DNA of 64,000 nucleotides from Listeria monocytogenes. GTDB lineage: Bacteria; Bacillota; Bacilli; Lactobacillales; Listeriaceae. Position numbers and translations under genes: made by a program. The notes under the pieces are model-generated. The model ran no database searches. It saw only the letters and a program-made list of their open reading frames with translations, and was not told the DNA's origin. The DNA lies in assembly GCF_041765605.1 (NCBI RefSeq), contig NZ_CP168900.1, positions 946,001 through 1,010,000 on the forward strand. The letters are read 5' to 3'. Shown one piece after another: positions 1-64,000 of the stretch; the first letter of the stretch is position 1, and every line of letters begins with the position of its first letter.

Positions 1-21
1 AGAATTGCATACGTAAGAAGA

Positions 22-50
22 AGCCTGGGACTTTTGTTCTGGGCTTTTTT
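22..50 (+). terminator. Rho-independent terminator of the upstream gene
   Basis: A 10-pair stem with some G-U pairs (AGCC.../...GGCT) closes a TTTT-type loop and is followed by six T. It ends the transcript of a gene lying left of the window. Confidence 0.7.
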
Positions 51-74
51 ATACTAGCAAGCTGTTTTTGAGTG

Positions 75-83
75 TGCTATAAT
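75..83 (+). promoter_or_regulatory. Extended -10 promoter of the formate/nitrite channel gene
   Basis: TGC-TATAAT is a perfect -10 (78-83) with the extended TGn element. No good -35 lies at the expected distance, which fits an extended -10 promoter. Confidence 0.6.
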
Positions 84-129
84 AAAAACGCTATTTTGTG
101 ATTATTTTAACAAGAAGGAAGGGATTCAT

Positions 130-942
130 GTGGGATATTACAGCCCGCAGGAAGTAACAGAGATTACGATTGAAAAAGGAACCCAAAAAGCAAATTCAAG
201 TACGTTAACGCTTGTGTTGTTAGGCTTTTTAGGTGGTGCCTTTATATCTCTTGGTTACTTATTATACATACGTGCAGTAGGAACAATGCCTCACGAATGG
301 GGGAGCTTTGCAACGCTTATCGGCGCCAGTCTTTTTCCGGTTGGCCTCGTTTGTATTTTGCTAGGTGGAGGAGAATTAATTACCGGCAACATGATGGCTG
401 TCGCGATTGCTTGGTACGACAAAAAAATTTCCTTCCAACAATTACTTAGAAACTGGGCGATTGTGTCTGTCATGAACTTAGTGGGCGCATTTTTTGTCGC
501 TTACTTCTTCGGACATTTCGTTGGTTTAACAGAAGGCGATTTCTTACCAAAAACGCTAGCTACAGCTGGTGCAAAAATTAACGATCCTTTCTGGGTTGCT
601 TTTGTTTCCGGAATTGGTTGTAACTGGTTTGTTGGGATTGCGGTTTGGCTTTGCTACGCGGCCAAAGATTTCGCAGGGAAAATCCTTGGTATTTGGTTCC
701 CGGTTATGGCATTTGTTGCTATCGGATTTCAGCACGTTGTCGCCAACATGTTTATTATCCCAGCTGCGATTTTCGCTGGTTACTATTCATGGGCGGATTT
801 CATTTGGAACGTCATCCCAGTTTACTTAGGAAATGTAGTCGGTGGAGCAGTTTTTGTTAGCTTATTCTACTTCCTTGCTTATAAGAAAAACGCGCCTAAA
901 AAAGTAAAAGAAGAAATACACCAACCAATTGAAGAAAGTTAA
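130..942 (+). CDS. Formate/nitrite transporter family protein (FNT, FocA/NirC type)
   Basis: A 270-residue integral membrane protein of the FNT family, whose pentameric channels pass formate, nitrite or related small anions across the cytoplasmic membrane. About six hydrophobic segments are visible, and the N-terminal half carries the FNT-like stretch GGGELITGNMM followed by a polar loop. The C-terminus is charged and cytoplasmic. The start is GTG at 130, six bases after GGAAGGG; an overlapping ATG at 128 opens only a short reading frame. The gene is monocistronic, with its own promoter and terminator. Which anion it carries cannot be read from the sequence. Confidence 0.9.
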   Translation: MGYYSPQEVTEITIEKGTQKANSSTLTLVLLGFLGGAFISLGYLLYIRAVGTMPHEWGSFATLIGASLFPVGLVCILLGGGELITGNMMAVAIAWYDKKISFQQLLRNWAIVSVMNLVGAFFVAYFFGHFVGLTEGDFLPKTLATAGAKINDPFWVAFVSGIGCNWFVGIAVWLCYAAKDFAGKILGIWFPVMAFVAIGFQHVVANMFIIPAAIFAGYYSWADFIWNVIPVYLGNVVGGAVFVSLFYFLAYKKNAPKKVKEEIHQPIEES

Positions 943-947
943 GACCG

Positions 948-984
948 AAAAAGCTAGTTACATTCGATGTAGCTAGCTTTTTTT
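948..984 (+). terminator. Terminator of the FNT gene
   Basis: AAGCTAG-T-TACAT / ATGTA-G-CTAGCTT forms a long, almost perfect stem with a 3-base loop, followed by a T run. Confidence 0.85.
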
Positions 985-1011
985 GAAAAAAATTAAAGTT
1001 TTTTAGAGACT

Positions 1012-1037
1012 GTTCTCGTTCCCGCCATGTTGGGATA
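1012..1037 (+). promoter_or_regulatory. Candidate SigB-type promoter of the aldehyde dehydrogenase gene
   Basis: GTTC (1012-1015), 16 bases, GGGATA (1032-1037) resembles the SigB pattern GTTT-N(13-16)-GGG(A/T)AT. I recall that the homologous Listeria gene is stress-induced. The leader would be about 120 bases; the stretch 1040-1150 shows no other convincing element. Confidence 0.45.
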
Positions 1038-1166
1038 GAATGACTTTTTCCAAAAACCATTTTGCCACTTAAAAAAGAAAATCCTGATTAAATTTTTCGA
1101 TTTGTGGAAAACACTATTATAAGCAACGAGAGCACGTGCAGAAAAATTTTTTGAGGAGTGGTATTT

Positions 1167-2633
1167 TTGAGTATTAAAGAAACAGCCTTACCAAAAGTTC
1201 AAACAAAATTATTTATTAATGGAAAATGGACGGATGGAGATAATAAAGAAACAAAAGATATTGTAAACCCAGCAAACGGAGAAGTTATTGCCAAAATCGC
1301 TCAAGCTGGACCAAACGAAACCAAAAAAGCCATTAAAGCTGCAAAAGAAGCATTTCCTGATTGGGCAAAAATGGAACTAGCTGATCGCGTCAAATTATTA
1401 CACAAAATTGCCGATTTAATGGAAGAAAAAGCAGATACACTAGCAAAAATTATGACGCTTGAACAAGGTAAACCGCTAAAAGAATCAAAAGGAGAAGTCC
1501 TAACTGGCGCAGAAAACTTCCGATTCGCTGCAGAAGAAGCAAGAAGATTATATGGGGAAACTATCCCAGCGCCAAACAATCATGCGTTTATCGTGAAAAA
1601 ACAACCAATTGGCGTAGTTGCGGCCATTACTCCGTGGAATTTCCCAGGTGGTATGGTGACACGAAAACTTGCTCCAGCGCTTGCAACCGGAAATACAATC
1701 GTATTAAAACCATCCGGAGATACGCCGCTTTCAGCCCTAGCTATCTTTGAAATTTTTGAAGAAGCCGGCTTGCCAAAAGGTGTTGCCAATATCGTTATGG
1801 GTAGCTCCAAAGAAATCGGCGAAACGTTAACTGACAGTGATGATGTTCGTAAACTAACTTTCACCGGCTCCACGAAAGTCGGTCAAACACTATTCAAACA
1901 ATCAGCCGAAACACTGAAAAAAATCTCGCTCGAACTTGGTGGACATGCGCCATTTATCGTATTTGATGATGCGAACCTGGATGCTGCTGTAAATGATTTA
2001 GTTGCAGCGAAATTCCGCAATAACGGTCAAGTATGTGTATCGCCAAACCGAATTTTTGTTGCCAAAGAAATTAAAGAAAAATTCACTAAGGCGCTAGTTG
2101 CTAAAGTAAAACAACTAAAAGTAGGTAACGGTTTAGATGATGTGAATGTTGGTCCACTTATCCGCGAAGATGCGATTGACAAAATCGACAAACAACTTAA
2201 AAATGCCACAGATAAAGGTGCCAAAGTCTTAACTGGTGGCGGCCGTTTAACAGGTTCCGACTATGACAAAGGGAACTTCTACAAACCAACTGTCTTAGAT
2301 AATGTTACCCGTGAAATGGATATTTTCTACGAAGAAACATTTGGTCCAGTAATCCCACTCATCACATTTGAAACGGAAGACGAAGCAATCGAAATGGCGA
2401 ATGACAGTGAATTCGGTCTTGCTTCTTACTTCTATACAAAAGACTTAGCTCGCGTAGAAAAAGTAGGTGCGGCATTAGAATATGGTATGGTAGGTGCAAA
2501 CGAAATTGCGATTTCTAACCCAGAAACCCCATTTGGCGGTGTTAAACATTCTGGTTTCGGTCGCGAAAACGGCCACTACGGTATGGAAGAATACATCCAA
2601 GTGAAATTTATTAATTTAAAATATCGTGACTAA
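1167..2633 (+). CDS. gabD: Succinate-semialdehyde dehydrogenase (aldehyde dehydrogenase superfamily)
   Basis: NAD(P)-dependent oxidation of succinate semialdehyde to succinate, the last step of the GABA shunt, is the likely reaction. The 488-residue protein has the full ALDH fold: the cofactor motif TPWNFPGG, the FTGSTKVG loop, the general base in LELGGHAP, and the catalytic cysteine in NNGQVCVSPNR, then EETFGPV. The start is TTG at 1167, eight bases after GAGGAG; an in-frame GTG at 1158 overlaps that ribosome site and is unlikely. The gene is monocistronic. Substrate assignment is by family; another aldehyde is possible. A SigB-type promoter suggests a role in acid or general stress, which is inference. 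Confidence 0.9.
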   Translation: MSIKETALPKVQTKLFINGKWTDGDNKETKDIVNPANGEVIAKIAQAGPNETKKAIKAAKEAFPDWAKMELADRVKLLHKIADLMEEKADTLAKIMTLEQGKPLKESKGEVLTGAENFRFAAEEARRLYGETIPAPNNHAFIVKKQPIGVVAAITPWNFPGGMVTRKLAPALATGNTIVLKPSGDTPLSALAIFEIFEEAGLPKGVANIVMGSSKEIGETLTDSDDVRKLTFTGSTKVGQTLFKQSAETLKKISLELGGHAPFIVFDDANLDAAVNDLVAAKFRNNGQVCVSPNRIFVAKEIKEKFTKALVAKVKQLKVGNGLDDVNVGPLIREDAIDKIDKQLKNATDKGAKVLTGGGRLTGSDYDKGNFYKPTVLDNVTREMDIFYEETFGPVIPLITFETEDEAIEMANDSEFGLASYFYTKDLARVEKVGAALEYGMVGANEIAISNPETPFGGVKHSGFGRENGHYGMEEYIQVKFINLKYRD

Positions 2634-2645
2634 CACAGGTTATTA

Positions 2646-2682
2646 AGAAACTCCTTCGCTTCATGCGGAGGGGTTCTTTTTT
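2646..2682 (+). terminator. Terminator of gabD
   Basis: AGAAaCTCCttCGC pairs with GCGgaGGgGTTCT around a TTCAT loop, followed by eight T. Confidence 0.85.
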
Positions 2683-2688
2683 ATGCAG

Positions 2689-2706
2689 TTTCCTACCAGT
2701 AGGAAA
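2689..2706 (+). promoter_or_regulatory. Perfect 18-base palindrome upstream of the PTS promoter
   Basis: TTTCCTAC-CA-GTAGGAAA, 8-base arms, ends nine bases upstream of the -35. That position fits an activator; the PRD regulator encoded at 6256-8154 is the obvious candidate, but the link is inference. Confidence 0.5.
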
Positions 2707-2715
2707 AAAACATAT

Positions 2716-2744
2716 TTGTAAGCGGATTCAGTCATTTATATAAT
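2716..2744 (+). promoter_or_regulatory. Promoter of the PTS/GH1 operon with overlapping cre site
   Basis: TTGTAA (2716-2721), 17 bases, TATAAT (2739-2744). The bases 2717-2730, TGTAAGCGGATTCA, match the CcpA cre pattern TGWAANCGNTNWCA at all but one position and cover the -35 and spacer, so carbon catabolite repression is expected. Confidence 0.7.
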
Positions 2745-2775
2745 AAAAGTAAGTTAAGGAAAGGGAGGATACAAA

Positions 2776-3081
2776 ATGAAAAACATTTTACTCATTTGTG
2801 GGTCAGGAGCTTCAAGTGGATTCATGGCAGCAGCAATCAGAAAAGCCGCAAAAAAACGTGGAGAACAAGTGACGGTGAAAGCAGCCAGTGAGTCACAAAT
2901 AGATGAAAGAATTAATGAAATTGATTACTTATTAATCGGGCCGCACTTAGCTTATATGCTGGATGACTTAAAACAAAAAGTAGCCGATAAAAATGTTTTA
3001 GTATCAATTATTCCGCAAGCAACTTATGGCACACTTAACGGTGAAAAAGCACTGGATCTCATTTTAACTATGGAGGGATAA
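2776..3081 (+). CDS. PTS system, lactose/cellobiose-family IIB component
   Basis: A 101-residue cytoplasmic phosphocarrier that passes phosphate from IIA to the incoming sugar. The phosphorylated residue is Cys8 in the P-loop-like motif LLICGSGASSGF at the N-terminus, as in the CelA/LicB group. First gene of an operon IIB-IIC-IIA-glycosidase; four bases separate it from IIC. The start follows AAAGGGAGG. The sugar is probably a beta-glucoside, judged from the GH1 enzyme in the operon. Confidence 0.9.
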   Translation: MKNILLICGSGASSGFMAAAIRKAAKKRGEQVTVKAASESQIDERINEIDYLLIGPHLAYMLDDLKQKVADKNVLVSIIPQATYGTLNGEKALDLILTMEG

Positions 3082-3085
3082 CACG

Positions 3086-4354
3086 ATGAACAACAAAGTG
3101 ATGGATTTTATGACAAATAAATTTGCTCCAAAAGTAAATAAAGTTGTTAAAAATCCTTGGGTATCAGCAATTCAAGATGCAATTATGTCTGCGCTTCCGC
3201 TCGTTTTTGTCGGTTCTTTAGTCACCATCGTTTCACTACTTAAAAATTTATTTCCCGGCATGCCTGACTTTTCGATGATAAGTAATTTTTCGTTTGGAAT
3301 GTTTGGGTTAGTCGTAGCGTTTTTAATCCCATACTATCTGATGGAGAAAAAAGGAAATAGTAGCCAAAAATTAATTTCTGGCGCAACTGGACTTGTTCTA
3401 TTTTTAATGCTACTATTTCCAACTATTTCAGCAGACGGGGATGCCGTTTTCATTTTATCTAGATTTGGAGCGACAGGGATGTTCTTATCCATTACAACCG
3501 GCTTATTTGTTGGTTGTGTGATGAACTTTGCTGCGAAACGATCCTTTTTCAGTGAAGATACACCGATTCCGGATTTTGTCGTTGGTTGGTTCAATAGCTT
3601 GCTACCAATTACATTTATTCTGATTGTTGGTTGGTTAATAACTGTTCAATTTAACATTGATTTCTTTGAAGTGATTGTGGCAGTGTTTAGCCCGCTCGCG
3701 TCAATCGTACAATCTTATCCAGGCTTTGTGCTTTCGGTTTTCATTCCAGCATTTCTTTATACATTCGGGATTTCTGGGTGGGTTATGATGCCCGCGATTT
3801 ACCCGGTTTATATGGCTGGACTCGCAGAAAACTCACAAGCTGTAGCAAATGGCGCAAGTGCATCAAACATCGCAACACAAGAAACTGTATACGCATTAAT
3901 TTCAATCGGCGGGGTCGGCACAACCTTATCACTATCCATTATGATGCTCATTTTAAGTAAGTCTTTACAGCTAAAAGCAATCGGAAAAGCAGTTATTGTC
4001 CCATCGATTTTTAATATCAACGAACCATTGTTTTTCGGGGCACCAATTGCCTTCAACCCATACTTAATGATTCCAACGTGGATTAATGCTTTCTTAGTTC
4101 CAAGCATCGCCTATTTCGTTATGTCGATGAACTTAGTAAGTATTCCCGCGCAATCGTTCTTGCTATGGTACATGCCTTATCCTGTAACGTCTTACCTTGC
4201 AACACAAGATTTCCGAGGTGTGATTGCTTGTTTAGCAATTATCGTCATCACATGGCTCGTCTACTTGCCGTTCTTTAAAGCATACGACAACTCATTACTC
4301 AAACAAGAAAAATTAGATGCAGTCGAAACAGAGAAAGAAATGGTAACAAATTGA
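3086..4354 (+). CDS. PTS system, lactose/cellobiose-family IIC permease
   Basis: A 422-residue membrane permease of the EIIC Lac/Cel family that imports and phosphorylates a beta-linked sugar together with its IIB and IIA partners. It has about ten hydrophobic segments and the family stretch IFNINEPLFFGAPIAFNP, whose Glu and Asn line the sugar site. The N-terminus is amphipathic (MNNKVMDFMTNKFAP...), usual for this family. The ribosome site is GGAGGG at the end of the IIB gene. Translation is probably coupled through the operon. Confidence 0.92.
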   Translation: MNNKVMDFMTNKFAPKVNKVVKNPWVSAIQDAIMSALPLVFVGSLVTIVSLLKNLFPGMPDFSMISNFSFGMFGLVVAFLIPYYLMEKKGNSSQKLISGATGLVLFLMLLFPTISADGDAVFILSRFGATGMFLSITTGLFVGCVMNFAAKRSFFSEDTPIPDFVVGWFNSLLPITFILIVGWLITVQFNIDFFEVIVAVFSPLASIVQSYPGFVLSVFIPAFLYTFGISGWVMMPAIYPVYMAGLAENSQAVANGASASNIATQETVYALISIGGVGTTLSLSIMMLILSKSLQLKAIGKAVIVPSIFNINEPLFFGAPIAFNPYLMIPTWINAFLVPSIAYFVMSMNLVSIPAQSFLLWYMPYPVTSYLATQDFRGVIACLAIIVITWLVYLPFFKAYDNSLLKQEKLDAVETEKEMVTN

Positions 4355-4368
4355 TTGGAGGAACTAAA

Positions 4369-6182
<1,814 letters not shown>

Positions 6183-6193
6183 TGTAAAAGAGC

Positions 6194-6228
6194 GCCAGTT
6201 GTGGTAGTTGATAGCTAATACAACTGGC
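6194..6228 (+). terminator. Intergenic hairpin between the GH1 gene and its regulator
   Basis: GCCAGTTGT and ACAACTGGC form a perfect 9-pair stem with a 17-base loop. Only a short TTT follows, so it may act as a weak terminator or as a processing or stability element that lowers expression of the regulator gene. Confidence 0.5.
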
Positions 6229-6255
6229 TTTCGATATATAGGGGGTAACAAAAAA

Positions 6256-8154
6256 ATGGATACTCAAAAAGAAATACTAGCTTATTTGCATAAACAGGAA
6301 AATAAGTGGGTTACCTCAAATGAGTTAGCAGCTTTTTGCGAATGTACAACACGAACCATTCGCAACAACATTTCTAAAATAAATGAAGCGACACCGAATT
6401 TAATTCGTTCTGCAAAACAAGGCTATCAAATCAATCAGCGTATCCCATTTGAACTTCAGACAGAAAGTGATGTAACAGAACGAAAGTCAAAACTCTTACT
6501 CGAATTAATTAAAAACTCTACTAAAGGCGTTGACCTGTTCGAACTTGCGGATATTTTATACATTTCAGAAGTAACCTTAAAAAAAGACATCCAACAATTA
6601 AAAAACGAACTAAAAGAAGCCGATGTCCAAATCGTCACCAGTAAAGACCGAATCAAATTAATCGGAAAAGAACGTGCCAAACGAAAATATATGATTTCCT
6701 TGCTATACGAAGAAGGCGGATACCGTGAAAGTATCAAAAGTCGCATTCAAGAAATGATTGAATTTGTTTCTATCGATAAACTACAAAACATCGTAAAAGA
6801 AGTTTTAGCGGAAGAATCCATTACAACCAATCAATATTCGATGATGAACATTGTTTTACATTACGCCATTAGCATCGTCCGAATTCAACAGGGAAATACA
6901 CTCATTGAAACCCAAAAAACACTCATCCGAAAACACTCCAAAGAATACGAAATATCGAAAAAAATTGCTAAAATTCTCTCGGAAGAATACCAAATCCATT
7001 TTTCAGAGGCAGAGACAAAACAACTTGGACTTTTATATGTTGGCTTGCAAAATGAACAATCTGCTAATGCCAATCATGGCGAACTGGACCAATTTGTTGA
7101 TAAAAAAATCATCGAAGCACTTAAAAGCGTGCTCGCCAATGTGGAAGAAACCTATCTCATTGATCTCCAAAATGAGCAACTTTTTATCAAGCTAGCGATT
7201 CACGTCCAAAGCCTATACTATCGCTCGCGTTACAAAGCGTACACCAGAAATTTAAGCTTACTTGATATTAAAACGTCCTACCCCGTAACTTTTGACATTG
7301 CCGTTTACATTTCTTCTTTGCTACAAGAAAAACTAACGATAGATTTTAACGAAGATGAAATTTCCTTTATCGCGCTGCATATCGGCTCTTTTCTAGAAAG
7401 TGAAAACCGTGATGATATTCGCTTAGAAATAGGCCTACTTATTGAGGATTATCACGATTTAAGAACAAATATGCTGAAAAAGCTGCGTGCACGATTTGAA
7501 AATGAAGCTACCATCGAACTGATAGAAAACGAGGACTCAGAAGAAAATTTTGATATTATCTTAACAACAAACCGTGATATTGCTCTTGAAAAAGCGGGCT
7601 CTATCTTTATTCATCCATTACTAACGACGAAGGATATCAAAAAAATCAGCAATCGAATCCAAACAAAGAAAAAAATCTTGGAAAATCACATACGAGGTCA
7701 ACAAATTGATCGCTATATCGTTCGTTCCCTCTACGCAAACCAAATTGACCCCTCAGAACTGACACCCGCAAAAATCAGAGAGCAAATGATTTCTAAAATG
7801 GAAAAACAAACCTTCGTCACGCCGGAATTTAAAGAAAAAGTCGAAAAAAGGGAACGAATGGCGCCAACAAGCTTCCCATCCGGCATTGCTATACCTCATT
7901 CTATCAAGAATGATGCGCTTCAAAGTGGTGTATCCATAATGACGCTACAAGAACCGATTTATTGGAATGACGTCAAAATAAAAATAATTGCCCTCGTTGC
8001 CATCAGTAAAAAAGATGCGACAGAGTTCAATGATTTTTTTGAAAAGTTTGTAGAAATCGTTTCCGAACCCATCAACACTAAACGTTTATCAATGGCCGAA
8101 AGTTTCAAGGAGTTCATCCAAAAACTAAAAATGATGATGGAAGAAAATGAGTAA
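6256..8154 (+). CDS. PRD-containing PTS-regulated transcriptional regulator (LicR/MtlR-like)
   Basis: A 632-residue activator whose DNA binding is set by PTS phosphorylation. Domains in order: HTH (about 1-60, CTTRTIRNNISKIN), a second HTH (about 85-145), PRD1 (about 180-285, histidine in NIVLHYAIS), PRD2 (about 295-400, histidines in KLAIHVQSL and FIALHIGS), an EIIB-like region (about 405-490) with no visible Cys, and a C-terminal EIIA-like domain (about 500-632, IAIPHS histidine). The start is ATG at 6256 after AGGGGG. It follows the PTS/GH1 operon and very likely controls it. The missing EIIB cysteine suggests control mainly through histidines. Confidence 0.88.
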   Translation: MDTQKEILAYLHKQENKWVTSNELAAFCECTTRTIRNNISKINEATPNLIRSAKQGYQINQRIPFELQTESDVTERKSKLLLELIKNSTKGVDLFELADILYISEVTLKKDIQQLKNELKEADVQIVTSKDRIKLIGKERAKRKYMISLLYEEGGYRESIKSRIQEMIEFVSIDKLQNIVKEVLAEESITTNQYSMMNIVLHYAISIVRIQQGNTLIETQKTLIRKHSKEYEISKKIAKILSEEYQIHFSEAETKQLGLLYVGLQNEQSANANHGELDQFVDKKIIEALKSVLANVEETYLIDLQNEQLFIKLAIHVQSLYYRSRYKAYTRNLSLLDIKTSYPVTFDIAVYISSLLQEKLTIDFNEDEISFIALHIGSFLESENRDDIRLEIGLLIEDYHDLRTNMLKKLRARFENEATIELIENEDSEENFDIILTTNRDIALEKAGSIFIHPLLTTKDIKKISNRIQTKKKILENHIRGQQIDRYIVRSLYANQIDPSELTPAKIREQMISKMEKQTFVTPEFKEKVEKRERMAPTSFPSGIAIPHSIKNDALQSGVSIMTLQEPIYWNDVKIKIIALVAISKKDATEFNDFFEKFVEIVSEPINTKRLSMAESFKEFIQKLKMMMEENE

Positions 8155-8167
8155 ATGACAACAGACT

Positions 8168-8195
8168 AAGCCGTGTATTTCAAAAGACACGGCTT
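8168..8195 (+). terminator. Hairpin after the PRD regulator
   Basis: AAGCCGTGT / ACACGGCTT, 9 perfect pairs, 10-base loop, followed only by TTATAAA. A weak terminator or an mRNA end-protecting hairpin. Confidence 0.5.
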
Positions 8196-8202
8196 ATAAA
8201 GG

Positions 8203-8231
8203 TTGAAGTAACAATAAAATTGCGCTATAAT
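8203..8231 (+). promoter_or_regulatory. Promoter of the ABC-F leader
   Basis: TTGAAG (8203-8208), exactly 17 bases, TATAAT (8226-8231). Transcription should start near 8238, giving a leader of about 208 bases before the ATG at 8446. Confidence 0.8.
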
Positions 8232-8237
8232 ATAACC

Positions 8238-8445
8238 ATCAAACGAAAAGGAGTGTTATCTTAAGCCAATGAAATTCTAATCCTGTATTATATGAAAAAA
8301 TGAAGAAAGCTATCCAATTCTCGGATAGAAACTATTTTTTCGGACGGGATTCGTATGTTCATTTCGCATGATAACTCTTGCTACAGGCCTTTTTTGGCGT
8401 AGCCTCGCGGATTCCTCTCTGAAAATATTCAGGAGGTTATTTTTT
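8238..8445 (+). ncRNA. Structured leader of the ABC-F gene (attenuator, Rli53-like)
   Basis: The leader holds a hairpin CTATCC/GGATAG (8310-8328) before a T run at 8335-8340, and a second hairpin GCTAC..GCC/GGC..GTAGC (8380-8403) with a six-T loop. From memory, the same leader in L. monocytogenes is the antibiotic-responsive RNA Rli53 of lmo0919, in which ribosome stalling on a short uORF prevents premature termination. I cannot fold the alternative structures reliably, so the exact terminator stem is left open. Confidence 0.7.
8269..8280 (+). CDS. Three-codon upstream ORF in the ABC-F leader (Met-Lys-Phe)
   Basis: ATG AAA TTC stop at 8269-8280, about 15 bases after an AAAGGAG site (8247-8253), so spacing is long. 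GTG TTA TCT stop at 8253-8264 is a competing three-codon frame that overlaps the ribosome site. Either could sense ribosome-targeting drugs by stalling. Which one is translated is inference. Confidence 0.45.
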   Translation: MKF

Positions 8446-10017
8446 ATGTCTACAATCGAAATAAATCAATTAAAAATAGAAGTAGCAGACAGAGTTTTAG
8501 TAGAAATCCCTCATCTGCTAGTTAGTAAAAAAGCAAGAATCGGCATCATCGGTCAAAATGGTCTAGGAAAAACAACGCTAATGGAAGTGATTGCTGGTGC
8601 TAAAGAAGCGACATCTGGCACGGTGACTACACAAGGAAAACTTGCTTACATCAAACAACTTTCCGCGGATACAAGTACGAAAAGCGGTGGCGAAAAAACA
8701 AGAAAAGCTATCCAACACGCGATGCGCCAAAATCCAAGTGTTCTCCTAGCAGACGAACCAACAAGCAATCTTGATGTCGAAAGCGTCAAACATTTAGAAC
8801 GTCAGTGGAGCGATTTCCACGGTGCGCTCATAATTATCTCGCATGACCGCGCTTTTTTAGATGCACTTTGTACAGAAATATGGGAAATCAAAAACCAAAA
8901 AATTCACGTATACAAAGGAAACTACCACGCGTATTTAGAACAAAAACAACAACAAGAAAACCAAGCAGAACTTGCATACAAAGAATTTAAAAACAAAAAG
9001 AAACAATTACAAGCCTCCCAAACGTATCATGAAATCGAAGCCGGCCGCATCGTTAAACCAGGGAAACGGCTAAACAACAAAGAAGCCAGCGCATTTAAAG
9101 CCGGAAAAGGCACACAACAAAAGAAACAACACAGTACCATCAAAGCTTTAGAAAAACGAATTGAACGGCTCGGTAATGTCGAAAAACCACATACAACTAA
9201 ACCAATCAAAATTATCACCCCAGACAATCGCGTCATAAAAAAAGGTAATACAATACTAAGTGCCAAAGAAACAGCCTACGAAATCGCCGGACGAAAACTA
9301 TTTGAAACAAAAGCCTTTTCTATTAAAGCAGGGGATAAAGTGGCGCTGATCGGTGAAAATGCGAGTGGGAAAACTACATTTTTAAAAGAAATAATCCAAG
9401 AAAATCCTAATCTCTTATGTAATTCCCAAGCGAAAATTGCTTATTTCGACCAAGAATTGAATGGATTAAACCAAACGAAATCCCTGTTAGAAAACATCAC
9501 GGAAATTAGCGTTCAAACCAAGCAAGTAAACAGAGAAGTACTAGGTAGCATGCATTTTAAAGAAAGCGATTTGCATAAGGAAGTGCGCATGCTCTCTGGC
9601 GGGGAACGAGTGAAGTTGCTGCTCAGTATGCTCCTTGTTAGTGACGCCAATTTCTTGATTCTTGATGAACCAACCAACTATTTGGATATCTATGCAATGG
9701 AAGCGCTGGAAACGTTAATTAAACAATTTGCGGGGACAGTACTATTCGTTTCGCATGATAGAACTTTTGTTAATCATGTGGCAGAACAGCTACTCGTCAT
9801 TGAAAATAATGAAATGACTTTCCACCGTATGACTTTCGCGGAATATGAAGAAAGTAAAGCACCAAGTCGCATTACAGAAGAAGATAAATTGATTTTAGAA
9901 ATGCGCATGTCAGAAATTGCGGCAAAACTTATGCAACCCAATTTAAAGCCCGCAGAAAAAGCCATGCTCGAACAAGATTATCAAGAAATCATCACAAAAA
10001 GACAACAATTTAGTTAA
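8446..10017 (+). CDS. ABC-F ribosomal protection ATPase (lincosamide/streptogramin A type, VgaL/Lmo0919)
   Basis: A 523-residue soluble protein with two ABC ATPase domains and no membrane segments, the ABC-F plan. It binds the ribosomal E site and displaces antibiotics from the peptidyl-transferase centre. Domain 1: Walker A GQNGLGKTT, signature SGGEKTR, Walker B LLADEPTSNLD. A long charged linker (about 165-260) holds the antibiotic-resistance loop. Domain 2: GENASGKTT, LSGGERVK, LILDEPTNYLD. The start is ATG 8446 after AGGAGG; an in-frame extension back to 8368 lies in the leader and is rejected. Listeria homologues give intrinsic lincomycin and virginiamycin M resistance. The last codons form part of the terminator stem. 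Confidence 0.93.
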   Translation: MSTIEINQLKIEVADRVLVEIPHLLVSKKARIGIIGQNGLGKTTLMEVIAGAKEATSGTVTTQGKLAYIKQLSADTSTKSGGEKTRKAIQHAMRQNPSVLLADEPTSNLDVESVKHLERQWSDFHGALIIISHDRAFLDALCTEIWEIKNQKIHVYKGNYHAYLEQKQQQENQAELAYKEFKNKKKQLQASQTYHEIEAGRIVKPGKRLNNKEASAFKAGKGTQQKKQHSTIKALEKRIERLGNVEKPHTTKPIKIITPDNRVIKKGNTILSAKETAYEIAGRKLFETKAFSIKAGDKVALIGENASGKTTFLKEIIQENPNLLCNSQAKIAYFDQELNGLNQTKSLLENITEISVQTKQVNREVLGSMHFKESDLHKEVRMLSGGERVKLLLSMLLVSDANFLILDEPTNYLDIYAMEALETLIKQFAGTVLFVSHDRTFVNHVAEQLLVIENNEMTFHRMTFAEYEESKAPSRITEEDKLILEMRMSEIAAKLMQPNLKPAEKAMLEQDYQEIITKRQQFS

Positions 10018-10034
10018 ATTGTTGTCTTTTTATT
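9996..10034 (+). terminator. Terminator overlapping the end of the ABC-F gene
   Basis: Perfect 17-pair stem (9996-10012 with 10015-10031) separated by only two bases. The left arm is coding and the stop codon (10015-10017) begins the right arm. Confidence 0.8.
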
Positions 10035-10060
10035 CGAGCAAAATAAAAAATATAGTCATT

Positions 10061-10099
10061 TATCTTTTACTTGATTTCTGCAAAAGATAGGCTTAGAAT
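10061..10099 (+). promoter_or_regulatory. Promoter of the permease pair with an overlapping inverted repeat
   Basis: TTGATT (10071-10076), 17 bases, TAGAAT (10094-10099). Arms TATCTTTT (10061-10068) and AAAAGATA (10082-10089) form an 8-base inverted repeat centred on the -35, a likely repressor site. The regulator is unknown. Confidence 0.6.
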
Positions 10100-10138
10100 C
10101 AAATAGTTATTAAAAAGAGTAAAGAAAGAAGGAATCCC

Positions 10139-11179
10139 ATGTTTAGTCATCTTCCGGATTCATTCCTCCAAATGAATACCATTTTTATTTCTATTTTGAT
10201 TGAGGCACTGCCGTTTGTATTAATTGGAGTATTTATTGCTGGCTTTATTCAAATGTTTATATCAGAACAATTTATTGCCCGTGTTATCCCCAAAAATAAA
10301 TTTCTAGCAGTCATTGTTGGCTCGCTTATCGGTGTATTTTTCCCTTCCTGTGAATGTGGAATTGTTCCTATCGTTCGTAATTTACTGGCAAAAGGGGTAC
10401 CGCTTCATGCTGGTATAGCCTTCATGCTTACCGCTCCTATTATCAACCCAGTAGTATTATTTTCAACGTATGTTGCATTTGGTAGTACGTGGGAAGTTCC
10501 GTTGCTACGTGTTGCGGGGAGTCTTGTAGTAGCTCTCGTTGTCGGAAATATTATCGCTTATTTTTATAAAGGAACTGGACTCAAAGAGCGCTTTTTAAAA
10601 TATGAAGCAGCTAGTGAAAAAGTGGCCGTTCCAGCAACAAATCTAGCACTTGCTGGTGGTCCTTCTGAAAGTACGACAACTAATTTCCAAGTCCTAACAA
10701 GCGACGGAGCACTTACAGAAGACGCTCATAAAGGACATGCGCACCACCATCACGGTGAGGAGCACGCGCATACAAAAATGACATTGAGTCAAAAAATATG
10801 GCATACCGTACAACACGCAGTCGATGAATTCTTCTCTGTAGGTAAATACCTTGTGTTTGGCTCATTAATTGCCGCAGCGATGCAAACATACATTAAAACA
10901 TCCACACTTGTTTCCATAGGTCATGGCCCGATTTTGTCCATCTTACTTATGATGGTTCTTGCCTTTGTATTGTCCCTTTGCTCTGAAGCTGATGCCTTTA
11001 TTGGCGCTTCTTTCCGTAGTGTTTTCTCCACACAATCCATCGTTGCATTTTTAGTGTTCGGCCCAATGCTTGATATTAAAAATCTAATGATGATGTTAGG
11101 AGCATTTAAAGCAAAATTTGTCTTATTAATTGTTACTAGTGTAACGATTGTTGTCTTTTTATACGCCTTAGTTATTTAA
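10139..11179 (+). CDS. UPF0718/YcgR-family permease with a histidine-rich loop
   Basis: A 346-residue membrane protein of the UPF0718 (DUF318) permease family, related to ArsP/YraQ proteins. About eight hydrophobic segments lie in two halves. The first half carries the conserved FFPSCECGIVP cysteine motif and TAPIINP; the second half carries LCSEADAFIGAS. Between them lies a cytoplasmic loop with a histidine-rich tract (AHHHHGEEHAH, residues about 200-212), suggesting metal contact. It pairs with the next gene as ycgR pairs with ycgQ in Bacillus. The true substrate is not known to me; a metal or metalloid is a guess from the histidines. Confidence 0.8.
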   Translation: MFSHLPDSFLQMNTIFISILIEALPFVLIGVFIAGFIQMFISEQFIARVIPKNKFLAVIVGSLIGVFFPSCECGIVPIVRNLLAKGVPLHAGIAFMLTAPIINPVVLFSTYVAFGSTWEVPLLRVAGSLVVALVVGNIIAYFYKGTGLKERFLKYEAASEKVAVPATNLALAGGPSESTTTNFQVLTSDGALTEDAHKGHAHHHHGEEHAHTKMTLSQKIWHTVQHAVDEFFSVGKYLVFGSLIAAAMQTYIKTSTLVSIGHGPILSILLMMVLAFVLSLCSEADAFIGASFRSVFSTQSIVAFLVFGPMLDIKNLMMMLGAFKAKFVLLIVTSVTIVVFLYALVI

Positions 11180-11197
11180 CCGAAAGAAGGTGAAAGT

Positions 11198-12037
11198 ATG
11201 TTTCGCGTTTTTATTTTATTTGGATTTGGTTTTTATTTGATGCAGTTACATATTTCTGGTGATATCAGTAAATATATAAATATGAAGTACGCTTATTTAT
11301 CTTTTTCTGCGATGATAGCCGCATTTCTACTTGCGATTATTCAGCTCATTATGGTGTTTCGCGATGAAGATATTGGTGCAAAAACAGAACATATGGGGCA
11401 CACCCATGATGGCGAAAATACCATTTTGAAAAAAATTATGGTGTATGGTTTACTTTCTTACGCCTTGATTGCAGGTTTTCTTTTTCCCGTCGCAACGCTT
11501 GATTCGACCATTGTTTCGGCAAAAGGATTTCATTTCCCGAAAAACAATGCAGCTGGCGACGACCCATACGCTCAAAATCAATTTTTAAGACCAGATACGA
11601 GTGGCTATTTTGGGGAAACCGATTATGAAAAAATGATGGCGAAAGAAAAAGCAGAAATCATCGATCAAAACCCAATTAAAGTCAATGATAGTAATTACTT
11701 AATGACGATGGAAATTCTTTATAATTATCCAGGGGAGTTTACTGGCAAACAAATCGAATTTACCGGTTTTGTTTATAATGATGAAGTCACCCAAGATAAT
11801 AACTTGTTCTTGTTCCGCTTTGGAATAATTCACTGTGTAGCTGATTCTGGTGTGTTCGGAATGCTCGTTCAAATGCCCGAAAAAACCGATTTGAAAAACG
11901 ATACATGGCTTACAGTAAAAGGAACCATCACCCAAGAATATTATTCTCCGTTCAAAATGAACATCCCGTCTGTACAAGTAGAAAGCTATAAAGAAGTAGC
12001 AAAACCAAAATCAGTTTATGTCTATCGTAAATATTAA
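11198..12037 (+). CDS. TIGR03943-family (YcgQ-like) membrane protein, partner of the UPF0718 permease
   Basis: A 279-residue protein with three or more N-terminal hydrophobic segments (about 1-20, 26-50, 85-110) and a large, probably extracytoplasmic C-terminal domain with IIHCVADSG and WLTVKGTITQEYYSPF. A short histidine/acid patch HMGHTHDGE sits after the second segment. It is 18 bases downstream of the permease gene, with AGAAGGTG as ribosome site. The constant pairing of the two families suggests one transport unit. Its biochemical role is not established in what I can recall. Confidence 0.75.
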   Translation: MFRVFILFGFGFYLMQLHISGDISKYINMKYAYLSFSAMIAAFLLAIIQLIMVFRDEDIGAKTEHMGHTHDGENTILKKIMVYGLLSYALIAGFLFPVATLDSTIVSAKGFHFPKNNAAGDDPYAQNQFLRPDTSGYFGETDYEKMMAKEKAEIIDQNPIKVNDSNYLMTMEILYNYPGEFTGKQIEFTGFVYNDEVTQDNNLFLFRFGIIHCVADSGVFGMLVQMPEKTDLKNDTWLTVKGTITQEYYSPFKMNIPSVQVESYKEVAKPKSVYVYRKY

Positions 12038-12125
12038 ATCGCTACTTGCGGATTTATGCAGCTTGCGTTATCCTTAAATAAAGCTGTTTACGTTTTCACG
12101 AATGAATTAAAGGATGGAACATTGA

Positions 12126-13046
12126 ATGAATGATTACAACCACTACTTTCATTTCCCACGAGAAGAATGGCGCAAGCTGGAAGTGAGTAAGGACCAAATT
12201 TTAACTGCAGAGGAACTGGAAGAAATACGTGGTTTAAATGACCGAATTTCTTTACAAGACATCTCTGAAATCTATTTACCACTAATAAAACTAATTGCGA
12301 TTCAATACCATGAAGCGATTTTTATTCATGGAGAAAAAATGGAATACTTGAAGAAGAAAGAATCGCGTGCACCATTTATTATTGCATTAGCAGGAAGTGT
12401 GGCTGTTGGGAAAAGTACGACAGCGCGTGTTTTCAAATTAATGCTTGATCGCTGGTTCTCCAAAACTAGACAAGTAGAGCTTGTAACGACAGACGGCTTT
12501 CTTTACCCTAACAAAGTTCTAGAAGAGCGCGGCATCATGGATAAAAAAGGCTTTCCTGAAAGCTACGACCGTGACCGTTTTGCCAAGTTTTTAACCGACT
12601 TAAAAGCAAATAAAGAAGATGTCGAAATACCACTTTATTCGCATTTCACTTATGATGTTTTAGACGAAACTCGCGTGATTCATAATCCTGATATCGTTAT
12701 TATTGAAGGAATCAATGTTCTTCAAGCAGATCAACATGAGAGCCTGTTTCCAAGTGACTTCTTTGATTTCTCCGTTTACATGGATGCCAATGAATCTGAT
12801 ATCAAAAAATGGTATTTAGAGCGTTTCTTCATGCTTCGCGAAACAGCTTTCCAAGATGAAAGCTCTTATTTCCACCCATATACTAAAATTAGCAAGCAAG
12901 AAGCAGAAACATTTGCGCTCGGGGTTTGGGATACAATCAACGGGGTCAACTTAAAAGAAAACATTGAGAAAACAAAATATCGAGCCGACTTAGTGCTTCA
13001 TAAAGGCACTGATCACCTCATTTCAGACATTTATTTACGCAAATAA
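12126..13046 (+). CDS. coaA: Pantothenate kinase, type I (CoaA)
   Basis: Phosphorylates pantothenate with ATP, the committed step of coenzyme A synthesis. The 306-residue protein has the P-loop GSVAVGKST near residue 95, then LVTTDGFLYPN, PESYD and VIIEGINVLQ, all typical of the bacterial type I enzyme, which is feedback-inhibited by CoA. It is the usual length of the family. The start ATG at 12126 follows AAAGGATGG. It stands alone, with a terminator behind it. Confidence 0.95.
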   Translation: MNDYNHYFHFPREEWRKLEVSKDQILTAEELEEIRGLNDRISLQDISEIYLPLIKLIAIQYHEAIFIHGEKMEYLKKKESRAPFIIALAGSVAVGKSTTARVFKLMLDRWFSKTRQVELVTTDGFLYPNKVLEERGIMDKKGFPESYDRDRFAKFLTDLKANKEDVEIPLYSHFTYDVLDETRVIHNPDIVIIEGINVLQADQHESLFPSDFFDFSVYMDANESDIKKWYLERFFMLRETAFQDESSYFHPYTKISKQEAETFALGVWDTINGVNLKENIEKTKYRADLVLHKGTDHLISDIYLRK

Positions 13047-13090
13047 CCGAATGCAGATAGAAGGAAACTTCTTGATGCATTCGGTTTTTT
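13047..13090 (+). terminator. Terminator of coaA
   Basis: CCGAATGCA / TGCATTCGG, 9 pairs, enclosing an inner GAAG..CTTC hairpin, followed by six T. Confidence 0.85.
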
Positions 13091-13091
13091 C

Positions 13092-13139
13092 TTTACATTG
13101 GAGAAAATCCGAGTACAATGGGAAGTGAGTAATCACTCA
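13092..13139 (+). promoter_or_regulatory. Promoter and TetR-type operator of the ABC-2 exporter operon
   Basis: TTTACA (13092-13097), 16 bases, TACAAT (13114-13119). Just downstream, TGAGT-AATC-ACTCA (13126-13139) is a palindrome close to the TGAGTGA-type operators of TetR/AcrR repressors and covers the start site. The TetR gene closing the operon is the likely autorepressor. Confidence 0.6.
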
Positions 13140-13162
13140 TTTTGGGAAAGGGAGGGAAAGCA

Positions 13163-13885
13163 ATGTCAGAAATAGCGATTAATGTAACCAACCTAGACGT
13201 GAAAATTGGTAAGAAGCAAATCTTGTCGGATATGTCTCTTGAAATAGCTAAAGGCGAGATATTTGGCTTAATAGGACCATCCGGTGCGGGGAAAACAACA
13301 CTCGTTAAAACCATCATTGGGATGGAAAAGGGAACGAATGGCACAACCGAAGTGTTAGGAAAAGTAATGCCTAATTTACCCGTCATTAGCAAAATTGGTT
13401 ACATGGCTCAATCAGACGCACTTTATACTGATTTAACAGCCAAAGAAAATTTGGATTTTTTCGCTTCACTATATTCCATCAAAGGTGCAGCCAAAAAAGA
13501 CCGAATGAATTATGCTGCCACTTTAGTTAATTTACAACAAGATTTAACTAAAAAGGTAAACAATTATTCAGGAGGGATGAAACGTAGGCTGTCTCTGGCC
13601 ATTTCTGTACTTGCTGACCCAGATGTCCTAATTCTAGATGAGCCGACAGTCGGAATTGATCCAGAACTAAGAAAAACGATTTGGGAAGAGCTAGGTGATC
13701 TAAAAGCGAACGGTAAATGTATCCTTGTGACGACACACGTGATGGATGAAGCCGAAAAATGCGATAGACTTGCCATGATAAGAAATGGGGAAATAATCGC
13801 TGTAGGGACCCCACAAGAGCTCTCAAGCAAAACGTCATCTGGCAAGCTAGAAGATGCCTTTTTAGAGTTTGGAGGGAAGCACTAA
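13163..13885 (+). CDS. ABC exporter, ATP-binding subunit
   Basis: A 240-residue nucleotide-binding subunit of an ABC-2 type exporter. Walker A GPSGAGKTT (about residues 38-46), Q-loop YMAQSDALYTDLTA, signature YSGGMKRRLS, Walker B LILDEPTVGIDP and H-loop VTTHVMDEA are all intact. The start ATG 13163 follows GGGAGGG; an in-frame ATG at 13142 overlaps the operator region. Its last base overlaps the ATG of the permease gene (TAATG), so translation is coupled. Substrate unknown; drug or lipid export is the usual role. Confidence 0.9.
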   Translation: MSEIAINVTNLDVKIGKKQILSDMSLEIAKGEIFGLIGPSGAGKTTLVKTIIGMEKGTNGTTEVLGKVMPNLPVISKIGYMAQSDALYTDLTAKENLDFFASLYSIKGAAKKDRMNYAATLVNLQQDLTKKVNNYSGGMKRRLSLAISVLADPDVLILDEPTVGIDPELRKTIWEELGDLKANGKCILVTTHVMDEAEKCDRLAMIRNGEIIAVGTPQELSSKTSSGKLEDAFLEFGGKH

Positions 13886-15000
13886 TGCGAATACTTGCCA
13901 TCGTCAAACGCATCATTAACCAATTTCGCCGTGATAAACGGACGCTTGCCCTAATGTTTCTTGCGCCACTATTACTTATTACGCTGCTCACTTATTTATT
14001 CGAAGGTGACACAGTGAAGCCAGTTGTTGGTGTAAGCGGCCTTTCTGATTCCATGGTAAAAGAACTGAAAGCAAACGATTTAACCATCAAAACTTACTCG
14101 GAAAATACCGATGTAACTGCTAAAATTAAAGATGCCAATCTCGACGCTTTTTTCAAACAAAACGGTGAAAAACTTGAAGTCACCTATGAAAATAGTGAAC
14201 CAAGCTTGAGTAAAGAAATCGGATTAAAACTACAAAAAGCATTGATGACCGAGCAACAAGTACAAGCAAAGAACCAAGCAAAGGCAACAGGAGAAGCTTT
14301 AGCTAAAGCTGGAATTGATCCAAACAGCATTCCATCACTTACCGAAAGTCCAGAAAAACTTAGTATCTCAACTGATTACGTTTACGGCGATAAAGATACT
14401 AGCTTTTTCGACACAATTAGCCCGATTTTCATTGGCTTTTTCGTATTCTTCTTCGTATTTCTGATTGCCGGTATTTCTTTCTTGAGAGAACGAACAACAG
14501 GTACGCTTGAACGACTCATGGCAACCCCAATTAAACGTATCGAACTTGAATTAGGGTATTTAATAGGTTTTGGTATTTTTGCGTTACTACAGTCTATCTT
14601 AGTCGCAGTTTTCTCCATCCAAGTACTTGGCATGATGCAAAACGGCTCCTTATTCTATGTATTACTAATTACATTAACACTCGGCATGGTTTCTCTAGCG
14701 CTAGGAATTTTACTTTCTACTTTTGCAAATAATGAATTTCAAATCGTTCAATTTATTCCTATCATTATCGTGCCACAAGTCTTATTTTGTGGGATTTTCC
14801 CGCTCGATGGGATGGCAGATTGGCTCGTGTGGATTGCCCATATTATGCCGCTTTACTACGGCGCAAATGCCCTAACATCCATCATGGTAAAAGGAGAAGG
14901 ATTCGCTTCATTTGCAACTGATTTCTACATTTTACTAGGATTTGTGCTCGTATTTGTTATATTAAATATTTTTGCTTTGAAAAAATATCGTAAAGTTTAA
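13885..15000 (+). CDS. ABC-2 type exporter permease
   Basis: A 371-residue permease with the ABC-2 plan: one N-terminal membrane helix (about 20-40), a large extracytoplasmic domain (about 45-165), then five C-terminal helices. The stretch RERTTGTLERLMATP is the classic coupling-helix motif of this group. It overlaps the ATPase gene by one base and precedes the TetR gene, so the three genes form an operon. The substrate cannot be inferred from sequence. Confidence 0.9.
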   Translation: MRILAIVKRIINQFRRDKRTLALMFLAPLLLITLLTYLFEGDTVKPVVGVSGLSDSMVKELKANDLTIKTYSENTDVTAKIKDANLDAFFKQNGEKLEVTYENSEPSLSKEIGLKLQKALMTEQQVQAKNQAKATGEALAKAGIDPNSIPSLTESPEKLSISTDYVYGDKDTSFFDTISPIFIGFFVFFFVFLIAGISFLRERTTGTLERLMATPIKRIELELGYLIGFGIFALLQSILVAVFSIQVLGMMQNGSLFYVLLITLTLGMVSLALGILLSTFANNEFQIVQFIPIIIVPQVLFCGIFPLDGMADWLVWIAHIMPLYYGANALTSIMVKGEGFASFATDFYILLGFVLVFVILNIFALKKYRKV

Positions 15001-15022
15001 GTGAGACAGGAGGAGATATGAC

Positions 15023-15679
15023 GTGGATGCAGAAGGAGACATTATCCGTCAAATGCTTGATTTAACGGAAAAAGAAACAAAAATGAGTGAAAAGCAGCGC
15101 CGAATTGTTGCTGCTTCCATCGAACTGTTTGCAGAAAAAGGCTATGCCGGAACTTCAACGAATGAAATTGCTAAAAAAGCAGGGGTCGCAGAAGGCACCA
15201 TTTTTAGACACTATAAAACGAAAAAAGATTTACTAATGGCGATTACCATGCCAACGCTTATCGGTGGTGTGATACCATTTTTAGCACAAAGCTTTGTCAA
15301 AGAAGTGTTTGAAAGTGAGTATCCAGATTTTCAGTCATTCATTCGGGAAATCATCGTTAATCGCTTTGATTTTGCCAAAGAGAATGGTAAGGTCATCAAA
15401 ATTTATTTTATGGAACTGTTTTATCACGATGAACTAAGAGTGCAGTTTTCAGAAATTTTTATGACGCACGTTAAAGGACAATTTGATCAAATGATTGATT
15501 ATTATAAAGAGCGCGGGGAGATTGTTGATATGCCGAACAGTACGATTATGCGCGCCCTTATCACGAATATTGTCGGTTTTATGCTAACTAGGTTTGTCGT
15601 TATGCCTGATGTGGAGTGGGATGACGCAAAAGAAATTGATGACACGGTGGCGTATATTATGCGAGGTTTAGGCAAATAA
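15023..15679 (+). CDS. TetR/AcrR family transcriptional regulator
   Basis: A 218-residue regulator with an N-terminal HTH (about residues 22-68: KQRRIVAASIELFAEKGY then STNEIAKKAGVAEGTIFRHY) and a ligand domain of the TetR_C type. The start is GTG at 15023, seven bases after AGGAGGAG, which leaves about 20 residues before the HTH. It is the last gene of the ABC-2 exporter operon and probably represses it through the palindrome at 13126-13139. Confidence 0.88.
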   Translation: MDAEGDIIRQMLDLTEKETKMSEKQRRIVAASIELFAEKGYAGTSTNEIAKKAGVAEGTIFRHYKTKKDLLMAITMPTLIGGVIPFLAQSFVKEVFESEYPDFQSFIREIIVNRFDFAKENGKVIKIYFMELFYHDELRVQFSEIFMTHVKGQFDQMIDYYKERGEIVDMPNSTIMRALITNIVGFMLTRFVVMPDVEWDDAKEIDDTVAYIMRGLGK

Positions 15680-15715
15680 AAAAAAGAGTCCAGATATTCT
15701 GGACTCTTTTTTTTT
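15680..15715. terminator. Bidirectional terminator between the TetR gene and ltaS
   Basis: AAAAAGAGTCCAGA / TCTGGACTCTTTTT with a 3-base loop. A/T runs on both sides let it stop the convergent transcripts. Confidence 0.9.
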
Positions 15716-17675
15716 ATTTATCGGATGAATCAGTTGATTTTTTCTTATTGTAATTGTATTTACTTGGATCCACTTTTTTGAAACCATCAGGAGCATAGAA
15801 ACGTAACAAGTCACCTTGTAGTACAGAATCTGAAAGCTCTAATTCTTTTGCTACTTTTTCTTTTGTTTCTTTCATTTCTTTTGTTTCCGTAGCAATTGGT
15901 TCACCAGTTTGTTGATTATACATGTTACCACCAATCATTGAATAGGTAGGAGTTATATAATCACCATTTCGGAATGGAACAAGTTGTTTGTGATCTTTAG
16001 AAAGTAAATCTGTACCAAATTGCAAGTACTCTTTATTATCAACACCAAGTAAGTGAAGTAATGTCGGAAGTAAGTCAACTTGACCACCGTATTGTTCTTG
16101 AACGCCACCTTGAACACCAGGAACGTGAATCATTAAAGGAACACGTTGCGCTTGGGCATTTTCAAAAGTGTTGTAATCTTTACCAAGAATTTTTGTCATT
16201 GCTTCTTCATGGTTGTCGGAAATACCATAATGGTCACCGTACATGATAATCACAGAGTTATCGTAAAGACCAGTTTTCTTCAAGTAATCAACAAAGCTCT
16301 TCACAGATTCGTCTAAATAACGAGCTGTTTGGAAATACGTATCTACAGATGAATCGCCTGTTGTTGCCGGAGCAATCGAAGCATCTTTCTCATCAATTGG
16401 ATAAGGGAAGTGGTTCGTAAGCGTAATAAATTTCGTGTAGAACGGTTGTTGTAATGACGATAGATATTCTTCGGATTCCTTAAAGAATGGTTTATCTTTA
16501 AGTCCGTAGTTAGAAACATCTGCTTCGTTCATATCGTAGTAACTAGCATCAAAGAAATTATCGTAACCAAATTGTTTATAAATTTCATCACGATTCCAGA
16601 AGCTCTTATAGTTACCATGGAATACAGCACTTGTATAGCCTTGTTGGCCTAAAATAGCAGATGCAGATTCATAGGTGTTTTGCCCTTTAGTAGTAAAGGC
16701 AGAACCTTGAGGCAAGCCATAAAGCGAGTTCTCAAGTAACATTTCAGAGTCAGCTGTTTTACCTTGACCTGTTTGGTGGAAGAAGTTTGTAAAACTTAGT
16801 GTATTTTGGTCTTTAAAGAAAGAGTTAATAAACGGTGTTACTTCTTCTCCATTTAATTTATAATTCACTAGGAATTGTTGGAAACTCTCTAAGTGGATAT
16901 AAATGACGTTTTTGCCTTTTGCTTTACCGAAATATTCCGGATTTGGCGCGGCATATTTTGATTTAGTGTAGTTAAGTACTTCTGTAACATCACTACTATC
17001 AGCAAGTGCACGCTGTGTAGATGACTCAGTACTTTTCACTGCATCATAGATTTGGTAGTTAGTCATACCAAGATATTTAACAATATAATTTCTATCAAAT
17101 GTTCTTGTTAGCAGTTGTGGACGATCAATTTCTGCAAGTCCCAAGTTACCAAAGAACATTGCGATACCAAGCGTCAGAACCCCAACTACTTTTCTTGCAC
17201 GAATACGGGCTGTTTTGTTTGGTTTTACAAAGCGGAAAGCAAGTAGTGCAATTAAAATGATAATATCCGCGAAGTAAATAATATCGTGCCAGCTGAGTAA
17301 CGCTGTGATACTACTTCCCATGTCGCCCATGTTTTGCATTTGTTTTGCGTTAAGATTCGGAAGCGTAATGAAATCACTAAAGAATCTATAATATACAATA
17401 TTTGCGTAAAGAATAAAACTCATTAAAAAGTCAATGACAATAATCCAAATGAATGAACGACGTCCCTTAGCAAAGAGCGCAAGACCCATAAAGAAAATGG
17501 CCCCACTTAATGGATTAATGAACAGCAAAATTTGCTGCATCAGATTTTCTATGCCAAGTTTAAATTCAAGTTGATATGCAATATACGTTTTTAGCCAATA
17601 AAGAATGACGGCTAGAACAAAAAATCCATAATTCTTGCTTAAAAACGTTTGGATTTTTATTTTCCAATCCTTCAT
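15714..17675 (-). CDS. ltaS: Lipoteichoic acid synthase LtaS
   Basis: Polymerises glycerol phosphate from phosphatidylglycerol onto the glycolipid anchor to build the LTA backbone. The 653-residue protein has five N-terminal membrane helices (about 1-200) and an extracellular sulfatase-fold domain (about 245-610). The catalytic threonine is Thr307 in GQGKTADSE; IYIHLESFQQF and the IMYGDHYGISD metal motif are intact. Length and order match the main Listeria LtaS. The ATG follows GGAGAGG. It is monocistronic. LTA made here is the substrate of the dlt operon at 55.7-60.1 kb. A terminator-like hairpin lies in its leader. Confidence 0.95.
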   Translation of the reverse strand: MKDWKIKIQTFLSKNYGFFVLAVILYWLKTYIAYQLEFKLGIENLMQQILLFINPLSGAIFFMGLALFAKGRRSFIWIIVIDFLMSFILYANIVYYRFFSDFITLPNLNAKQMQNMGDMGSSITALLSWHDIIYFADIIILIALLAFRFVKPNKTARIRARKVVGVLTLGIAMFFGNLGLAEIDRPQLLTRTFDRNYIVKYLGMTNYQIYDAVKSTESSTQRALADSSDVTEVLNYTKSKYAAPNPEYFGKAKGKNVIYIHLESFQQFLVNYKLNGEEVTPFINSFFKDQNTLSFTNFFHQTGQGKTADSEMLLENSLYGLPQGSAFTTKGQNTYESASAILGQQGYTSAVFHGNYKSFWNRDEIYKQFGYDNFFDASYYDMNEADVSNYGLKDKPFFKESEEYLSSLQQPFYTKFITLTNHFPYPIDEKDASIAPATTGDSSVDTYFQTARYLDESVKSFVDYLKKTGLYDNSVIIMYGDHYGISDNHEEAMTKILGKDYNTFENAQAQRVPLMIHVPGVQGGVQEQYGGQVDLLPTLLHLLGVDNKEYLQFGTDLLSKDHKQLVPFRNGDYITPTYSMIGGNMYNQQTGEPIATETKEMKETKEKVAKELELSDSVLQGDLLRFYAPDGFKKVDPSKYNYNKKKSTDSSDK

Positions 17676-17727
17676 GAAACACCTCTCCTACACACTATTT
17701 ACTCGTTTTATTTGTTATTTTGAAATG

Positions 17728-17772
17728 AAAAAAAGAAGCTGTACTATGTAACAAGAAACATCTTCATACAGC
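17728..17772 (-). terminator. Terminator-like hairpin in the ltaS leader
   Basis: On the minus strand GCTGTA..(ATGT..ACAT)..TACAGC is followed by TTCTTTTTTT. It lies between the best ltaS promoter and the ltaS start, so it is either an attenuator or the end of a separate short RNA. Confidence 0.55.
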
Positions 17773-17787
17773 ACCCACTTTAACATA

Positions 17788-17815
17788 ATTCTAACACAAG
17801 ATTAATAAAAGGCAA
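17788..17815 (-). promoter_or_regulatory. Promoter reading toward ltaS
   Basis: Minus strand: TTGCCT (17815-17810), 16 bases, TAGAAT (17793-17788) preceded by TGT, an extended -10. Confidence 0.6.
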
Positions 17816-17900
17816 GTTATAACGTATACGTCTGAAGTAGGATTTTAGGGGAAATAGGCTGATATAACTAGTCAAAAAAGAACCATTTGGAATAGAATTC

Positions 17901-17909
17901 TGCTAGAAT
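17901..17909 (+). promoter_or_regulatory. Extended -10 promoter of the DNA glycosylase gene
   Basis: TGC-TAGAAT at 17901-17909, 26 bases before the ATG; no clear -35. Confidence 0.5.
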
Positions 17910-17934
17910 AAAAAGAAAAACATTGAGGTATGAA

Positions 17935-18558
17935 ATGGATACGATTATTACGAACGCATTTTTTGAAAATAAGACGACCATCGAATTAGCGAGAGATATT
18001 CTTGGTATGCGCCTAGTACATCAAACAACTAATGGGAAGCTTTCCGGACTAATAGTGGAAACAGAAGCGTACCTCGGGGCAACAGATATGGCGGCACATA
18101 GTTTTCAAAACCTCCGAACGAAACGAACGGAAGTCATGTTTTCATCTCCAGGAAGAATCTACATGTACCAAATGCACCGCCAAGTGTTGCTTAATTTTAT
18201 AACCATGCCAGAAGGAATCCCAGAAGCCATTTTAATACGAGCCATCGAACCTGAAGAACAAGCAAAACATCTAATGGAACAAAACCGTGGCGGGAAAACG
18301 GGTTACGAACTTACTAATGGCCCTGGAAAATTAACGCAAGCTTTAGGATTAAGTATGCAAGATTACGGGAAAACTCTTTTTGATAGTAACATTTGGTTAG
18401 AAGAGGCAAAAACGCCGCATTTAATAGAAGCAACTAATCGAATAGGGGTGCCAAACAAAGGAATTGCAACCCATTTCCCACTTAGATTTACTGTTAAAGG
18501 CAGCCCATATCTTTCAGCTCAACGAAAAAGTCGGATTCTGGCTGATATTTGGGAGTAA
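17935..18558 (+). CDS. 3-methyladenine DNA glycosylase (AAG/MPG family)
   Basis: Removes alkylated or deaminated purines such as 3-methyladenine and hypoxanthine in base-excision repair. The 207-residue protein carries the AAG-fold motifs: VETEAYLG with the catalytic-base Glu, [23 protein letters not shown] and [12 protein letters not shown]. The start is ATG 17935, with GAGG five bases upstream; an in-frame TTG at 17923 has no ribosome site. Single gene between ltaS and srtA. Confidence 0.92.
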
Positions 18559-18613
18559 TTTTACAATTTTGTCACAGGTAGGGAAAATAGTTCTACTTAG
18601 TCACTGATTTTCT

Positions 18614-18642
18614 TTGCTTCGTAAGAGGAGCTACTATATAAT
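18614..18642 (+). promoter_or_regulatory. Promoter of srtA
   Basis: TTGCTT (18614-18619), 17 bases, TATAAT (18637-18642). Confidence 0.75.
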
Positions 18643-18666
18643 GAAATAGTTACAAGGAGGAATCAT

Positions 18667-19335
18667 ATGTTAAAGAAAACAATTGCAATAATAATTTTAA
18701 TCATCGGGCTACTATTAATTTTTTCCCCATTCATCAAAAACGGCATCGTGAAATACATGAGCGGTCATGAAACAATCGAACAATATAACGCATCAGATAT
18801 AAAGAAAAATAATGAAAAAGACGCTACATTTGATTTTGAAAGTGTGCAGCTTCCGTCTATGACATCTGTTATTAAAGGAGCAGCCAATTATGACAAAGAT
18901 GCGGTTATTGGTTCTATCGCAGTTCCATCCGTAGACGTGAATCTATTAGTTTTCAAAGGAACAAATACGGCTAATTTATTGGCGGGTGCAACAACCATGC
19001 GTTCTGATCAAGTCATGGGTAAAGGTAACTATCCGCTGGCAGGTCACCATATGCGTGATGAATCTATGTTGTTTGGTCCTATCATGAAAGTCAAAAAAGG
19101 CGACAAGATTTATCTAACAGATCTTGAGAATTTATACGAATATACTGTTACGGAAACAAAAACGATTGATGAAACAGAAGTAAGTGTGATTGACGATACG
19201 AAAGACGCTAGAATTACACTTATTACATGTGATAAACCAACCGAAACAACGAAACGCTTTGTTGCCGTTGGTGAGCTAGAAAAAACAGAAAAATTAACAA
19301 AAGAACTAGAGAATAAATATTTCCCTAGTAAATAA
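18667..19335 (+). CDS. srtA: Sortase A
   Basis: Housekeeping transpeptidase that cuts LPXTG proteins and links them to peptidoglycan on the cell surface; in Listeria these include internalin A. The 222-residue protein has an N-terminal membrane anchor (about 5-25) and a class A sortase barrel. The catalytic residues are visible: His127 in LAGHHM, Cys188 in LITCDKP and Arg197 in TTKRFVAVG. The ATG follows AAGGAGG. It has its own promoter and terminator. Confidence 0.96.
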   Translation: MLKKTIAIIILIIGLLLIFSPFIKNGIVKYMSGHETIEQYNASDIKKNNEKDATFDFESVQLPSMTSVIKGAANYDKDAVIGSIAVPSVDVNLLVFKGTNTANLLAGATTMRSDQVMGKGNYPLAGHHMRDESMLFGPIMKVKKGDKIYLTDLENLYEYTVTETKTIDETEVSVIDDTKDARITLITCDKPTETTKRFVAVGELEKTEKLTKELENKYFPSK

Positions 19336-19340
19336 TGAGG

Positions 19341-19376
19341 AAAAAAAGACAGCGGATTTTCTAAGCTGTCTTTTTT
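19341..19376 (+). terminator. Terminator of srtA
   Basis: AAAAAAAGACAGC / GCTGTCTTTTTT with an 11-base loop. Confidence 0.85.
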
Positions 19377-19430
19377 CTGAATGATTTCTCCTTTTATTGT
19401 AAATGTTGTATCATATAAAGGAGGTTTACT

Positions 19431-19451
19431 TTGAGAAAGGAAGTGCAGTGA
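19431..19451 (+). CDS. Possible six-codon leader cistron coupled to the metallo-hydrolase gene
   Basis: TTG AGA AAG GAA GTG CAG TGA is preceded by AAAGGAGG at six-base spacing, a better ribosome site than that of the following gene. Its TGA overlaps the ATG of the metallo-hydrolase (TGATG). This would allow translational coupling. No peptide evidence; a chance arrangement is possible. Confidence 0.3.
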   Translation: MRKEVQ

Positions 19452-20182
19452 TGAAACTAACCGTTTTTGGACATTGGGGTGGCTATCCGGTAGCGAATGA
19501 AGGAACATCTAGTTATTTGCTGGAAGAAGCTGGATTTAAGCTTTTAATTGATGTTGGAGCAAGTGCTGTTTCTATTATGCAAAACTATATTGATCCTGAT
19601 GACATTGATGCGGCAATAATTTCTCATTACCATCCAGATCATGTAGCAGACGTAGGAATTTTGCAGCACATTCGTCTATTATCACAAAAAAAGGAAAAAC
19701 CGCCAGTCTTGCCGATTTATGGGCATAAAGAAGATGAACGTGGCTATTCTTATTTAGAAATGGCGAATGTAACAAAGGCAATCGAATATAAAGCAGACGA
19801 TACACTGGAAATAGGACCGTTTAAAGTAACTTTCTTAAAAACGATTCATCCGGTACCTTGCTATGCAATGAGAATAGAAGCGGCTGGCAAAGTTTTCGTA
19901 TACACCGCAGATAGCGCTTATCAAGATAGCTTTATTCCTTTTGCAGAGAGTGCCGATTTATTAGTAACAGACACCAATTTTTTCCATGACCTAGCTGGAA
20001 AAACAAAAGTGCATATGGCAAGTACAGAAGTTGCAAAAATTGCCAAAGAAGCCAATGTGAAATCATTACTCCTTAGTCATTTACCCGAAGTTGGCGATTT
20101 AGAAGTTCTAAAACAAGAAGCAGCAGCTATTTACAAAGGAGAAATTGCGCTCGCTTCCAAAGGATTCACGAAAACATTTTAA
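19451..20182 (+). CDS. Metallo-beta-lactamase fold hydrolase (YhfI-like)
   Basis: A 243-residue cytoplasmic hydrolase of the RNase Z-like/YhfI branch. The metal motif SHYHPDHVAD is near residue 60, followed by TIHPVPCYAM, YTADSAY and the late LLSHLPE. It has no signal peptide. The start ATG 19451 follows AAAGGAAG; an in-frame ATG at 19403 lies before the strong AAAGGAGG and is rejected. It lies 23 bases upstream of lplA, the same pairing as yhfI-yhfJ in Bacillus. Substrate unknown. Confidence 0.85.
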   Translation: MKLTVFGHWGGYPVANEGTSSYLLEEAGFKLLIDVGASAVSIMQNYIDPDDIDAAIISHYHPDHVADVGILQHIRLLSQKKEKPPVLPIYGHKEDERGYSYLEMANVTKAIEYKADDTLEIGPFKVTFLKTIHPVPCYAMRIEAAGKVFVYTADSAYQDSFIPFAESADLLVTDTNFFHDLAGKTKVHMASTEVAKIAKEANVKSLLLSHLPEVGDLEVLKQEAAAIYKGEIALASKGFTKTF

Positions 20183-20205
20183 TATAGAAGAAAAGGGGTA
20201 GGAGT

Positions 20206-21201
20206 ATGTATTTTATAGATAACAATAATGAGAAAGATCCACGTATTAATTTAGCGGTGGAGGAATTTATTTTAACAGAATTAAATCTGGATGAGCCTGT
20301 GCTGTTATTTTATATTAATAAGCCATCGATTATCATTGGGCGCAACCAAAATACAGTAGAAGAAATTGATACAGAGTATGTGGAGAAAAATGATGTCATC
20401 GTTGTGCGCAGACTTTCTGGTGGTGGCGCAGTTTATCATGATGAAGGAAACTTGAATTTCAGTTTTATTACAGAAGATGATGGCGAGTCTTTCCATAATT
20501 TTGCGAAATTCACACAACCGATTGTGGAAGCGCTGAAACGTTTAGGCGTCAATGCGGAACTAAAAGGGCGCAATGATTTATTGATTGATGGCTTCAAAGT
20601 TTCCGGTAATGCACAATTTGCAACCAAAGGGAAAATGTTCTCACACGGCACATTGATGTATGATTTGAACCTAGATAACGTTGCTGCATCGCTAAAACCA
20701 CGTAAAGATAAAATCGAATCAAAAGGTATTAAATCTGTTCGTAGTCGTGTAGCAAATATTTCTGATTTCATGGATCAAGAAATGACAACGGAAGAGTTCC
20801 GCGATTTGCTATTACTTTATATTTTCAATGTTGAAAAAGTAGAAGACGTAAAAGAATATAAATTAACTGCTGCAGATTGGGAAAAAATCCGCGAAATATC
20901 TGCTAAACGTTATGGCAACTGGGATTGGAATTACGGAAAATCACCAAAATTCGATTTAACACGTACAAAACGTTTCCCAGTAGGAGCCGTCGATGTTCGC
21001 TTAAATGTACAAAAAGGGATTATTACAGATATCAAGATTTTCGGAGATTTCTTCGGCGTGAAAAATGTGGCGGATATTGAGGAGAAATTAGTTAATACTA
21101 CTTATAAACGTGAAGCTTTGGCTGAGGCGTTAGAAGATATAGACGTAAAAGAATATTTTGGTAACATCACGAAAGATGAATTTTTAGATTTACTTTATTA
21201 A
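20206..21201 (+). CDS. lplA: Lipoate-protein ligase A (LplA1-type)
   Basis: Adenylates lipoate and attaches it to E2 and GcvH proteins, allowing use of host or environmental lipoate. The 331-residue protein has the lipoate ligase core: INKPSIIIGRNQNT, VVRRLSGGGAVYHD and KVSGNAQFATKGKMFSHG with the catalytic Lys, then a C-terminal accessory domain (about 245-331). In L. monocytogenes the enzyme of this locus, LplA1, is needed for intracellular growth; that is recalled, not seen. Transcribed with the metallo-hydrolase gene; a bidirectional terminator follows. Confidence 0.95.
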   Translation: MYFIDNNNEKDPRINLAVEEFILTELNLDEPVLLFYINKPSIIIGRNQNTVEEIDTEYVEKNDVIVVRRLSGGGAVYHDEGNLNFSFITEDDGESFHNFAKFTQPIVEALKRLGVNAELKGRNDLLIDGFKVSGNAQFATKGKMFSHGTLMYDLNLDNVAASLKPRKDKIESKGIKSVRSRVANISDFMDQEMTTEEFRDLLLLYIFNVEKVEDVKEYKLTAADWEKIREISAKRYGNWDWNYGKSPKFDLTRTKRFPVGAVDVRLNVQKGIITDIKIFGDFFGVKNVADIEEKLVNTTYKREALAEALEDIDVKEYFGNITKDEFLDLLY

Positions 21202-21202
21202 A

Positions 21203-21237
21203 AAAAGAAAGCACGCATTCCGCGTGCTTTCTTTTTT
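21203..21237. terminator. Bidirectional terminator between lplA and the TVP38 gene
   Basis: AAAAGAAAGCACGC / GCGTGCTTTCTTTT with a 5-base loop and A/T runs on both sides. Confidence 0.9.
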
Positions 21238-21841
21238 ATTTGAGATTCTTTCCTGACATCCAACGTTCCAGCCGTTTTCCAACAAACCATAAAATAACGA
21301 CAGAAACAGCTAATATAGCCAGTTTGAGCGGCTGGTGAATCAAGTCGACAAAGTCATAGCCAATATAGCTAATGGCGAAGACTTTGATTAGTTTGCCACC
21401 TACAAGCGCTAATATAAATTGATATACTTTTATTTTAGAGAGACCTGCAACAATATTTACCGCCGAAGATGGGGTAAATGGCATTACAAGTAAAATGAAA
21501 ATCGGACTAAAACCATGTCTATCAATCCATTCCATTACTCGTTTAATTTGTTTGTGACCCGAAATAAAACGTAAAAAACGAGTTTGACCAAATTTCCGTG
21601 CTAACAAGAATACGCATAAACTACCCGCAATTGCTGCTGTCACCGAAATTAAAAAACCACCAAGTAGTCCGTATGCATTTACGTTCACTACAACGAATAC
21701 AATAAATGGTAAAAATGGTAAAAACGCTTCAATAAAAGGTAAGAGAAAAGCTAAAAGTGGACCTAAATTCCGATATTCACTTAGCCAGTACATTAAATTA
21801 TCATAAGAAAAGAAATTCATCATATCCTGCCAAAATGTCAT
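21236..21841 (-). CDS. TVP38/TMEM64 family membrane protein
   Basis: A 201-residue protein of the DedA-like SNARE-associated superfamily with four to five hydrophobic segments. The family hallmarks are the re-entrant stretch FLPFLPFIVF near residue 40 and the phenylalanine/glycine motif MPFTPSSAVNIVAGLSK. Relatives act in lipid scrambling or undecaprenyl-phosphate movement; the role of this one is not known. The start is ATG at 21841 after TGGAGGC; an in-frame start at 21871 precedes that ribosome site. It follows the GT-C glycosyltransferase gene on the same strand. Confidence 0.82.
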   Translation of the reverse strand: MTFWQDMMNFFSYDNLMYWLSEYRNLGPLLAFLLPFIEAFLPFLPFIVFVVVNVNAYGLLGGFLISVTAAIAGSLCVFLLARKFGQTRFLRFISGHKQIKRVMEWIDRHGFSPIFILLVMPFTPSSAVNIVAGLSKIKVYQFILALVGGKLIKVFAISYIGYDFVDLIHQPLKLAILAVSVVILWFVGKRLERWMSGKNLK

Positions 21842-21924
21842 AAGCAAGCCTCCAGTAGTCTTTAACAACATACTTATTTTCTCACATCAAAATGATAAAG
21901 CGCTAATAAAACAGCTTGAATATA

Positions 21925-21958
21925 GTTAAAATCCTAGTATTTCAACCAGGATTTTAAC
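21925..21958 (-). terminator. Terminator-like hairpin after the GT-C gene
   Basis: GTTAAAATCCT / AGGATTTTAAC, 11 perfect pairs, 12-base loop. The minus-strand tail TATATTC is a weak U tract, so partial read-through into the TVP38 gene is likely. Confidence 0.55.
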
Positions 21959-21967
21959 ATTTCTTCT

Positions 21968-24025
21968 TTATTTTAATTGATATAGTGTTCCTGTACCAGT
22001 GCCATTCATTCCTTGAGCGCCACCTTGCATATTAAAAGAAGCACTAGAAGTAGTGTCATCATCCGTAGAACCGGAGCTACTCCACTTCGAACTATCAATT
22101 TCTGTACCGTTTTCTTGAATCCATTTTACCACATCTGAGTCAGAAGCTTTACTATTTGATGGGAGATAGAAATATTTTATTTCACCGGCTTGAATCATTT
22201 GTTTTAATTGTTTTACAGTTAGAGTTGGATCTGTTCCATTGAAACCACCAAGCGCCATAACAGCTTCTTTCGTTTTAATAATATAAGGACCTGCTGTTGT
22301 TGCATCTGTTGTCCCAAATAAGTAGGTTTCCCCAGTATTGTTTTTCTGTAAATAGCTAATTAAATCACTATCAACAGATGCATCGGCGAATCCACCACCA
22401 CTGGATTGTTTTAATTGTGGTCCAGCTTCAGGTAAGGAACTATTCCCACCATATAAAATAGGTGTTAAAGACCAATATGTTGGAGCAATGAGCAAAATCG
22501 CTAAAGCGAGCGCTGTTATCTTTGCGGTGAGTTTGGAAGGTTGTGGTCTAAATACAATTAAGATAATAGACGTAATCAGTGCAGCAATACCAATAACTAC
22601 CGCTAAAACAGGCAAGTAAGCAGCAACAAAGAATGCTTGAAGACCTCCAGTTAGCGTAACAGCAGCAGGTAGCAGGAACCTTTGCCAATTCTCTTTGTCT
22701 TGGTATAACCGGAAGAGCGCCACTAGACCTACGCCACTAAGTACAGCAATTGGTGGAGCTAGCATAATCAAATAATAATGATGGAAAAAGCCAGCAATAC
22801 TAAAGAATCCGGCGACAGGGATAAGCCAAGCTGCCCAGAAAACCATTTCCTTTTGTTTGGAGGTCAATTGGTAAATTCGTTTATTTTCATTTCGATACGC
22901 CAGGAAAATGGCTAGCATACCGATAATAGCAAGTGGTAAGAACCAACTAATTTGATCACCAAGTGCGGTTTGGAATAGACGAAGCGGTCCAGCGTTCCCT
23001 GTTCCAAACATGCCTGTGCTACCAGTCATTTTTGATCCATTTCCGCCGCCGTTTGCCGCATTACCTGGAGCTCCAGTTGGGGGAGCGCCATTATTTCCTT
23101 GAGGAGGAGTTCCGCCGTTAGCGCCGTCCTGCATACTTCCACTTGGAGGAGTCGGTGGGGTTGTGCTACTTGAATCTGTTGAGTTAGTGCTAGGAGGAGT
23201 CCCCATTTCCATATTCCCGGTACTGCCTGTTCCAGTTTCTTGACCAAGAAGCCGTTCCATACCATTATAGCCAAATGCCAACTCAAGCACCGAATTGGTT
23301 TGACTACTACCGATATAAGGTCGCTCTGAAGTAGCTGTTTGGTCAACTACGACTGCCCAAGAAACAGAGACACCTAGCATTAAGACAAGTGCGATTACTA
23401 ATTGAACTAGCTTTTTTCTCCAACTTAGTTTTGTAGCAATAAAATAGAAGAGCAAAAATGCGGGTACGACCATGAAAGCTTGGAGCATTTTTACATTAAA
23501 ACCGACACCAATCAACGCAAAAGAAAGTAAAAGCCAGCCGATTTTTGCACGATGAACAGCTTTAAAAAGGAAAAAGGTTGCTAGTAATAACACAAATACA
23601 AGAATAGCATCCATATTATTAGTACGCGTCACGGCTACCGCAATAGGAGTCAGCGCCATAATTAAAGCAGTAATTCTTGCAGCCCATGCGCCAAATATAG
23701 GTTTGACGAGCACATAAAGCAAAATCACCGAACCAACACCAGCCAACGCTTGTGGTAAGATAACACTCCAACCATGTACGCCGAAAATGAGGGCACTGAT
23801 CGCTTGCAACCAAAGTGCAACAGGTGGCTTATCTACTGTAATAAAACCAGCAGGATCAAAAGCTCCGTAGAAAAAATTATGAAAATTTTGCACCATACTT
23901 GTCACAGCAGCTGTATAATAAGGATTTACCGTATCATCATTCCAAATACCATAAAAATTAAAAAAGATGGCAATAACAATAATTCCAACAAAATAAAAAT
24001 CTAAATGTTGTATCCGTTTCTTCAT
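21968..24025 (-). CDS. GT-C superfamily membrane glycosyltransferase (PMT/ArnT-like, YkcB-like)
   Basis: A 685-residue polytopic glycosyltransferase expected to move a sugar from a lipid-phosphate carrier to an extracytoplasmic acceptor. About 11-12 hydrophobic segments; the first loop has the acidic GIWNDDTVNPYY, typical of GT-C catalytic sites, and DKPPVALWLQA follows. Two low-complexity tracts rich in Gly, Ser, Thr, Pro and Asn stand out: a loop of about 80 residues (about 275-350) and the C-terminal 40 residues. The start is ATG at 24025; an upstream TTG at 24073 lacks a ribosome site. Nearby ltaS and tagO suggest a teichoic acid acceptor, but that is inference. No GT2 (CsbB-type) partner is adjacent. 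Confidence 0.8.
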   Translation of the reverse strand: MKKRIQHLDFYFVGIIVIAIFFNFYGIWNDDTVNPYYTAAVTSMVQNFHNFFYGAFDPAGFITVDKPPVALWLQAISALIFGVHGWSVILPQALAGVGSVILLYVLVKPIFGAWAARITALIMALTPIAVAVTRTNNMDAILVFVLLLATFFLFKAVHRAKIGWLLLSFALIGVGFNVKMLQAFMVVPAFLLFYFIATKLSWRKKLVQLVIALVLMLGVSVSWAVVVDQTATSERPYIGSSQTNSVLELAFGYNGMERLLGQETGTGSTGNMEMGTPPSTNSTDSSSTTPPTPPSGSMQDGANGGTPPQGNNGAPPTGAPGNAANGGGNGSKMTGSTGMFGTGNAGPLRLFQTALGDQISWFLPLAIIGMLAIFLAYRNENKRIYQLTSKQKEMVFWAAWLIPVAGFFSIAGFFHHYYLIMLAPPIAVLSGVGLVALFRLYQDKENWQRFLLPAAVTLTGGLQAFFVAAYLPVLAVVIGIAALITSIILIVFRPQPSKLTAKITALALAILLIAPTYWSLTPILYGGNSSLPEAGPQLKQSSGGGFADASVDSDLISYLQKNNTGETYLFGTTDATTAGPYIIKTKEAVMALGGFNGTDPTLTVKQLKQMIQAGEIKYFYLPSNSKASDSDVVKWIQENGTEIDSSKWSSSGSTDDDTTSSASFNMQGGAQGMNGTGTGTLYQLK

Positions 24026-24147
24026 ATTCTTCACTTCTTTCCATAAGATAATACCTTTTATTTTAGAGTTCAAATATGAAAAAAACGTGAATAAATTTAG
24101 AAATAAACGAGATATTTATTTTTTATAAAGAAATTCCAGAAAAAGCC

Positions 24148-24176
24148 TTGTCAAAACATACATAGAATGGTATTAT
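24148..24176 (+). promoter_or_regulatory. Promoter of tRNA-Gly
   Basis: TTGTCA (24148-24153), 17 bases, TATTAT (24171-24176). Confidence 0.8.
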
Positions 24177-24212
24177 ATAAAAGTTGTTAAAACACTAAGA
24201 ACTACTTACTAT

Positions 24213-24283
24213 GCGGGTGTAGTTTAGTGGTAAAACTACAGCCTTCCAAGCTGTTGTCGTGGGTTCGATTCCCATCACCCGCT
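24213..24283 (+). tRNA. tRNA-Gly (anticodon TCC)
   Basis: A 71-base cloverleaf: acceptor GCGGGTG / CACCCGC with discriminator T, D arm GTTTAGTGGTAAAAC, anticodon stem ACAGC/GCTGT with loop CTTCCAA (TCC), and T arm GTGGG-TTCGATT-CCCAT. CCA is not encoded. Single tRNA gene with its own promoter. Confidence 0.96.
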
Positions 24284-24384
24284 TTATATTTTTTTATAAA
24301 TCCTGTTATCAACGCAGTGTTTCGACCTTTTTAAGCGAAGCATTGCGTTTATTTTATTGCCTGAAAATAAGGAGAGAGGGGATG

Positions 24385-25524
24385 ATGATAGTGAAGTCGA
24401 CATCAGATTATGCCGCATTGAAAGAAGAACTCATTGCTTATGCGCATGAAATAGGTATTCAAAAAATTGGTTTCACAACAGCAGACCCTTTTTTATTTTT
24501 AAAAGAACGATTACTAGAAGCGGAAGCGCTGGATCTTTTTACAGGATTTGAGCATCCGGTAATAGATGAACGGGTTTATCCTGAGCTTATTTTCAAGGAA
24601 CCGCAGTCGATTATCGCCATTGCACTTGCTTATCCATCTAAATTAAAAGAAGCACCTGTAAGTAAAAAAGGAGCTAGACGAGGTGTATTTGCCAGAGCTT
24701 CGTGGGGAATTGATTATCATACCGTTTTACGAGAAAAATTAGCGCTACTCGAAACTTTTTTAAGTGAACGTTTGCCAGATGTACGAATGAAATCAATGGT
24801 GGATACTGGGGAATTATCAGATGTAGCTGTAGCAGAACGAGCGGGCATTGGCTGGCGCGGGAAAAACACGCTGCTCATAACGCCAGAATACGGCTCGTGG
24901 GTCTATTTAGGCGAAATGATAACCAATATACCATTCGAACCAGATACGCCTGCTAGCGACTTGTGTGGCAGTTGCAACCAATGTGTGAAAGCCTGCCCGA
25001 CAGGTTCCTTGCTGGGTGAAGGGAAAATGAATCCGAAAATATGTTTAAGTTATTTGACGCAAACAAAAGACTTTCTAGATGAAAAATATCGCGAAGTGTT
25101 GCATAATCGTTTGTATGGTTGTGATACTTGTCAGGTAGTTTGTCCGTATAATCGTGGGCATGATTTCCACTTTCATGATGAAATGGAGCCGGATCCAGAG
25201 CTTGTTCGACCAGAATTAAAACCATTACTACACATTTCCAATCGCGCTTTTAAAGAACAATTTGGTGATATGGCGGGTTCGTGGCGTGGGAAGAAGCCCA
25301 TTCAGCGAAATGCCATCATCATTCTAGCGCGGTATAAAGATAAAACAGCTGTACCAGACTTAATTGACTGTTTACAAAACGATCCAAGACCAGTCATTCG
25401 AGGAACGGCTGGCTGGGCGCTAAGAAAAATCGGTGGAAGCGATGCCGAAAAAGCCGTCGAGCAAGCACTTCAAACCGAACAAGATGAACAAGTATTACAA
25501 GAATTAACTGCTATACCAAATTAA
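24385..25524 (+). CDS. queG: Epoxyqueuosine reductase QueG
   Basis: Cobalamin- and Fe-S-dependent reduction of epoxyqueuosine to queuosine at tRNA position 34, the final step of queuosine synthesis. The 379-residue protein has DTGELSDVAVAERAGIGW with the catalytic Asp, two cluster motifs CGSCNQCVKACP and CDTCQVVCPYN, and a C-terminal HEAT-like region (about 300-375). The start is ATG 24385, downstream of GGAGAG; ATG 24382 and GTG 24391 are alternatives. Longer frames run back into the tRNA and are not real. First gene of a queG-trmL-nitroreductase run with gaps of 20 and 12 bases. Confidence 0.93.
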   Translation: MIVKSTSDYAALKEELIAYAHEIGIQKIGFTTADPFLFLKERLLEAEALDLFTGFEHPVIDERVYPELIFKEPQSIIAIALAYPSKLKEAPVSKKGARRGVFARASWGIDYHTVLREKLALLETFLSERLPDVRMKSMVDTGELSDVAVAERAGIGWRGKNTLLITPEYGSWVYLGEMITNIPFEPDTPASDLCGSCNQCVKACPTGSLLGEGKMNPKICLSYLTQTKDFLDEKYREVLHNRLYGCDTCQVVCPYNRGHDFHFHDEMEPDPELVRPELKPLLHISNRAFKEQFGDMAGSWRGKKPIQRNAIIILARYKDKTAVPDLIDCLQNDPRPVIRGTAGWALRKIGGSDAEKAVEQALQTEQDEQVLQELTAIPN

Positions 25525-25544
25525 TAGAAACCAGGTGAAAAGAA

Positions 25545-26054
25545 ATGCCAAACCATATCGTACTGTACCAACCAGAAATCCCAGCGAATACCGGAAATAT
25601 CTCCAGAACATGTGCCGGAACAGACACTTACTTACATTTAATCCGTCCACTTGGTTTTTCAACAGATGATAAAATGTTAAAACGTGCTGGACTCGATTAC
25701 TGGGATAACGTGAAACTTTCTTACTACGATTCTTTAGATGAATTCTTCAAGAAAAATGAAGGCGGAGAATTTTATTACATTACCAAATTTGGTCGTCATG
25801 TTTATAGTGATATCGATTATAGCGACCCCAACAAAGATTATTTCTTCGTTTTTGGAAAAGAAACGACCGGATTGCCAGATGCGCTTTTACAAGAGAATGA
25901 AGAAAATTGTTTGCGTATCCCGATGACAGATCACATTCGCTCGTTGAATTTATCGAACACAGCGGCAATTTTAGCTTATGAAGCGTTACGTCAGCAGAAT
26001 TTTGGCGCACTTTTACAAGAACCGAATTACGATCGAAAAATTTTTCAAGACTAA
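25545..26054 (+). CDS. trmL: tRNA (cytidine/uridine-34 2'-O)-methyltransferase TrmL
   Basis: A 169-residue SPOUT-class methyltransferase that 2'-O-methylates the wobble base of certain tRNA-Leu, using S-adenosylmethionine. The three SPOUT motifs are visible: IPANTGNISRTCAG, FVFGKETTGLP and RIPMTDHIRSLNLSNTAAI, which form the trefoil knot. Length is standard. It lies directly after queG, another wobble-base modification gene, so the operon is devoted partly to tRNA position 34. Confidence 0.93.
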   Translation: MPNHIVLYQPEIPANTGNISRTCAGTDTYLHLIRPLGFSTDDKMLKRAGLDYWDNVKLSYYDSLDEFFKKNEGGEFYYITKFGRHVYSDIDYSDPNKDYFFVFGKETTGLPDALLQENEENCLRIPMTDHIRSLNLSNTAAILAYEALRQQNFGALLQEPNYDRKIFQD

Positions 26055-26066
26055 GGGGGAGTTAGG

Positions 26067-26807
26067 ATGAATCAGGCGATAGATGCCATTCTAGGACATT
26101 ACTCAGTGCGAAAATTTGAAGACAAGGACTTAACGGAAGAAGCGTTGACCTTACTTATCAAGAGTGCACAAGCCGCATCTACATCCAGTTTTGTTCAAGC
26201 ATACTCCATCATCGGAATAACAGATAAAGCTATTCGGGAACAAATCTCAGCAATTGCAGGAAATCAACCATATACAGTACAAACCGGTCAACTATTTATT
26301 TTCGTTGCTGATTTAGCTCGTCATCACGCTATCTTAGAAGAACATCAAGTGGATACAACTGCACTGGAAACGTCAGAAAAATGGCTTGTTTCTGTGATTG
26401 ATGCCGCACTTGCTGCACAAAATATGGCCGTTGCCGCAGAATCATTAGGACTTGGCATTTGCTTTATTGGCGGGATTCGTAACGATGTCGAACAAATCGC
26501 GGAAATACTTGATTTACCACCATATACGATGCCATTATTCGGCTTAACAATTGGTTATCCGGTTGCTAACAAAGAAAAAGCGAAACCGAGATTGCCTCAA
26601 GATTTGGTATACCACGAAAACAGTTACCAAAAAATGAACCCAACTATTCTAACTGAATATGATGAACAAATAAAAAATTACTACGACGAAAGAACAGCAG
26701 GAAAACGAGTAGAAGGTTGGTCCGAACAAATTGCACGTGGGCTTGGAAGAACAAGCCGTCTAGACTTAAAAGCATTTTTAGAAAAACAACATTTAAATCA
26801 AAAATAA
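26067..26807 (+). CDS. NADPH-dependent FMN nitroreductase (NfrA/FRP type)
   Basis: A 246-residue flavin oxidoreductase of the NfsA/FRP group, probably reducing FMN, nitro compounds or quinones with NADPH. Motifs: HYSVRKFEDK at the N-terminus (FMN phosphate binding), LAAQNMAVAAESLGLGICFIGG in the middle, and PLFGLTIGYP. The C-terminal region has the extended arm used in dimerisation. The start follows AAGGGGGAG, 12 bases after trmL. Physiological substrate unknown. Confidence 0.9.
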   Translation: MNQAIDAILGHYSVRKFEDKDLTEEALTLLIKSAQAASTSSFVQAYSIIGITDKAIREQISAIAGNQPYTVQTGQLFIFVADLARHHAILEEHQVDTTALETSEKWLVSVIDAALAAQNMAVAAESLGLGICFIGGIRNDVEQIAEILDLPPYTMPLFGLTIGYPVANKEKAKPRLPQDLVYHENSYQKMNPTILTEYDEQIKNYYDERTAGKRVEGWSEQIARGLGRTSRLDLKAFLEKQHLNQK

Positions 26808-26856
26808 AAGAACGGTACGGCGCATTATCTTAATGCGCCGTACCGTTCTTTTTCGG
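26807..26856. terminator. Strong bidirectional terminator
   Basis: A perfect 20-pair stem, AAAGAACGGTACGGCGCATT (26807-26826) with its complement at 26832-26851, and T runs on both sides. It ends the nitroreductase transcript and the convergent small membrane peptide transcript. Confidence 0.92.
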
Positions 26857-27018
26857 TTATTTCCGTTTATTTCTAGCCATTTGAATTAAGTTCCAAATAA
26901 CGAGTATTAAAACGATTACTAACAAGATATTAATTAATCCACCCGCAATATGGAAAATAATTCCAAGTAACCACACTGCTAATAAAACTACGATTATTCC
27001 CCAAATAATTCCTAACAT
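26857..27018 (-). CDS. Small membrane protein, lmo0937 family (53 residues)
   Basis: A 53-residue peptide made almost entirely of two hydrophobic helices (about 1-20 and 27-45), with a short His/Gly turn (FHIAGG) and a basic tail MARNKRK that should stay in the cytoplasm. It matches the lmo0937 family of small membrane proteins as I recall it. The ATG at 27018 follows AGAGG at ten bases. It is monocistronic, with a clear SigB-type promoter. No known function; a role in membrane stress is suggested only by its promoter. Confidence 0.8.
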   Translation of the reverse strand: MLGIIWGIIVVLLAVWLLGIIFHIAGGLINILLVIVLILVIWNLIQMARNKRK

Positions 27019-27060
27019 GTATAAAAACCTCTTTCTGCACTTTTGATTGTACTCTTATAT

Positions 27061-27085
27061 ATTCCCGTGAGGTCAGTCTTTAAAC
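27061..27085 (-). promoter_or_regulatory. SigB-type promoter of the small membrane protein gene
   Basis: Minus strand: GTTT (27085-27082), 15 bases, GGGAAT (27066-27061), a near-perfect match to the SigB consensus. Confidence 0.75.
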
Positions 27086-27105
27086 ATATTAGGGCTAAAA
27101 ACAGA

Positions 27106-27564
27106 CTATTTTTTTGTGATATAGGCTAAAAGGGCCTTTACTCCCTCAGTTACCATGCGTTCGGTTTCATCAAAATCCCCTGTATAATATGGGTCTGGAA
27201 TATCTTTATCCTCTTGACCAGGCACAAAGGACATAAGCGAGCGAACGATGACATCTGGATTATTATTAAGTGAATTTAAATCTGCTAAATTTTGCTGATC
27301 CATCCCGATAATAAAATCAGCTTCGTTAAAATCAACATCAGAAATTTTTCGAGCTCGCATCTCTTGATAATCAACACCATGCTTTTTCAACACTGCTTGC
27401 GTCCCGCGGTGTGGCGGTTTCCCTAAATTCCAAGTACCAGTTGCAGCAGAATCAATTTTTATTTCATCCGTTAACCCAGCTTCTGCAACTTCTTTCCGAA
27501 ATAACCCCTCAGCCATTGGTGAACGACAAATATTCCCTAAACAGACAAAAACTACTTTTACCAA
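27106..27564 (-). CDS. Low-molecular-weight protein tyrosine phosphatase
   Basis: A 152-residue LMW-PTP. The catalytic loop CLGNICRSP places nucleophile Cys8, Cys13 and Arg14 at the N-terminus, and the general acid is in the late motif DPYYTGDF. The start is TTG at 27564, six bases after AAGGAGG. It lies 12 bases downstream of the SUKH gene and is probably co-transcribed with it. Its targets cannot be read from sequence; YfkJ-type enzymes of Bacillus act in stress responses. Confidence 0.93.
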   Translation of the reverse strand: MVKVVFVCLGNICRSPMAEGLFRKEVAEAGLTDEIKIDSAATGTWNLGKPPHRGTQAVLKKHGVDYQEMRARKISDVDFNEADFIIGMDQQNLADLNSLNNNPDVIVRSLMSFVPGQEDKDIPDPYYTGDFDETERMVTEGVKALLAYITKK

Positions 27565-27576
27565 TTGAATTCCTCC

Positions 27577-28323
27577 TTATTTCCATTCCTTATATAATTC
27601 GGCCAGAGTCGCTTTATTTATTCCATCACATGCTTCAAGTCGGACGAAAATTTGCTCCACAAGTTCAGGCGGGAGTTTTCTCCGGAAATAAAGCAATTGA
27701 TTCTCAAACAAACTATAGACAACTAAATTATACGGGATTTCTCGTTTTTCAAGTAATCCTAAAAGCGTCTCTAAATACCACTTTTTATCTGGATAATCTT
27801 CTAATAGTTCCAGTAATTGTTTTGTTTTTTGCACATTGCTGGAAGCGAGAATTTGATTTAATTTTTTTATCGGAAATTGTTCCGCGAAATCGGTAGGAAA
27901 GGGACTAAAGTACAATTCCTCTATAAATGTAGCAAACGTTTCAGCAACAATAAGTGTTTGTAACGTTTCAAAATCAACATAAATAATACTGGGTTCGGTC
28001 GTAATATCTATATAGGAAAAACCAAGATAACGCGATTCATCCCGGTGGAAATAAACTTGCTTCCCTGCGAGATCAACATCCTTTTGTTCCGGAATATCCG
28101 TTAAAATTTCATCCAAACTAGCCAGATAATAGATTTCACCAAAATCCAGCCCATAAGAAGTCGGTTCCGTCGTCTTAAAATGATTTTTGCGAATCAATCC
28201 ACCATTTTGCTCTGATAAAAGCTGTTTGTATTCAAATGGTAAAGTGACACCTAACGCTATTTCTTTTTCACGAATTGCTTGTTCCGTTGCGCCATTCTTT
28301 TCGTTTTTAACCCAAATCGTCAT
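27577..28323 (-). CDS. SMI1/KNR4 (SUKH) family protein
   Basis: A 248-residue protein with an N-terminal SUKH domain (about residues 10-140: KEIALGVTLPFEYKQLLSEQ, then NGGLI and the late FATFIEELYF) and a helical C-terminal extension (about 150-248). SUKH proteins often act as immunity proteins against contact-dependent or polymorphic toxins, but many are stand-alone with unknown roles. No toxin gene is adjacent. The start is ATG 28323, nine bases after GGAGGAG; a TTG at 28332 is too close to that site. It has its own promoter and precedes the phosphatase gene. Confidence 0.78.
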   Translation of the reverse strand: MTIWVKNEKNGATEQAIREKEIALGVTLPFEYKQLLSEQNGGLIRKNHFKTTEPTSYGLDFGEIYYLASLDEILTDIPEQKDVDLAGKQVYFHRDESRYLGFSYIDITTEPSIIYVDFETLQTLIVAETFATFIEELYFSPFPTDFAEQFPIKKLNQILASSNVQKTKQLLELLEDYPDKKWYLETLLGLLEKREIPYNLVVYSLFENQLLYFRRKLPPELVEQIFVRLEACDGINKATLAELYKEWK

Positions 28324-28343
28324 CCTCTTCAACTCCTCCCTGT

Positions 28344-28372
28344 ATTATCCTAAAAAAAGCAAAATAGCGCAA
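28344..28372 (-). promoter_or_regulatory. Promoter of the SUKH-phosphatase unit
   Basis: Minus strand: TTGCGC (28372-28367), 17 bases, GATAAT (28349-28344). Confidence 0.6.
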
Positions 28373-28412
28373 ACAAAAGAACATAGCTAGAAATAATTCC
28401 TAACTATGTTCC
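28371..28412 (-). terminator. Terminator of the Hsp90/TPR operon
   Basis: GAACATAG-C-TAG pairs with CTA-A-CTATGTTC (28379-28390 with 28400-28411). On the minus strand TTTTGTTT follows. Confidence 0.75.
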
Positions 28413-28418
28413 AAAATT

Positions 28419-29387
28419 TTACTTCAAAAGATCTTGATAATAACTATTTCCATTCCGCGCATCAAACTTCGCTGTTAAAGCTTCCGTCATTTCCACCAAA
28501 TCAGCTTCTTTTTCTCGGTCGAAAAGAGGGTAGGCAGCTTGTAAGAAAATAAGTCGGTCTAAACCGCCTTCAGCTCTAAGAACAGTTTCTAGGTTAGTAT
28601 CAATCACTTCCCGTGCTTTTTCCGTTTGCTTGGTAAGGACTAAATATTTAAGTAATTGACCAAGTGGTGGTAGCAAGGTAATTTGTTTTTCCACAAGTGG
28701 ATAACCTTTATCAAAGCATTCTTGCGCCATTTTTTCATCTCCAAGTGCTAAATAAGCAAGCGCCATAGTTCCATACGTTAAATGAGGAACTTCCGCACAG
28801 CGTTGTTTTCCTTCAATAATCGGTTTTGCAGTTTTCTTGGCTGTTTCATAATCTTTAATGAAGCAATAATAAGAGACTTGATCGGTTTTTTCACAAGCTG
28901 GACAATCATTTAAAAAGTCTGCTTTTGTAGTACTCCATTTTTCAAATAGCTCTTTGGCTTTTTCAACATCGCCCATGCGCATGGCTGCAAGCGTGCACAC
29001 TTTATAATAAGGTCTTAGCGAATAATTTTCTTGTTCGAATTTCACCTTCATATCATTCAAAAGGCCGTCAATTTGCGCTTTCGATACTTCATCAAAAGTC
29101 GGGACATGTTCACTAATCCATTTATATTTCCAAAAAAGATCTTCCGTGTCAATGTAAGCATCACTATCTTTGTCTTCCCATTTTTTGATTAACCAGCTAA
29201 AAGCCTGTAATTGCTTTTTCGGAAACCCAGCTGTTAAACATGTGTCAATCAACAGATCACGTGCTTCAATGCCATCATCTATATTGTTATACAAATCTGC
29301 ACCAGCAATAATTCGTTCTAATACTTTTATTTTTTCAGGCGTGTCGTCCATTCCCCAAACTGATTCTAAATCATTCAAATAATCCAT
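28419..29387 (-). CDS. TPR-like protein, second of two tandem paralogues in the Hsp90-like operon
   Basis: A 322-residue all-helical soluble protein with SEL1/TPR-like repeats (for example MGDVEKAKELFEKW and LGDEKMAQECFDKGYPL) and no signal or membrane segment. A conserved CPAC motif (about 160-163) suggests a metal or redox site. Compared by eye with its upstream neighbour, residues after about 54 are near 88% identical while the first 53 are near 57%. The ATG follows GGAGGAAG, 26 bases after the first copy. I do not know a function; the operon suggests partners or clients of the Hsp90-like ATPase. Confidence 0.8.
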   Translation of the reverse strand: MDYLNDLESVWGMDDTPEKIKVLERIIAGADLYNNIDDGIEARDLLIDTCLTAGFPKKQLQAFSWLIKKWEDKDSDAYIDTEDLFWKYKWISEHVPTFDEVSKAQIDGLLNDMKVKFEQENYSLRPYYKVCTLAAMRMGDVEKAKELFEKWSTTKADFLNDCPACEKTDQVSYYCFIKDYETAKKTAKPIIEGKQRCAEVPHLTYGTMALAYLALGDEKMAQECFDKGYPLVEKQITLLPPLGQLLKYLVLTKQTEKAREVIDTNLETVLRAEGGLDRLIFLQAAYPLFDREKEADLVEMTEALTAKFDARNGNSYYQDLLK

Positions 29388-29413
29388 TTTTCTTCCTCCA
29401 GTTATATCTAAAT

Positions 29414-30406
29414 TTAATGTAAAATATTTTTATAAGCATTGAAGCTATCTTGATAATAACTATTTTCATTTCGTCCATCAAACTTCGCTGTTAAAGCCTT
29501 TGTCATTTCCAACAAATCAGCTTCTTTATCCGGATCGAAAAGAGGGTAGGCAGCTTGTAAGAAAATAAGTCGGTCTAAACCACCCTCAGCTTTAAGAACG
29601 ATTTCTAGGTTGGTATCAATCACTTCTCGCGCCTTTTCCGTTTGCTTGGTAAGGACTAAATATTTAAGTAATTGACCAAGTGAGGGAAGTAAGGAACTTT
29701 GTTTTTCCACAAGTGGATAACCTTTATCGAAGCACTCTTGTGCCATTTCTTCATCTCCAAGTGCTAAATAGGTAAGTGACATTATGCCATATGTCAAATG
29801 AGGAACCTCGGCACAGCGCTGTTTTCCTTCTATGATTTGTTTTGCTTTTTTCTTGGCCGCTTTATAATCTTTAATAAAGTAATAATAATGGACTTGGTCT
29901 TGTCTTTCGCAAGCAGGACAGTCATTTAGATAATCTTCTTTTGTAGTGCTCCATTTTTCAAATAGCTCTTTGGCTTTTTCAACATCACCCATGCGCATGG
30001 CTGCAAGAGTATACACTTTATAGTAAGGGCGTAACGAATAATTTTCTTGTTCGAATTTTATTTTCATATCGTTCAAAAGTCCGTCAATTTGTGTTTTCGA
30101 TACTTCATCAAAAGTTGGAACATGTTCGCTAATCCATTTGTATTTCCAAAGAAGATCTTCTGTATCAATATAAATATCGTTGTCTTCGTCTTCCCATTTA
30201 CTAATTAACCAACTAAAAGCTTGTAGCTGTTTTTTGGGAAAGCCGACAGTTAAACAAACTTCAATCAATATATCGCGAGCCCAACTGCCTTTTTCTACAT
30301 CATTATGCGCATCTGCCTCCGTAATCATTCGTTCTAAGACTTTAATTTTTTCAGGTGTATCTGCCATTGTTAAAATTGGTTGCTTATCTTTTAAGTAATC
30401 CATCAT
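29414..30406 (-). CDS. TPR-like protein, first of two tandem paralogues in the Hsp90-like operon
   Basis: A 330-residue TPR-like helical protein, the upstream copy of the pair. It keeps the CPAC motif in DCPACERQDQ and the repeat cores, and its C-terminus carries about ten extra residues (SFNAYKNILH). It starts only eight bases after the Hsp90-like stop (TAGGAG then ATG ATG, either possible), so translation is probably coupled. In eukaryotes TPR proteins serve Hsp90 as co-chaperones; an analogous relation here is inference only. Confidence 0.8.
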   Translation of the reverse strand: MMDYLKDKQPILTMADTPEKIKVLERMITEADAHNDVEKGSWARDILIEVCLTVGFPKKQLQAFSWLISKWEDEDNDIYIDTEDLLWKYKWISEHVPTFDEVSKTQIDGLLNDMKIKFEQENYSLRPYYKVYTLAAMRMGDVEKAKELFEKWSTTKEDYLNDCPACERQDQVHYYYFIKDYKAAKKKAKQIIEGKQRCAEVPHLTYGIMSLTYLALGDEEMAQECFDKGYPLVEKQSSLLPSLGQLLKYLVLTKQTEKAREVIDTNLEIVLKAEGGLDRLIFLQAAYPLFDPDKEADLLEMTKALTAKFDGRNENSYYQDSFNAYKNILH

Positions 30407-30414
30407 TTTGTCTC

Positions 30415-32220
30415 CTATAGCATCTCTAAGATTCGTAACATATTTTGATTCATTAATACCATTTCTTTCCGTTTAAGCGGATAATGCCCTAATAGTAAGG
30501 CTTGGATATAAAGTACATTCACAATCACGGACAATTCTTTCACTGTTTTTCCAGAAGTGAAAAGTCTTTTAATCAGCTCGTTATCCAAATTTAAATACAA
30601 GTGAGCAAGCGGTGCAGGTTCTTGTTCTTTTTGGATGCTCTCTAAAATATCACTAAAAACAGAATTCGTTTCTTCGACAGCACGTTCTAGTTCGCGTAAT
30701 TCTTGTGTTGCTGTAGAGTGGATGAAAATAATCGGTAAATCTTTCGGTTCAAAATGTTTAATTAATACATCTGTATCAAATTCAGCCATCATACTATTCA
30801 TTTCTGTCAAAATAGGTTGGTAAGCCTGTTCTTCGCTCACTGTCATAGGCCGTAATTTATTAGTCATTTCTTCCGGTTCGATTAAAACAAATTCTGTCCC
30901 CTCAACAAAGTAACTTAATTGCGCTAAGATTGGCGAATCATAGGAATAGCCGCCGTTAATAAGCGTCATACCGCTTGATCTCGCAATATCCTTAATTTGT
31001 CTAAAGTCATCGACCGAGTAGGTGTAATAGATGACATCATTTTTAGCGATAATATCACCTAATTTTTCCTCGCCATTCAAAGTCCGAACTGGAAGATAAG
31101 GATAGATTAATTTTAAAAATGGTGCATCTTCACTCGCAAGTGCTTTAAAACCAAGATAATGTGTAGCTAATAATTTCATCAATGCTTCTTCTGGAAGAGT
31201 TTCAATTCCTTTTTTCAAAGCAACGCCAAGCTCGTCGGCAACACTAGTTAACCGCTCATTTTTATAAAATGCTTCACGAGAAGCAACAGGTTGAAGCTCA
31301 TCCGTCCAAATCACACATTTAGCAAAAAACGACCAATCAGGCAAAATATTATTTGCTTCACTTGTGACATACATATTATTTAAAAATACCGTGTTCTTCC
31401 GGATAGCATTCATTTGAACAGCATGAGGAATCATATAAGCAATCCCAAACGTTCTTCCTGACTCATTTTCAATTAAGAAATAATCTTGGAAACGTGTTCC
31501 AAGGATATATTCGCCGTACTGAATAATTTGATCTTTTGATAGTTTAGACAAGGTTTCTTTATTGGAAAACTGTTTGGTCCAACTATTAATTTCTTCTTCT
31601 AAACCATTAATTTCTACTATTATATTACTTTCCAAAGAGGAACCATATTTTTTGAGTGTATTGATTAATTCTTCTACGTCCTCGCATTCAGGGTGCTCGT
31701 CTAAATCAGCTCGTAAGCGCAAATACACTTGTGTACCTGGTTCGCGAGTTTCCGTTTCTATTTTCCGAACCGAATAAGTTCCGTCCGCTTTTCCGCGCCA
31801 TTCTGTTGTATTACCATCTTTCTTGGAAGTGGAAATCATTACAATCTCATCACTAACAATAAAACAAGAAAGTAAGCCAATTCCAAAACGACCGATAAAA
31901 TCATTGGAACGCTCTCCATCAAAATCTTTTTCGCCTTTGGATGAATTAGCAATCGTTGCGAGAAAAGCGTGGACTTCCTCTTCGGTCAAACCAATTCCAT
32001 TATCTTCTAAAATCAAAGTTTTTTCATTTGTGTCACCTGTTAGAGACACGAGGATTTTTCCTTCTAAAGTTGGCGTTAATTTTTTTCTAGCGCGAATGGC
32101 ATCGGTTGCATTTTGTAGTAATTCGCGAATATAAACATCTTTTTCGTCATAAAGGTGGTTTGAGAGAATATCAATCATACCAGCCAAGTTCACCTGAAAA
32201 CGGTGAGAGTGATTTTCCAT
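30415..32220 (-). CDS. Hsp90-family ATPase, HtpG-like but divergent
   Basis: A 601-residue cytoplasmic GHKL ATPase. The N-terminal domain (about 1-210) has the Hsp90 Bergerat motifs: ELLQNATDAI (Glu33, Asn37, Asp40), EDNGIGLT (Asp73) and GRFGIGLLSCF (lid). The middle domain (about 225-420) includes LPDWSFFAKCVI and a region near VASREAFYKNE; the C-terminal part is short and weakly conserved. It lacks an MEEVD-type tail. It differs enough from canonical HtpG to be a separate HSP90-family branch. The ATG follows AGGAGG. It heads an operon with two TPR-like paralogues. Confidence 0.85.
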   Translation of the reverse strand: MENHSHRFQVNLAGMIDILSNHLYDEKDVYIRELLQNATDAIRARKKLTPTLEGKILVSLTGDTNEKTLILEDNGIGLTEEEVHAFLATIANSSKGEKDFDGERSNDFIGRFGIGLLSCFIVSDEIVMISTSKKDGNTTEWRGKADGTYSVRKIETETREPGTQVYLRLRADLDEHPECEDVEELINTLKKYGSSLESNIIVEINGLEEEINSWTKQFSNKETLSKLSKDQIIQYGEYILGTRFQDYFLIENESGRTFGIAYMIPHAVQMNAIRKNTVFLNNMYVTSEANNILPDWSFFAKCVIWTDELQPVASREAFYKNERLTSVADELGVALKKGIETLPEEALMKLLATHYLGFKALASEDAPFLKLIYPYLPVRTLNGEEKLGDIIAKNDVIYYTYSVDDFRQIKDIARSSGMTLINGGYSYDSPILAQLSYFVEGTEFVLIEPEEMTNKLRPMTVSEEQAYQPILTEMNSMMAEFDTDVLIKHFEPKDLPIIFIHSTATQELRELERAVEETNSVFSDILESIQKEQEPAPLAHLYLNLDNELIKRLFTSGKTVKELSVIVNVLYIQALLLGHYPLKRKEMVLMNQNMLRILEML

Positions 32221-32254
32221 AATTGGTCCTCCTAGTTGTATAAAAGTCCTTTTT

Positions 32255-32264
32255 ATTCTATCAT
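32255..32264 (-). promoter_or_regulatory. Extended -10 promoter of the Hsp90-like operon
   Basis: Minus strand TGA-TAGAAT (-10 at 32260-32255), about 35 bases before the ATG. No convincing -35. Confidence 0.45.
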
Positions 32265-32301
32265 AAAAGAAGAGATAAATAATGAGAAAACAATAATAGA
32301 T

Positions 32302-32326
32302 GTTTAAGAATTTATATCAGTGGTAA
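32302..32326 (+). promoter_or_regulatory. Candidate SigB-type promoter of fri
   Basis: GTTTAA (32302-32307), 13 bases, TGGTAA (32321-32326). The -10 is imperfect. I recall that fri has a SigB-dependent promoter, which fits. Confidence 0.4.
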
Positions 32327-32340
32327 ATACTTTGTGATGG

Positions 32341-32403
32341 TTTCCACACTGGACATTGATGTGGAAATAGATTATACTTATTATTAAGTGATAATCATTA
32401 TAA
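32341..32403 (+). promoter_or_regulatory. SigA promoter of fri with PerR/Fur-type box
   Basis: TGGACA (32350-32355), 17 bases, TATACT (32373-32378). The box TGATAATCATTATAA (32389-32403) differs by one base from the PerR consensus TTATAATNATTATAA and by one from the Fur core, and covers the start site. A second inverted repeat, TTTCCACA (32341-32348) with TGTGGAAA (32360-32367), brackets the -35. Confidence 0.75.
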
Positions 32404-32421
32404 AATAGGAGGAAGATAATT

Positions 32422-32892
32422 ATGAAAACAATCAACTCAGTAGACACAAAGGAATTTTTGAATCACCAAGTAGCGAACCTAAACGTATTCACAGTAAAAA
32501 TTCATCAAATTCATTGGTATATGAGAGGCCACAACTTCTTCACTTTACATGAAAAAATGGATGATTTATATAGCGAATTCGGCGAACAAATGGACGAAGT
32601 AGCAGAACGTTTACTAGCAATCGGCGGAAACCCATTCTCGACTTTAAAAGAGTTTTTAGAAAATGCGAGCGTTGAAGAAGCTCCTTATACGAAACCAAAA
32701 ACAATGGATCAATTAATGGAAGACTTAGTTGGTACATTAGAATTACTTAGAGACGAATATCAACAAGGTATTGAGCTTACTGACAAAGAAGGCGACAACG
32801 TAACAAACGATATGTTAATTGCTTTCAAGGCAAGCATTGACAAACATATCTGGATGTTCAAAGCATTCTTAGGAAAAGCTCCATTAGAATAA
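32422..32892 (+). CDS. fri: Dps-family ferritin-like protein Fri
   Basis: A 156-residue four-helix subunit of a 12-mer that oxidises iron with hydrogen peroxide and stores it, protecting from oxidative and other stress. The intersubunit ferroxidase residues are visible in KIHQIHWYMRGHNFFTLHEK (His and Asp/Glu ligands) and in MDDLYSEFGEQMDEVAERL. Length is typical. The ATG follows AGGAGGAAG. The PerR/Fur-type box at its promoter fits peroxide and iron control. A terminator follows. Confidence 0.96.
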   Translation: MKTINSVDTKEFLNHQVANLNVFTVKIHQIHWYMRGHNFFTLHEKMDDLYSEFGEQMDEVAERLLAIGGNPFSTLKEFLENASVEEAPYTKPKTMDQLMEDLVGTLELLRDEYQQGIELTDKEGDNVTNDMLIAFKASIDKHIWMFKAFLGKAPLE

Positions 32893-32900
32893 AGAGTTAT

Positions 32901-32939
32901 AAAAACTGTGCGGGATTAATCGTCTCGCACAGTTTTTTT
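32901..32939 (+). terminator. Terminator of fri
   Basis: AAAAACTGTGCG-g-GA / TC-t-CGCACAGTTTTT, followed by T residues. Confidence 0.85.
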
Positions 32940-32975
32940 GGCTCTAGTCTGTTATAGTACAATTTCCTTATTTTT

Positions 32976-33022
32976 ACATTGTTTTAACACAATGTGGTTT
33001 AAAGTTTCTTTGAAAGAGGTAT
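32976..33022 (+). promoter_or_regulatory. SigB-type promoter of the HesB-like gene, with adjacent inverted repeat
   Basis: GTTTAA (32997-33002), 14 bases, AGGTAT (33017-33022), 11 of 12 consensus positions. Directly upstream, ACATTGT (32976-32982) and ACAATGT (32989-32995) form a 7-base inverted repeat. The bases 33030-33110 hold nothing else I can name. Confidence 0.5.
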
Positions 33023-33125
33023 ATTATCTTCATAACAAAAAGCAGAAAAAGTGAAATTCACCAAGAAATCTGCTATTCTTGAATAACAATCATTACGAAA
33101 AAATTGGAAACGAGGAGTGAAAAGT

Positions 33126-33428
33126 ATGAATATCGAGGTAACGGACCAAGCAAATAAATGGTTTCATGATGAGTTTGATGTAGCTAATGGTAATGGAATT
33201 CGACTTTTTGCGAAATATGGCGGTTCTAACAGTTCCTTGCATCCTGGTTTCTCTATCGGTTTAACTGCCGAAAAGCCGCAAGAAGCAGCAGTCGCTGAGA
33301 AGAAAGAAGACTTAATTTTCTTCATTGAAGACCATGATTATTGGTATTTCAAAGACCACGACTGGAAAATTGACTATGAACCAAAAACGGAAGAAGTACT
33401 TTTTTCCTTTAAAGAAAAAGTGAAATGA
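33126..33428 (+). CDS. HesB/YneR-like protein lacking the Fe-S cysteines
   Basis: A 100-residue cytoplasmic protein of the HesB/IscA fold, YneR branch: NIEVTDQANKWF at the start, GIRLFAKYGG in the centre, and an acidic C-terminal half with FIEDHDYWYF. It contains no cysteine at all, so it cannot hold an iron-sulfur cluster as IscA does. The start ATG 33126 follows GAGGAG; GTG 33117 lies inside that site. The role is unknown. A SigB-type promoter points to stress expression. Confidence 0.8.
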   Translation: MNIEVTDQANKWFHDEFDVANGNGIRLFAKYGGSNSSLHPGFSIGLTAEKPQEAAVAEKKEDLIFFIEDHDYWYFKDHDWKIDYEPKTEEVLFSFKEKVK

Positions 33429-33442
33429 ATCCAACATAAATG

Positions 33443-33480
33443 ACCGCGTGTAATCAAATTGATTTCAGGCGGTTTTTGTT
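33443..33480 (+). terminator. Terminator of the HesB-like gene
   Basis: ACCGC / GCGGT outer stem with an inner AATCA..TGATT hairpin, then TTTTTGTTTT. Confidence 0.65.
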
Positions 33481-33488
33481 TTAAAAAC

Positions 33489-33517
33489 TTTACTGTTCCG
33501 CCTTCCTTTGCTATTCT
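33489..33517 (+). promoter_or_regulatory. Promoter of the ComEC-like lipoprotein gene
   Basis: TTTACT (33489-33494), 17 bases, TATTCT (33512-33517). Confidence 0.6.
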
Positions 33518-33540
33518 ACTAAGAGAGCAGGAGGAGAAAG

Positions 33541-34671
33541 ATGACAAAGAAATTAGTAATCTGTATAAGTTTAATCGCGATATTTTTAAGCGGTTGTAGT
33601 TTTTCCGAACCATCAACGAGTAAATCGAACATTACCGAAAAAACATTGAATGGTGCAAGTTTTACATTTTTTGATGTTGGACAAGGTGATAGCACACTTA
33701 TCCAAGCAGAAGATGGTACAACTATTTTGATTGATACTGGTCGCCAAGATGATGACCGTATTTTAACCTATTTAAAAGAAGCGAATATAAAGAAAATAGA
33801 TTTGCTACTACTGACACACCCGCACGCAGACCATATCGGTAATGCTGATAAAGTAATCGCTACATACAAACCAAAAGAAATTTGGATGGATGGTTTAACT
33901 TTTTCTAGTAGTATTTACGAGAAAGTAATTGACGCGGCATTAGCTTCAGATGCCAAATACAAAGAACCGAGACGCGGCGAAAAAGCGACTTTTGGTCCAT
34001 TTAATCTAGAGGTTTTAAGCCCTGATAAACTGGAAAATGACGCAAATAATGATTCTATCGCTGTAAAAATCACCTATAAAGATATTTCCGCTATTTTTAC
34101 AGGTGACTCAGAAAAAGGCCGAGAAAGAGAAATGGTAGATAGCGGTGCCAATTTAGAAGCGGATATTTTAGATTTAGGGCACCACGGATCGTCCACATCC
34201 AACCAGCCATTTTTCCTAGATAAAGTAAAACCGCAAGTGGCTGTTTACTCTGCTGAAATGGCTAATAGTTATGGACATCCTCATGTGGAAGTGCTGGAGT
34301 GGCTAAAAGAGCGCGATATAAAAACATATGGAACAGATGTGAATGGTACGGTTATTATCGAAACCGATGGTGAAAAAATCCATGTGCAAACCGAAAAATC
34401 AGGTACACCAAAACCAGGTAGCAGTTATAATAAAGAAAATAGCACACAAAAAACAGAAGATGCAACATCCGAAGAATTACCAGAAAGCATTAATTTAAAT
34501 ACAGCATCTAGTGAAGATTTACAATTATTACCACTAATTGGGCCAGCGCTTGCAGAAAAAATTATTGCCGAGCGACCATATCAGTCCATAGATGACTTGA
34601 AAAAAATTAACGGCATTGGCGATGGCATTGTGCGCCAAATAAAAGAACAAGGCATTGCCGTAACAAAGTAG
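33541..34671 (+). CDS. Secreted lipoprotein with ComEC-like metallo-beta-lactamase domain and ComEA-like HhH domain
   Basis: A 376-residue surface lipoprotein. The signal peptide ends at the lipobox LSGC (Cys about 19). A ComEC/Rec2-type metallo-beta-lactamase domain follows (about 35-280) with LLLTHPHADHIGN, IFTGDSEK and DLGHHGSSTS, then a polar linker (about 280-315) and a C-terminal helix-hairpin-helix pair (INLNTASSEDLQLLPLIGPA, then NGIGDGIVRQI). This joins the nuclease-like domain of ComEC to the DNA-binding fold of ComEA on one anchored protein, suggesting extracellular DNA processing. Activity on DNA is inference. It has its own promoter; the DUF3006 gene follows nine bases on. Confidence 0.88.
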   Translation: MTKKLVICISLIAIFLSGCSFSEPSTSKSNITEKTLNGASFTFFDVGQGDSTLIQAEDGTTILIDTGRQDDDRILTYLKEANIKKIDLLLLTHPHADHIGNADKVIATYKPKEIWMDGLTFSSSIYEKVIDAALASDAKYKEPRRGEKATFGPFNLEVLSPDKLENDANNDSIAVKITYKDISAIFTGDSEKGREREMVDSGANLEADILDLGHHGSSTSNQPFFLDKVKPQVAVYSAEMANSYGHPHVEVLEWLKERDIKTYGTDVNGTVIIETDGEKIHVQTEKSGTPKPGSSYNKENSTQKTEDATSEELPESINLNTASSEDLQLLPLIGPALAEKIIAERPYQSIDDLKKINGIGDGIVRQIKEQGIAVTK

Positions 34672-34680
34672 GTGATTAGG

Positions 34681-34908
34681 ATGAAAAAAGCAATTTTAGA
34701 TCGGATAGAAGATGGCAAAGCAGTTTTTCTATTAGAACCAGACCAAACAGAATGGCAAATTGACAAAGAAAAGCTCGATTCATCCATAAAAGAAGGGGAT
34801 GTCGTCACTATTTCAGAAACTAATGAAATAATGAAACATCCCCAAGAAACGGAAGAAATGAAAAATAGAATTGCGGAAAAGCTAGAAAGATTAAGAGGGA
34901 GAAACTGA
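34681..34908 (+). CDS. DUF3006 domain protein
   Basis: A 75-residue acidic small protein: ILDRIEDGKAVFLLEPDQ at the start, then LDSSIKEGDVVTIS, typical of DUF3006, which often sits next to ComEC-like metallo-hydrolases in Firmicutes. It is cytoplasmic by sequence. The ATG 34681 has TAGGTG six bases upstream; GTG 34672 directly after the previous stop is an alternative. Co-transcribed with the lipoprotein gene. Function unknown. Confidence 0.8.
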   Translation: MKKAILDRIEDGKAVFLLEPDQTEWQIDKEKLDSSIKEGDVVTISETNEIMKHPQETEEMKNRIAEKLERLRGRN

Positions 34909-34989
34909 GAAAAACTTTTTTAAACTCTCATGAAATTATCATCTTTCTTTCAGCACATTCTTTTTTAGAAAAGTTATTATATGTATAAG

Positions 34990-35096
34990 CTAACAACAAG
35001 CAAAACATTTTCATTTCTTTCCCTTTTTAGAATGAAAATCCCAAACTCCCTTTTAGCTAGTGCGGTTTACTCCCTTTTTCCGCACTAGTTTTTTTA
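34990..35096 (+). ncRNA. LhrC-family-like small regulatory RNA (possibly Rli22)
   Basis: No ORF fits this stretch, yet it ends in a strong plus-strand terminator. Structure: a perfect 9-pair stem (35007-35015 with 35031-35039) with a 15-base loop holding TTTCCC; a single-stranded CCCAAACTCCCTTTT; then the terminator stem CTAGTGCGG/CCGCACTAG (35057-35065 with 35080-35088), whose loop holds ACTCCCTTTTT. Three exposed UCCC motifs and about 107 bases are the LhrC plan (LhrC1-5, Rli22, Rli33-1). These sRNAs pair UCCC with ribosome sites of surface-protein mRNAs. The start lies after TATTAT (34975-34980) or TATAAG (34984-34989). The Rli22 identity is from memory. Confidence 0.72.
35057..35095 (+). 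terminator. Terminator of the LhrC-like sRNA
   Basis: Perfect 9-pair stem, 14-base CU-rich loop, seven T. T residues follow only on the plus strand, so it does not serve the convergent MFS gene. Confidence 0.85.
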
Positions 35097-35106
35097 TGCG
35101 CAAAAA

Positions 35107-36324
35107 TCACTTTTTCTGAGAGAAGAGAAATTTATTGCGTCCAGCATCTAGGCCGCAGTATAGCATAATTAGAGTGATACCAACTAAAACATATAAGGTT
35201 GGTTGCCAGCTACCAAGCGCATCATGTAGGGTACCAAATAATATCGGACCGGAAGCAGCGAACAAGTAACCGATAGATTGCGCCATTCCAGATAGATCCG
35301 CTGATTCGGTAGCGCTTGTTGTTCGCAAATTAAAGAACATCATCGACAAACTAAATGACATCCCCGAGCCAATTCCATAGATAATGATAGCGATGGATAA
35401 AATAAGTATGCTACCAGAAGCAAACATAATGCCAAAAATTCCAATCAAAAAGAATAAAATAGAAATCCCAACAAGTACTTGCTGATTTTTCATTCGTCCA
35501 GCGATAATAGGAATAATAAACGTAATCGGCATTACAGCAAACTGCATCAAGGAAAGCATTAAACCACTCGACGTACTAGATAATCCTTGATCTGCTAAAA
35601 TATTTGGTAACCAAGCAATCGAAATATAAAAAATTGCTGACTGGGAACCCATAAATAAAGAAATTTTCCATGCGAGTGGAGATTTCCAAACCGAAGTTGT
35701 AACCAAGTGAGTTGCAATTTTTTCCGTCGAGCGTTGATTATATTTTAGTTGTGGAATCCAAATGACTAGAGCAACGACACCAAGAATCGCCCAGAAAACC
35801 ATACTTCCATGCCAACTAAAGCGGTTGTTCATAGCAATAGGAACCGTTAGCCCAGCTGCAAGCGCCGCACATAAATTCATCGAAATGGAATAAACCCCGG
35901 TCATTAGCCCCAATTTAAATGGAAATTCTTTTTTTATCAAACTTGGTAAAATAACATTTCCGACAGCAATAGCAAGACCAATCATAAACGTTCCAGCAAA
36001 CAAATTAAATTCGCCGCCGAACGGTCGTAGTAAGCTACCAACTACAAGCGTTAACAGTGCTACAAATATTAATACTTCTATACCAAGCGCACGACTTAGC
36101 TTAGAAACAAATGGTGACAGACCTGCAAATGCAAGTAATGGAATCGTTGTAAGTAACCCAGCCATCGTATTAGTTAAATGTAAATCTGACTGGATCATTC
36201 CAAGTAACGGACCAACAGATGTAATCGGTGTCCGTAAGTTCGCTGCAATCAAAATAATGCCTAAAACTAGCATCACCTTACTCGAACGTGTAAGGATTTT
36301 TTTATTGGTTAAATCTGAATTCAT
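35107..36324 (-). CDS. MFS transporter (CynX/NimT family)
   Basis: A 405-residue 12-helix major facilitator of the CynX/NimT branch, which carries cyanate, nitroimidazole-like or other small organic anions. Visible: LIAANLRTPITSVGPLLG at the first helix and the conserved RALGIE loop after helix 2, with a charged central loop near residue 200. The ATG overlaps the GntR stop by four bases (ATGA), so the two genes form one unit, regulator first. Substrate not predictable. I see no convincing minus-strand terminator after it. Confidence 0.87.
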   Translation of the reverse strand: MNSDLTNKKILTRSSKVMLVLGIILIAANLRTPITSVGPLLGMIQSDLHLTNTMAGLLTTIPLLAFAGLSPFVSKLSRALGIEVLIFVALLTLVVGSLLRPFGGEFNLFAGTFMIGLAIAVGNVILPSLIKKEFPFKLGLMTGVYSISMNLCAALAAGLTVPIAMNNRFSWHGSMVFWAILGVVALVIWIPQLKYNQRSTEKIATHLVTTSVWKSPLAWKISLFMGSQSAIFYISIAWLPNILADQGLSSTSSGLMLSLMQFAVMPITFIIPIIAGRMKNQQVLVGISILFFLIGIFGIMFASGSILILSIAIIIYGIGSGMSFSLSMMFFNLRTTSATESADLSGMAQSIGYLFAASGPILFGTLHDALGSWQPTLYVLVGITLIMLYCGLDAGRNKFLFSQKK

Positions 36325-37010
36325 TTCTTTTCTCCATTCTTAGCAGCAATTCGTTTGAAAAGAGTAATATACTCTGTTACTTCATGTGCTGCTTGTTCTT
36401 GATTTCGATTTTCAATAGCTTGAACAAGTGTGGCATGCCCATTATGCTGATTTGCCTCTGGGTTCATTTCCGTTGTACTTGTAATTGAAAACTGTATTTC
36501 TTCTAAAATATTGACATACATATCTAACAACAAATCATTATGAGCTGCCTTGACAATTGTTAAATGAAGGGCAGAATCAGCTTTGACAAAAGCAGGTACA
36601 TCATTTTTTTCAGTCGCTAGTTGGCATTGTTGTCGATATTTTTCCAGCATAGCTAAATCTTCCTCCGTGCGTCGTTCGCAAGCTAGAATAACAGCTTCTC
36701 GATCAAGCGCATGCCGGATTTCAAGGATTTCTTGAACAGTCGATTCGCGAACTCGTTTTTGCATGATAGCATTAAGCTCACTATTATTACGGACAAAAGT
36801 ACCATCGCCTTGTTTTGTCTCCAGCAAACCAATATGAGCTAAGGCGCGGATAGCTTCACGCAGCGTATTACGGCTAATACCAAATTCAGCCATCAAATCC
36901 GCTTCTTTCGGAATGCGCTCACCAATTTTCCACGTACCATTAGTGATTTCTGCCTTTATTTGATCATAAACTTGCTCTGCAAGCGATTTTCGTTCAATTT
37001 TTTCTACCAT
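36321..37010 (-). CDS. GntR family regulator, FadR/FCD subgroup
   Basis: A 229-residue regulator with an N-terminal winged HTH (about 8-72: QVYDQIKAEITNGTWKIGERIP, then FGISRNTLREAIRALAHIGL) and a helical FCD ligand domain (about 85-220) whose metal-binding Asp/His positions include the HLTIVKAAHN region. The start ATG 37010 has AGGAGTG upstream; GTG 37019 lies inside the ribosome site. It is translationally coupled to the MFS gene and likely controls it in response to the transported acid. Confidence 0.88.
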   Translation of the reverse strand: MVEKIERKSLAEQVYDQIKAEITNGTWKIGERIPKEADLMAEFGISRNTLREAIRALAHIGLLETKQGDGTFVRNNSELNAIMQKRVRESTVQEILEIRHALDREAVILACERRTEEDLAMLEKYRQQCQLATEKNDVPAFVKADSALHLTIVKAAHNDLLLDMYVNILEEIQFSITSTTEMNPEANQHNGHATLVQAIENRNQEQAAHEVTEYITLFKRIAAKNGEKK

Positions 37011-37048
37011 ACTTTTCACTCCTTTTTAAAGGTAGGATGATTGGTTCT

Positions 37049-37077
37049 ATTTTACAGAAGAAATGTTTTTTTGTAAA
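37049..37077 (-). promoter_or_regulatory. Promoter of the GntR-MFS unit
   Basis: Minus strand: TTTACA (37077-37072), 17 bases, TAAAAT (37054-37049). Confidence 0.7.
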
Positions 37078-37130
37078 CCTTATTTTGTTAAACTGTGATA
37101 AAATGAAGAAAGAAAAGGGCTGGTGAAAAT

Positions 37131-38177
37131 ATGAATTGGTTAGAGAAACTAAAAGAAAATGACACTGCAAGACGGGTGCTAGTGTTTGTCCTTCTAGGCA
37201 TTGTATTATATTTACTCAGAAGCATGATTGATTTAATTTTACTCACATTCATTTTTGCATTTTTAGTAACACGATTAGAGAATGTTATTTTAAAAAGGGT
37301 GCGCATACCGCGAAAGTTAATCGTTATCGTACTGTATTCATTAGTGGCAATTTTCTTATATGTTGCCATAGTGCATTTTTTACCAATCTTAATTAATCAA
37401 ATTTCTCAATTAGTAGATTCTCTTGTGAAGCTTTACAATAATCCAAGCGATAATACGATTGTGAAGTGGATTGTTGGATTTTTAAAAGAGTCTAACATTC
37501 AAAAATATTTACAAACAGGTGTTGATTTTATTATTGCTTCCCTTTCAGGTATCGGGTCTGTTGGATTATCGTTTTTCCTAGCGTTAATTCTTAGCTTGTT
37601 CTTCTCTTTAGAAAAAGAACGAGTGACTTCTTTTACTGGGCAATTTATGACAAGTAAAGTAGGCTTCATTTTTAAAGAAGCTGCCTTTTTTGGAAAGAAA
37701 TTTGTTTCCACTTTTGGAGTGGTTTTAGAGGCGCAATTAATGATTGCATTAGTGAATACGGTTATTACGACAATCGCGCTCTACTTGATGGATTTTCCGC
37801 AGTTACTTAGTTTATCCATTATGGTGTTTGTTTTGGGATTAATTCCAGTGGCCGGCGTAATTATTTCCTGTATTCCGCTAGTGCTGATAGCTTATTCCGT
37901 TGGCGGATTCCAAGATGTAGTGTACATTTTAATTACCGTAGTCATTGTCCACGCGATTGAAACATATATTTTAAATCCAAAACTAATGTCATCTAAAACG
38001 AATTTACCTGTATTTTATACATTTATTATTTTGATTTTCTCAGAAACATTTTTTGGCGTGTGGGGGCTCATCGTAGGAATACCTGTTTTTGTATTCTTAT
38101 TAGATATTTTAGAAGTGAGAAATGCTGACGACTTGAAAAAACGAACGATATTTGGACGCAAGAAAAAAGTAGATTAA
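37131..38177 (+). CDS. AI-2E family transporter (PerM/YdbI-like membrane protein)
   Basis: A 348-residue polytopic protein of the AI-2 exporter family, with about eight hydrophobic segments. It has the paired N-terminal helices, an amphipathic extracellular region (about 90-140) and a C-terminal half with the motifs GLIPVAGVIISCIPLVLIA and ETYILNPKLMSSK, the latter being the family signature. Family members export AI-2 or run cation antiport; the substrate here is not known. The last codons and stop form one arm of a bidirectional terminator. Confidence 0.88.
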   Translation: MNWLEKLKENDTARRVLVFVLLGIVLYLLRSMIDLILLTFIFAFLVTRLENVILKRVRIPRKLIVIVLYSLVAIFLYVAIVHFLPILINQISQLVDSLVKLYNNPSDNTIVKWIVGFLKESNIQKYLQTGVDFIIASLSGIGSVGLSFFLALILSLFFSLEKERVTSFTGQFMTSKVGFIFKEAAFFGKKFVSTFGVVLEAQLMIALVNTVITTIALYLMDFPQLLSLSIMVFVLGLIPVAGVIISCIPLVLIAYSVGGFQDVVYILITVVIVHAIETYILNPKLMSSKTNLPVFYTFIILIFSETFFGVWGLIVGIPVFVFLLDILEVRNADDLKKRTIFGRKKKVD

Positions 38178-38200
38178 GGCTATTGCTTAATCTACTTTTT
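38164..38200. terminator. Bidirectional terminator containing both convergent stop codons
   Basis: A perfect 15-pair stem, AAAAAGTAGATTAAG (38164-38178) and its complement (38186-38200), with a 7-base loop. Each arm encodes the end of one gene, so both proteins finish in Lys-Val-Asp. Confidence 0.9.
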
Positions 38201-39086
38201 CTATTCCCCATAAAAAGTTAGCTACTTCGGCATCCACATCGGTATTTTCATGGAGTTTACTATGAGCTGCATTCTTACCTGTGAATGTTTTTTCTTCGTA
38301 ACTTGCGGCTTGACCTTCGAAAATGAATTTGCCAGATAAGGCGCTCGCGACAGAAACACTACCATCGCTTTTTGTTCCGTTTAATGTATCACCTGCAATA
38401 TTTAAAACGTGTAAATTAGTAGGGATTTTTTGTTTGTTTTTAATAAATTCGCTATAACGGTCTGAAGCTTGTTTCGGACCAGAATCTGTAAGATCATAAG
38501 CTGTCACACCATCATCACCAATCACTAGTCCGTTAAGCGGAGAGCCAATTAAGACAAGTTTTTCGAGAACAGGATAGGCTTTGTCACTACCGACTTTTTC
38601 GATATAGCTCGTTAAACTAACGCCACCCATGGAATGTCCCACAGCATAAACTTTTTCAATATGATAATTGTTTTTTAGCTCTTTCATTACATTTTGAATC
38701 CACTGTGCTTGATTGACCATCGAGCTTTTATTATCTTCAAAAATGACTTGAATAGAAGGATTGTGACTGAATTTATCGTAGTCTCCTTCCGTGCTTACAG
38801 TTCCATCGGCAGCTACAGTCATAACAAGCGATTTTGTTATGTCTCCGTCTTCAGCAAGACGATTAATCATACCGCCGAATGAATTGGCTGTTCCAGAATA
38901 TCCATGAACAAATAGGGTCGGAACGGCAATTTCTGAAACAGGTTTTTTAGCTTTTTCCGTTGTTTTATTTGCTGTTGCAGTAGGTTCTTTAGCTGTCTTT
39001 TTAGTAGGTTCAAATTGAAGGAAAATTATCCAGAAGCCAGCAATTATAATAGCTAATGCGATAATTAAAATAATCATTTTTTTCAT
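38187..39086 (-). CDS. DUF915 family alpha/beta hydrolase, second of two tandem paralogues
   Basis: A 299-residue surface or membrane-anchored hydrolase: N-terminal signal/anchor helix (about 3-24), then an alpha/beta fold with TLFVHGYSGT (oxyanion region), the nucleophile elbow AVGHSMGGVS and late residues AHSKLHEN. The start is ATG 39086, nine bases after AAAGG; ATG 39095 is too close to that site. Downstream of a related gene by 20 bases. Esterase or lipase activity is expected; substrate unknown. Confidence 0.85.
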   Translation of the reverse strand: MKKMIILIIALAIIIAGFWIIFLQFEPTKKTAKEPTATANKTTEKAKKPVSEIAVPTLFVHGYSGTANSFGGMINRLAEDGDITKSLVMTVAADGTVSTEGDYDKFSHNPSIQVIFEDNKSSMVNQAQWIQNVMKELKNNYHIEKVYAVGHSMGGVSLTSYIEKVGSDKAYPVLEKLVLIGSPLNGLVIGDDGVTAYDLTDSGPKQASDRYSEFIKNKQKIPTNLHVLNIAGDTLNGTKSDGSVSVASALSGKFIFEGQAASYEEKTFTGKNAAHSKLHENTDVDAEVANFLWGIEKVD

Positions 39087-39106
39087 TCGAAACATCCTTT
39101 AATCGT

Positions 39107-39928
39107 TTATTTCTCGCCCCATAAAAATTGGCCAACATACTTATCCACAACAGTAGATTCGTGCATACTACTATGAGTAGCTTGTGGTCCTTTAATGACA
39201 TGTGTCGTCACTTTTTGATGGGCAAATAATTTTTCACCGTATAAAACACTATCTAATTTCACTTCACCATCACTATTTGAACCATCTTCCAAATTACCAC
39301 CGATAATCATAATTTCTGTATTACTTGGCAAAACTTTCGCCATTTTTTCGGCGAATTTAGCATGAACATTATTTGCGTTTTTAATATCGACTTGCTGATC
39401 GCCATTCACGTATTCTTCCGGATAAAATGGAACGGCAAGAAAGACAATTTTATTTACTTGAGGATAGGACTTGTTTTTTTCATAACTAGCTAAATATGAA
39501 ACCCAAGCGCCACCACCCATGGAATGACCCACTGCATTGAATTTTTTAATGGCATAGTTCTGTTGTAAATAAGACATTACTTTTTTTGTCCACATAGATT
39601 GTTGGGGCAGTGTTGCTCGATTATCTTCAAAAACAATATTGATAAGTGGATTTTTTTCCTTTTTATTATAAGTTCCAGTAGTAGAAATTTTTCCGTCTGG
39701 GCTTACATTTACCGTTAATGACTCTGTACCCCAGTGATACTTTTGGTCAAAGCGGCGTATCATTCCGTGAAGCGAGCGATCTGTCCCGCGGTAACCATGA
39801 ATAAAAATGGTTGGAATGGAATCATTGGCTGCTTTTGGATAAGTCGTGTTAATGGATAGTAAAATAAAAATAGCTCCAACTAAACAACCCAATGGTAAGA
39901 TAATGGAGAAGAACACGCGCTTTAGCAT
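39107..39928 (-). CDS. DUF915 family alpha/beta hydrolase, first of two tandem paralogues
   Basis: A 273-residue paralogue of the next gene: N-terminal anchor helix (about 5-25), IFIHGYRGT, nucleophile elbow AVGHSMGGGA, and the histidine region ATHSSMHEST. By eye the two copies share the fold motifs but are only moderately similar, so this is an old duplication. The ATG follows AAAGGGGCG. The two genes form an operon, and a -10 TATAAT (39968-39963, minus strand) precedes it without a clear -35. Confidence 0.85.
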   Translation of the reverse strand: MLKRVFFSIILPLGCLVGAIFILLSINTTYPKAANDSIPTIFIHGYRGTDRSLHGMIRRFDQKYHWGTESLTVNVSPDGKISTTGTYNKKEKNPLINIVFEDNRATLPQQSMWTKKVMSYLQQNYAIKKFNAVGHSMGGGAWVSYLASYEKNKSYPQVNKIVFLAVPFYPEEYVNGDQQVDIKNANNVHAKFAEKMAKVLPSNTEIMIIGGNLEDGSNSDGEVKLDSVLYGEKLFAHQKVTTHVIKGPQATHSSMHESTVVDKYVGQFLWGEK

Positions 39929-40022
39929 TATTGTACGCCCCTTTAAAATTCGTTATGAACAAATTATACATTTTTTTAAAGGAAAACGCACGATTGGTCC
40001 ACTTTTTCTACTAATTTAATAG

Positions 40023-40051
40023 TTTATTCTCGTGAACACATATAGTATACT
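40023..40051 (+). promoter_or_regulatory. Promoter of the DUF4064-like gene
   Basis: TTTATT (40023-40028), 17 bases, TATACT (40046-40051). Confidence 0.5.
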
Positions 40052-40085
40052 GGAAAAATAAGCGAAGAAACGGAGGCATATTCAC

Positions 40086-40544
40086 ATGATTAAACGAACT
40101 GGTGAGATAGTACTCGCTATTATTGGTCTTATTTTAAGTGTACTCGCACAGGCATTTATTGCTGTTATAGGTCTATTAATGATAAGTGGTTCAAAAGGTA
40201 AAGAAGGTTTAACAACATTCTACAACAATTACTACAAAACAATGACAGAATGGGAAATTCCCAAAAAAGAGATTCCCGATCCCGACCGTGTACTAGATTT
40301 TGTGCAAACATTGTCTTGGACGGCATTAACAGGGGGCTTAATTACGCTCGTTCTTGGTGGGTTTGGTATTTACTACATACTAAAAAATAAAAAACCAGCT
40401 TTTGCCGGATACTTATTTTTAGCAGCGGGTATTGTATCGTTACTTTCTACAGCACTCATTAGTTTTATTCCTGCTTTACTATTGTTAGTTGCAGCAATAC
40501 TTTGTTTTGTTCGTAAACCAAAAAGTACTTTTTCTGGATTATAA
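40086..40544 (+). CDS. DUF4064-like four-helix membrane protein
   Basis: A 152-residue membrane protein with four hydrophobic segments (about 8-32, 75-97, 105-122, 124-143) and a polar extracytoplasmic loop between the first two. The N-terminus MIKRTGEIVLAIIGLILS and the plan match DUF4064 proteins of Firmicutes, whose role is unknown. The ATG follows CGGAGG. It stands alone between its own promoter and terminator. Confidence 0.75.
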   Translation: MIKRTGEIVLAIIGLILSVLAQAFIAVIGLLMISGSKGKEGLTTFYNNYYKTMTEWEIPKKEIPDPDRVLDFVQTLSWTALTGGLITLVLGGFGIYYILKNKKPAFAGYLFLAAGIVSLLSTALISFIPALLLLVAAILCFVRKPKSTFSGL

Positions 40545-40553
40545 TTTTCGTGG

Positions 40554-40590
40554 CGAGTTTGAATTTTTTCAAACTCGTTTTTGTTTTATT
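40554..40590 (+). terminator. Terminator of the DUF4064-like gene
   Basis: CGAGTTTGAA / TTCAAACTCG, 10 pairs with a TTTT loop, followed by TTTTTGTTTT. Confidence 0.85.
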
Positions 40591-40608
40591 TCTCCTTTTT
40601 TAGGGAAT
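40583..40608 (+). promoter_or_regulatory. SigB-type promoter of the 77-residue membrane protein gene
   Basis: GTTTTA (40583-40588), 14 bases, GGGAAT (40603-40608), a near-perfect SigB site that overlaps the tail of the preceding terminator. Confidence 0.7.
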
Positions 40609-40640
40609 AAAATAGTGGATTTCAAGAGGAGGTTGATAGT

Positions 40641-40874
40641 ATGAAAAATAAAGTAGGAATTATTGCCGGAGCAGTGGGAGCCGTCGCTGGGGTTATAGCC
40701 TGTGCAGCAATATATGTGGTGAAAAAGCAACAGCCGCCTACCCCTTTTGATGAGGTAAACGATATTCGGACGCGTTACGCTGACAAAGAAATTTCAGAAA
40801 CAGAGCTGGAAGAAAACAACATGATTTCAGAAGGTGGCGTTTCATCTATTCAATATGAAGAAAAAGTAAAATAA
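40641..40874 (+). CDS. Small single-span membrane protein, function unknown
   Basis: A 77-residue protein with one N-terminal membrane helix (about 4-27, Ala/Gly/Val rich, GAVGAVAGVIACAA) and an acidic polar tail of about 45 residues (EISETELEENN). I do not recognise a named domain. The ATG follows GAGGAGG. The SigB-type promoter makes it a general-stress gene candidate. Monocistronic, with a terminator after it. Confidence 0.7.
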   Translation: MKNKVGIIAGAVGAVAGVIACAAIYVVKKQQPPTPFDEVNDIRTRYADKEISETELEENNMISEGGVSSIQYEEKVK

Positions 40875-40882
40875 TGAAAATG

Positions 40883-40925
40883 CAGTTTGTGTCTTGTTTT
40901 AAGCGAGAACAAGCTGTTTTTTTGT
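40883..40925 (+). terminator. Terminator of the small membrane protein gene
   Basis: CAGTTTGT pairs with ACAAGCTG (one G-U) around a larger loop, followed by seven T. The rest of the gap to 41102 holds an extended -10 TGT-TATCCT near 40958 and a small hairpin TGTAG/CTACA near 40990-41012, either of which may belong to the LiaI-like leader. Confidence 0.6.
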
Positions 40926-41102
40926 TTGGAAAACACTGCTTATTGTAATAGATATGTGTTATCCTTTAGTTAGACAATAGGACTCAAGTTGTAGGTGAAT
41001 TTCCTTCTACAGTGGGTTCTTATACTTGATACATAGCGTTATGATAGGTACAGTAATAAAAGAAAATATATCAGCTACATTTGGAAGTTAGGAGGTAGGC
41101 GT

Positions 41103-41417
41103 ATGAGAGCAATATTGATTGGCGTATTAATAATTTTACTAATTGCGATGATACTTATAGTCTTATTGCCAGCGATACTAGCAACAATTGGTGCAGTGCT
41201 CGGCTTTTGGTCACTTAAGAAACTACTTGAAGCAAGGTCCGTAGGTGAAAAAGTTATTTATGGAGTTCTAATTGGCGTTGGTGCCTTAATAATTCTAGCT
41301 AACTTAAAAGGAATTCTGGTTGTTGTAATTATCGGAGCAATCATTTACTTCCTAACTAGAAATAAAAATAAACCAAGAAAAAACGATGATGTATTCGACT
41401 ACCCATACAATAAATAA
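41103..41417 (+). CDS. LiaI-like small membrane protein
   Basis: A 104-residue protein with three hydrophobic segments (about 4-36, 51-65, 69-86) and a basic-acidic C-terminal tail. It precedes a PspA/LiaH-type coiled-coil gene by 15 bases, the same pairing as liaI-liaH in Bacillus, where LiaI anchors LiaH at the membrane during envelope stress. I recall that this Listeria pair responds to LiaSR. I could not confirm a LiaR box in the leader. The ATG follows GGAGGTAGGC. Confidence 0.75.
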   Translation: MRAILIGVLIILLIAMILIVLLPAILATIGAVLGFWSLKKLLEARSVGEKVIYGVLIGVGALIILANLKGILVVVIIGAIIYFLTRNKNKPRKNDDVFDYPYNK

Positions 41418-41432
41418 TTGGAGGAGAAAAAA

Positions 41433-42278
41433 ATGGCAAACCTTTTTGAAAAAATGAAACAATGGAATAAAGAAGTTAGTGAAAAAATCGAGAAACGTGA
41501 AGAAAAACGTCGTAATTCAGTAAGTTACTATATGGATAAAACAAAACAAGAAATGAAAGACGCTGAACGTATGGTAGAAAAACAACGCGAACTAAAATCT
41601 CTTTTCTACAAAGAATATAAAGAAATGGAAGTTTATGTTGAAAAACGCCGTCACCAAGCAGAAATTGCTAAAGAAGCTGGTGAAACAAAACTTGCTGATT
41701 TCGCTTTAGAAGAAGTGGCTCAATATGAAGAACAATTAGAAGCTACGAAAGGACACTACGACCAAGCGTCCGAACAACTGGAAAAATTAGAACTACGCAT
41801 GCACGAAATGCGCTTAAAATGGAAAAATCTTAAAACACAACATTTAGCTGAAATGGCTGAAAAAAATGCGACAGAAACTTCCGAAAAAATGGACAAAGTT
41901 ATCCATGATATGAGCTGGGGTAGTGTTAGTGACTATCATGAAGCACAAAAACAACGCGATTTAGCGGAAGAAGCAGAAAAGAAAGCGGATATGAGTAAAG
42001 AACTTTCTCAATCCTTTGATGATCTAATGGACGAACTAGAAAAGAAAACTAAGAAAAGCAAAGAAATCATCAAAGATAAAGCACAAAACTTTACAACAAT
42101 GGTAGATGAAATTATTGAACGTGAAAAACAAAATTTCAAAAAACCAGAAAAAGCTTCTATAGAAGACCAATTAAATGAACTTGAAAAAGAAGCAGCAAAA
42201 GAAAAACCAAAAGAAGAAAAAGAAGTATTAATTCCAGAATTAGAGAAAAAAGAAGAAGAAAACGAAACAGATAAATAA
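41433..42278 (+). CDS. PspA/LiaH family coiled-coil protein
   Basis: A 281-residue, almost wholly helical, highly charged cytoplasmic protein. Residues about 1-200 match the PspA/IM30/LiaH rod (for example KRRHQAEIAKEAGETKLADF, close to LiaH), which assembles on the inner membrane face to counter envelope damage. The last 80 or so residues are an extra Lys/Glu-rich tail, probably disordered, that makes it longer than LiaH (about 225). The start ATG 41433 follows GGAGGAG; TTG 41418 lies inside that site. Confidence 0.82.
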   Translation: MANLFEKMKQWNKEVSEKIEKREEKRRNSVSYYMDKTKQEMKDAERMVEKQRELKSLFYKEYKEMEVYVEKRRHQAEIAKEAGETKLADFALEEVAQYEEQLEATKGHYDQASEQLEKLELRMHEMRLKWKNLKTQHLAEMAEKNATETSEKMDKVIHDMSWGSVSDYHEAQKQRDLAEEAEKKADMSKELSQSFDDLMDELEKKTKKSKEIIKDKAQNFTTMVDEIIEREKQNFKKPEKASIEDQLNELEKEAAKEKPKEEKEVLIPELEKKEEENETDK

Positions 42279-42286
42279 AAGTAACG

Positions 42287-42317
42287 AGCGCAGAATAATC
42301 ATTCTGCGCTTTTTTTA
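42287..42317 (+). terminator. First terminator of the LiaIH-like operon
   Basis: AGCGCAGAAT / ATTCTGCGCT, 10 perfect pairs, AATC loop, seven T. Confidence 0.9.
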
Positions 42318-42326
42318 TAACGAAAT

Positions 42327-42359
42327 GCTACGGGCCTTTTAAATGCTCGTGGCTTTTTT
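42327..42359 (+). terminator. Second, back-up terminator after LiaIH
   Basis: GCTACGGGC / GCTCGTGGC (two G-U pairs) followed by six T, ten bases after the first terminator. Confidence 0.7.
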
Positions 42360-42360
42360 G

Positions 42361-42384
42361 GTTATTTTACTTTTTTTCGGGTAA
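42361..42384 (+). promoter_or_regulatory. Possible SigB-type promoter upstream of nagA
   Basis: GTTATT (42361-42366), 12 bases, GGGTAA (42379-42384). The spacing is short; a weak candidate. Confidence 0.3.
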
Positions 42385-42399
42385 ATAGGAAAAGATAAG

Positions 42400-42444
42400 T
42401 TGCATTTTAATAGATACATGCTATAATAATTGGTATAGACCGAT
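42400..42444 (+). promoter_or_regulatory. nag promoter and NagR (dre-type) operator
   Basis: TTGCAT (42400-42405), 16 bases, TATAAT (42422-42427), with TGC before the -10. Directly downstream, ATTGGTATAGACCGAT (42429-42444) is a near-palindrome of the DasR/NagR operator type (ATTGGTCTAGACCAAT) and would block initiation when bound by the GntR protein encoded third in the operon. Confidence 0.8.
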
Positions 42445-42465
42445 TTAACGAGGAGGCAATACGTA

Positions 42466-43599
42466 ATGACTAATAAAGTAATTACTAACGCTACAATTTA
42501 TACTGGTAAAGGTGTTCTAGAAAATGCTTTCGTACGTTTTGATAAACAAATTTTAGAAGTTGGTTCGATGGCTGATTTCCAAGCGGACAAAGCAGAAGAA
42601 GTAATCGATGCAAAAGGACAAAAACTTGTTCCAGGTTTCATTGATGTTCATTCCCACGGTGGTTATAGTTTTGACGCAATGGATGCAGATCCAGAAGCGC
42701 TTAGAAAACAAGTGAACGGAATGTTAAATGAAGGGATTACTACTTACTTCCCAACAACGATGACACAATCACATGAAAATATTGAAAAAGCTTTAAAAGT
42801 TATCAATGAAGTCGCTCAAACAGAACCTGTTATTGGCGGGATTCATTTGGAAGGTCCATTTGTTTCTAAAGTCTTTAAAGGCGCACAACCAGAAGAATAT
42901 ATTCAAGCACCTGACTTAGAACTTTTCAAAAAATGGTTTGATATTTCTGGTGGTTTAATTAAATTAGTCACCTATGCACCAGAACACGATACTTCAGCTG
43001 ATTTTGAAAATTTGTGTTTTGAACTAGGAGTTGTTCCAAGTATTGGTCACTCTAATGATGTGCGCGAACATTTGAAAACAAGTAAAGCGACACATGCGAC
43101 ACATTTATATAACGCATGTCACCGCATGACACACCGCGAACCAGGCGTTCCAGGTCATGTTTTACTAGAACGCGGTATTAATGCAGAATTAATCGTTGAT
43201 GGTATTCACGTTCATCCTGATATGGTGAAATTAGCCTATCAAATGAAAGGACCAGAACATTTATGTATTATTACTGATTCGATGCGAGCAAAAGGTATGC
43301 CAGAAGGAAAATCTGAACTTGGCGGCCAAACAGTTATCGTGAAAGATAAACAAGCTCGTTTAGAAGATGGAACATTAGCCGGAAGCGTACTTACTTACGA
43401 CGATGGTTTCCGCAACATGATTAAATTTACAGGATGCTCGGTAGAAGAAGCAGTTCTTATGTCTTCTGGAAACCAAGCACGCGAATTTAATTTAACACAA
43501 AAAGGCGCAATCCAAGCTGGTAAGGATGCAGATTTCAACTTACTAGACGAAGATTTACACATTACAGCAACTTATTCATTCGGAAAAAAACATTCTTGA
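42466..43599 (+). CDS. nagA: N-acetylglucosamine-6-phosphate deacetylase NagA
   Basis: Deacetylates GlcNAc-6-phosphate to glucosamine-6-phosphate. The 377-residue amidohydrolase barrel shows DVHSHGGYSFD (metal HxH), GGIHLEGPFV (metal Glu), IGHSN and THLYNAC (His ligands), and ITDSMRAKG with the catalytic Asp. Normal length. The ATG follows CGAGGAGG. First gene of nagA-nagB-nagR, 15 bases before nagB; it feeds amino sugars from chitin, host glycans or cell-wall recycling into glycolysis. Confidence 0.96.
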   Translation: MTNKVITNATIYTGKGVLENAFVRFDKQILEVGSMADFQADKAEEVIDAKGQKLVPGFIDVHSHGGYSFDAMDADPEALRKQVNGMLNEGITTYFPTTMTQSHENIEKALKVINEVAQTEPVIGGIHLEGPFVSKVFKGAQPEEYIQAPDLELFKKWFDISGGLIKLVTYAPEHDTSADFENLCFELGVVPSIGHSNDVREHLKTSKATHATHLYNACHRMTHREPGVPGHVLLERGINAELIVDGIHVHPDMVKLAYQMKGPEHLCIITDSMRAKGMPEGKSELGGQTVIVKDKQARLEDGTLAGSVLTYDDGFRNMIKFTGCSVEEAVLMSSGNQAREFNLTQKGAIQAGKDADFNLLDEDLHITATYSFGKKHS

Positions 43600-43614
43600 G
43601 AGGAAGATAATAAA

Positions 43615-44319
43615 ATGCAACTTATCACAACAGAAAATAAATTAGCAGGATCCAAAAAAGCATTAGAAATCATTGAAAAAGGAATTACATCAGGTGAAGT
43701 AAACACACTTGGTCTAGCAACTGGTAGCACACCAGAAACACTTTATGCAGAGCTTGTAAAAAGCGATGTTGACACAAAAAATGTCACAACAACGAACTTA
43801 GATGAATATGTAGGTCTTGCGGCAAACGACCCAAACAGTTATCATTACTATATGAACGAATTGTTATTCTCTAAAAAAGCATTTAAAGAAAGTTTCTTAC
43901 CTAACGGAGAAGCGACGGATGCAGAAGCTGAATGCGCACGTTATGAAGAAATTTTATCCGAGCACCCAATTGATATTCAAGTGCTTGGAATTGGAACAAA
44001 CGGCCACATCGGTTTTAACGAACCAGGAACTTCTTTTGATTCGTTAACACACAAAGTCGTTTTAACAGATTCTACTCGTGAAGCAAATAAACGCTTTTTC
44101 GAAAGAGAAGAAGATGTTCCAACGCATGCTTATTCTATGGGAATTAAATCAATCATGAATGCGAAGAAAATTATCCTACTTGCTTTTGGTGAAAACAAAG
44201 CACAAGCAATCAAAGAAACTATTAAAGGACCTGTAGATGTGAATTGTCCTGCTTCTGTACTTCAAAATCATCCAGATGTTACTGTGATTCTTGACAACGA
44301 GGCGGCGTCACTTCTATAA
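43615..44319 (+). CDS. nagB: Glucosamine-6-phosphate deaminase NagB
   Basis: Converts glucosamine-6-phosphate to fructose-6-phosphate and ammonia. The 234-residue protein has the short Gram-positive form: LGLATGSTPE (phosphate loop), TTNLDEYVGL (Asp general base), GIGTNGHIGFNEPG with the catalytic His, and VPTHAYSMGIKSI. It lacks the C-terminal allosteric extension of the E. coli hexamer. The ATG follows GAGGAAG. The 15-base gaps on both sides fit one mRNA. Confidence 0.96.
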   Translation: MQLITTENKLAGSKKALEIIEKGITSGEVNTLGLATGSTPETLYAELVKSDVDTKNVTTTNLDEYVGLAANDPNSYHYYMNELLFSKKAFKESFLPNGEATDAEAECARYEEILSEHPIDIQVLGIGTNGHIGFNEPGTSFDSLTHKVVLTDSTREANKRFFEREEDVPTHAYSMGIKSIMNAKKIILLAFGENKAQAIKETIKGPVDVNCPASVLQNHPDVTVILDNEAASLL

Positions 44320-44334
44320 GAAGAGGGCGGGAAA

Positions 44335-45057
44335 ATGATCGATAAACAATCAGGAATACCGATTTACATTCAGATTCAAAGTGAAATTAAAAAGAAAATG
44401 GAAGATGGCGTCTGGAAAGTTGGAACTTCTATTCCGGCTGAACGTCAACTTGCCGAAATGTTCCACGTTAGCCGAATGACCGTAAGACAAGCTATTCAAG
44501 GGTTAGTGGATGATAACATTTTGCAACGACGTGTTGGTGCTGGGACTTTTATTGCGGAAAAGAAATTAACCGAACGATTAGAAGCAGTTACGAGTTTTAC
44601 CAATTTGATGTTACAAGAAGGGAAAGTTCCTTCGACACGAATTGTATCGTATGGCATTCGTCCGGCAAGCACGCAAGAACAAGAAGCCTTACAACTACCA
44701 GAAAACAGCAACGTAATGAAAATTGAACGGATTCGTTACGGCGATCGTGTGCCAATCCTTTACGAAGTTGCTGCCATTCCAGAAAAAATTGCTTCACTGC
44801 TTACAAAGGAAGACATTATGGATTCCCTTTATAAAGCAATTGAATTAAAACTTGGACAAACAATTGGAGAAGCAGAACAAACGATGGAAGCTTCTTTAGT
44901 ATCAGAAAAAATTGCGCCATATCTTGATGTGAAACTCGGATCGCCGGTGATGAAACTTAGGCAGATTACAACGTTAGAAGACGGTCGACCATTTGAATTT
45001 ACACGTTCTCAGTATGTAGGTAGTAGATTTCAATTTGTAGCTAGGATTAAACAATAA
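44335..45057 (+). CDS. nagR: GntR/HutC family regulator of amino-sugar use (NagR/YvoA type)
   Basis: A 240-residue repressor with a GntR winged HTH (about 5-70: IYIQIQSEIKKKMEDGVW, VSRMTVRQAIQGLV) and a UTRA ligand domain (about 90-235, FTRSQYVGSRFQFV at its end) that binds glucosamine- or GlcNAc-6-phosphate. Position after nagB and the dre-type site in the nag promoter make it the repressor of its own operon; the homologue in Bacillus is NagR (YvoA). Confidence 0.92.
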   Translation: MIDKQSGIPIYIQIQSEIKKKMEDGVWKVGTSIPAERQLAEMFHVSRMTVRQAIQGLVDDNILQRRVGAGTFIAEKKLTERLEAVTSFTNLMLQEGKVPSTRIVSYGIRPASTQEQEALQLPENSNVMKIERIRYGDRVPILYEVAAIPEKIASLLTKEDIMDSLYKAIELKLGQTIGEAEQTMEASLVSEKIAPYLDVKLGSPVMKLRQITTLEDGRPFEFTRSQYVGSRFQFVARIKQ

Positions 45058-45058
45058 A

Positions 45059-45099
45059 TAAAAGCTTGAGGCGGGGTCTGTCTGCTTCAAGCTTTTTTT
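45059..45099 (+). terminator. Terminator of the nag operon
   Basis: AAAGCTTGA / TCAAGCTTT extended by GC pairs, followed by seven T. Confidence 0.85.
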
Positions 45100-45114
45100 G
45101 TATAATGATTTTCG

Positions 45115-45143
45115 TTGTCTTTTGGTAAATAAAAAAGTATAAT
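45115..45143 (+). promoter_or_regulatory. Promoter of the TagO-type gene
   Basis: TTGTCT (45115-45120), 17 bases, TATAAT (45138-45143). Confidence 0.75.
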
Positions 45144-45177
45144 GAGATGAGTAAAAAATTTGCGGGGAGGACTAGCC

Positions 45178-46233
45178 ATGAGCTGGATGATTATATTGAT
45201 ATGTTTTGGCGCGTCCGTATTACTTACACCGCTAATTCGAAAAATAGCTCTTTACTTTGATATTACAGATAAACCAGACCAACGTCGCATTAATATTAAA
45301 CCAATTCCGAGTTTAGGTGGACTAGCAATATTTATCAGTTTCACTATTGGAATGTTTTTACTCCCAATTGAAAACGAATTCTTGTGGCCGCTTTTGATTG
45401 CGGCATTTGTCATGGTTTTGACTGGGCTATTAGATGATATTATGGAATTTAAAGCAAGATATAAATTAATCGGGCAAGTTACCGCTGCCTTTATTATTGT
45501 TTTTTGGGGTAACATTAGTATCGACTTTATCAACTTACCATTCGGTGGAGAAATCCATTTTGGCGTGTTAAGTATTCCACTCACGATTATTTGGATTGTA
45601 GCCATTACGAACGCTATTAATTTAATCGATGGGCTGGATGGTCTTGCAGCAGGGGTTTCAACCATTGCGCTACTCACTATTTTAGGAATGGCGTTTATTA
45701 TGGGCGATGCGCTAGTAATTATGATAGCAAGCGTGTTAATCGCTGGGACACTTGGTTTCTTACCGTACAATTTCAATCCTGCAAAAATTTTCATGGGTGA
45801 CACTGGCGCACTGTTTCTAGGTTTTATTATTTCCGTGTTATCTGTAATGGGATTCAAAAATGTTACGTTTATCTCTTTAATCGTACCAATTTTAATTTTA
45901 GGCGTACCGATTTCTGATACACTTTTTGCTATTATAAGAAGAATGGTAACGAAACAACCAATTGCGATGGCAGATAAGTCGCATTTACATCATTGTTTAT
46001 TACGACTAGGCTTCACGCATCGTCAAACAGTTATTTTGATTTATGCCATTGCCGCATTATTTTCGTTATTCGCATTCATTTTCACGATGTCGACACTTTG
46101 GGGTTCGATGATTTTAATCGGCGTGCTACTCATATTAATTGAAGTATTGATAGAGACGCTTGGATTAGTAGGGAGCTCGTATCGCCCGTTACTAAATTTA
46201 TTTAAACTAACAAAAGAAGAGAAAATAGATTAG
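45178..46233 (+). CDS. Undecaprenyl-phosphate GlcNAc-1-phosphate transferase (TagO/WecA family)
   Basis: A 351-residue membrane enzyme with about 11 helices that makes undecaprenyl-PP-GlcNAc, the first step of the wall teichoic acid linkage unit. Visible: the GLLDDIMEFKARYKLIGQ Asp-Asp motif (about 85-100), INLIDGLDGLAAG (about 150), FMGDTGALFLGF, and the HLHHCLLRLGF histidine motif, all catalytic in the PNPT family. L. monocytogenes has two tagO paralogues; this is probably one of them. The start ATG 45178 follows GGGGAGG; ATG 45160 precedes that site. Confidence 0.92.
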   Translation: MSWMIILICFGASVLLTPLIRKIALYFDITDKPDQRRINIKPIPSLGGLAIFISFTIGMFLLPIENEFLWPLLIAAFVMVLTGLLDDIMEFKARYKLIGQVTAAFIIVFWGNISIDFINLPFGGEIHFGVLSIPLTIIWIVAITNAINLIDGLDGLAAGVSTIALLTILGMAFIMGDALVIMIASVLIAGTLGFLPYNFNPAKIFMGDTGALFLGFIISVLSVMGFKNVTFISLIVPILILGVPISDTLFAIIRRMVTKQPIAMADKSHLHHCLLRLGFTHRQTVILIYAIAALFSLFAFIFTMSTLWGSMILIGVLLILIEVLIETLGLVGSSYRPLLNLFKLTKEEKID

Positions 46234-46267
46234 AGATTGGCCGCACGTAGGCTAGTCTCTTTTTTTA
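46232..46267 (+). terminator. Terminator of the TagO-type gene
   Basis: AGAGATTGGCC / GGCTAGTCTCT (two G-U pairs), 7-base loop, seven T. Confidence 0.85.
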
Positions 46268-46281
46268 TGCCAAAATTCTTA

Positions 46282-46310
46282 TTGAGTAACAAGTCTTCTT
46301 GTGATACATT
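46282..46310 (+). promoter_or_regulatory. Promoter of the U32 gene pair
   Basis: TTGAGT (46282-46287), 17 bases, TACATT (46305-46310). An ACAAG..CTTGT repeat lies in the spacer. Confidence 0.5.
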
Positions 46311-46347
46311 TATCAAGTAACGTTTTTGTAGAAATGAGGAGAAAAAC

Positions 46348-47256
46348 ATGGAAATCATTGCGACAGCAGATTCAATGAAACAAGCTGAACAATTGCTTCG
46401 CGCGGGGGTAGACAGACTATATGTAGGTAATAGCCAATTTGGTTTAAGATTACCGTATTCATTTTCTGTCGAAGAATTACGTGAAATAGTTCATTTAGCA
46501 CATCAAGAAGGAAAGAAAGTAACTGTAGCAGTAAATTCGTTAATGCATAACGAACATATGGAAGAGTTATCAGGATTTTTAGAGCAACTTGCTGATATGA
46601 AAGTGGATGCAGTAGCTTGCGGGGATCCAGGGGCAATTATGCTTTTGAGTGAAATGGCTCAACCGATTCCGTTTATTTATGACGCCCAAACATTTGTAAC
46701 TAGCGCAGAACAAATCTCGTTTTGGGAAAAACAAGGTGCGATTGGTGCGGTACTTGCTCGGGAACTAACAGAAGGCGAAATCAAAGCCATTGCAAGTAGC
46801 CTCACTATTCCAGTCGAAGTTCTAGTTTATGGACCAACATGCATTCACCAATCGAAACGTAAACTTGTAACGAATTATCACCGTATTGTCGAACTGGAAG
46901 ATGATACATCGAAGGAACGCGGTCTTTATTTACGGGAACCTAATGATGAAACTAGTCAATTACCAATCTATGAAGATGAGTCAGGAACACATATTTTTGC
47001 TTCAGAAGATGTTTCCCTTGTCCCTTATTTGGCTGATTTATATGATGCTGGATTGAAAACATGGAAACTAGATGGTGTTCTTGCAGAATCAGAAAATTTT
47101 GTTCAAATCGCATCGCTATTAGTTGAAGCGAAAGTAGCTGTTGTGAGAGGCCAATTTGTCGCGGAGTATTTTGTGAATAAATTAACGGAACTTCAGCCTC
47201 AAACACGAAAACTAGACGCAGGATTTTATTTGAAAAATCCGGATGATGTGAAATAG
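46348..47256 (+). CDS. U32 family protein, TrhP1 type (YrrN-like)
   Basis: A 302-residue TIM-barrel protein of the peptidase U32 family. It has the N-terminal AGVDRLYVGNSQFGLR repeat of the family but lacks the cysteine cluster of its neighbour. In Bacillus the pair YrrN-YrrO (TrhP1-TrhP2) installs 5-hydroxyuridine at tRNA position 34 from prephenate; that role fits better than proteolysis. It precedes the second U32 gene by 13 bases. The TrmR methyltransferase gene found beside them in Bacillus is not here. Confidence 0.82.
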   Translation: MEIIATADSMKQAEQLLRAGVDRLYVGNSQFGLRLPYSFSVEELREIVHLAHQEGKKVTVAVNSLMHNEHMEELSGFLEQLADMKVDAVACGDPGAIMLLSEMAQPIPFIYDAQTFVTSAEQISFWEKQGAIGAVLARELTEGEIKAIASSLTIPVEVLVYGPTCIHQSKRKLVTNYHRIVELEDDTSKERGLYLREPNDETSQLPIYEDESGTHIFASEDVSLVPYLADLYDAGLKTWKLDGVLAESENFVQIASLLVEAKVAVVRGQFVAEYFVNKLTELQPQTRKLDAGFYLKNPDDVK

Positions 47257-47269
47257 GGGGAATAGCATA

Positions 47270-48496
47270 ATGAGTAAAATATTAAAAAAACCAGAAGTGC
47301 TAGCTCCGGCTGGTAACTTAGAAAAATTAAAAATTGCGATTCGCTATGGTGCGGACGCTGTATATATTGGCGGCCAGGCTTTCGGACTTCGGTCACGGGC
47401 AGGTAATTTTAGTTTTGAAGAAATGAAAGAAGGTATCGCTTTTGCGCATGAACGAAATGCAAAAGTGTATGTTGCAGCAAATATGGTTGCGCACGCTGGT
47501 GATACAGAAGGTGCTGGAGAATTTTTCCGAACACTACGCGATATTGGTATCGATGCAGTTATTGTTTCGGATCCAGCACTAATTAGCATTTGTTTTCAGG
47601 ATGCTCCAGGTCTGCCAGTTCATTTATCCACACAAGCTTCGGCAACAAATTATAAGACATTAGAATTTTGGAAGAAACAAGGACTGGAACGTGTTGTACT
47701 TGCACGGGAAGTTAGCATGCAAGAAATTCAAGAAATTGGCGAAAAAACCGATGTCGAAATGGAAGCTTTTATTCACGGTGCAATGTGTATTTCCTATTCT
47801 GGTCGTTGTACATTATCGAATCATATGGCTAATCGTGATGCGAACCGTGGTGGATGTGCGCAAAGTTGTCGTTGGAAATATGATTTATTTGAAATTGATA
47901 ATGGTGTTTCGAAAAACTTAGTGGATACGGACGAAGAGCCGTTTTCGATGAGCGCAGTAGATTTATCTATGATTAAATACATTCCAGATATGGTAGATGC
48001 TGGTGTGGACAGCTTAAAAATCGAAGGACGAATGAAGTCTATTCATTATGTTTCGACGGTCGCAAGCGTATACCGCCGTGCCGTAGATGCATACTGCGCA
48101 GACCCAGAAAATTACGTGTTTGACCCAGCTTGGGAAGAAGAATTATGGAAAGTTGCGCAGCGCGAACTATCTACAGGATTTTTCTACAAAGAACCAACCG
48201 AGGATGAGCAACTATTTGGAAAAACACGTAAAATTCCGCAATATGCTTTTGCAGCGCAAGTACTTGAATATGACGCGGAAACTAAAATTGCTACTTTACA
48301 GCAAAGAAATAATTTTGGTGTAGGGGAAGAAATTGAATTTTATGGGCCAGGAGATACCGGATTTAAACAAGTTGTTGACGTACTTTGGAACGAAGATGGT
48401 GTAGAAATTGACCGCGCTCCAAATGCAATGATGACGGTAAAAATGCCGGTAGATAAACCTGTGAAGCCATTTTACTTTATGCGAAAGAAAAAATAA
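47270..48496 (+). CDS. U32 family protein, TrhP2 type (YrrO-like)
   Basis: A 408-residue U32 protein with the family signature EAFIHGAMCISYSGRCTLSN and the cysteine motif GGCAQSCRWKYDL (about 195-207) thought to hold an iron-sulfur cluster, and a C-terminal beta-barrel domain (about 320-405). By homology it is the catalytic partner of the preceding protein in tRNA wobble uridine hydroxylation. The ATG follows AGGGGG. Often annotated as a protease, which I regard as outdated. Confidence 0.87.
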   Translation: MSKILKKPEVLAPAGNLEKLKIAIRYGADAVYIGGQAFGLRSRAGNFSFEEMKEGIAFAHERNAKVYVAANMVAHAGDTEGAGEFFRTLRDIGIDAVIVSDPALISICFQDAPGLPVHLSTQASATNYKTLEFWKKQGLERVVLAREVSMQEIQEIGEKTDVEMEAFIHGAMCISYSGRCTLSNHMANRDANRGGCAQSCRWKYDLFEIDNGVSKNLVDTDEEPFSMSAVDLSMIKYIPDMVDAGVDSLKIEGRMKSIHYVSTVASVYRRAVDAYCADPENYVFDPAWEEELWKVAQRELSTGFFYKEPTEDEQLFGKTRKIPQYAFAAQVLEYDAETKIATLQQRNNFGVGEEIEFYGPGDTGFKQVVDVLWNEDGVEIDRAPNAMMTVKMPVDKPVKPFYFMRKKK

Positions 48497-48517
48497 AAAT
48501 CTCGTGCTGTAGTAGGA

Positions 48518-48547
48518 TTGTCGTGTACTCCCAAAGTAAGGTATAAT
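48518..48547 (+). promoter_or_regulatory. Promoter of lemA-htpX
   Basis: TTGTCG (48518-48523), 18 bases, TATAAT (48542-48547). Confidence 0.6.
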
Positions 48548-48579
48548 GGGGTAAGTACATATGAAGGAGGAGATTAATT

Positions 48580-49137
48580 ATGATAGGATGGATTATTGCT
48601 ATCGCTGTTGTTGTTATTTTAGTGTTGATTTATTTCGGCCTATACAATAGCCTTGTAAAATACCGTAACCGTGTGGATGAAACTTGGGCGCAAATTGACG
48701 TGCAATTAAAACGTAGATTTGATTTAATTCCTAATCTAGTTGAAACAGTTAAAGGGTATGCAAAACACGAAAAAGAAACATTAACACAAGTAATTGAAGC
48801 TCGTAACAAAATGATGGAAGTACCTGCTGACAATCGTCAAGGTCAAATCGAAGCGGACAATATGTTAAGTGGAGCGCTTAAATCCATTTTTGCATTAGGA
48901 GAAGCTTACCCAGATTTAAAAGCAAATACTTCTTTCATCGAATTACAACATGAATTGACTACTACAGAAAACAAAGTGGCTTATTCTCGCCAACTTTATA
49001 ACACAACCGTAATGACTTACAACACAAAAGTACAATCTGTACCAACTAACATCGTTGCAAAACTGCATAACTTTACAGAGCGTGACATGCTTTCTATTCC
49101 AGAAGTAGAACGCGTTGCACCAAAAGTAGAGTTTTAA
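48580..49137 (+). CDS. lemA: LemA family protein
   Basis: A 185-residue protein with one N-terminal membrane helix (about 2-22) and a helical bundle. The LemA signature is clear: YNSLVKYRNRVDETWAQIDV, QLKRRFDLIPNLVETVKGYA and the late SRQLYNTTVMTYNTKVQSVP. The function of the family is not settled; it is often paired with HtpX, as here, 22 bases downstream. In Listeria it has been linked to presentation of signals to immune cells, recalled only. Confidence 0.93.
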   Translation: MIGWIIAIAVVVILVLIYFGLYNSLVKYRNRVDETWAQIDVQLKRRFDLIPNLVETVKGYAKHEKETLTQVIEARNKMMEVPADNRQGQIEADNMLSGALKSIFALGEAYPDLKANTSFIELQHELTTTENKVAYSRQLYNTTVMTYNTKVQSVPTNIVAKLHNFTERDMLSIPEVERVAPKVEF

Positions 49138-49159
49138 GCCATGAAGGAGAGCGAAAATT

Positions 49160-50074
49160 ATGCTATTTGAACAAATTGCAGCAAATAAGCGAAAAACAGT
49201 TTTTATTATTCTTGGCTTTTTCATTTTCGTTCTTATGGTTGGCGCTGCTATAGGTATAATTGTTTGGAATAACTATCTGAATGGGCTCATACTCGCGGCA
49301 GTAATTGGTGCATTTTATATTTTGATTATGGTAATGAGCAGTTCATCTGTTGTTATGGCAATGAACCATGCGAAAGAAGTTACATCCAAAGAGCAAGCAC
49401 CAGTTTTATGGGATACAGTAGAGAGTATGGCAATGGTTGCTGGTATTCCGATGCCAAAAGTATATATCGTCGAAGATCCAAGTCCGAACGCTTTTGCGAC
49501 GGGGATTTCTCCTGAAAAAGGAGCCGTGGCAGTTACTAGAGGATTGCTTAATAAGCTAGAACGTTATGAGCTTGAAGGCGTTATTGCGCATGAAATTTCT
49601 CATATTCGTAATTATGATATTCGGTTGTCAACGATTGCCATTGCGCTAGTAGCTGTTATTGCGATTCTTAGTGATATAGCTATGCGAATGATTTTCTGGG
49701 GAAGTATAACTGGCGGCAGAAATAGCCGTAAAAGTGACAATAATAACGGCGGCGGGGCACAAGCAATTATTTATATCGTCGCACTCATATTTGTTATTTT
49801 AGCACCTATTATTGCTACAGCTATTCAATTCGCGCTATCTCGTAATAGAGAGTATTTAGCTGATGCGAGCGCAGTAGAATTAACTAGAAATCCAGATGGA
49901 CTTATCCAAGCTTTACAAAAAATTAGTGGTGATTCGAAAAAAATGGAAGAAGTGAGTGCTTCTAGTGAGTCCATTTACTTTTCGTCACCTCTAAAGTCTA
50001 AAAAAAATAAGCCAGGTCTTTTTGACTCACATCCGCCAATTAGTTCGCGGATTGAACGCTTAGAAAATATGTAA
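49160..50074 (+). CDS. htpX: Membrane zinc metalloprotease HtpX
   Basis: A 304-residue M48 protease that degrades damaged membrane proteins. Four hydrophobic segments (about 14-33, 39-60, 160-180, 196-220) surround the zinc motif VIAHEISHIRNYD (HExxH), with the third ligand Glu in NREYLADASAVEL. It follows lemA in one operon, and the ATG is preceded by GAAGGAGAG. A bidirectional terminator ends the unit. Confidence 0.95.
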   Translation: MLFEQIAANKRKTVFIILGFFIFVLMVGAAIGIIVWNNYLNGLILAAVIGAFYILIMVMSSSSVVMAMNHAKEVTSKEQAPVLWDTVESMAMVAGIPMPKVYIVEDPSPNAFATGISPEKGAVAVTRGLLNKLERYELEGVIAHEISHIRNYDIRLSTIAIALVAVIAILSDIAMRMIFWGSITGGRNSRKSDNNNGGGAQAIIYIVALIFVILAPIIATAIQFALSRNREYLADASAVELTRNPDGLIQALQKISGDSKKMEEVSASSESIYFSSPLKSKKNKPGLFDSHPPISSRIERLENM

Positions 50075-50110
50075 AAAAAGAAGCAACCCTGGAATGGGTT
50101 GCTTCTTTTT
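50075..50110. terminator. Bidirectional terminator between htpX and spxH
   Basis: AAAAAGAAGCAACCC / GGGTTGCTTCTTTTT, 15 pairs, 6-base loop. Confidence 0.92.
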
Positions 50111-50111
50111 T

Positions 50112-50933
<822 letters not shown>

Positions 50934-51061
50934 CTATCACCTGATTTTCAAATTCTAAATATCTTCAAACAGATACTCATTTCAATGTACCAGTGTGAAA
51001 AGAAATAATTCACTGCTAAGTAAAAGCTGATACAAAATTTGGTTTTGTAACTTATATATCT

Positions 51062-51090
51062 ATTTTATCAGCGTAATGTAAATTTAACAA
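51062..51090 (-). promoter_or_regulatory. Promoter of spxH
   Basis: Minus strand: TTGTTA (51090-51085), 17 bases, TAAAAT (51067-51062) with TGA before it. It leaves a leader of about 125 bases; I see only a small ACAAAA..TTTTGT repeat in it. Confidence 0.6.
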
Positions 51091-51167
51091 ATAATTGTCA
51101 TTGGCTTAACATATTTATTCGTTGTTTTTTAAGAATTTGTGTCTTTTCACTATAAAAGTGTCTATTT

Positions 51168-51752
51168 TTACTTGTTATTCTCATATACGTGGTGATAAAA
51201 TCGTGCGACTTTATTTTCGGCTGGCTGATTAGTTATTTGATATTCTTTGAGTAATTTGTCAAAAATTTCTTTTCCTTTATCATAATCAGCTACTTCATAC
51301 TCTAAATCAAAATCTGAGATAGAACCATAAAAATTCTTATCAAATACTAGTAGGCCTTTTTTATAATCTTTTTCTGCACGAATTGTTTTAAGTGAACCGA
51401 AAACCTGTAAGTCTTCATGATTAATTCCTAGTTCTTTTAATGTATCGCGGACAGGGCCAACTGGAATATTTGCTCCAGAGATAATGGCACTTGCTTGATC
51501 TTCGCCGAGAATTTGCGTTGTTTCCATTAATCCACGGGCTTCTGGAGTTTTAAGTGTTAATTGGTACTGCGTTTCTAACTGGCGGATTCGAAGCGCGGAA
51601 TGAAGCTCCTTTAAGCCGAAATTTGCGGTATCTAAATAATAATTTGTTTGCTCAAAAAAATCGTCTTCTTTTACTCGAAAATTTTCTATTAATGTATCGT
51701 ATTCCTCTTTGGTTAGTAGATTACGAAATTCGATTTCTAATTCTTTAACCAT
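51168..51752 (-). CDS. CYTH domain triphosphatase-like protein (YjbK-like)
   Basis: A 194-residue CYTH tunnel protein. The ExExK signature appears as ELEIEFRNL with Arg in place of Lys, followed by NYYLDTANFGL, LRIRQLETQYQLTLKTP and LVFDKNFYGSISDFDLEYEV, the alternating charged strands that bind inorganic polyphosphate or triphosphates. The start follows AAAGGAGC, 16 bases after the TPR gene. Substrate unknown; location beside relQ recalls the Bacillus yjbK-yjbL-yjbM order and suggests a link with nucleotide or triphosphate metabolism. Confidence 0.87.
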   Translation of the reverse strand: MVKELEIEFRNLLTKEEYDTLIENFRVKEDDFFEQTNYYLDTANFGLKELHSALRIRQLETQYQLTLKTPEARGLMETTQILGEDQASAIISGANIPVGPVRDTLKELGINHEDLQVFGSLKTIRAEKDYKKGLLVFDKNFYGSISDFDLEYEVADYDKGKEIFDKLLKEYQITNQPAENKVARFYHHVYENNK

Positions 51753-51768
51753 GGAAATTCAGCTCCTT

Positions 51769-52236
51769 TTAATGAAATGTCGCATCTAAATCTTGCGCAT
51801 AAAATTGAATTGCTTTTTTGTAACTTAAAATGTTTTCATCGTTCGTTGTCTCAATCAGTAGCATGAGGATTTCTTGCAAAGCTTCTTTTTCCAAACCTTG
51901 ATTGTACTTTGCCATCACTGAAAAAGTTCGCAAGGCATTATTATCTGGAAATTCTTGTAAAGCTGTTTCGAAAAGGCGGCTAGCTTTTTCGGGCTGACCT
52001 GTAATACGGTAAGTACTACCGAGACCTATATACGCTTCTTTGCGAGAATCAGAAGGAAGACCAAGCTGAAGAGCTTTCTCATAAAAGGGGATTGCGGCAT
52101 CTTCTTTACCAAGTGCATCGTGCGCCCATGCTGCAAAATAATGAAGTTCAGCACTTTCGGGGTTATTTTCTAATTCTGCAAGAGCTTGCTTGCGTGCAGT
52201 TTCGTAATCGCCATTTTGAAGTAAAGTTAGAATCAT
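51769..52236 (-). CDS. TPR repeat protein
   Basis: A 155-residue soluble protein with about three tetratricopeptide repeats (GDYETARKQALAELENNPES, GKEDAAIPFYEKALQLG, GQPEKASRLFETALQEFPDN). It probably acts as a protein-protein scaffold. The ATG follows AAAAGGAGG, and it is co-transcribed with the CYTH gene. No partner is evident from sequence. Confidence 0.88.
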   Translation of the reverse strand: MILTLLQNGDYETARKQALAELENNPESAELHYFAAWAHDALGKEDAAIPFYEKALQLGLPSDSRKEAYIGLGSTYRITGQPEKASRLFETALQEFPDNNALRTFSVMAKYNQGLEKEALQEILMLLIETTNDENILSYKKAIQFYAQDLDATFH

Positions 52237-52394
52237 TTTTATCCTCCTTTTAGCTGTCGTTTGAATGCTTCGGTTTTATTTTACCACGGGATTGAAAAAA
52301 AGGTTACTTTAAGCAAGGTGGATTAACTGCTTTTGTGTTAAAATAAAACTGATGTTGCATAAATTTAATCATGAATATACTTGAGGTGAGCGAT

Positions 52395-53063
52395 TTGAAT
52401 CATTGGGAAGACTTTTTAGCGCCTTACAAACAGGCAGTGGAAGAACTTAAAATTAAACTTAAAGGAATGCGTTCGCAATTTGAGCTTGAAAATAATCATT
52501 CGCCAATTGAATTTGTTACAGGACGAGTGAAGCCAGTTGCGAGTATACTAGACAAGGCTAACCAAAAACATATTGCGCTAGATCATTTAGTAGAAGAAAT
52601 GCAAGATATCGCTGGTCTCCGCATGATGTGCCAATTTGTGGATGATATTGAAGTAGTAGTTCGCCTTTTAAGACAACGAAATGATTTTCGAATCGTAGAA
52701 GAACGTGATTATATTACGAATAAAAAACCAAGTGGCTACCGCTCTTATCACGTTGTTATCGAATATCCAGTAGAAACGATTCAAGGAGAAAAGAAAATTT
52801 TAGCTGAAATCCAAATTAGAACGCTGGCAATGAATTTCTGGGCAACAATTGAGCATTCCGTCAATTATAAGTATCAAGGTGAATTTCCAGAAGCCATCAA
52901 TAAACGTTTAAAACGCGCTGCCGAGGCTGCCTTTCAACTTGATGAGGAAATGTCGCAAATTCGTGAAGAAATACAAGAAGCACAAGTTTATTTTTCTCAA
53001 AATAAAGACGTATCAAAGGATAAAAAAGCAGTGCACCAAGTGATGCCAAAGAAAAATAAGTAA
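52395..53063 (+). CDS. relQ: Small alarmone synthetase RelQ (SasB/YjbM type)
   Basis: Makes (p)ppGpp or pGpp from GDP/GTP and ATP. The 222-residue single-domain synthetase shows VTGRVKPVASILDKANQK, DIAGLRMMCQF, RDYITNKKPSGYRSYHV and AEIQIRTLAMNFWATIEHS; no hydrolase domain is present. The start is TTG 52395 with GAGGTGAG eight bases upstream; an in-frame ATG at 52371 lacks a ribosome site. It precedes nadK and the pseudouridine synthase gene as yjbM-yjbN-yjbO in Bacillus, which identifies it as RelQ rather than RelP. Confidence 0.92.
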   Translation: MNHWEDFLAPYKQAVEELKIKLKGMRSQFELENNHSPIEFVTGRVKPVASILDKANQKHIALDHLVEEMQDIAGLRMMCQFVDDIEVVVRLLRQRNDFRIVEERDYITNKKPSGYRSYHVVIEYPVETIQGEKKILAEIQIRTLAMNFWATIEHSVNYKYQGEFPEAINKRLKRAAEAAFQLDEEMSQIREEIQEAQVYFSQNKDVSKDKKAVHQVMPKKNK

Positions 53064-53094
53064 TTAGTTGTAGGAATAGGGGCGAATAGAAATA

Positions 53095-53889
53095 ATGAAA
53101 TATATGATTACTTCCAAAGGGGACGAAAAGTCTGATTTGCTGCGACTAAATATGATCGCAGGTTTTGGGGAATATGACATGGAATATGATGATGTAGAAC
53201 CTGAAATTGTTATTTCTATTGGCGGAGATGGAACGTTTCTGTCCGCTTTTCATCAATACGAGGAGCGCTTGGATGAAATTGCATTTATTGGGATTCATAC
53301 CGGGCACCTTGGCTTTTATGCGGATTGGAGACCGGCGGAGGCCGACAAATTAGTTAAGCTTTTAGCAAAAGGAGAATATCAAAAAGTTTCTTATCCTCTT
53401 CTCAAAACAACCGTGAAATATGGAATTGGCAAAAAAGAAGCGACTTATTTAGCGCTCAATGAATCAACTGTAAAAAGTTCAGGTGGACCTTTTGTGGTAG
53501 ATGTAGTAATTAATGATATTCATTTTGAACGATTCCGTGGGGATGGCCTTTGTATGTCAACACCTAGTGGAACGACAGCATATAATAAATCGCTAGGTGG
53601 AGCGCTTATGCATCCATCCATTGAGGCTATGCAACTTACAGAAATGGCATCCATTAATAATCGTGTGTACCGGACAATCGGTAGCCCGCTTGTTTTTCCG
53701 AAGCATCATGTTGTTAGTTTGCAACCAGTCAATGATAAGGATTTCCAAATATCCGTAGACCATTTGAGTATTTTGCACCGAGATGTCCAAGAAATTCGGT
53801 ATGAAGTATCTGCAAAAAAAATCCACTTTGCCAGATTTAGGTCATTTCCGTTTTGGCGCCGTGTCCACGATTCGTTTATTGAAGATTAA
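53095..53889 (+). CDS. nadK: NAD kinase
   Basis: Phosphorylates NAD to NADP. The 264-residue protein has the GGDGTFLSAFH catalytic motif (about 44-54), HTGHLGFYADW, the NE/S motif LNESTVKSSGG, and the glycine-rich STPSGTTAYNKSLGG. The ATG follows AGGGGCG. It lies 31 bases after relQ and 18 before the pseudouridine synthase gene. Listeria NadK1 is encoded in this context. Confidence 0.95.
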   Translation: MKYMITSKGDEKSDLLRLNMIAGFGEYDMEYDDVEPEIVISIGGDGTFLSAFHQYEERLDEIAFIGIHTGHLGFYADWRPAEADKLVKLLAKGEYQKVSYPLLKTTVKYGIGKKEATYLALNESTVKSSGGPFVVDVVINDIHFERFRGDGLCMSTPSGTTAYNKSLGGALMHPSIEAMQLTEMASINNRVYRTIGSPLVFPKHHVVSLQPVNDKDFQISVDHLSILHRDVQEIRYEVSAKKIHFARFRSFPFWRRVHDSFIED

Positions 53890-53907
53890 GCTAGCAGGAG
53901 GAAGCAT

Positions 53908-54798
53908 GTGTTTTTAGAATGGAAAGTTGAAACAGAAGAAAATGGGCTCTTACTTCGCACTTTTTTGAAGAGCAAGCATATTTCTAAACAATTATTAACT
54001 GCTGTGAAATTTGGGGCAGACGGGAAAATTGAAGTAAATAACGAAGAACAAAATGTTCTATATCACGTAAAAGTAGGCGATAAAGTGAGGCTTACTTTTC
54101 CAACAGAGCAACAAAATGAACGTTTGCTTGCAGAATACACTGATTTAGATATTGTTTTTGAAGATGATTTTTTATTAATTATCAATAAACCTGCTGGGAT
54201 GGCTTCCATTCCATCGCAATATCATCCGAGTGGTTCTGTCGCAAATTTTGTCAAAGGGCATTATGAAGCGCAAGGACTTACAAATGCGATTCATATTGTA
54301 ACAAGGCTTGATCGTGAGACGTCCGGACTGATGCTAATTGCTAAAAATAGGTTTGCACATGCTAGGTTGAGTACATTTTTGCAAAAGGGATTGCTCAAAC
54401 GACGCTATCAAGCTTTTACCTCGGGAGTTCTAGCAACGCAAGAGGGCTCGATTGAAGCGCCAATAGGGCGCAAAGAAGTGAGTATAATGGAACGTTTTGT
54501 TACACCTGAGGGAAAATATGCCAAAACAAATTACGAGGTTCTCGAGCGTTACACGGCTTTTGATCACGTGGCCATTCAACTTGAAACAGGAAGAACCCAC
54601 CAAATTCGTGTTCATTTTTCGTATATTGGCCACCCGCTCATTGGAGATGATATGTACGGAGGAGATACTACCTTACTGAAAAGACAGGCACTGCACTCTT
54701 GTCACTTGCATTTAGTCCATCCAGTTACAGAAGAATATATGGCTTTTGATTTACCTTTACCAGCGGATATGGAAGAGATAATTCAAAAATCGAAGTAA
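53908..54798 (+). CDS. RluA/RluD family pseudouridine synthase (YjbO-like)
   Basis: A 296-residue enzyme that isomerises uridine in rRNA or tRNA. It has an N-terminal S4-like part (about 10-75), then LLIINKPAGMASIP, the catalytic HIVTRLDRETSGLMLIA with its Asp, and GRTHQIRVHFSYIGHPLIGD. The start is GTG 53908 after AGGAGGAAG. Third gene of the relQ-nadK run. The target base cannot be assigned from sequence. Confidence 0.92.
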   Translation: MFLEWKVETEENGLLLRTFLKSKHISKQLLTAVKFGADGKIEVNNEEQNVLYHVKVGDKVRLTFPTEQQNERLLAEYTDLDIVFEDDFLLIINKPAGMASIPSQYHPSGSVANFVKGHYEAQGLTNAIHIVTRLDRETSGLMLIAKNRFAHARLSTFLQKGLLKRRYQAFTSGVLATQEGSIEAPIGRKEVSIMERFVTPEGKYAKTNYEVLERYTAFDHVAIQLETGRTHQIRVHFSYIGHPLIGDDMYGGDTTLLKRQALHSCHLHLVHPVTEEYMAFDLPLPADMEEIIQKSK

Positions 54799-54804
54799 TA
54801 AGTG

Positions 54805-54833
54805 TTTTAAAAAGTTATTTGGTCATGTAAAAT
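54805..54833 (+). promoter_or_regulatory. Promoter of fabI
   Basis: TTTTAA (54805-54810), 17 bases, TAAAAT (54828-54833). I see no FapR-type operator here. Confidence 0.45.
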
Positions 54834-54875
54834 GAAAGAAGCGAACAAATCGCATCAATTTTAGGAGGAAAGAAC

Positions 54876-55664
54876 ATGAATTTATCATTAGAGGGAAAAA
54901 CATATGTTGTAATGGGAGTAGCTAATAAGCGTAGTATCGCCTGGGCCATCGCTCGTTCACTAAATGAAGCTGGAGCGAAACTGGTATTTACATATGCCGA
55001 CGATCGTGCGAAAAAAAGTATTACAGAACTAGTACCTTCATTAAGCGAAGTAAACCAAAATCCACTTATCTTAGCTTGTGATGTAACTAGTGAAGATGCT
55101 ATTACAGAAACATTTGAAACGATTAAAAACAAAGCTGGCAAATTAAGTGGCTTAGCACATTGTATTGCTTTCGCTAACAAAGACTTTTTAACTGGAGATT
55201 ATTTAGAAGTAGATCGTAAAAGCTTCTTACAGGCACATGAAATTAGTGCTTACTCATTCACAGCTGTTGCTCGTGCGCTAAAACACTTGGAAATGTTAAC
55301 AGAAGATGCTAGTTTACTAACGCTAACGTACCTAGGCGGAGAACGCGTAGTAGAGAACTACAATATCATGGGTGTTGCAAAAGCTTCTCTTGATGCAAGC
55401 GTTCGATACCTTGCTATGGACTTAGGAGCAATTGGTGTCCGTGTAAATGCTATTTCAGCAGGACCAATCAGAACAGTATCTGCTCGTGGTGTTAGCGGCT
55501 TCTCTGACTCTATTTCACTAGTAGAAGAAAGAGCTCCATTAAAACGCGCGACACAAGCGGAAGAAGTTGGCGACACAGCTTACTACTTATTCAGTAATTT
55601 ATCTCGTGGTGTTACTGGCGAAGTTATTCATGTCGATAGTGGTTATCATATTATTGGATTCTAA
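54876..55664 (+). CDS. fabI: Enoyl-[acyl-carrier-protein] reductase FabI
   Basis: NADH/NADPH-dependent last reduction of the fatty acid elongation cycle and the triclosan target. The 262-residue SDR protein has the FabI form of the motifs: GVANKRSIAWAIA at the cofactor site, and the catalytic Tyr and Lys in YNIMGVAKASL (Tyr-x6-Lys). RVNAISAGPIRT follows. The ATG is preceded by TTAGGAGG. Monocistronic; ends at a bidirectional terminator shared with dltD. Confidence 0.95.
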   Translation: MNLSLEGKTYVVMGVANKRSIAWAIARSLNEAGAKLVFTYADDRAKKSITELVPSLSEVNQNPLILACDVTSEDAITETFETIKNKAGKLSGLAHCIAFANKDFLTGDYLEVDRKSFLQAHEISAYSFTAVARALKHLEMLTEDASLLTLTYLGGERVVENYNIMGVAKASLDASVRYLAMDLGAIGVRVNAISAGPIRTVSARGVSGFSDSISLVEERAPLKRATQAEEVGDTAYYLFSNLSRGVTGEVIHVDSGYHIIGF

Positions 55665-55666
55665 AG

Positions 55667-55705
55667 AAAAAGACCAGAAGTAGTTTTGCTACTTCTGGTC
55701 TTTTT
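55667..55705. terminator. Bidirectional terminator between fabI and dltD
   Basis: AAAAAGACCAGAAGTAG pairs with its complement (55689-55705) around TTTTG. The dltD stop codon (55689-55691) is the first triplet of the right arm. Confidence 0.92.
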
Positions 55706-56963
55706 TTGGTCCATTTTCTGGATGTTCTTTAAAGTAATAATCTTTTGGTGTTGGTCTATAGTTTGTTTGAACCGGTTCTTTAACGAAATCAGCTAGTACT
55801 TGGTCGATTTTTACCCAACCGCGCCAGCTTAAATGAATCGGATCTTCTAAGAAGAATGCATCATTTTGATATTCTTCTAAAGAGTAGTAACGGAAGCCTT
55901 GACTCTCAATTTGTTCTTTCGTTTTCGCATAATAGCCATCTAAGCCTTGTTTGTTCATACCAATGTAATCAATCCATTTTCCATTGATAGGAGGGTTAAT
56001 AAAGATGACATCTGCGCCAGCTTTTTTGAAAGCATCCATGAGTAGTTGTAAATCAGCAAACTCTGGAGATTGGTCATAGCGCAATTCTTTACGGCTATCT
56101 TTTAATTCGCCTTCAAATGGTTTGATTTTCTTTTGGTAATAACGTTCTTTAATTTGGAACGGGTTATTACCAGTACTTTTCTCACCAGTTTCTTTGGCTA
56201 AATTGTCCAGTTGTTTGTAATCTAAATTGTCTGGAAGAGCTTTTAGGCCATCATCTACGAATTCTTGTTTAGAGCCAGTAATAAATTTGGATTCTAAATC
56301 GTCTTTGCGTTCTAAAATCTTCAGTTCAACATTGCCAGCAATTTTTAGAAGTTTTGGATCATGCGGCTTTTTAGGTCCTTTTGCGACAATATTTTCGAGT
56401 AATTTTGTTAATGTAGAGTCGCTTTGGACTACTTGGAAAGTTAATAAACGTTTAGCTGCATAGCGGCGTTCAGGCGTGTTTTTCGTATCTTCTAAGGCGA
56501 ATTTATATGCATGAAGAGGGGAAAAGTTAGCGCCAAATGATGGATCAGAAACACCTTTTGGTTGGAACCATTGCGGAGATAAAATTACCGCTACTTTTTT
56601 ACCTTTTAAATCATCGCCAAGTGCATTTACGTCAAGGAAATGACTTAATGATTGTGTGCCAGGACGACCAAGTAAGAATGGTGTATAGCCCTGATCGTAT
56701 TTTTTTGATACTACGCTAGGATGGAATGAATCGACGCGAGAAAGCTCGGAAGAACCATAAATTGGTAAATAGTTCCCTTCTTTTAAAGCTTCTTTCTGGA
56801 TGTCTAAGCCTTGGATGACGTATTCGTTCATGGACGTAGCGCCTTTCTCTACCGTTTTAGAAGAAACGTGAGAGAATAAGCTGCTAGGTCCGAATAGAAC
56901 GAAAAGGAAAACCGCGAATGCGACCAATAAAGGCCCAAATGTCATCCACAGCTTTTTTTTCAT
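55689..56963 (-). CDS. dltD: D-alanyl transfer protein DltD
   Basis: A 424-residue extracytoplasmic protein tethered by one N-terminal helix (about 5-27). It acts with DltB in the final transfer of D-alanine to LTA. The SGNH-hydrolase-like residues are visible: Ser in LPIYGSSELSR (about 70) and the Asp/His pair in EDPIHLSWRGW near the C-terminus. Its ATG shares one base with the dltC stop (TAATG). Last gene of dltXABCD. Confidence 0.95.
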   Translation of the reverse strand: MKKKLWMTFGPLLVAFAVFLFVLFGPSSLFSHVSSKTVEKGATSMNEYVIQGLDIQKEALKEGNYLPIYGSSELSRVDSFHPSVVSKKYDQGYTPFLLGRPGTQSLSHFLDVNALGDDLKGKKVAVILSPQWFQPKGVSDPSFGANFSPLHAYKFALEDTKNTPERRYAAKRLLTFQVVQSDSTLTKLLENIVAKGPKKPHDPKLLKIAGNVELKILERKDDLESKFITGSKQEFVDDGLKALPDNLDYKQLDNLAKETGEKSTGNNPFQIKERYYQKKIKPFEGELKDSRKELRYDQSPEFADLQLLMDAFKKAGADVIFINPPINGKWIDYIGMNKQGLDGYYAKTKEQIESQGFRYYSLEEYQNDAFFLEDPIHLSWRGWVKIDQVLADFVKEPVQTNYRPTPKDYYFKEHPENGPKKDQK

Positions 56964-57199
56964 TATTTTAGCGCCTCAAGTTGTGTAATAATCATTTCAG
57001 GAGTAGCCCATTCGTCGCGGTCAAATTCAGAAACGGGTACAGTAATATCTAGTCTTTCTTCAATTTCGATTAATAGTTGAACAGTAGCCATGGAGTCAAG
57101 CAAACCTTCATCAAATAATTTGATGTTTGTATTTTGTACTACTTCATCAGTTTCTGTAATTTCTTCTAAGATTTCTAATACATTTTCACGAAAAGCCAT
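56963..57199 (-). CDS. dltC: D-alanyl carrier protein DltC
   Basis: A 78-residue acyl-carrier-type protein that receives D-alanine from DltA on a phosphopantetheine arm. The attachment serine is Ser36 in [13 protein letters not shown]. Four-helix size is normal. The ATG follows AAAGGTGG and the stop overlaps dltD. Confidence 0.96.
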
Positions 57200-57224
57200 T
57201 ATAAATTACCACCTTTAGTTAGTT

Positions 57225-58409
57225 TTAAAAATTAATTTTATCTAAAATACCTGAGAATATCAGGAATCCGAAACAAACAAATTGGAATGTAATGATAACG
57301 CCGATTACATAAGTTATTTTGTTTTTTGGATAGAATTTGTGTTTCTTATTGAAGCGTTCGATTAGGTCAAATCCGACAATTAGTGTTGCTTGATATAGAC
57401 CATAAACGATGTAGTACCAGTGAAGTCCGTGCCATACACCCATGATGAAAAAGTTAACGAAGTATGCTAGGTAGGCAATTGTGAACTTGCTTTTAAACCA
57501 TTTCTTTTTTGTAACCCATAAGACAAAACGCATGAATACATAATCACGGAACCAGAAGGAGAGTGTCATATGCCAACGATTCCAGAACTCTTTAATGTTA
57601 CGCGCTGCAAATGGTTTGTTAAAGTTCATTGGTGTTTGAACGCCGAGCAAGTAACTGACTCCGACTGCGAAGGCACTATAACCTGCAAAGTCAAAGAATA
57701 AATACATACTATAAGCGTACATGTAGCCAATTAAATTCTTTGTTAAATCCGCATTGTGTGAAATCGCGATGTCTAGTGGAACAACAAAATGTTTGTTTAC
57801 TAAGTAAGCGATAATGAATTTGTAGAGAAAACCAAGGAAAATAAGGAATATTCCTCGATTTAATAAAGCTAGATAAGCTTCTTTACTAGGCGGATTATCA
57901 ACGTCTTTTTTAAAGCGACGGAACCGGTCAATCGGTCCGGATGAAATAGTTGGGAAAAATAGTAAGAAGTTAACAAAATCCCATGCGTTATACTGTTTAA
58001 TTAAGTTATCGCGTATTTCAATAATCATTTGTGCCGCTTTAAATGTTAAGTAGGAAATCCCTAGGAAACCAACCATTGTAACATTATCTCCTAAAATTGG
58101 AACAACTTTAGAGATAATAAGGGGGAGAATAGACAGAATCACTGCTATGACGAATACGCCGCCGTGGTTCTGCTTTTTCTCTTGCCTGTAATGGAAGTAA
58201 AGTCGTACAAGAGCAAGTTGCCAGAAGACAAAGAAGATAAATGTAGCTCCTTGCACTGGGCTTGCTGAGAACATAAAGTATAAAAATACGAGTGTCACAA
58301 AAGCATTATAAATCGGTAATCTTTTTCCTAACAAACCAGCTACTATGATAGGAATTAAAAATAGTACAAGTACACCAAAATAAAGGATTGTGCCGTATGG
58401 TAAACTCAC
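57225..58409 (-). CDS. dltB: MBOAT family D-alanyl transferase DltB
   Basis: A 394-residue membrane O-acyltransferase that passes D-alanine from DltC across the membrane. About 11 helices and the MBOAT motifs RNIKEFWNRWHMTLSFWF and GVWHGLHWYY with the invariant His are intact. The start is GTG, overlapping the dltA stop by four bases (GTGA), so translation is coupled. Confidence 0.95.
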   Translation of the reverse strand: MSLPYGTILYFGVLVLFLIPIIVAGLLGKRLPIYNAFVTLVFLYFMFSASPVQGATFIFFVFWQLALVRLYFHYRQEKKQNHGGVFVIAVILSILPLIISKVVPILGDNVTMVGFLGISYLTFKAAQMIIEIRDNLIKQYNAWDFVNFLLFFPTISSGPIDRFRRFKKDVDNPPSKEAYLALLNRGIFLIFLGFLYKFIIAYLVNKHFVVPLDIAISHNADLTKNLIGYMYAYSMYLFFDFAGYSAFAVGVSYLLGVQTPMNFNKPFAARNIKEFWNRWHMTLSFWFRDYVFMRFVLWVTKKKWFKSKFTIAYLAYFVNFFIMGVWHGLHWYYIVYGLYQATLIVGFDLIERFNKKHKFYPKNKITYVIGVIITFQFVCFGFLIFSGILDKINF

Positions 58410-59953
58410 TTGTTAACCTCGCTATTAAGCGCTTTGCGATCGATTTTGCCATTCATAGTTAACGGGAATTCCGTTTTGTAAATCCATTTTCTTGGGATCA
58501 TGTATGCTGGCATAAATTCTTTCAGTTCATTTTTTATTGCTGCACTTAGCTGGTATTCTTTTTCGAAATCATGGTTAGTAGGGATGACCTGAGCGACCAA
58601 CATATCTACCTTTTCATCTTTCATCTTAGGAATAATAGCGCAGTTTTGAATGTAGCTTACTTTTTTTAGATTGTTTTCGATATCTTCTAATTCGATACGA
58701 TAACCATGAAGTTTAATTTGGAAATCTAGGCGACCTTGGAAGAAAAGATAACCGTCTTTGATAATGCCAGAGTCACCTGTGTGATAAGCTTGGTAACCTT
58801 TATAATCAAAGAATACTTGGTCAGTTTTTTCAGGCTCATTTAAGTAACCTTTGGAAACACTAGCACCAATTAGGATGATTTCTCCTTTTTCACCTTCTGG
58901 AAGTATTTCACCAGTTTCTTGGTCAACAATGTGTAAACGCATATCTGGTTTAATAACGCCAAGTGGTAAGCTTGGGTAAGCCTCAATAAGCTCACGAGTA
59001 ACTTTTACTTGAGTTACAGCAACCGTTGCTTCTGTAGGACCGTATGTGTTGTAAATGACTGCATCTGGGAAACGATCAAGTAATTCAGTGGCTGTTTTCT
59101 TAGCAAGTACTTCACCACAGAATAAGAAGCGAGTCAAACTTGGATTATTTTCTTGATTAAAGTTTTCATCAAGTAAGCACAAGTCTGCGAAAGATGGAGT
59201 GGAAACCCATACGTCAAAGTTTTGCGCAGGAATTTCACGGTATAAATCTTTCATGTTAGCAGTAATTGTTTTATCAAGCGGGACGAGTGTTCCACCGGAT
59301 AGCAAGCTTGGATATAAATCCATAACAGATAAGTCAAACGAGAATGGTGCTTGGTTTAAGAAGCGTAATCCTTGTCTTAATGAAAAATCTTGTAAAATCC
59401 AGTTGCTAAAGCTTACTAGGTTGTTTTGGCTGATTTGAACGCCTTTAGGATTTCCAGTACTTCCGGATGTGTAAATAATATAGTAGTTATCGTCATTTTT
59501 TACGCATTCAGCTTTATCTGGCACTTCGTCAAAATGTTTTTCCAAAGCGTCCATTAGTTGTTCTTGGGATAAAACAGGGCAACCAGTAATTGTAAGGTTG
59601 CTTGGTAATTCTTCTGTGCATATAAACATAGAAGGATCAGCCGCTTTTTTAATTTGTTCTATACGTTCAACTGGCATAGAAACATCTACTGGTACATAAG
59701 CTCGTCCAGATTTGATAGAGCCTAAAAATGCAATTAACATGAGGGGAGACATATGTCCGTAAACGATAATAGGTTTTTCTTTGTCAGTATTCAGATTATT
59801 TAGTAGAAAAGAGCCGAATGCATCAGATTGCCGTTTTAGTTCTTTATAGGAAAGACGTGTTCCAGCATATTCGTAGCAAGGGAAATCCGGTGTCTTCTCT
59901 GCCCATGCATCAATTCTTTCTATGATACTCGTTGTCATTATTGATATTCCCAT
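58406..59953 (-). CDS. dltA: D-alanine--[D-alanyl carrier protein] ligase DltA
   Basis: Activates D-alanine with ATP and loads it on DltC. The 515-residue adenylate-forming enzyme has YIIYTSGSTGNPKG (P-loop), the NTYGPTEATVA motif, YHTGDSG, GRLDFQIKLHGYRIE (hinge) and the catalytic Lys in PLTMNGKIDRKAL. The ATG 59953 has AAAGGA nine bases upstream; ATG 59938 would give a 510-residue form with a weaker site, and published Listeria DltA is, as I recall, that length. D-alanylation lowers surface charge and protects from cationic peptides. Confidence 0.95.
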   Translation of the reverse strand: MGISIMTTSIIERIDAWAEKTPDFPCYEYAGTRLSYKELKRQSDAFGSFLLNNLNTDKEKPIIVYGHMSPLMLIAFLGSIKSGRAYVPVDVSMPVERIEQIKKAADPSMFICTEELPSNLTITGCPVLSQEQLMDALEKHFDEVPDKAECVKNDDNYYIIYTSGSTGNPKGVQISQNNLVSFSNWILQDFSLRQGLRFLNQAPFSFDLSVMDLYPSLLSGGTLVPLDKTITANMKDLYREIPAQNFDVWVSTPSFADLCLLDENFNQENNPSLTRFLFCGEVLAKKTATELLDRFPDAVIYNTYGPTEATVAVTQVKVTRELIEAYPSLPLGVIKPDMRLHIVDQETGEILPEGEKGEIILIGASVSKGYLNEPEKTDQVFFDYKGYQAYHTGDSGIIKDGYLFFQGRLDFQIKLHGYRIELEDIENNLKKVSYIQNCAIIPKMKDEKVDMLVAQVIPTNHDFEKEYQLSAAIKNELKEFMPAYMIPRKWIYKTEFPLTMNGKIDRKALNSEVNK

Positions 59954-59974
59954 TTTTAACAGTCCTTTCTTCTT

Positions 59975-60121
59975 TTAGAATTCGTTGTAAATGAATTTCG
60001 CACCTTCAGGGTTTTTGAAACCATAAAACCATAGCAATCCTAGCAGAATGGCTAAATAGAAAACAGTTTTCATTGTGAAGATGGTTGCTGGATGATGCAA
60101 AAATAGTTTTACTTTGTTCAT
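59975..60121 (-). CDS. dltX: DltX, small membrane protein of the dlt operon
   Basis: A 48-residue peptide with one hydrophobic helix (about 18-36) and the family C-terminal motif FYGFKNPEGAKFIYNEF. In related bacteria DltX is needed for the final D-alanine transfer; its C-terminal residues contact DltB/DltD. The ATG 60121 follows AGAGGTGG. It is the first gene of the operon, 21 bases before dltA. Confidence 0.9.
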   Translation of the reverse strand: MNKVKLFLHHPATIFTMKTVFYLAILLGLLWFYGFKNPEGAKFIYNEF

Positions 60122-60186
60122 AAATCCACCTCTTTATTATTTCAGTTGTGTTACAAATATTAAAAATAAACGTTTAATACTTACTT

Positions 60187-60230
60187 ACTGTAATACACTT
60201 GTCTTTAAATGTCTAATTACATTTTTGTAA
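60187..60230 (-). promoter_or_regulatory. dlt promoter with an upstream palindrome (possible VirR site)
   Basis: Minus strand: TAGACA (60215-60210), 17 bases, TACAGT (60192-60187). Right upstream, TTACA-AAAA-TGTAA (60230-60217) is a perfect palindrome at activator position. I recall dlt as a VirR-regulated operon; assigning this palindrome to VirR is inference. Confidence 0.5.
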
Positions 60231-60251
60231 GGTTAGAAAAATAAACATATT

Positions 60252-60280
60252 TTGAACTTGAAAGACTGTGCGAGTATAAT
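60252..60280 (+). promoter_or_regulatory. Promoter of rpiA
   Basis: TTGAAC (60252-60257), 17 bases, TATAAT (60275-60280). Confidence 0.8.
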
Positions 60281-60331
60281 GAAACCATAGATAGAGCAAT
60301 GCTTTTAAGCTAGAACGGAGGATGAAATAAG

Positions 60332-61003
60332 ATGAATCAAAAGAAAATTGCCGGAGAAAAAGCTTGCGAATGGATTGAAGATGGAATGGTTGTCGGGCTT
60401 GGAACAGGTAGCACGGTTTATTACACGCTTGAAAAGCTTGGACAAATGGTAAATAATGGCTTGCATATTACGGGAGTGGCGACTTCTGATGAAACAACCA
60501 AACAAGCCGAAAAGTTAGGAATCCCTTTGAAATCGCTAAATGATGTAACGGAAATTGATGTCACTATTGATGGAGCAGATGAAATTGATACGAATTTTCA
60601 AGGAATAAAAGGCGGAGGGGGAGCATTATTACGCGAAAAAATGGTTGCTAGTGCGAGTTTGAAAAATATTTGGGTTGTTAGTGAAGAGAAACTTGTAAGG
60701 ACGCTAGGGAAGTTTCCTTTACCATTAGAAGTAATTCCTTTTGGTTGGAAGCAAATTGAGCGCACACTTGCAAAAGAACAAATACAAACTAATTTACGGA
60801 AACAATCTAACGGGGAAGTCTATGTGACAAATAATGGGAACTATATTTTGGACATAGTAAATCAGTCATTTACGGATGCGGAAATGTGGCAAGAAAAGTT
60901 AGCGCAAATACCAGGGGTTGTTGAGCATGGGTTATTTCTTGATTATGTGGATGTAATTATTTGTGGAAAGGCGAACGGGGAAACGGAGATAATAAAAAAA
61001 TAG
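60332..61003 (+). CDS. rpiA: Ribose-5-phosphate isomerase A
   Basis: Interconverts ribose-5-phosphate and ribulose-5-phosphate in the pentose phosphate pathway. The 223-residue protein has VVGLGTGSTVYY (phosphate loop), DVTIDGADEID with catalytic Asp residues, and KGGGGALLREKMVA with the catalytic Glu/Lys. The ATG follows GGAGGATG. Single gene, divergent from dlt. Confidence 0.95.
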   Translation: MNQKKIAGEKACEWIEDGMVVGLGTGSTVYYTLEKLGQMVNNGLHITGVATSDETTKQAEKLGIPLKSLNDVTEIDVTIDGADEIDTNFQGIKGGGGALLREKMVASASLKNIWVVSEEKLVRTLGKFPLPLEVIPFGWKQIERTLAKEQIQTNLRKQSNGEVYVTNNGNYILDIVNQSFTDAEMWQEKLAQIPGVVEHGLFLDYVDVIICGKANGETEIIKK

Positions 61004-61037
61004 TTATTTCTTCTATATAAAAGAAATAACTATTTTT
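60996..61037. terminator. Bidirectional terminator between rpiA and the GNAT gene
   Basis: AAAAATAGTTATTTCTT with its complement (61021-61037), 17 pairs, 8-base loop. The rpiA stop lies in the left arm. Confidence 0.85.
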
Positions 61038-61042
61038 ATTAA

Positions 61043-61477
61043 CTATTTTATTGTTTTTTTCATTTCTTTATGTTCAATTCCAGCATCAAGGAATAAATCT
61101 GAGCAAATTTCGTAGCCTAGTTTTTCGTAGAAGGGAATAGCTGTCACTTGGGCACCCAGTTTTAAGGTGGTAACGCCGCGAGTTTTAGCTTCTGATTCAA
61201 TGGCTTCCATGATTCTGCGACCACTACCAGTGCCACGAGCTATTTTCTGAGTGCAAATGCGCTCGACTTTGCCGTAACCATCTGTCACTCGAAATCTTCC
61301 TGTTGCGAGTGGTGTGCCGTTCTCTGCGTAGTCAACGAACATGACAACGGAGTCCATTTTATCGAATTCATCCCATTCTAATGCGGGATCCACATGTTGT
61401 TCGACAACGAATACATCATTTCTAATTTTTAGTGCGGCTTGTTTGCCGAATTCATCCGTTACTTTCTTTACAGTCAA
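61043..61477 (-). CDS. GNAT family N-acetyltransferase (ElaA-like)
   Basis: A 144-residue acetyltransferase. The acetyl-CoA loop RGTGSGRRIMEAIE (about 82-95) and the preceding beta-bulge strand are clear, then LGAQVTAIPFYEKLGYE, the usual C-terminal motif. The N-terminal LKIRNDVFVVEQHVDPALEW resembles the ElaA/YjcF branch. The start is TTG 61477 with AAAGGA upstream. It follows the esterase gene on the same strand. Substrate unknown. Confidence 0.87.
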   Translation of the reverse strand: MTVKKVTDEFGKQAALKIRNDVFVVEQHVDPALEWDEFDKMDSVVMFVDYAENGTPLATGRFRVTDGYGKVERICTQKIARGTGSGRRIMEAIESEAKTRGVTTLKLGAQVTAIPFYEKLGYEICSDLFLDAGIEHKEMKKTIK

Positions 61478-61494
61478 GTTGCTTTCGTCCTTTC

Positions 61495-62244
61495 TTATGC
61501 ACGCATGCTTTCTAAGTCAAATGTATTTACTGGTAGCATAAATTGTAAAGAATCTTTGATAAATGGCTGCCAGTATTTCCAGCGGTGGTCGCCGTTAAAT
61601 ACATGGAAATAATAATCAAATCCGCGAGCTGTCAAAATTTGTTCTAAAGATTTATTGGGTGATAGGAAATCAAGTACTTCATTTCCAGTTGTTTCGACCG
61701 CAGTTTCTTGATCGCCAATAATATGGAAGATTTTCACTTTTGCAGGATCTGCTTTTTCTGCGAGTGTAAGGATAGAATCATCCACATATGGAGAATGTAA
61801 AATCACATTACCGAATGTAAAAGGAAAAAGAAGGGCTGCTTTTAAGGAAACGGATGCGCCGAGTGAGTCACCCATCAAGAATCTACTTGTTGGCATTTGG
61901 AAAGAAGGGAAACGTTCTTCAAGATAAGGAACGAGTTCAAATGCTAAGAATCGGATATAAGCGTCGTTTTGTTTACCATCTGGATGATATTTTTCACGCC
62001 GATCCATGACAGTTTTGTAAGGAATACCAATGAAAATGGCTTTTTGAATCTGCTCTTTTACCGCTAATTCTTCGGAGTGGCGTGCAAGTTTGCCAAACTG
62101 AAAATAATCTTTACCATCTTGTACAATGAAAAGTGGATATTTGTATAGTGGTGAAAAATCAGGTGGTAAGCAAATAATTAAATCAAGTTCCTCTCCTAGC
62201 GATTTGCTATAAAATTTCTCATCCAACATTTTATGAGCTGTCAT
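61495..62244 (-). CDS. Alpha/beta hydrolase, esterase D/Fes-like
   Basis: A 249-residue cytoplasmic esterase-type protein. LIICLPPDFSPLYKYPLFIV lies at the start of the fold, the nucleophile elbow is LMGDSLGASVSL (about Ser128), the acid lies near HIIGDQETAVETTG, and the catalytic His is in FNGDHRWKYW. The group includes siderophore and acyl esterases. The start ATG 62244 is nine bases from GGAG; ATG 62250 is too close. Co-transcribed with the GNAT gene (17-base gap). Substrate unknown. Confidence 0.85.
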   Translation of the reverse strand: MTAHKMLDEKFYSKSLGEELDLIICLPPDFSPLYKYPLFIVQDGKDYFQFGKLARHSEELAVKEQIQKAIFIGIPYKTVMDRREKYHPDGKQNDAYIRFLAFELVPYLEERFPSFQMPTSRFLMGDSLGASVSLKAALLFPFTFGNVILHSPYVDDSILTLAEKADPAKVKIFHIIGDQETAVETTGNEVLDFLSPNKSLEQILTARGFDYYFHVFNGDHRWKYWQPFIKDSLQFMLPVNTFDLESMRA

Positions 62245-62406
62245 TTTCATTCTCTCCTTTCTTGAAATCATTCCTTCTAAGATGATTGTTTTTTGAAAAG
62301 TTACTCTATTTTAGCATGAATTACGTTAAAAGAAAGAACATTTTGCCTATTTATTAGAAAAAATTTTCTTTTTCACGAGTCATCACTGCAATAATGCTGT
62401 TTATTG

Positions 62407-62415
62407 TGCTATACT
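62407..62415 (+). promoter_or_regulatory. Extended -10 promoter of ilvE
   Basis: TGC-TATACT at 62407-62415, 48 bases before the ATG. An AT-rich block near 62360-62375 recalls a CodY half-site only. Confidence 0.5.
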
Positions 62416-62462
62416 GAAACATACAATAATTCTGTTTTAATGATAGAAAGTGGGGATTTTGA

Positions 62463-63482
62463 ATGAGTAAAGATATTGACTGGAGTAATTTAGGATTTAG
62501 TTATATTAAAACGGACAAACGTTACATTTCTTATTGGAAAGACGGAGAATGGGACGAAGGTGCGCTAACAGAAGACAATACGCTACATATTAGCGAAGGT
62601 TCGACAGCACTTCATTACGGACAACAATGTTTTGAAGGTTTAAAAGCATATCGTTGTAAGGATGGTTCGATTAATCTTTTTCGCCCAGATCGAAATGCTG
62701 CTCGTATTCAAAAAAGTTGTGAGCGTTTATTAATGCCACATATCCCAACAGAAAAATTTATTGATGCAGTGATGCAAGTTGTTCGTGCAAATGAAGAATT
62801 TGTGCCACCATATGGTACAGGTGCAACACTTTATTTACGTCCATTTGTTATTGGTGTAGGGGATAATATTGGTGTTCATGCGGCGCCGGAGTATATTTTC
62901 TCTGTATTTTGTTCTCCTGTTGGACCGTATTTCAAAGGTGGAATGGCGCCAACTAACTTTATTGTATCTGATTTTGACCGTGCCGCTCCTAATGGTACTG
63001 GTGCAGCAAAAGTAGGCGGAAATTATGCCGCAAGTTTACTTCCAGGTCAAGCTGCAAAAGATCGTAACTTTGGTGATTGTATTTATTTAGATCCAGCTAC
63101 GCATACAAAAATTGAAGAAGTTGGTTCAGCTAATTTCTTTGGTATTACAAAAGATGATAAATTTGTTACGCCATATTCTCCATCTATTTTGCCAAGTATC
63201 ACGAAGTATTCATTACTATATTTGGCAGAGCACCGTTTAGGCTTAGAAGCAGTAGAAGGTGACGTATATATTGATAAACTAGATGAGTTCAAAGAAGCTG
63301 GTGCATGTGGAACAGCGGCGGTTATCACTCCAATTGGAGGTATTCAAACCAAAGATGATTTCCATGTATTCCATAGTGAAACAGAAGTAGGTCCAGTAAC
63401 GAAACGTTTATTCGATGAACTATGTGGCATTCAATTTGGAGATGTAGAAGCTCCAGAAGGTTGGATTTATAAAGTAAAATAA
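62463..63482 (+). CDS. ilvE: Branched-chain amino acid aminotransferase
   Basis: PLP enzyme that transaminates leucine, isoleucine and valine with 2-oxoglutarate. The 339-residue class IV aminotransferase has [29 protein letters not shown] and [15 protein letters not shown], which holds the PLP lysine Lys183; the form is the longer BCAT seen in many Firmicutes. The ATG follows GTGGGGAT. In Listeria it feeds branched-chain fatty acid precursors as well as amino acid synthesis. Confidence 0.95.
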
Positions 63483-63485
63483 TAG

Positions 63486-63516
63486 AAAACCGTCCGTTTA
63501 ACGGGCGGTTTTTTTG
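63486..63516 (+). terminator. Terminator of ilvE
   Basis: AAACCGTCCG / CGGGCGGTTT with one G-U pair, followed by T residues. Confidence 0.85.
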
Positions 63517-63566
63517 TGAATAAAAACAAAAGTCATTTCAGATGAAAAAAAGAAATGATTTTTTTA

Positions 63567-63639
63567 TTGACACATCCGCAACTCGGTGTTACTATGTAGT
63601 AGTAATAAGTAATACAGAATACCGGTGTTACTGAGTAGT
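63567..63639 (+). promoter_or_regulatory. Promoter and repeated operator of the drug-type ABC exporter
   Basis: TTGACA (63567-63572), 17 bases, TACTAT (63590-63595). Two copies of a 17-base element lie at 63584-63600 and 63623-63639 (two mismatches, 39 bases apart). The first overlaps the -10 and also forms the inverted repeat TTACTA/TAGTAA (63589-63605). A repressor (PadR- or TetR-like) binding twice is likely. Confidence 0.65.
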
Positions 63640-63677
63640 GGGGTTTTAATAAAAAATGGAAAGAAGGTTGTATTCAA

Positions 63678-64000
63678 ATGAAAGAAGTGATGATTAAGGC
63701 CACTGGTTTGGAAAAGTCATTTAAGAAAACAGAAGTCTTGAAGGGTGTAGATTTTGAAGTAAAGCATGGCGAAATTTTTGCATTACTAGGCTCAAATGGT
63801 GCTGGTAAGACGACAACCATCCAAATTTTAACGACTCTTTTAAAAGCAGATAATGGAAATGCACATATTTCTGGTTTTGATGTAAAAACAGAGCCGGAAA
63901 AAGTACGGAAACATATTAGCCTTACTGGACAATTTGCGGCAGTAGACGGACTTTTAACAGGACGAGAAAATATTTTACTCATTGCTAAGTTACGTGGTGA
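63678..64000 (+). CDS. ABC exporter ATP-binding subunit (DrrA-like), truncated by the window end
   Basis: The first 107 codons of an ATPase subunit; the right end of the window cuts it. Walker A LLGSNGAGKTT is intact, and the Q-loop region SLTGQFAAVDGLLTGREN is of the DrrA/daunorubicin-exporter type. The signature and Walker B lie outside. The ATG 63678 has AGAAGG about 11 bases upstream. A permease gene is expected next. The strong promoter with a double operator suggests inducible drug efflux. Confidence 0.88.
   Translation, partial: MKEVMIKATGLEKSFKKTEVLKGVDFEVKHGEIFALLGSNGAGKTTTIQILTTLLKADNGNAHISGFDVKTEPEKVRKHISLTGQFAAVDGLLTGRENILLIAKLRG

Follow-up and report, generated by a model that had tools for sequence, protein, structure and literature searches.

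A divergent Hsp90 of Listeria monocytogenes and its TPR-type partner proteins are encoded as a conserved bacterial gene unit

In the window analysed here, the whole stretch of 64,000 nucleotides of Listeria monocytogenes DNA, the gene of a divergent Hsp90 is followed by the gene of a predicted TPR superhelix protein and by a tandem copy of the latter. What is conserved is the Hsp90 together with a TPR protein in one to four copies. With moderate confidence, we read this operon as a dedicated Hsp90 chaperone module in which the TPR superhelix protein acts as co-chaperone or client adaptor.

The open reading frames of the Hsp90 gene and partner copy 1 are separated by 8 bases and those of copies 1 and 2 by 26 bases (Table 1), which bears out an earlier note on this DNA that had described an Hsp90-like ATPase gene 8 bases from a TPR-like gene and its tandem copy. 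The two copies are 82% identical and diverge most in their first ~240 bases. L. monocytogenes NCTC7974 has the identical annotated gene order, with both partners entered as 'hypothetical protein'. The gene number of the Hsp90 was taken from its 202-bp spacing to fri, given in an excerpt of PMC3534079; the spacing is 201 bp here. Judging from the sequence, Hsp90 and partner would be co-transcribed from a single transcript. The candidate promoter is weak, because the region scanned contained 27 such sites against 16.8 expected, and the terminator-like hairpin comes from a scan over 5 kb that gave 6 matches against 2.9 expected in shuffles. Neither exact CIRCE nor near-CtsR heat-shock boxes were found in the upstream region; PerR-like boxes occur in the intergenic stretch, at its end next to fri. 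The SUKH gene that had been placed beyond a terminator is indeed separated from the pair by this hairpin. As a part of the unit it was discarded: its place is behind the hairpin, and the loci in which similar protein starts pointed to it downstream were those of some Listeria pairs (L057, L058 and L061), with none noticed in the Paenibacillus rows.

Table 1. Features of the Hsp90/TPR locus and its surroundings (positions in the window)
Feature	Position	Strand	Remarks
Hsp90 gene (NF010683/PRK14083 type)	30415..32220	(-)	601 aa; orthologue of lmo0942
TPR superhelix partner, copy 1	29414..30406	(-)	330 aa; presumably lmo0941, by gene order
TPR superhelix partner, tandem copy 2	28419..29387	(-)	322 aa; presumably lmo0940, by gene order
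Candidate metal/redox site of copy 1, C163-x2-C166 ... C198-x4-H203	29798..29920	(-)	50 aligned partners
Candidate operon promoter, TTCTCA-17-TATGAT	32260..32288	(-)	9/12 consensus positions
Terminator-like hairpin	28378..28412	(-)	16-pair stem; consensus match only; may close the operon
SUKH gene	27577..28323	(-)	over the Pfam cut-off

The Hsp90 scores 803.2 bits with the NCBIfam model NF010683, 'HSP90 family protein', well over its curated equivalog cut-off of 455, and 164.9 bits with the HtpG model NF003555, whose cut-off of 371 is passed by none of 60 relatives. Pfam HATPase_c_3 is matched at 39 bits (cut-off 25), and no match to PF00183 was obtained at E 0.1. Where a genome has both, identity to its HtpG is 17-25% per domain. 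The protein is a deep-branching bacterial paralogue distinct from HtpG and belongs to an already-known family (NF010683). Its predicted fold holds the full set of Hsp90 domains, N (GHKL), M and C, in one chain. Ten positions of the ATP cycle are kept in all 22 relatives and in all 22 HtpGs compared; they comprise the catalytic Glu, the nucleotide Asn/Asp/Gly motifs and the middle-domain Arg. In Listeria HtpG is absent and the NF010683-type protein is the sole Hsp90 found in the genome, while the other hosts checked carry both (22/22). A candidate for a characterised member of the family is the HtpG of S. hygroscopicus, which does not bind geldanamycin according to an excerpt of PMC3603443; the position equivalent to N92 is Leu in one and Phe in two of three Streptomyces members. 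None of the 84 Hsp90 ends is MEEVD-like, which leaves the eukaryotic mode of TPR/Hsp90 binding that the earlier note had evoked without support.

Pfam TPR matches in the partners stay below the gathering score (best 22.4 versus 25.7 bits in copy 1, and 22 versus 27 in copy 2), and a sequence search of the PDB gave no significant match (best E 0.44). For copy 1, AlphaFold2 predicts (mean pLDDT 95) an all-helical superhelix of antiparallel helix pairs that aligns with TPR-type proteins, its structural matches including MalT domain III and APC/C subunits, which are of TPR type. Among 50 aligned partners C163, C166 and C198 are invariant and H203 is kept in at least 90%. The order of helices in the model suggests that C163/C166, where helix 164-177 begins, are near C198/H203, which follow helix 181-192. 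The motif FDxRN, considered as a universal mark of the partner, was rejected, being present in only 46 of 92 partners. The Streptomyces partner has the same starting domain followed by further TPRs.

A homologous partner, recognized with the partner HMM, adjoins the Hsp90 in 84/84 loci read, from Listeriaceae, Bacillaceae, Paenibacillaceae, Tumebacillus, Alcaligenaceae and Streptomyces, and in 78 of them the two frames overlap or sit within 27 bp. The conserved Hsp90/TPR operon with a dedicated partner that had been anticipated is thus found in other bacteria. Among 60 relatives, own genome included, the 19 with the Hsp90 all have an adjacent partner. The presence of two TPR paralogues holds for the locus described here and is not general, since 12 of the 19 have one TPR match, the remaining seven having two to four (four in G004, two of them partial pieces). 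In 398 Bacillota genomes the Hsp90 and the partner were each found in six, which are the identical six, own genome included; HtpG is present in 133, of which only five have the partner, and those five also have the NF010683-type Hsp90. Hence, the partner follows the NF010683-type Hsp90 and not HtpG. The Hsp90 is present in two of 300 Burkholderiales genomes, including the genome picked as centre, each time with an adjacent partner. The profile used to recognize partners rests on Bacillota sequences and two from Alcaligenaceae, and may overlook remoter ones. Signature-bearing partner-type proteins also occur without an NF010683-type Hsp90, in two Burkholderiales genomes (G511 and G720) and on an Actinomyces oris plasmid, and so the partner can have another role or another Hsp90.

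In the chaperone module that we favour, the Hsp90 would cycle as an ordinary clamp driven by ATP. The TPR superhelix protein would serve it as co-chaperone or client adaptor, docking perhaps on the divergent middle/C-terminal part through a non-MEEVD interface. The C-x2-C...C-x4-H site could bind a metal ion that pins the middle repeats, or could sense the redox state, and tandem duplication of the partner, as in Listeria and some Paenibacillus, may give one Hsp90 several interchangeable adaptors. Physical interaction, the direction of action, metal binding and the choice of clients are what we infer here. In the main rival reading the TPR protein is instead the client to which the Hsp90 is dedicated, namely a superhelix of the Rap, NprR or MalT kind with a signalling or regulatory role, needing its own Hsp90 to fold or switch. 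Peptide sensors of the RRNPP/Rap type combine a TPR superhelix that has a peptide pocket with an effector domain. The conserved adjacency would fit the client reading too, but helical-repeat structural matches of such kind are common and the partners without an NF010683-type Hsp90 would be orphan clients; we regard it as rather unlikely.

Distances among Hsp90s and among partners correlate at 0.93 in 22 genomes and at 0.85 in 19 Paenibacillaceae, and the partial correlations on HtpG are 0.90 and 0.85, respectively, with 0/999 permutations as high; linkage by itself would be expected to produce such a correlation, which is no proof of contact. The histories of Hsp90 and partner are much closer to each other than to that of the HtpG of the same cell. 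The Alcaligenaceae pair clusters with that of Listeria/Bacillaceae in the Hsp90 tree and in the partner tree (SH-aLRT 100), and the two genes seem to have travelled together from phylum to phylum. This movement, together with flanking genes that vary among 11 pair loci compared by eye, would suit a mobile two-gene cassette in which stress or housekeeping genes are only co-transcribed, their products having no direct contact. Such a cassette seems improbable to us, because the partner is lost in none of the 84 Hsp90 loci and the mostly overlapping or abutting frames exceed what idle linkage would leave at such distances.

The defence role and defence-island context suggested in the earlier note found no support. 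With the 2023 PADLOC library, newer defence systems being outside its coverage, the TPR proteins had no match, nor had nine of ten neighbouring proteins, the tenth giving only metallo-beta-lactamase-type partial matches. An anti-phage defence module, to which the SUKH neighbour and a partial similarity of the Hsp90 GHKL domain to PADLOC TmtA (E 3.3e-15, residues 16-189 versus a 1655-position model) would lend something, is very improbable given the absence of any convincing defence gene among the ten neighbours and the position of the pair next to fri in L. monocytogenes, a locus of chromosome type. A phage origin was likewise rejected: in IMG/VR the partner profile has no relative and the Hsp90 profile only two partial loci, in scans that start from short peptide patterns and could therefore miss remote members. 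Unannotated 'Listeria phage' pieces in a phage collection match the Hsp90 at 97-98% identity and the partner at 85-88%, and presumably are packaged host DNA. Another record, MT837560.1, has the Hsp90+TPR pair behind an ORF resembling, by eye, a sigma factor, and was taken for a piece of actinobacterial chromosome. The PHROG families phrog_32952 and phrog_34905, which also match, may derive from such records.

A second operon of an Hsp90-like 'ATP-binding protein' and a TPR protein is present in E. coli, Salmonella, Pseudomonas and Xanthomonas. Its logic is shared, in that the gene of an Hsp90 paralogue has that of a CxxC-containing TPR-type protein 1-36 bp behind it, and hence the Hsp90/TPR pairing recurs. 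Its Hsp90 is 23% identical to that of Listeria and scores 286 bits with NF010683 (cut-off 455), and its TPR protein has 764-774 aa. Homology between the two kinds of TPR partner was not significant by hhalign (probability 1.6); the alignment overlays their CxxC motifs. A Nonomuraea copy of the second-kind TPR gene has no Hsp90 match nearby. Recurrence of the pair in distant bacteria suggests that some bacterial Hsp90s have their own partner proteins. The wider proposal that bacteria possess dedicated TPR co-chaperones of Hsp90 on at least two paralogue lineages, namely the NF010683 clade, which extends from Listeria to Streptomyces, and the clade of gamma-proteobacteria, lacking the MEEVD tail and relying on a TPR superhelix gated by metal or redox state, is tentative and to our mind somewhat doubtful. 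Were it true on both lineages, the Hsp90-TPR alliance would not be a eukaryotic invention.

The Listeria Hsp90 probably falls into HTPG Group C described by Chen et al. 2006 (PMC1525184), an excerpt of which has L. monocytogenes in its species list, a Group C copy in Firmicutes and, in S. coelicolor, two HTPG copies of different groups; in that excerpt the words 'operon' and 'TPR' are absent and no TPR partner is mentioned. The family of the Hsp90 is known, and the operon, as had been supposed, has no description among the literature matches listed. Bacterial Hsp90 works with DnaK and 'cochaperones are absent', according to the 2019 text of PMC6520445, a view that would have to change if an Hsp90 is encoded in a conserved unit of two genes together with a TPR partner of its own. 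The pair offers a simple two-protein system for TPR/Hsp90 co-evolution and assigns a testable role to proteins of Listeria, Paenibacillus and Streptomyces that are unnamed and called 'hypothetical'. A bacterial Hsp90 cochaperone has reportedly been described recently in Shewanella; no such description turned up among the literature matches listed. In eukaryotes Hop, FKBP51 and PP5 are TPR co-chaperones of Hsp90, a type marked by carboxylate-clamp residues in the groove of the TPR domain. The likeness of the present pair to them is that a TPR superhelix goes with an Hsp90; it differs in that the Hsp90 has no (M)EEVD tail (0/84) and the partner is a whole-protein superhelix with a Cys/His signature.

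The arrangement described by the earlier note, a gene for a divergent Hsp90 directly coupled to a TPR-like gene and its tandem copy, with a SUKH gene behind a terminator-like hairpin, was confirmed in the window, short intergenic gap included. The genome is a single contig of 2.98 Mb. The Hsp90 is 97.8% and 94.7% identical to two L. monocytogenes records and 94% identical to L. marthii, which assigns the window to Listeria, with L. monocytogenes closest. The annotated order in strain NCTC7974 is fri, HSP90 family protein, two hypothetical proteins, SMI1/KNR4, phosphatase and lmo0937-family protein. Since the 201 bp separating the Hsp90 gene from fri fit the 202 bp given for lmo0942 in PMC3534079, the Hsp90 gene is lmo0942, and by gene order its two TPR partners would be lmo0941 and lmo0940. 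Between the partner copies (28419-30406) the first ~240 bases diverge most (67-78% identity per 60-base block) and the remaining stretch is mostly 80-92% identical per block, which looks as if the N-terminal part diversifies. The MBL-fold protein gave partial PADLOC matches to LmuA, Avs1a, PDC-M48B and RTasMBL, taken as generic.

Coordinates of the operon (window numbering) and of related loci (locus:positions)
Feature	Position	Strand	Remark
Hsp90 gene	30415-32220	-	
Partner copy 1, TPR-like	29414-30406	-	8 bases from Hsp90 gene
Partner copy 2, tandem copy	28419-29387	-	26 bases from copy 1
Terminator-like hairpin	28412-28378	-	
SUKH gene			beyond the hairpin
MBL-fold protein	33541-34671		Lmo0945 by gene order in PMC3534079
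N-terminal partner stretch, Listeria	L041:1480-1785		
Protein after pair, Bacillaceae	L060:7804-9150		
Protein after pair, Bacillaceae	L065:8050-9414		
Partner-type gene, Burkholderiales	L180:1123-2259		no adjoining Hsp90
Partner-type gene, Burkholderiales	L181:1219-2259		no adjoining Hsp90
Partner-type gene, Actinomyces oris plasmid	L142:5881-8916		no adjoining Hsp90
Second pairing, Salmonella	L178:4962-9109		
Second pairing, E. coli	L184:6001-10144		
Second pairing, P. aeruginosa	L183:3054-7295		
Second pairing, Xanthomonas plasmid	L182:3102-7325		

The pair is real and conserved, and the recurrent neighbourhood by which the earlier note proposed to judge it was found. An iterated HMM recovered the partner at 84/84 Hsp90 loci, namely the best 80 of 219 relatives from a scan with one genome per species and four added plasmid loci; because Paenibacillus make up most of the 80, independent lineages are far fewer. 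The gap ranged from -49 to +27 bp in 78 of the 84 and was wider in L063 (57 bp), L064 (136 bp), L101 (183 bp, partner frame split) and L065 (270 bp); L137 and L139, where the ORF caller picked an overlapping upstream start, stand outside these figures. In less selected samples, Hsp90 was present in 19 of 60 relatives and in 6 of 398 Bacillota genomes (four genera), own genome included in both, and the partner in the same 19, adjoining, and the same 6; HtpG was found in 133 of the 398. Two of 300 Burkholderiales genomes (G455 and G609; E 1e-100) carried Hsp90, each with a partner, one of them being the centre genome, picked for having Hsp90. Among the 60 relatives, two tiny partner-profile matches fell in genomes without this Hsp90; one is negligible and the other is an N-terminal stretch of ~83 aa in a Listeria genome that looks like a remnant and suggests module loss there. 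In two Bacillaceae a further protein directly follows the pair, matching DUF4026/DUF2314 in L060 and starting similarly in L065.

The two genes also share their history. Across 22 genomes having both this Hsp90 and HtpG, the rank correlation of pairwise distances was 0.93 between Hsp90 and partner versus 0.52 with HtpG (0.85 versus 0.10 in 19 Paenibacillaceae); the partial correlation given HtpG was 0.90 and 0.85, respectively, with 0/999 permutations as high. Such correlation indicates a unit of inheritance and not contact, because linkage alone would produce it. Quick trees were built from 31 Hsp90s and from 38 partners, drawn from the window, locus L151 and 29 of the 84 loci. In both trees the Alcaligenaceae pair joins Listeria and Bacillaceae, with SH-aLRT 100 for the whole group; several branches are long, and by these trees the partner was duplicated separately several times. 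Flanking genes, compared by eye, vary among 11 loci.

Copy 1 is predicted to fold into 17 helices (pLDDT 95), and its top structural neighbours are MalT domain III, APC/C subunits and then Rap/NprR sensors, among others, although matches of such helical proteins say little on function. Alignment of 50 partners (48 of 88 rows listed and both window copies) gave sixteen invariant columns, including W66, W87, K90, C163, C166, C198, D310 and R312, with H203 nearly invariant. Stricter patterns were counted over L056-L139, where 92 partner frames reach 300 aa or more: [DN]Cx[AG]C[ED] occurred in 91, C-x3-P-[HQ] in 87 and FDxRN in 46. The C-x2-C-x31-C-x4-H spacing and the helix order make this signature a plausible candidate metal site.

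This Hsp90 has so far been found only with a partner, whereas the partner is not confined to this Hsp90. A reverse search of 290 Burkholderiales genomes centred on G609 matched G609, which has Hsp90, and G511 and G720, whose partner genes carry the complete Cys/His signature with no Hsp90 in the ~3.6 kb read around them; by their labels both come from the 300-genome sample, in which Hsp90 matches at E 1e-100 were confined to G455 and G609. The Actinomyces oris plasmid encodes a partner-type protein with the Cys signature (1011 aa, 178 bits); the 12.8 kb read there hold no Hsp90, and at E 1e-60 the rest of the plasmid gave none either. These three cases speak against strict dependence of the partner on this Hsp90. 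Partner frames in three Streptomyces loci measure 1033-1143 aa as called, two starts being over-called; in one (L136) the partner domain spans residues 24-293 (226 bits), and TPR matches above the Pfam cut-off follow in later portions. The same arrangement occurs in MT837560.1, deposited as phage. Prevotella Lak megaphage records contain a protein that resembles Hsp90 (about 25% across half the query length).

The favoured reading of the operon is a dedicated Hsp90 and a putative TPR co-chaperone or adaptor that belongs to it. That the TPR protein is a client of Hsp90 is the serious rival. The defence role offered by the earlier note was not supported, nor was eukaryotic-style, MEEVD-type binding.

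A second pairing occurs in a Salmonella record: an Hsp90-like protein that scores 286 bits against NF010683, under the cut-off of 455, and, 2 bp further on, a protein of 769 aa that matches TPR models weakly. The same two-gene stretch is found in 149/5426 E. coli genomes (77.6% identity in the ten matches listed), and Xanthomonas vasicola and P. aeruginosa have the pairing too; around a copy of the TPR gene in Nonomuraea, no Hsp90 match lies within 4 kb. Existing annotations say only 'ATP-binding protein' for the Hsp90-like gene and 'hypothetical' or 'tetratricopeptide repeat protein' for its neighbour. An open literature search, with subscription papers and preprints mostly outside its scope, had the Hsp90-TPR pairing undescribed among the matches listed; in the accessible parts of the sources lmo0942 is confined to tables or lists of genes (PMC10393277, PMC3534079), and lmo0941 is called hypothetical and shows signals of selection (PMC6901971). 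A relationship of the second-pairing TPR proteins to the Listeria partner is not demonstrable; a CxxC is invariant in the four aligned. On the chaperone side, Chen et al. 2006 (PMC1525184) had already recognised Group C as a deep group among bacterial Hsp90s.
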